Of a DNA stretch of 14,828 nt, positions 1 through 14,828 are shown one piece after another (within the stretch, counting starts at the first letter, position 1; every line of letters begins with the position of its first letter). This DNA comes from Cyclobacteriaceae bacterium (GTDB lineage Bacteria > Bacteroidota > Bacteroidia > Cytophagales > Cyclobacteriaceae). The notes below the pieces were generated by a model. It was not told the origin of the DNA and ran no database searches. It saw only the letters and a list, made by a program, of their open reading frames with translations. The stretch is taken from NCBI GenBank assembly GCA_026994125.1, contig JALWRJ010000382.1, forward strand, positions 1 to 14,828. The letters run 5' to 3'. A program made the translations under genes and the position numbers.

Positions 1-907
1 GAGTACAACGTTGTCCGCAAGTACCCACTGCGCCAAACAAGGCTCCTACAAGTGTCATTTCCAAATCGGCATCGGGGGTAACAATAATGGCATTATTGCC
101 ACCTAGTTCGAGCAATGATTTACCCAAACGGGCACCTACGGCAGCTCCTACTTTTTTACCCATTCGGATAGAGCCTGTTGCGGACACCAAAGGAACACGG
201 GTGTCGTTGCTCATTAATTCGCCAATTTTATAATCGCCATTTACAATACACGAAACCCCTTCGGGTACGTTATTGGCAGCAAATACTTCTTGTACTATAT
301 TTTGGCAGGCCACACTGCATAAAGGCACTTTTTCGGAGGGCTTCCAAACACATACATCGCCACATACCCAGGCAAGCATGGAGTTCCAACTCCACACAGC
401 TACCGGAAAGTTGAACGATGAAATAATACCAACCACACCAAGGGGATGGTATTGCTCGTACATACGATGGTTAGGGCGCTCGGAGTGCATGGTGAGGCCG
501 TGCAATTGGCGCGACAAGCCTACGGCAAAATCGCAGATATCAATCATTTCCTGCACTTCGCCCAGCCCTTCCTGGTACGATTTACCCATTTCGTAAGATA
601 CGAGTTTACCCAAAGGCTCTTTATATTTACGTAAGGCCAGGCCAATTTGACGCACCACCTCGCCCCTTTTAGGTGCCGGTAGCAACCGCCATGTTTTAAA
701 GCCCTCCTGAGCCGTTTTTATTACTTCATCGTACTCTTCGGGAGTAGCTTCGGTTACGGTACCTATGTTTTGGCCATCGGCCGGTGATACCGACTCAAGT
801 TTATGGGTACCATTTTCTAACCAATTTGTACCGGTTGAAACACCTGCATTATGCGGCTTTACGCCCAACACTTTTAGTGCTTCTTGTATTCCAAATTTAT
901 CACTCAT
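1..907 (-). CDS. ALDH7-type aldehyde dehydrogenase, 3' end cut by window
   Basis: NAD(P)-dependent aldehyde dehydrogenase of the ALDH7 (antiquitin) clade, whose members usually oxidise alpha-aminoadipate semialdehyde in lysine breakdown or related aldehydes. The first 302 residues are present and the reading frame runs off base 1; the family is about 500 residues. Visible parts are the oxyanion Asn166 in SSFNFP, the nucleotide-binding GSIRMG at 245-250, the general base Glu267 in LLELGGNNA, and the nucleophile Cys301 in GTCGQRC. The LELGGNNA and GQRCT forms point to ALDH7 rather than ALDH2 or betaine-aldehyde types. The start ATG at 907 gives MSDKFGIQEAL, a plausible N terminus. It is separated from the upstream protease gene by a terminator, so it is probably its own transcription unit. 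Family is seen; the substrate is inferred. Confidence 0.93.
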   Translation of the reverse strand, partial: MSDKFGIQEALKVLGVKPHNAGVSTGTNWLENGTHKLESVSPADGQNIGTVTEATPEEYDEVIKTAQEGFKTWRLLPAPKRGEVVRQIGLALRKYKEPLGKLVSYEMGKSYQEGLGEVQEMIDICDFAVGLSRQLHGLTMHSERPNHRMYEQYHPLGVVGIISSFNFPVAVWSWNSMLAWVCGDVCVWKPSEKVPLCSVACQNIVQEVFAANNVPEGVSCIVNGDYKIGELMSNDTRVPLVSATGSIRMGKKVGAAVGARLGKSLLELGGNNAIIVTPDADLEMTLVGALFGAVGTCGQRCT

Positions 908-930
908 TTTTATTAAGGTTTAACTTGAGG

Positions 931-938
931 CAAAGCTA
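931..938 (-). promoter_or_regulatory. Candidate -7 box for the aldehyde dehydrogenase
   Basis: On the minus strand the sequence reads TAGCTTTG, an exact match to the Bacteroidota TAnnTTTG box. It lies 23 bases upstream of the ATG and downstream of the previous gene's terminator. The matching -33 position reads TATT, so that half is weak. Confidence 0.45.
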
Positions 939-960
939 GTGCTAAATGATTAGATTGAAT

Positions 961-994
961 AAAAAAAGGCCGGTTGAATTATCAACCGGCCTTT
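961..994 (-). terminator. Intrinsic terminator of the HtrA gene
   Basis: A perfect 13-bp hairpin (965-977 with 982-994, four-base loop, GGCCGGTT core) lies 26 bases past the protease stop codon. On the minus strand the stem runs into a seven-T tract, so it ends transcription from the protease gene and insulates the aldehyde dehydrogenase. Confidence 0.9.
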
Positions 995-1019
995 ACAAAA
1001 CCTATTGCCATACGTTCTG

Positions 1020-2453
1020 TTACCAGTCTATGGAATAATAGGTTTTGTCTCCATTTTCCATGACACCCAATAAAATAACTCGCTCTCCTTTAAGTTGCGG
1101 CATCAATCGCTTAAGTTGATCCACATTTTCGATGCGTGTTTTATCTATTTCGGTAATAATAAAGCCTTCTTCAATACCGGCTTCTTTCCATTTACCCTGG
1201 CCCAGCTTTTTAAGTTTAACTCCATATTTTATACCTAACTTTTCGGCTTCCTTAGTTGACACATTTTCAAATACGGAGCCCTCTACTTCGGCTTCCATAG
1301 CACGTTTTACTATTTTGGTGGTACCTGTGGTGTTTTTCAGGGTAACTACTTTTTCCATTTCGTTGGTACCTCTTAATAGTTTTATGGTTACTTTATCGCC
1401 CGGCCTGTGCCTGGCCACTAACTCTTGCAATTCAGAGGTATTGTTCACTTTTTTATCATCTACCCCAATAATGACATCTTTTTCTTTAATGCCGGCTTCT
1501 TCGGCTCCGCTTTCCTCCTGTACCGAAAATACATACACGCCTTGAACTACACTCAGATCTTCTTGTTTGGCCAGTTCAGCAGTAACATCGTTAATGCGAA
1601 TACCAAGCAAACCACGCTGCACTACGCCAAATTCGAGCAGGTCATCGGCCACTTTTTTTACCAGGTTTACCGGAATGGCAAAAGCGTAGCCCGCATAGCT
1701 GCCGGTAGGCGAAGCAATGGCCGAGTTTATACCTATTAATCGGCCATTAATATCGATTAACGCCCCACCGGAATTTCCGGGATTTACCACGGCATCAGTT
1801 TGTAAAAACGACTCAATTTGATAATTGTTCTCATCTCTTAAAATACCAATATTGCGCGCTTTGGCACTTATGATACCCGCAGTTACCGTTGAGGTAAGGT
1901 TAAACGGATTGCCCACAGCCAACACCCACTGCCCTACTTTTACTTCATCGGAATTGCCATAGGGCATAAAAGGCAGCTCGCTGGCCTCAATTTTAATAAG
2001 CGCCAGGTCGGTGGTTGGGTCGGTACCAATAACCCTTGCATCGAAGCTTCGGTTATCGTTTAAAATAACTTCTACAGCAGCAGCATCCTCTACTACGTGG
2101 TTATTAGTAACAATATAGCCATCATCGCTTACAATAACGCCCGAACCGGAGCTTTCGCCAGGCCCTTGCTTATACCTGTAAAAGCCGTTGGATTTAATGG
2201 TAGCATTATAGGAAGACCTAATATGCACGACCGAATTAATGGCTAAATCTGAAATAGCTGTAAAATCCAATTCTTTAGGTACACTGGCGGCATAGGTTGT
2301 TTTAACTGCTTGCACGCCCAACTCTTTTTGGCGTTCCTGTATAGAATGATAGGACGCTCCTTCGGACAACTGTAGCCAGCGGGTGCTATTAATAGCCAAT
2401 AAAGCACCTAAGAAGGCTACTACAAATACCAATACAAAACTTTTTTTGCTCAT
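1020..2453 (-). CDS. htrA: HtrA/Deg-family periplasmic serine protease
   Basis: Do-type serine endopeptidase that degrades or refolds misfolded proteins in the cell envelope. The 477-residue product has an N-terminal hydrophobic segment (about residues 5-21) acting as signal or membrane anchor, then a trypsin-like domain (about 65-275) with the full triad: His119 in NNHVVEDA, Asp149 in TTDLALIKI and Ser228 in GNSGGALI. Two PDZ domains follow. The first, about 280-372, contains GLLGIRI. The second, about 395-477, is short and divergent and ends at the C terminus. Length and order fit DegP/DegQ. It lies downstream of the Hsp20 gene on the same strand, but a terminator separates them, so a single operon is unlikely. 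Both are stress-protein genes, and joint induction by heat or envelope stress is an inference. Degradation versus chaperone balance cannot be told from sequence. Confidence 0.96.
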   Translation of the reverse strand: MSKKSFVLVFVVAFLGALLAINSTRWLQLSEGASYHSIQERQKELGVQAVKTTYAASVPKELDFTAISDLAINSVVHIRSSYNATIKSNGFYRYKQGPGESSGSGVIVSDDGYIVTNNHVVEDAAAVEVILNDNRSFDARVIGTDPTTDLALIKIEASELPFMPYGNSDEVKVGQWVLAVGNPFNLTSTVTAGIISAKARNIGILRDENNYQIESFLQTDAVVNPGNSGGALIDINGRLIGINSAIASPTGSYAGYAFAIPVNLVKKVADDLLEFGVVQRGLLGIRINDVTAELAKQEDLSVVQGVYVFSVQEESGAEEAGIKEKDVIIGVDDKKVNNTSELQELVARHRPGDKVTIKLLRGTNEMEKVVTLKNTTGTTKIVKRAMEAEVEGSVFENVSTKEAEKLGIKYGVKLKKLGQGKWKEAGIEEGFIITEIDKTRIENVDQLKRLMPQLKGERVILLGVMENGDKTYYSIDW

Positions 2454-2508
2454 AATATTTTAATTTTTACATTCTTGATAACGTAATTAATTTTAGTGTG
2501 TTGCTTTA

Positions 2509-2516
2509 TAAAGGTA
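2509..2516 (-). promoter_or_regulatory. Candidate -7 box for htrA
   Basis: The minus strand reads TACCTTTA (7 of 8 to TAnnTTTG), 55 bases upstream of the htrA ATG and downstream of the Hsp20 terminator. I see no convincing -33 box, so this is tentative. Confidence 0.25.
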
Positions 2517-2543
2517 AAATAATAAGCGTGGTTTATAAAGAAT

Positions 2544-2572
2544 AAAAGGCAGCCCAAATAAGACTACCTTTT
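2544..2572 (-). terminator. Intrinsic terminator of the Hsp20 gene
   Basis: An 11-bp hairpin (2544-2554 with 2562-2572, with three G-U pairs in the minus-strand RNA) lies about 45 bases beyond the Hsp20 stop. The 3' arm ends in four T's on the minus strand. It separates the chaperone gene from htrA. Confidence 0.65.
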
Positions 2573-2615
2573 ATTACTTAACCCGGTATTCTATATGCGA
2601 ATACCATCACCAACA

Positions 2616-3050
2616 TTATTTTACTTTTACTGAAGTTTTCATCACTTTTACTTCATCCTTAGGTAACACAATTTTAAGGATACCATCGGTGTATTCGGCA
2701 TTTATTTTAGAACGATCTACAATATCGGGTAGTGCAAACGTTCTACGGAACGAACCATATTGAGTTTGGATAGAGGTAAATTCTTTACCTTCTTTTTTCT
2801 CCTCAAACTTACGTTCGCCACTAATGGCCAATACGTTTTCTTCTACATCGATATTAAACGATTTTTTATCGAAGCCGGGAACAGCAAAGTGCAGTTCGTA
2901 GGCTTTGTCCGACTCAAGTACATCTACGCTGGGAGAGAATTTCTCCATTTGCGTATTGTCGAAAGTTAAATCGTTAAAGAATTTGTCCATTAAACCATTT
3001 ACAGTAGTTGGAAAATCGTTTCTGTTTTTATTATACCTTACAAGTGTCAT
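2616..3050 (-). CDS. Hsp20/alpha-crystallin small heat-shock protein
   Basis: ATP-independent holdase chaperone of the cytoplasm that binds unfolding proteins during stress. The 144-residue product starts MTLVRYNKNR, a form common in Bacteroidota Hsp20 proteins. It has a variable N-terminal arm to about residue 38, then an alpha-crystallin domain (about 40-132) containing AVPGFDKKSF, ISGERK and the signature GILKIVLPK at 123-131. The C-terminal tail is short and Lys/Val-rich; a clear I-x-I oligomerisation motif is not visible, though VKVK at the end may serve. It is divergent from the Nramp-like gene and upstream of htrA on the same strand. I did not find a convincing promoter box or a CIRCE operator in the 189-base gap upstream. 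Confidence 0.95.
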   Translation of the reverse strand: MTLVRYNKNRNDFPTTVNGLMDKFFNDLTFDNTQMEKFSPSVDVLESDKAYELHFAVPGFDKKSFNIDVEENVLAISGERKFEEKKEGKEFTSIQTQYGSFRRTFALPDIVDRSKINAEYTDGILKIVLPKDEVKVMKTSVKVK

Positions 3051-3173
3051 AGCTTTAAAATTTTATAGTTCAACAATTGATTACACCCGTCTTATATTCA
3101 ATACTGTGCCAAGCTGGATTTTATCTATTTTTGCGCCATTATGTCTTGTTTTTTATTTAACTCTTAAATTAAA

Positions 3174-3188
3174 CAGACACTTTGTCTG
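3174..3188. promoter_or_regulatory. Perfect dyad CAGACA-CTT-TGTCTG, possible operator
   Basis: Six-base perfect arms separated by three bases, with looser outer symmetry (ATTAAA on the left, TTTAAT on the right), in the divergent gap between Hsp20 and the Nramp-like gene. It sits directly upstream of the candidate -33 position of the plus-strand gene, a place where an activator or repressor could bind. It does not look like the MntR or Fur sites I know. Function is inferred from symmetry and position only. Confidence 0.35.
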
Positions 3189-3189
3189 C

Positions 3190-3219
3190 TTTTAATCTGT
3201 TTTATTTTATTTACCTTAG
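3190..3219 (+). promoter_or_regulatory. Candidate promoter of the Nramp-like transporter
   Basis: TACCTTAG at 3212-3219 matches TAnnTTTG in 7 of 8 positions and lies 20 bases upstream of the ATG at 3240. An approximate TTTT at 3190-3193 stands at the -33 position. The gene would have a short leader, as is usual in this phylum. Confidence 0.4.
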
Positions 3220-3239
3220 CATTTTGCAATACAACTTTT

Positions 3240-4511
3240 ATGAATCAATCAAAAATTTTTAAGGCACTTGGGCCGGGAATTTTATTTGCCAGTACGTGTA
3301 TTGGTGTATCGCACCTGGTGCAATCTACCCGGGCAGGAGCCATGTATGGATTTAGTTTTTTGGCCGCTATACTGTTAGCCAATTTATTCAAATATCCATT
3401 TTTTGAATTTGCCTCGCGCTACACGGGGGCTACGGGGACAAGTATTATTAACGGATATGCCAAAGAAGGCAAGTGGGTACTGGTACTGTACCTGCTTATT
3501 ACCGTACCCTCCATGTTTACGGTTACCGCTGCTGTTACTTTTGTCACCTCGGGTCTTTCGTCTAATTTATTTGGGGTTGAGTTTGCTCATAATGGTTGGT
3601 CGGCCTTATTGTTGGGTTTTTGCATTTCCGTTTTGGCCATTGGCCGGTATAAACTGCTCGATAATTTGTTGAAATTGGTGGGCGTTGTATTAGTACTTAC
3701 CACAATTACGGCCTTTATTACTGTACTTATTAAAGGCAGGCCTGCACCAGTAGCGGGGTTTGTGGCAGCGGACCCATTATCTGTACCGGGTATTGTATTT
3801 TTAATTGCTTTAATGGGTTGGATGCCCACCGCAGTAGATATATCTACCTGGACCAGCTTGTGGGCCGAAGCCAAAATAAAAGCAACCGGCTACCGCCCTA
3901 CCATGCAACAAACATTAGCAGATTTTAACTTAGGATATTGGATTTCGGCCGTGTTGGCCATTTGCTTTTTAACTTTAGGTGCCTATGTAATGTATGGTTC
4001 GGGGCAAACCTTTGCAAATAGTGCAGGTGGGTTTGCCGGCCAACTGATAGATATGTTTACAGGTTCTATTGGCCAATGGAGCTACTGGGTTATTTCAGTA
4101 GCTGCTTTTTCGGCCATGTTTTCTACTACTATTACAGTGGTAGATGGCTATGCACGAGCCATCCAACGCACTACTTTTTTGCTTACTAAAAACCCTGCTA
4201 CCGATACCGAGGGAAAGTGGGTATATGTATTTTGGACACTCTTGGTAGGGGTTGGCGGCTACCTGGTGGTGGCGATGTTCTTAAACAACCTAAAACAATT
4301 GGTGGATTTTGCTACCATTGTATCGTTTGTAATTGCTTTGCCGGCTGCTTACTTAAATTACCACACGGTTTTTTCGAACCAGGTACCCATAGCCGACCAA
4401 CCTAAAAAAGGCATGAAGTTACTGGCCATTGCAGGCATGGTATTTTTAGGATTGTTTACCTTGTTATTTTTTGTTGTAAAAATAAACCCCGGTTGGATTG
4501 AAAATTTATAG
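3240..4511 (+). CDS. Divergent Nramp-superfamily membrane transporter
   Basis: A 423-residue polytopic inner-membrane protein, about eleven hydrophobic segments by eye, with the Nramp fold signature. TM1 opens with GPGILFAST (11-19), and TM6 contains LMGWMPTAVD (191-200). Canonical Nramp/MntH proteins carry DPGN in TM1 and MPH in TM6 to bind Mn2+/Fe2+ and move protons. Aligned by eye, DPGN is replaced here by GVSH (22-25) and MPH by MPT (195-197), so Met195 is kept but the Asp, Asn and His are lost. It is therefore unlikely to be an ordinary proton-coupled Mn/Fe importer. The substrate could be another cation such as Mg2+, or something unrelated. It has its own promoter region, is divergent from Hsp20, and the tRNA follows. 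Superfamily assignment is fairly firm; the substrate is unknown. Confidence 0.85.
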   Translation: MNQSKIFKALGPGILFASTCIGVSHLVQSTRAGAMYGFSFLAAILLANLFKYPFFEFASRYTGATGTSIINGYAKEGKWVLVLYLLITVPSMFTVTAAVTFVTSGLSSNLFGVEFAHNGWSALLLGFCISVLAIGRYKLLDNLLKLVGVVLVLTTITAFITVLIKGRPAPVAGFVAADPLSVPGIVFLIALMGWMPTAVDISTWTSLWAEAKIKATGYRPTMQQTLADFNLGYWISAVLAICFLTLGAYVMYGSGQTFANSAGGFAGQLIDMFTGSIGQWSYWVISVAAFSAMFSTTITVVDGYARAIQRTTFLLTKNPATDTEGKWVYVFWTLLVGVGGYLVVAMFLNNLKQLVDFATIVSFVIALPAAYLNYHTVFSNQVPIADQPKKGMKLLAIAGMVFLGLFTLLFFVVKINPGWIENL

Positions 4512-4540
4512 GCAATTTTAAAGATTATTTTCGGTAAAGT

Positions 4541-4571
4541 TTTGCAATTAAAATTCAAGCTACTAATATTG
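4541..4571 (+). promoter_or_regulatory. Promoter of tRNA-Asn
   Basis: TTTG at 4541-4544, a 19-base spacer and TAATATTG at 4564-4571 (7 of 8 to TAnnTTTG) fit the Bacteroidota housekeeping promoter with exact spacing. Transcription would begin near 4575 and give a precursor with about 50 bases before the mature tRNA. Confidence 0.5.
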
Positions 4572-4623
4572 CAGTCCGATTTGAAAAGCTGAATTAAATC
4601 CGGCCAAAATCGGGAAATAATAT

Positions 4624-4697
4624 TCCTCCTTAGCTCAGTTGGTTAGAGCATCTGACTGTTAATCAGAGGGTCCTTGGTTCGAGCCCAAGAGGAGGAG
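4624..4697 (+). tRNA. tRNA-Asn (anticodon GUU)
   Basis: A complete 74-base cloverleaf. The 7-bp acceptor stem is TCCTCCT (4624-4630) with AGGAGGA (4690-4696) and discriminator G at 4697. The D-arm is GCTC/GAGC with AGTTGG in the loop, the anticodon stem is TCTGA/TCAGA around loop CTGTTAA with GTT at 4658-4660, and the T-arm is CTTGG-TTCGAGC-CCAAG. CCA is not encoded. The 111-bp repeats begin inside its 3' acceptor strand. Confidence 0.98.
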
Positions 4698-4702
4698 CTT
4701 TT

Positions 4703-4732
4703 AAACCTCAGTTGCCTAACTGAGGTTTTTTT
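4703..4732 (+). terminator. Intrinsic terminator, repeat unit 1 (ends tRNA-Asn)
   Basis: An 11-bp stem (4703-4713 with 4718-4728) with loop GCCT runs into a seven-T tract, six bases past the mature tRNA end. It is the expected terminator of the tRNA transcript. Confidence 0.9.
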
Positions 4733-4813
4733 ATGGGTTGTTGTTTCCAGTGAAGCACAGCCAATACCAGCAAGCCCAAGAGCCATGCCATAGGCAGGCA
4801 GGGAGGAGCTTTT

Positions 4814-4843
4814 AAACCTCAGTTGCCTAACTGAGGTTTTTTT
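4814..4843 (+). terminator. Intrinsic terminator, repeat unit 2
   Basis: Identical in sequence to the terminator of unit 1, one repeat period downstream. Read-through from the tRNA would meet it second. Confidence 0.85.
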
Positions 4844-4924
4844 ATGGGTTGTTGTTTCCAGTGAAGCACAGCCAATACCAGCAAGCCCAAGAGCCATGCC
4901 ATAGGCAGGCAGCGAGGAGTTTTT

Positions 4925-4954
4925 AAACCTCAGTTGCCTTACTGAGGTTTTTTT
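4925..4954 (+). terminator. Intrinsic terminator, repeat unit 3
   Basis: Same hairpin as units 1 and 2 with one change (T at 4940) that opens the top base pair and leaves a 10-bp stem and the full T tract. Confidence 0.8.
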
Positions 4955-5097
4955 ATGGGTTGTTGTTTCCAGTGAAGCACAGCCAATACCAGCAAGCCCA
5001 AGAGCCATGCCATAGGCAGGCAGAGTGGAGCTTTTAAACCTCGGTTGTTTATGAGATAGCCAAAATGGTTATATTAGCATTATTAACAACTTATACC

Positions 5098-6447
5098 ATG
5101 AATAGAACAGCTATTTTTAGTGCGTTAGCCTTGCTATTAGCTTGCAGCACCAACCCTCCTACCGAACAAAAAAACAAAAACCAGAGAAATACCCGCCCTA
5201 CCATTGCCGATGTTGAGCGAGGCATACGAGCCAACATTGAGGCCAAAACCAAAGAAGGCAACGGTTACTTTAATTTTAGTAAAGACACCATAGACTTAAG
5301 CCTGAAACTGGTTAGGGTACATACGGAATATTTATCTGTTCTTGGCCCGCATGAGTTTTTTGCCTGCGTAGATTTGGCCACTACCCAGGGTGACGTATAT
5401 GATGTGGACTTTTTTTTATCGGGAGATAAAAACCAGATGAAAGTTACTAAAACCGATGTTCATAAACTGAATGGAAAACCTTATTACAGTTGGAAACAAC
5501 GAAAGGATAAAACCTGGTACACAGTACCGGTAAAACAGTCATCGAATCGGTTACTGGGGGTAATTGAAGGCACCGACAAGTTTAACTTTACGTACAAGGT
5601 TAAACTACCTGATTTTACAGCACCGGCCAGCATTTGGATTCCTGTGGCCACAACAGATAGTTTTCAGACTATTTTAAACACCAAAATAAAAGCTGTAGGA
5701 AAACACCAATTAATTACAGATGCCACTTATGGCAATACTATATTATACGCCCAATTGCAACCCGAAAACAGTGGCCAGGAAATTAGCATTAACTACCAGG
5801 TGGTAAGGCACGAAAAATCGCCTTACGCTGAAACATCCCCTAACCTGGCACCCTACTTAAAAGCCACTCCCCTGCTACCGGTAGGCGATAGGTTTGGTGT
5901 GCTTGCAAACGAAATTATAGCTAAAAAACAAGCCAACTCGCCCCTTACAAAAGCCCGGGCACTGTACGATTACGTTATTGACAACGTGCGCTATGCCAAG
6001 CAGGGAAAGTACGGAACGGGCGATGCCAATTATGCCTGCGATTCCAAATCGGGTAACTGTACCGAATTCCATTCGTTATTTATTTCGCTGGCACGTTCGG
6101 CAGGCATTCCGGCACGATTTGCTGTAGGCGCAGCCATTCCTTCGGAGCGCAACGAAGGCGGAGTAGATGGTTACCACTGCTGGGCCGAGTTTTATGCCGA
6201 AGGTAAATGGTGGCCCGTAGATATAAGCGAAGCTAATAAATATACCGCCCTAGCTACTTATTATTTTGGACACCATCCGGCCAACAGAATTGAGTTTACC
6301 CAAGGCCGCAACATAGCCCCTGAGGTTATGCCTGCATCGGGCGCTGTTAATTTTTTAGCGTACCCTGTATTTGAAGTAGATGGGAAACCCGATTTGGTAA
6401 GCACTCAATTTATGTTTGAACGCGACTCAACTCAATTCATAGAATAG
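5098..6447 (+). CDS. Lipoprotein with transglutaminase-like cysteine domain
   Basis: A 449-residue exported lipoprotein. I take ATG 5098 as the start, not the ATG at 5065, because MNRTAIFSALALLLAC is a clean lipoprotein signal with the lipidated Cys at residue 16. The 5065 start would add eleven residues in front of it. The first 260 residues are mainly beta-rich with no recognised family. The C-terminal part is a transglutaminase-like core with Cys321 in GNCTEFHSLF, His360 in YHCWAEFY and Asp375 in WWPVDIS, giving a complete Cys-His-Asp triad. Bacterial members of this superfamily act as peptidases or amidases or in protein crosslinking; which applies here is unknown. It follows the tRNA repeats, whose last stub forms its upstream region, and ends at a bidirectional terminator shared with the convergent small lipoprotein. 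Confidence 0.9.
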   Translation: MNRTAIFSALALLLACSTNPPTEQKNKNQRNTRPTIADVERGIRANIEAKTKEGNGYFNFSKDTIDLSLKLVRVHTEYLSVLGPHEFFACVDLATTQGDVYDVDFFLSGDKNQMKVTKTDVHKLNGKPYYSWKQRKDKTWYTVPVKQSSNRLLGVIEGTDKFNFTYKVKLPDFTAPASIWIPVATTDSFQTILNTKIKAVGKHQLITDATYGNTILYAQLQPENSGQEISINYQVVRHEKSPYAETSPNLAPYLKATPLLPVGDRFGVLANEIIAKKQANSPLTKARALYDYVIDNVRYAKQGKYGTGDANYACDSKSGNCTEFHSLFISLARSAGIPARFAVGAAIPSERNEGGVDGYHCWAEFYAEGKWWPVDISEANKYTALATYYFGHHPANRIEFTQGRNIAPEVMPASGAVNFLAYPVFEVDGKPDLVSTQFMFERDSTQFIE

Positions 6448-6454
6448 CTTCCAT

Positions 6455-6490
6455 AAAAAAGCCCCAAAGATAAATCTTTGGGGCTTTTTT
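6455..6490. terminator. Bidirectional terminator between two lipoprotein genes
   Basis: A perfect 17-bp inverted repeat (6455-6471 with 6474-6490) with GCCCCAAAG core and A6/T6 outer ends. It lies 8 bases after one stop codon and 19 bases from the other, so it serves both convergent genes. Confidence 0.93.
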
Positions 6491-6508
6491 ATATTTATAC
6501 CTTAGCAG

Positions 6509-6784
6509 CTATTCGCTGGCTGTAGAATCAGCCGGATGCTCGCCATCAGTTGCAGTACTATCGGCAGAGTGCTCATTATTAGAAGGGTGTTCTTCATTAG
6601 AAGGGTGTTCTTCATTAGAGGGGTGTTCCTCATTACCTCCTGTATGCTCTTCCATCTGTTCGGTTTCTGTTTCATTTTCATCCGAACTTTGCTTTGAACC
6701 ACAAGCACTTAAGGAAATGGCCATGATAAAGGATAATACCATGATTCCTACCATCAATTTTAGTTTGCTAAATAAATACTTCAT
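6509..6784 (-). CDS. Small Glu/His-rich repeat lipoprotein
   Basis: A 91-residue lipoprotein of unrecognised family. The signal peptide ends in the lipobox LSAC with Cys28. The next residues, GSKQSSDENE, form a Lys-plus-acidic stretch resembling the Bacteroidota lipoprotein export signal that sends proteins to the cell surface. The mature part is low-complexity and strongly acidic: three exact NEEHPS hexapeptides (51-68), further EHSAD and EHPAD variants, and two ADST motifs. It holds six His and many Glu, which could bind metal ions, but no metal site is proven. It has no Cys beyond the lipid anchor. The reading frame is chosen over the overlapping alternative because of the signal peptide and lipobox. 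It is divergent from the ChrA-like transporter. Confidence 0.8.
   Translation of the reverse strand: MKYLFSKLKLMVGIMVLSFIMAISLSACGSKQSSDENETETEQMEEHTGGNEEHPSNEEHPSNEEHPSNNEHSADSTATDGEHPADSTASE
6578..6631. repeat. 18-bp tandem repeat, three copies, in the small lipoprotein
   Basis: Copies at 6578-6595 and 6596-6613 are identical; 6614-6631 has two changes. Each encodes one NEEHPS hexapeptide on the minus strand. Repeat number could vary between strains by slippage without a frameshift. Confidence 0.9.
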
Positions 6785-6834
6785 AGTAATAATTTGTTAG
6801 ATTAGTGTTAAGTCAGCTAAGTTAATAAATTAAA

Positions 6835-6874
6835 TTTATAAATATTAGCAAATAGATGAGTTAATATTTATAAA
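6835..6874. promoter_or_regulatory. AT-rich 13-bp inverted repeat in the divergent gap
   Basis: TTTATAAATATTA (6835-6847) and its exact complement (6862-6874) flank a 14-base spacer. The spacer contains, on the minus strand, TCTATTTG, a 7-of-8 -7 box for the small lipoprotein. The arrangement could be an operator bracketing that promoter. No T tract supports a terminator. The rest of the 6785-7065 gap shows only a weak dyad, TGTAG-7-CTACA at 6907-6923. Confidence 0.4.
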
Positions 6875-7065
6875 AGACCCATCCCCATTATGTAAAAAAC
6901 AAAAAATGTAGAATTAACCTACAGTGGAAACCCTATATTTTTATTTTTTGAAAAATGAAAATTCTTTCTAAAGTACTATTTAGCTTAAAAGAGCCGGTAG
7001 TTTTTTAGGATGTATGCGTATTTCTAAAAATCTACCCTTAATTTAGTAGCCATACAGGCAAATAC

Positions 7066-8253
7066 TTGACAGTAAAACAGGTTCGATATTACATTTTCTT
7101 AAAAGATGTCATCTTGATGTCGTTAACTGCCTTTGGAGGACCGCAAGTGCATATTGCCTATTTTTTGGACAGGTTTGTAACTAAGCGGGGCTACCTTACC
7201 GAAAAGGAATTGTTGGAATTAAATGCCCTCTGCCAAATATTACCCGGGCCTACTTCTACCCAAACAATTACAGCGATAGGTTTTAGAATAGGAGGCCCAG
7301 GCCTGGCTTACCTTACGCTATTGTTTTGGGCGTTACCTGCCGTGGCTATTTTAATTTTTGTAGCCATTGCTCTTTCAACCTTTGCACATAAAGAGGAAAT
7401 TTTACATTATATAAGGTTTATACAGCCTATGGCCGTAGGTTTTATAAGCTTTGCCGCTTATAAAATCACCTCCAAGGTAGTAGAATCTAAATCGGGCTTT
7501 TTGGTACTTTTTTTATCTACCCTGCTATCGTTGTACGCCAGTTCACCGTTTTTGTTTCCGGTGCTTATAATATTAGGAGGAGCGATTACAGCCTTTAAGT
7601 ATAAACGGCAGCCCGAGCTGGAAAAAAATGAACCTTTAAAAATAATATGGACTAATTTTTGGGTATGGGCGGGGGTTTTGGTAACCGCAGGTGCTTTAGC
7701 CACTTTTACATCCTTCATACCAGTAAAATTATTCGAAAATTTTTATAGAAACGGATCACTCATTTTTGGCGGAGGGCAGGTGCTTATTCCATTGCTTTAT
7801 ACTGAATTTGTTTCGCTAAAAGGCTACCTTACATCGCCCGAATTTTTATCGGGTTTTGGATTAGCGCAAGCTGTACCGGGGCCGGTATTTTCGTTTAGTG
7901 CCTACATTGGGGCGCTTTCGGCACAGCAAATGAACATGGGCATTGCCGGCATGATAGCTGGTGGTTTGATGGCTGCCGCAGGCATATTTTTACCCGGTAC
8001 CTTTTTAATATTTTTTGTAATTAGGTTTTGGGATGGACTTAAGCGCTACCGTATTGTACGGGCATCGTTGGAGGGCATTACAGCGGCCAGTTCGGGCATG
8101 GTAATAGCCGCAGCCTTAATTTTGCTGCGCCCTATTACGCCTGGTTTTATTAATATTGGGTTGCTTATTACTACCTTTGGTTTATTGCAGTTTACTAAAA
8201 TTAAAGCTCCCTTAATCATTATTTCCGGTATTCTGCTGGGTTTTATTTTATAG
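7066..8253 (+). CDS. chrA: ChrA-family (CHR) transporter, two-domain form
   Basis: A 395-residue membrane protein of the chromate ion transporter superfamily, long form made of two homologous halves. The first half has TAFGGPQVHI (21-30) and LPGPTSTQ (59-66). The second half repeats the pattern with FGGGQVLIP (234-242) and AVPGPVFSF (269-277). Each half has about five to six hydrophobic segments. Known members export chromate, but many homologues in genomes without chromate exposure have no proven substrate, so the role is uncertain. No ATG suits the start: the first in-frame ATG (7117) would remove most of the leading segment. TTG 7066 gives MTVKQVRYYIFLKDVIL, the usual length before the FGG motif, and an in-frame stop lies at 7039. 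Its 3' end is only 10 bases from the convergent aromatic operon, with no terminator seen. Confidence 0.9.
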   Translation: MTVKQVRYYIFLKDVILMSLTAFGGPQVHIAYFLDRFVTKRGYLTEKELLELNALCQILPGPTSTQTITAIGFRIGGPGLAYLTLLFWALPAVAILIFVAIALSTFAHKEEILHYIRFIQPMAVGFISFAAYKITSKVVESKSGFLVLFLSTLLSLYASSPFLFPVLIILGGAITAFKYKRQPELEKNEPLKIIWTNFWVWAGVLVTAGALATFTSFIPVKLFENFYRNGSLIFGGGQVLIPLLYTEFVSLKGYLTSPEFLSGFGLAQAVPGPVFSFSAYIGALSAQQMNMGIAGMIAGGLMAAAGIFLPGTFLIFFVIRFWDGLKRYRIVRASLEGITAASSGMVIAAALILLRPITPGFINIGLLITTFGLLQFTKIKAPLIIISGILLGFIL

Positions 8254-8263
8254 TTTTTTGGGT

Positions 8264-9355
8264 TTATTCATTCATTATTCTTTCTTGCCTGGCAATGGAA
8301 TTTTGGTGTATTATTTCGTAAATAGACTTTACAAAATCCGGGTGAAGGTTTTCCTCCTCGCCCTTCGAAGCCCTATCATTTAAAATATTTTCGTAGCGTC
8401 CTACTTGCAAGATAGTAACATTGTTCTCTTTTTTAGACTCGCCAATTTCATCTACCAGCGCCATTCGCTTGCCCAAAAGTTTAATTAGTTCATCATCTAC
8501 TTTATCAATTTGGGCACGTAACTCTTGTAACGAAGCCACAAATTCATCGTTGGCAGACTCGGCTCTACGCCATACGATGTTATCCAAAATAGCCGAAAGC
8601 TTTTGGGGTGTTACCTGCTGTTTGGCATCGCTGAGGGCCTTATCGGGGTTAATGTGAGTTTCAATCATAAGCCCTTCCATTTGTAAATCAAAAGCTTTTT
8701 GTGCTACCGGTTCAATTAAGTTGCGCTTACCACCTATGTGGCTGGGGTCGCAAATAATGGGCAAGGCAGGCAGCAAGCGTTTTAGTTCGATGGGCAGTTT
8801 CCATTTGGGGTCGTTGCGGTATTGCGATTCGCTCATGGGTGAAAACCCCCGGTGAATGGCACCCAGTTTGGTAATGCCGGCTTGGTTAATTCGCTCCAAT
8901 GCACCTATCCAAAGTTGCAAATCGGGATTGATGGGATTTTTAACAAACACAGGCACATCATAGCCGGACAAAGCATCGGCTATTTCCTGTACCGAAAAGG
9001 GGTTTACGGTAGTGCGGGCTCCAATCCAGAGGATATCAACTCCGGCTTCGATAGCCTGATGCACATGTTCGGCCTTGGCTACTTCGGTAGCTATTTTTAG
9101 TTTCGTATTTTGTTTTACTTTTTGTAGCCACGGCAGGCCTTTGGCGCCAACGCCTTCAAAAGTGCCGGGGCGTGTACGAGGTTTCCACAAACCTGCCCGA
9201 TACACCATAGCCCGGTGGTCGTGTTGTACTTGTTGTGCTGTTTGGAGTACTTGTTCTTCGGTTTCGGCACTGCATGGCCCGGCTACTAATAAAGGCAGTT
9301 CTCTGGTTTCGGGGAACCACTGCTCCATGGGGTGAATGTTTAAGGTTATGTTCAT
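8264..9355 (-). CDS. Bifunctional DAHP synthase / chorismate mutase
   Basis: Fusion enzyme of 363 residues. The N-terminal domain (about 1-262) is a type I beta DAHP synthase that joins phosphoenolpyruvate and erythrose-4-phosphate. It has the metal-ligand Cys28 in VAGPCSAE, the KPRTRPGTFEG phosphate loop (58-68), and CDPSHIGGKR (202-211). The C-terminal domain (about 272-363) is an AroQ-type chorismate mutase, with Arg280, Arg297, Lys308 or Lys309, Glu322 and Gln351 in the places expected of active-site residues. It makes prephenate, the substrate of TyrA and PheA encoded upstream in the same operon. It is the last gene of the operon, 29 bases after tyrA. In this enzyme type the mutase domain often confers chorismate/prephenate feedback on the synthase; that is family knowledge, not shown here. 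Confidence 0.95.
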   Translation of the reverse strand: MNITLNIHPMEQWFPETRELPLLVAGPCSAETEEQVLQTAQQVQHDHRAMVYRAGLWKPRTRPGTFEGVGAKGLPWLQKVKQNTKLKIATEVAKAEHVHQAIEAGVDILWIGARTTVNPFSVQEIADALSGYDVPVFVKNPINPDLQLWIGALERINQAGITKLGAIHRGFSPMSESQYRNDPKWKLPIELKRLLPALPIICDPSHIGGKRNLIEPVAQKAFDLQMEGLMIETHINPDKALSDAKQQVTPQKLSAILDNIVWRRAESANDEFVASLQELRAQIDKVDDELIKLLGKRMALVDEIGESKKENNVTILQVGRYENILNDRASKGEEENLHPDFVKSIYEIIHQNSIARQERIMNE

Positions 9356-9379
9356 TTTTTTAAAATGTTAAGGGGTATT

Positions 9380-9420
9380 GGGAATTAGTTATTGGTTATC
9401 GGGAATTGGTTATTGGGGTT
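9380..9420. repeat. Imperfect 21-bp direct repeat at the tyrA 3' end
   Basis: Two adjacent copies of GGGAATTrGTTATTGG (9380 and 9401) span the end of tyrA and the start of the spacer. The last residues of TyrA, NQFPITNN, are encoded by them. Confidence 0.75.
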
Positions 9421-10287
9421 TGGGTTTTTATCATTAAGTACTTTTCTAATTCTGTTTGTTTGGTGCATGGCTTCTCTTAGTGCTTCTTCGTTCTTATTTT
9501 TTATCATTGCTTTATATTTTTCTAAATTGCTAATATAAGCCGATAGCACATCGATTATATTATCGGCATTCTCGGTAAAAATAGGCGCCCACATAGCAGG
9601 CGAGCTTTTAGCCAGGCGCACCGTGCTTTCAAAACCACTACCGGCCATATCAAAAATAGTGGTTTCGCTGGGCTCTACCTCTAACACGGTTTGGCCAAGG
9701 GTAAACGAACTAATATGCGACAAGTGCGACACATAAGCAATATGCCGGTCGTGGTCGTGGCTATCCATAAATTTTGGCCGCATACCTAAGTGGTCAGTTA
9801 GTGCCAACACCTTTTCCAAAGCCCCTGTGGATGAGCGTTGTTTGTCGCAAATAATATTTACCTTATTGGTAAACAAATCGCTAAAGGCAGCTTCGGGGCC
9901 AGTATTTTCGGTGCCTGCAATAGGGTGGCAAGCTACATAGGCAGCCCTGTTTTTATGGTTTGCCACTGCCTCAGCTATATTGGCCTTGGTAGAGCCCACA
10001 TCCAACACCACTTGCTTATTACCAAGCGCATCAAGCACAAGTGGCAACTGCTTTTTAGTGGCATCTACCGGAATGGCCAACACAATTACATTGGCTTGTT
10101 TTAAAACCCGTGCCATAGCAACTACTTTATCTACTATGCCTAACTCGAGTGCTTTTTGGGCGTGCAATGAGGATGCATCAGTGCCTATAACAGTAGCGGT
10201 AAACCCCGATTGTTTAAGTTTTAGCGCCATGGAGCCTCCTATAAGACCCAACCCTACGATACCAACGATATTTCCTTTGCTTTCCAT
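9385..10287 (-). CDS. tyrA: Prephenate dehydrogenase
   Basis: NAD-dependent oxidative decarboxylation of prephenate to 4-hydroxyphenylpyruvate, the tyrosine branch. The 300-residue protein has the Rossmann motif GLGLIGGS (12-19), then DVGSTK (96-101), HPIAGTE (121-127) with the active-site His121, and SHLSHISS (187-194), all characteristic of TyrA. The helical dimerisation domain follows to about residue 285. The final 13 residues (NPNPNNQFPITNN) are low-complexity and come from a short DNA repeat, so they look like a recent C-terminal extension. The ATG lies inside the end of the aminotransferase gene (34-base overlap), suggesting translational coupling. No regulatory ACT domain is present, so control of tyrosine synthesis may rest on the operon's attenuator and on other enzymes. 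Confidence 0.95.
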   Translation of the reverse strand: MESKGNIVGIVGLGLIGGSMALKLKQSGFTATVIGTDASSLHAQKALELGIVDKVVAMARVLKQANVIVLAIPVDATKKQLPLVLDALGNKQVVLDVGSTKANIAEAVANHKNRAAYVACHPIAGTENTGPEAAFSDLFTNKVNIICDKQRSSTGALEKVLALTDHLGMRPKFMDSHDHDRHIAYVSHLSHISSFTLGQTVLEVEPSETTIFDMAGSGFESTVRLAKSSPAMWAPIFTENADNIIDVLSAYISNLEKYKAMIKNKNEEALREAMHQTNRIRKVLNDKNPNPNNQFPITNN

Positions 10288-11435
10288 TGTAAAATTCGAT
10301 TGATAGCTAAATTAAAATCCTGCTCGGTAGAGCAAAGTGATAACCGGATAAAGCGATTGCCATTGGAACCAAACACTTCGCCCGGAGCTAAAAAAATATG
10401 TGTTTTATGTAAAATTTCATCAATAAATGTTCGTACTGTCTGGATATGTGAAGGTATTTTAGCCCATAAAAACATACCTACCTGATGTGGTTTAACCATA
10501 CAGCCAAGATGTGCCAACAACTCTAGCGCCACTTTTTTACGCTGTACATACACACTATTGCGCTGGTTATGCCATGCTTGTGGTAAGCTAAGTGCTGATG
10601 CAGCCGCCTTTTGAACAGGCAAAAACATACCTGAATCCACATTGCTTTTAGCTTGCAAAACAGCATTGATGTATTGCCTGTGGCCGGCCACCATACCTAC
10701 GCGCCAACCGGCCATGTTAAAACTTTTACTTAGCGAATTAAGCTCCAGCACATGCTCTTTGCTATCGTCTTGGTTTAAAATAGAACGGGGCGAATTATTT
10801 AGCACCAGGCTATAAGGGTTATCGTTTATAAGTAGGATATTATGCTTTTTAGCAAATGCCACCAGCTTAGCAAACAGCTTATTGGAGGCATTGGCTCCTG
10901 TTGGCATGTTGGGGTAATTTACCCACATTAATTTAACACCGCTAAGGTCTTGATTTTCAAGGGCTTCAACATCGGGTTGCCAGTGCTGCTCTTCCAGTAA
11001 ATCGTACTCCATTACTTGTGCGCCCACCACCTTGGAGATAGCAGCATAGGCCGGATACCCCGGATTGGGCACCAATACCTTATCGCCCGGGTTTAAAAAA
11101 GCCAACGAAATATACATAATACCTTCCTTAGAGCCTAATAGTGGCAATATTTCGGAGTCGGTATTTAAAGACACCTGATAGGTGTTGGCATAAAATTTTT
11201 GCATGGCCTCTCTTAGTTCCTGACCGGAACGATAGGGTTGGTATGCATGGTTTCGTTCATCCATAGCTGCATTTACCAAAGCCTTAATGGTAGTGGTATC
11301 GGGAGGTAAGTCGGGTGAACCAATGCCCAGGTTAAGCACTTTTTTACCTTGGGCACGCATCTGTTCTATTTCCTGTAACTTAACTGAAAAGTAATATTCT
11401 TTTACTGCTTTAAATCTATCTGCTTTCTCAATCAT
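10254..11435 (-). CDS. PLP-dependent class I/II aminotransferase, probably aromatic
   Basis: A 393-residue fold-type I aminotransferase. Visible parts: GIGSPDLPP substrate loop (38-46), NPGYPAY (124-130), YPNMPTG (174-180), Asp205 and Tyr208 in NDNPYS, the PLP-binding Lys237 in NSLSKSFNMAGWR, and the carboxylate-binding Arg364 in RFIRLSL. By position between pheA and tyrA it very likely transaminates phenylpyruvate and 4-hydroxyphenylpyruvate to Phe and Tyr with glutamate. By sequence it also resembles LL-diaminopimelate aminotransferase-like enzymes, so the substrate is inferred. The Asn that usually precedes Pro-Thr-Gly and contacts PLP is Met177 here. The start overlaps the pheA stop by four bases (ATGA), and the end overlaps tyrA by 34 bases. 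Confidence 0.92.
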   Translation of the reverse strand: MIEKADRFKAVKEYYFSVKLQEIEQMRAQGKKVLNLGIGSPDLPPDTTTIKALVNAAMDERNHAYQPYRSGQELREAMQKFYANTYQVSLNTDSEILPLLGSKEGIMYISLAFLNPGDKVLVPNPGYPAYAAISKVVGAQVMEYDLLEEQHWQPDVEALENQDLSGVKLMWVNYPNMPTGANASNKLFAKLVAFAKKHNILLINDNPYSLVLNNSPRSILNQDDSKEHVLELNSLSKSFNMAGWRVGMVAGHRQYINAVLQAKSNVDSGMFLPVQKAAASALSLPQAWHNQRNSVYVQRKKVALELLAHLGCMVKPHQVGMFLWAKIPSHIQTVRTFIDEILHKTHIFLAPGEVFGSNGNRFIRLSLCSTEQDFNLAINRILQWKAKEISLVS

Positions 11436-12277
11436 TTTAGTATGGGTTTGTTTCCTTGGCAGTAGGTGCCTAAAATTTTTATATGGTTACAGCATTGGGC
11501 AAGTTCTTTTACTACTGAATGCAGTGTTTCAACCTTGTTAAAGATTACATCCAAGTGGATGGCGTACTCGTAAGGGTGACCAATAATGGGTACCGATTGG
11601 ATTTTGGTAAGATTTAAGCCCTGGCCACCAATAATAGTCAATGCCCCTGCCAAGGCAGCCGGAGCATGTGGTAATATTAAACGCAACGAGGCTTTATTGG
11701 CCTCCAAAGCAGGCTCGGCTTTGGCTGCTATGGCTAAAAACCTGGTGTAATTTTTTTTATTAGTTTCGATTGAAGGTGCCAAAATTTTTAAACCATAGGT
11801 TTTGGCAGCCAGACTACTGGCTATGGCCGCAATACCCTTCAACTGTTTTTTGGCTATCAAGCGGGCACTTGCGGCTGTATCATCGGCCTCGGTTACCCGC
11901 CATTGCGGGTAGTTATCTAAAAATTGTCCGCACTGGCTCAGGGCTATTGGGTGCGATATTACCTGTTGGATGTTTTCGAGGGTTTCGCCCGGCATGGCCA
12001 TTAATTGCATTTGGATGCGCAAATATTCCTCGCCTATGATGTGTAAATTATACTCTTCGAGCAACCCATAGTTAGGTAGCAAGCTACCTGCCAAGGTGTT
12101 TTCGATGGCCATCATTCCATAATTTACCTTCCCTTGGGCTACGGCTTGTGACATACCTCTAAAATCTCTAAACTCGGCCAGTTCAATTTTATGATTACCA
12201 AAGTATTGGCGGGCAGCTACATCGTGAAAAGCAGCTTTTACACCTTGTATTCCTATTTTAAGTTTCCTTGTGTTCAT
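11432..12277 (-). CDS. pheA: Prephenate dehydratase
   Basis: Converts prephenate to phenylpyruvate, the phenylalanine branch. The 281-residue product has two periplasmic-binding-like lobes with IQGVKAAFHDVAA (10-22), AIENTLAGSL (57-66), and the catalytic Thr178-Arg179-Phe180 in NYTRFLAI. An ACT domain (about 195-278) follows, with GALTIIGGQGLNLTKIQS. ACT domains of PheA normally bind Phe through GALV and ESRP; here the second motif reads QSVP, as I recall for other Bacteroidota. It is monofunctional, the mutase being fused to DAHP synthase at the other end of the operon. It is the first structural gene, preceded by a leader peptide and terminator that probably control the whole operon. Confidence 0.95.
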   Translation of the reverse strand: MNTRKLKIGIQGVKAAFHDVAARQYFGNHKIELAEFRDFRGMSQAVAQGKVNYGMMAIENTLAGSLLPNYGLLEEYNLHIIGEEYLRIQMQLMAMPGETLENIQQVISHPIALSQCGQFLDNYPQWRVTEADDTAASARLIAKKQLKGIAAIASSLAAKTYGLKILAPSIETNKKNYTRFLAIAAKAEPALEANKASLRLILPHAPAALAGALTIIGGQGLNLTKIQSVPIIGHPYEYAIHLDVIFNKVETLHSVVKELAQCCNHIKILGTYCQGNKPILK

Positions 12278-12287
12278 TTTTATTCAT

Positions 12288-12317
12288 AAAAAAAGCCCCG
12301 GTATGTACCGAGGCTTT
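12288..12317 (-). terminator. Attenuator terminator in front of pheA
   Basis: In the minus-strand RNA a 12-bp stem (12306-12317 with 12292-12303, one G-U pair, two-base loop) is followed at once by seven U's (12288-12294). It ends only about ten bases before the pheA ATG and lies 26 bases after the leader-peptide stop codon. A terminator between promoter and first gene is the mark of conditional read-through. Confidence 0.93.
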
Positions 12318-12362
12318 AGATCTATATAGTTTTTTTACATATACTATCTCTTTAACCCCGGT
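12307..12362 (-). promoter_or_regulatory. Antiterminator pairing of the Phe/Tyr attenuator
   Basis: On the minus strand ACCGGGGTT (12362-12354), inside the last codons of the leader ORF, can pair over nine bases (two G-U) with AGCCTCGGT (12315-12307), the 5' arm of the terminator. The two structures exclude each other. The first segment repeats ACCGGGG of the terminator 3' arm exactly, and just before it CTAAAGC repeats the entry to the terminator 5' arm. A ribosome stalled on codons 11-14 would leave it free; one at the stop codon would cover it. Confidence 0.7.
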
Positions 12363-12418
12363 GCTTTAGCCCAGAAGTAAAAAAAGAAATAGTTAAAATA
12401 TGTAGTCGTTTTCATCAT
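12344..12418 (-). CDS. Phe/Tyr-rich leader peptide of the pheA operon
   Basis: A 24-codon ORF starting ATG ATG and ending TAG. Residues 7-16 read YFNYFFFYFW: five Phe, three Tyr and one Trp in ten codons, preceded by MMKTTT and followed by AKAPGLKR. The composition matches the products of the operon downstream. Slow charging of tRNA-Phe or tRNA-Tyr would stall the ribosome here, free the segment encoding APGL to form the antiterminator, and allow transcription of pheA and the genes after it. The stop codon is 26 bases from the terminator stem. There is no Shine-Dalgarno sequence, as elsewhere in this window. A second in-frame ATG follows the first directly, so the start could be 12415. It is seen clearly in sequence; its regulatory role is inference from geometry. 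Confidence 0.85.
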   Translation of the reverse strand: MMKTTTYFNYFFFYFWAKAPGLKR

Positions 12419-12425
12419 CGAGTTT

Positions 12426-12456
12426 CAAAGGAGCACTAAAGATTTATTAAATCAAA
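12426..12456 (-). promoter_or_regulatory. Candidate promoter of the pheA operon
   Basis: On the minus strand TTTG (12456-12453), a 19-base spacer and CTCCTTTG (12433-12426). Spacing is exact and the TTTG halves match, but the TA of TAnnTTTG is CT. It would start transcription within a few bases of the leader ATG at 12418, making the leader mRNA nearly leaderless. A promoter further upstream cannot be excluded. Confidence 0.4.
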
Positions 12457-12495
12457 ATTTTAGAAGTAATTTATAAAAATTCAGTTTTACAAAGC

Positions 12496-12526
12496 TTTAG
12501 CACTTTGTAAAAACTTAGTAGGTTTG
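12496..12526 (+). promoter_or_regulatory. Promoter of the AT-rich lipoprotein gene
   Basis: TTTA (12496-12499), a 19-base spacer and an exact TAGGTTTG (12519-12526) match the Bacteroidota promoter consensus. Transcription would start about 12530, so the upstream TTG at 12524 lies inside the promoter and ATG 12542 is the true start. Confidence 0.7.
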
Positions 12527-12541
12527 TACAAAAAAAACAAA

Positions 12542-13087
12542 ATGAAACACACTTTTTTATCAACCTTATTATTTCTATTAATTTTTACCGCTTGTACTAA
12601 GAATGGTGAGCCTCAACCAGAAGAGAAAAAAATAAACTATTTTACTTATAATAATGATACATTCGAACTCAAAGGAGGGCTAATTGACAATTATGAATAC
12701 GGTAATAATAATGAAAAAAGAGCTCATGACATATTCCTGTACTCCCCAACTATCTCACTAGTTTCAAATCCTTTTATTCCAAACCAATTGGTGCCATCTG
12801 GCGAAGGAGCTTATGTTTTAATTTCTGCTGTCTCAGATCTTACTGATGATATTAAAGAAGGAACTTATACGTATGGAATAACTGAAAATTACAATGTTTG
12901 GGGAGGAGAGTTTCTTATCGACCCAAAATATTCATCATCTTCAAAAGAAGAGTATGAGCTTTTTAAAAATGGCGAGCCAATGGTAATAACTGTTGATGGA
13001 GATATTTACTCAATTGATTTTGATTTAGTAACCGAGTCTGGAAAAGCTATTAAAGGTAATTACACTGGAAAAATCACCCAACAATAG
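12542..13087 (+). CDS. AT-rich lipoprotein of unknown function
   Basis: A 181-residue exported lipoprotein. The start is ATG 12542: MKHTFLSTLLFLLIFTAC gives a signal peptide with the lipidated Cys at 18, and the promoter excludes the earlier TTG. The mature part has no recognised catalytic motif. Its alternating hydrophobic pattern, with GTYTYGI, VDGDIYSIDFDL and a GNYTGKI end, suggests a beta-barrel or lipocalin-like sandwich, similar in style to many Bacteroidota lipoproteins. The mature protein has no Cys after the anchor. Base composition is clearly more AT-rich than its neighbours, and its codons favour A or T in third position, which may mean recent acquisition or weak expression. It is divergent from the pheA leader and convergent with gltD. 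I do not recognise the gene. Confidence 0.85.
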   Translation: MKHTFLSTLLFLLIFTACTKNGEPQPEEKKINYFTYNNDTFELKGGLIDNYEYGNNNEKRAHDIFLYSPTISLVSNPFIPNQLVPSGEGAYVLISAVSDLTDDIKEGTYTYGITENYNVWGGEFLIDPKYSSSSKEEYELFKNGEPMVITVDGDIYSIDFDLVTESGKAIKGNYTGKITQQ

Positions 13088-13093
13088 AAGACT

Positions 13094-13144
13094 TAATTAT
13101 CCCTGTAAATTTAAAACTTACATTTAAAATTGCAGGGATAATTA
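13094..13144 (+). terminator. Hairpin terminator between lipoprotein and gltD
   Basis: A perfect 12-bp stem, TAATTATCCCTG (13094-13105) with its complement (13133-13144), encloses a 27-base AT-rich loop. TTTT follows on the plus strand, so it fits termination of the lipoprotein gene. It also lies just past the gltD stop and may act weakly in that direction. Confidence 0.65.
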
Positions 13145-13149
13145 TTTTC

Positions 13150-14610
13150 CTAAATGAGATATGAGTTGCACTTCTGTGCCACAGCCCTACCCTCATTAAT
13201 GGCCCAAACCACTAAACTTTGCCCTCTGCGGCAGTCGCCAGCTGCAAAAATACCGGGCACATTAGTTGTGAAATCACCATAATTGGCCTCTATATTACCT
13301 TGTTCAGAAAGGTTAATGCTTGCTTGTTTAAGTACTGCTTGTTCTGGGCCTGTAAACCCCATTGCTAGAAAAACCAATTCAGCCTCAATAATTTGCTCAG
13401 TGCCCGGCACTTCCTGTGGAACAAACCTTCCTTCGTGTTTTATCCATTCAATTTGCGTTGCAACTACACCTTCAAGTTCATCTTGCCCCAAAAACCGTTT
13501 GGTCATTACTTCATAGGCGCGGGGGTCTACTCCCTGTTTGGCCTTGGCTTCTTGCTGTCCATAATCCAATTTGTAAATTTTGGGGTACTCCGGCCAGGGG
13601 TTATTATCAGCTCGGGTTTCAGGTGGCATCGGCATAATTTCTAACTGTTTTACCGACTTACACCCTTGACGTAAAGCAGTGGCTACGCAGTCAGTACCTG
13701 TATCTCCACCACCAATTACCACCACATTTTTTCCTTTGGCGTTGATGTAATTATTGTCATCGTGATTGAAATTTAATAAACTTTTGGTAGTTTGCGTGAG
13801 GTAATCCATTGCAAAATGGACTCCTTCCAAGCCTCTACCTTCTACCGGCAAATCTCTTGGCGTGGTGGAACCTATAGCAATCACAATGGCATCATAAGTT
13901 TTTTGCAATTCTGCTATGGAAACATCTTTGCCAATTTCAGTACTTGTTTTAATTTCGATACCTTCATCTTGTAAAAGCTGCAATCTGCGATCTACTATTT
14001 TCTGTTTATCAAGCTTCATATTAGGGATACCATACATCAGCAATCCTCCAGCCCTATCGGCTCGCTCATAAACAGTAACTGAATGACCCATTTGATTCAG
14101 TTCATCAGCAGCAGCTAGCCCTGCAGGCCCCGAGCCAATAATGGCTACTTTTTTACCTGTTCTGGTATTAGGTGCATTCGGAGTAATCCACCCCTGCTCA
14201 AAGGCATGTTCTATAATAAAGTATTCGTGATTTTTTATAGTTACGGGTGGTTCGTGGATACCCAAAACGCAAGCACCTTCGCAAGGTGCAGGGCATACAC
14301 GGCCAGTAAACTCAGGGAAATTATTGGTTTTCATTAATAATTTAAATGCCTTTTGCCACTGGCCTTTGTAAAGCATATCGTTCCAGTCTGGAATTAAATT
14401 ATACACCGGGCATCCCGAAGCTCCACTTGGTAAATTAGCACCGGTATGGCAAAAAGGAACGCCACAATCCATACAACGAGCGGCTTGACACTGGATGGCT
14501 TTTTTGGCCATTGGTTTATGAAATTCATTCCAATGCTGTACCCGGTCTAATGGAAGTTCATCCACTAACTCTTCACGGTTAATTTCTAAAAAGCCTGTTG
14601 GTTTTCCCAT
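13150..14610 (-). CDS. gltD: Glutamate synthase small subunit (NADPH)
   Basis: The beta subunit of glutamate synthase, which passes electrons from NADPH through FAD and iron-sulphur clusters to the large subunit, where glutamine and 2-oxoglutarate give two glutamates. The 486-residue protein is of normal length. The N-terminal ferredoxin-like domain has Cys46, Cys49, Cys54, Cys67 and Cys106, Cys110, Cys114 for 4Fe-4S clusters. Next come the FAD-binding GSGPAG (159-164), the NADPH-binding GGGDTG (300-305) and the C-terminal [10 protein letters not shown] flavin motif (456-465). It is 25 bases downstream of gltB on the same strand, a standard gltBD operon. The glutamate it makes is the likely amino donor for the aromatic aminotransferase gene nearby. 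Confidence 0.97.
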
Positions 14611-14626
14611 TTTGTTTTATGTTACT

Positions 14627-14652
14627 GGTTAATAGTTAATGGTTAATGGTTA
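14627..14652. repeat. Tandem 7-bp repeat across the gltB stop codon
   Basis: Units GGTTAAT, AGTTAAT, GGTTAAT and a partial GGTTA in a row. The repeat covers the last codons of gltB (TINH and stop) and part of the gltB-gltD spacer. Confidence 0.8.
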
Positions 14653-14828
14653 GTTGCGCCTTCAATAAAACGGCTTTGTAATCACGAGGCATTACTTTGA
14701 TAAACTTTTTAAGTTCAGTTTTCCAATTAGCCAGTATTTCCTTCCCTTTTACCGAATCTGTATGCTTAACGTGTTCGTTGATGAGGGATTTTAACACTTC
14801 CTCATCTTTAGCATTCAATGGATCGATA
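14636..14828 (-). CDS. gltB: Glutamate synthase large subunit, C-terminal end only
   Basis: The last 63 full codons of the large subunit; the gene continues beyond the right edge. The frame opens at the window edge with [10 protein letters not shown], and no start codon should be placed inside it. The C-terminal pattern, [11 protein letters not shown] followed by KGKEILANW and [11 protein letters not shown], is typical of GltB, where the segment packs at the end of the beta-helix domain. It is followed by gltD after 25 bases. The last residues, TINH, come from a 7-bp tandem repeat. The assignment rests on this short tail together with the gltD neighbour. Confidence 0.9.

Follow-up and report, generated by a model that had tools for sequence, protein, structure and literature searches.

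The closest described counterpart of the element reported here is the pheL-pheA leader of E. coli (RF01859, Phe_leader), with which it shares a leader codon run, an antiterminator and a terminator, followed by pheA. The E. coli leader reads Phe only, whereas the leader described below mixes Phe and Tyr codons, and the operon behind it, unlike pheL-pheA, includes tyrA and a DAHP synthase gene. The use of one leader for more than one amino acid is shared with thrL and ilvL of enteric bacteria, which sense other amino acids (thrL is a dual sensor and ilvL likewise reads multiple amino acids). Comparative surveys have reportedly been made by Vitreschak (2004) and Lopatovskaya (2010). The class Bacteroidia is common in guts and seas, and our literature searches found only brief mentions of leader-peptide attenuation in it. 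In Flavobacterium psychrophilum, a transcriptome study found strong clues to leader-peptide attenuation before amino-acid operons, together with structured elements in the 5' regions of pheA and hisG within the Flavobacteriaceae (PMC9723704). Its pheA element concerns the same gene and the same phylum as the switch described here and rests on transcript mapping; the main-text section of that report gives neither leader sequences nor an antiterminator analysis, and the extent given there is limited to the Flavobacteriaceae. A map of Bacteroides thetaiotaomicron describes 5' UTR ORFs that resemble leader peptides (PMC7366714). A 26-genome survey describes the uORFC-13-1 motif before aroF of Acholeplasma, a uORF that, as at our locus, lies ahead of a DAHP synthase gene and might act on a neighboring terminator; phylum and gene order differ from ours (PMC8632094). 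Thus, the remark in a first-pass annotation of our locus that such elements are little described in this phylum was right only in part, and the switch is not new in kind, given the leader-peptide clues and the structured pheA element already reported from Flavobacterium and the Flavobacteriaceae. As far as our searches reach, what is new is the extent of the switch, the ribosome ruler built into it and the tandem attenuators found in 17 relatives.

The window analyzed here, a stretch of 14,828 nucleotides, comes from a draft genome in 602 contigs. MAGs of Cyclobacteriaceae are its nearest named relatives (best PheA segment 76-77% identical). The minus strand of the window carries a tightly packed run of four genes, in which pheA begins with an ATG at 12277 and overlaps the aminotransferase gene by 4 nt and a DAHP synthase-chorismate mutase gene comes last; downstream of the run, the next long ORF points the opposite way, toward it. 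By profile matches, the four genes look like those listed here, and among them only the prephenate dehydrogenase passes the curated cut-off of its model:

11432..12277, minus strand: pheA, prephenate dehydratase without a chorismate mutase domain (NF008865, E 5.6e-55, below the curated cut-off)
10254..11435, minus strand: aminotransferase, DapL/AspC-like (NF006756, E 5.7e-112, below the cut-off)
9385..10287, minus strand: tyrA, prephenate dehydrogenase (NF006307, E 2.6e-105, above the cut-off)
8264..9355, minus strand: DAHP synthase-chorismate mutase fusion (NF006421, E 5e-51, and several chorismate mutase models, all below their cut-offs)

Directly upstream of pheA lie the elements of the proposed switch:

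12344..12418, minus strand: leader ORF of 24 codons plus TAG, by direct reading, with similar leaders in relatives
12418-12416 and 12346-12344, minus strand: leader start ATG and stop TAG, by direct reading
12415-12413, minus strand: alternative second start ATG of the leader
12371..12400, minus strand: control codons YFNYFFFYFW, leader codons 7-16, by direct reading
12336..12404, minus strand: protector (1:2) hairpin, 12404-12369 with 12364-12336, from the MFE fold
12354..12362, minus strand: antiterminator 5' arm, within the last leader codons (p 0.02 against shuffles)
12307..12315, minus strand: antiterminator 3' arm, lying within the terminator 5' arm
12292..12317, minus strand: intrinsic terminator hairpin, 11 pairs with a loop of 4
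12288..12294, minus strand: U tract of 7 U, by direct reading

Direct reading of the minus strand gives the leader peptide as MMKTTTYFNYFFFYFWAKAPGLKR (24 aa), with codons 7-16 (12400-12371) being TAT TTT AAC TAT TTC TTT TTT TAC TTC TGG, which encode YFNYFFFYFW as first annotated. The terminator was likewise correctly described as ending in seven U, ten bases before pheA, except that its stem (12317-12307 with 12302-12292, -16.3 kcal/mol) has 11 pairs, one of them G.U, instead of the 12 first counted. The nine-base alternative pairing proposed earlier is present as 12362-12354 with 12315-12307, where two of the 9 pairs are G.U. The earlier anatomy omitted the protector hairpin, which we add from the MFE fold; it spans 12404 to 12336, forms between the control codons and the antiterminator strand as in a four-segment attenuator, and encloses that strand. 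Overall, the 160 nt from 12281 to 12440 fold at -40.3 kcal/mol, whereas shuffles average -26.5 (sd 3.6) and 0/200 are as good (z -3.85). The best Rfam match is RF01859 Phe_leader, at full length and on the right strand (E 1.4e-4), but its 34.7 bits fall below the gathering score of 55, so by Rfam's rule the element is not a member of that family. Since the next match is a human snoRNA at E 9e-4, the Phe_leader E-value means little, and we treat the match as weak evidence; among 13 related loci, no Rfam family matched at gathering.

On both strands of the window, a single site has 9 or more aromatic residues in 10 codons, and that site is the pheA leader. The same threshold returned 37 sites (36 distinct, as L034 repeats L003) in 2.93 Mb strand-bases of fetched loci, a scan from which L111-L140 were left out because they had been chosen for Phe/Tyr codon runs, and every one of the 37 is a leader before pheA when matched to our leader lists. 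Because such runs are so rare in the window and the fetched loci, the leader in the window is not a chance occurrence. A codon pattern of five consecutive TWY, tried on the window's own genome, proved too unspecific (188 matches against 144 in the reversed control).

With a probability of about 0.92, we read the pheA switch as classical ribosome-mediated transcription attenuation in which one leader senses both charged tRNA-Phe and charged tRNA-Tyr. The window has a leader ORF with control codons, a terminator that is intrinsic by its form and an antiterminator that excludes the terminator; that a stall at the control codons frees the antiterminator strand, and that a ribosome at the stop codon covers it, is read from the geometry. 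A ribosome's front edge commonly lies ~9 nt beyond the codon in its A site. On the usual footprint, a ribosome with codon 14 in the A site would reach ~12367 and one at the leader stop codon would cover ~12361-12334, in keeping with the geometry first proposed. When tRNA-Phe and tRNA-Tyr are both amply charged, the ribosome would proceed to the leader stop codon and mask the antiterminator strand (12362-12354), the terminator (12317-12292) would then form, and transcription would end ahead of pheA. If either charged tRNA is scarce, the ribosome should halt in the Phe/Tyr run with its front edge just short of the antiterminator strand, which would be free to pair with the terminator 5' arm and let RNA polymerase enter the pheA-aminotransferase-tyrA-DAHP synthase/chorismate mutase genes. 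In the absence of translation, the protector hairpin would sequester the antiterminator strand and the terminator would form. What the sequences show directly are the elements, their conservation, their spacing and their linkage to the operon; the response to Phe and Tyr supply, and the sufficiency of either amino acid alone, we infer. Classical attenuation is well supported by the comparison with relatives, and the earlier interpretation is supported in substance. If the mechanism works, then the switch would offer a sensor from which Phe and Tyr supply can be read, and transcription and translation in Bacteroidia, outside the usual model phyla, would be coupled closely enough for a leader ribosome to decide termination.

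The leader and terminator are conserved far beyond the window. Of 107 upstream regions of pheA, in which L032 repeats L002 and L034 repeats L003, 62 contain a short ORF with 7 or more aromatic residues in 12 codons, whereas shuffles gave 0.7 and the reverse strand 3; a threshold of at least 8 retained 50, compared with 0.2 and 0, respectively. The 105 distinct upstreams comprise 67 with a leader, 79 with a terminator-like hairpin (some of which fall in coding sequence) and 65 with both. We then counted 192 distinct loci, having dropped L004, L061 and L073 for less than 100 nt of upstream sequence and L032 and L034 as repeats. Class-level loci are the 146 for which the tool gave no placement outside the class of the window; named loci, which have no printed kinship, were counted as class-level by title, and L036, labelled Oligoflexia and without a switch, was excluded. 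A leader with a terminator precedes pheA in 109/146 class-level loci, the window's own included; the reverse strands of these loci yielded none, and five rounds of shuffling yielded 0.0 per set; 87/146 have a leader score of at least 8 with a terminator, and 37/146 lack the switch. By source, the switch was found in 16/29 loci from the family search, 51/75 named loci and 42/42 from the phylum search. Outside the class, it occurs in 6/45 loci (L141, L142, L143, L144, L149 and L215, with a weak leader in L144). These six have PheA proteins scoring at least 200 bits against the window's PheA, while the other 39 score at most 188 bits; since the carriers are the only ones with a window-like PheA, the switch follows one PheA lineage. 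This suggests either that the operon moved together with its regulator or that these bins are misplaced, and the spread along the PheA lineage is possibly a matter of operon transfer. The switch also follows the pheA operon itself: a DAHP synthase-chorismate mutase gene lies downstream in 36/37 loci with the switch and 2/22 without it, counting named loci with >5.5 kb downstream, L036 included, and setting aside 17 shorter loci. Where the switch is absent, pheA often follows closely on another gene: an ORF of 100 codons or more on the same strand ends within 120 nt of pheA in 18/38 loci without the switch and 0/114 with it (a count that includes L036 and five outside-class loci).

The conserved codons also bear on which amino acids are read. 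In an alignment of 8 sequences from the window and near relatives, the aromatic codons exchange Phe for Tyr, and once Trp, keep T or C in the third position and stay aromatic, except that the final (Trp) codon is Arg in L031 and L002, the two nearest relatives. The aromatic residues in 97 single leaders comprise 479 F, 324 Y and 41 W (844 in total). The interchange of Phe and Tyr codons supports the sensing of both by one leader, as had been proposed, whereas the suggestion that Trp might be sensed as well is not supported for the window's leader, given the Arg at its Trp codon in the nearest relatives and the scarcity of W.

The competing pairing, like the aromatic codons, was found to be conserved in relatives. 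Tested against dinucleotide shuffles, the antiterminator reached p≤0.05 in 62/76 leader-terminator pairs (64 loci) and failed in 14; against mononucleotide shuffles, it did so in 100/133 pairs (115 loci) and failed in 33. Its position is more telling still. In 89 of 129 attenuators offering at least 30 nt of choice, against an expected 19.2, the antiterminator starts 6-11 nt past the last aromatic codon; the mode is 9. A ribosome whose A site holds the last control codon should have its front edge at this distance. The standard deviation of the antiterminator start is 3.6 nt relative to the last aromatic codon (shuffles 13.6) and 9.9 relative to the stop codon (shuffles 14.9), and a ribosome at the stop codon would mask at least half of the antiterminator arm in 110/133 pairs. 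The same script applied to E. coli K-12 placed the antiterminator at +6 for pheL (p 0.008), compared with the mode of +9 given above, and at +5 for thrL (p 0.002); trpL (+13, p 0.112) and hisL (p 0.257) were not significant, so the test misses real attenuators. In an alignment of 8 sequences (A1), the terminator is paired in 98.9% of cells with 4/11 pairs changed on both sides, and 0/500 shuffles reach its percentage paired or its covariation score. The antiterminator is paired in 87.3% of cells, well above slid versions of itself, while 37/500 shuffles reach its percentage and 126/500 its covariation score. Of the co-variation that was to be looked for in aligned pheA upstreams, the conservation of leader, antiterminator and terminator is present and the terminator covaries; the covariation of the antiterminator does not stand out clearly from shuffles. 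In the same alignment, 84.1% of cells in the protector hairpin are paired (1/500 shuffles as high); in the wider set, a protector-type pairing reached p≤0.05 in only 31/76 leader-terminator pairs. It is present in the window and its near relatives and not generally supported.

Three other explanations of these elements were weighed. The terminator might be a constitutive stop that dampens the operon, with the aromatic ORF a by-product of T-rich sequence; TTT is indeed the commonest codon of the clusters (429/1128 aromatic codons), and no leader was detected in 14/79 upstreams that have a terminator-like hairpin. Yet relatives keep T or C in third positions while Tyr replaces Phe, and shuffles of the same composition yield no leader-terminator units, both of which argue against a compositional by-product, and an antiterminator arm at a fixed distance from the last control codon would have no role under a constitutive stop. 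We regard this explanation as very improbable.

Still less credit is due to the two remaining explanations, which we rate alike. One is an antiterminator that binds a tRNA or a protein, of the T-box or RNA-binding-protein type, beside which the short ORF would be incidental. T-boxes do serve some aromatic operons of Firmicutes, but the window has no T-box match at the gathering threshold, none is found among 42 weak matches in the region, and the ORF shows conservation at the peptide level and determines the spacing. The other is that the leader ORF acts on pheA translation, by reinitiation or exposure of the start, instead of on transcription, which the ten bases between U tract and pheA in the window would allow and which accords with a report that leader ORFs near genes may aid reinitiation (PMC4833913). 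Against this stand a hairpin followed by 7 U, an intrinsic terminator by form, and a relative (L016) in which 157 nt separate the hairpin end from pheA. We retain ribosome-mediated attenuation as the reading of the switch.

In some relatives, the switch is doubled. The script reported two leader-terminator units in series upstream of pheA in 18/192 loci, of which 17 remain after removal of L074, where the second ORF overlaps the first terminator:

upstream of pheA, tandem loci: L045, L047, L052, L053, L054, L063, L070, L071, L079, L082, L086, L093, L101, L108, L148, L152 and L248

Their titles include Bacteroides sp., Bacteroidales, Marinilabiliales, Marinifilaceae, Ancylomarina, a Saprospirales MAG, a Bacteroidota MAG and three further genomes; the window itself has one leader-terminator unit and no tandem. 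The second leader starts 6-34 nt past the first terminator in 16/17 loci, the exception being L086 under the script's choice of start, and judging by this spacing both units probably lie on one transcript. With L074 included, the antiterminator reached p≤0.05 in 17/18 first and 11/18 second units, and leaders containing Trp make up 13/18 second units compared with 3/18 first units, an excess confined to few clades upon which we build no conclusion. A FastTree phylogeny of 132 PheA proteins, which omits L208 and later loci because only their first ~20 residues were fetched, places the tandem loci in several separate positions with 7 changes between single and tandem; the number of origins is put no more closely than "several". 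The mgtCBR operon of Salmonella also has two leader ORFs in its 5' region, but it senses ATP and proline and its stem-loops are unlike intrinsic terminators (PMC3641672), whereas in the tandem relatives Phe/Tyr codons are read in both units, with a separate terminator-like hairpin in each. We found no description of tandem same-signal attenuators in open papers, with most subscription journals lying outside the search. As each terminator has to be passed, read-through probabilities would multiply and the operon would respond more steeply. We lean toward the broader view that classical attenuation is a standing control of aromatic synthesis in the class Bacteroidia, that the pheA switch has been doubled in several lineages with the same Phe/Tyr codons, multiplying read-through and steepening the starvation response, and that the narrow spacing implies a leader ribosome close behind RNA polymerase. 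If so, then doubled same-signal attenuators would constitute a natural multiplication of gain within one RNA.

Similar leaders were also observed before other operons in relatives. Runs of His codons (e.g. LHHHHHN) occur in short ORFs before hisG in L170, L171, L173, L175, L178, L179 and L182; a terminator accompanies the hisG leaders in 5/16 loci, and the antiterminator reached p≤0.05 in 4/5, three of them at +6 nt. The trpE leaders (L184-L201) have 2-3 Trp codons and a terminator in 14/18 loci, several with a CTGTTC loop, and an antiterminator at p≤0.05 in 0/14, which is perhaps the same kind of leader with another pairing scheme. Short ORFs rich in Ile, Leu and Val (e.g. SIVVNTVSVVVVVSDH) precede ilvD in 5/18 loci (L272, L276, L280, L282 and L283), as a raw count. 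Elsewhere in the window, a 111-bp unit is repeated 3.2 times with a 97% match at 4691-5047, beginning within the last bases of tRNA-Asn (4624-4698), and each unit contains an inverted repeat with a T run behind it.
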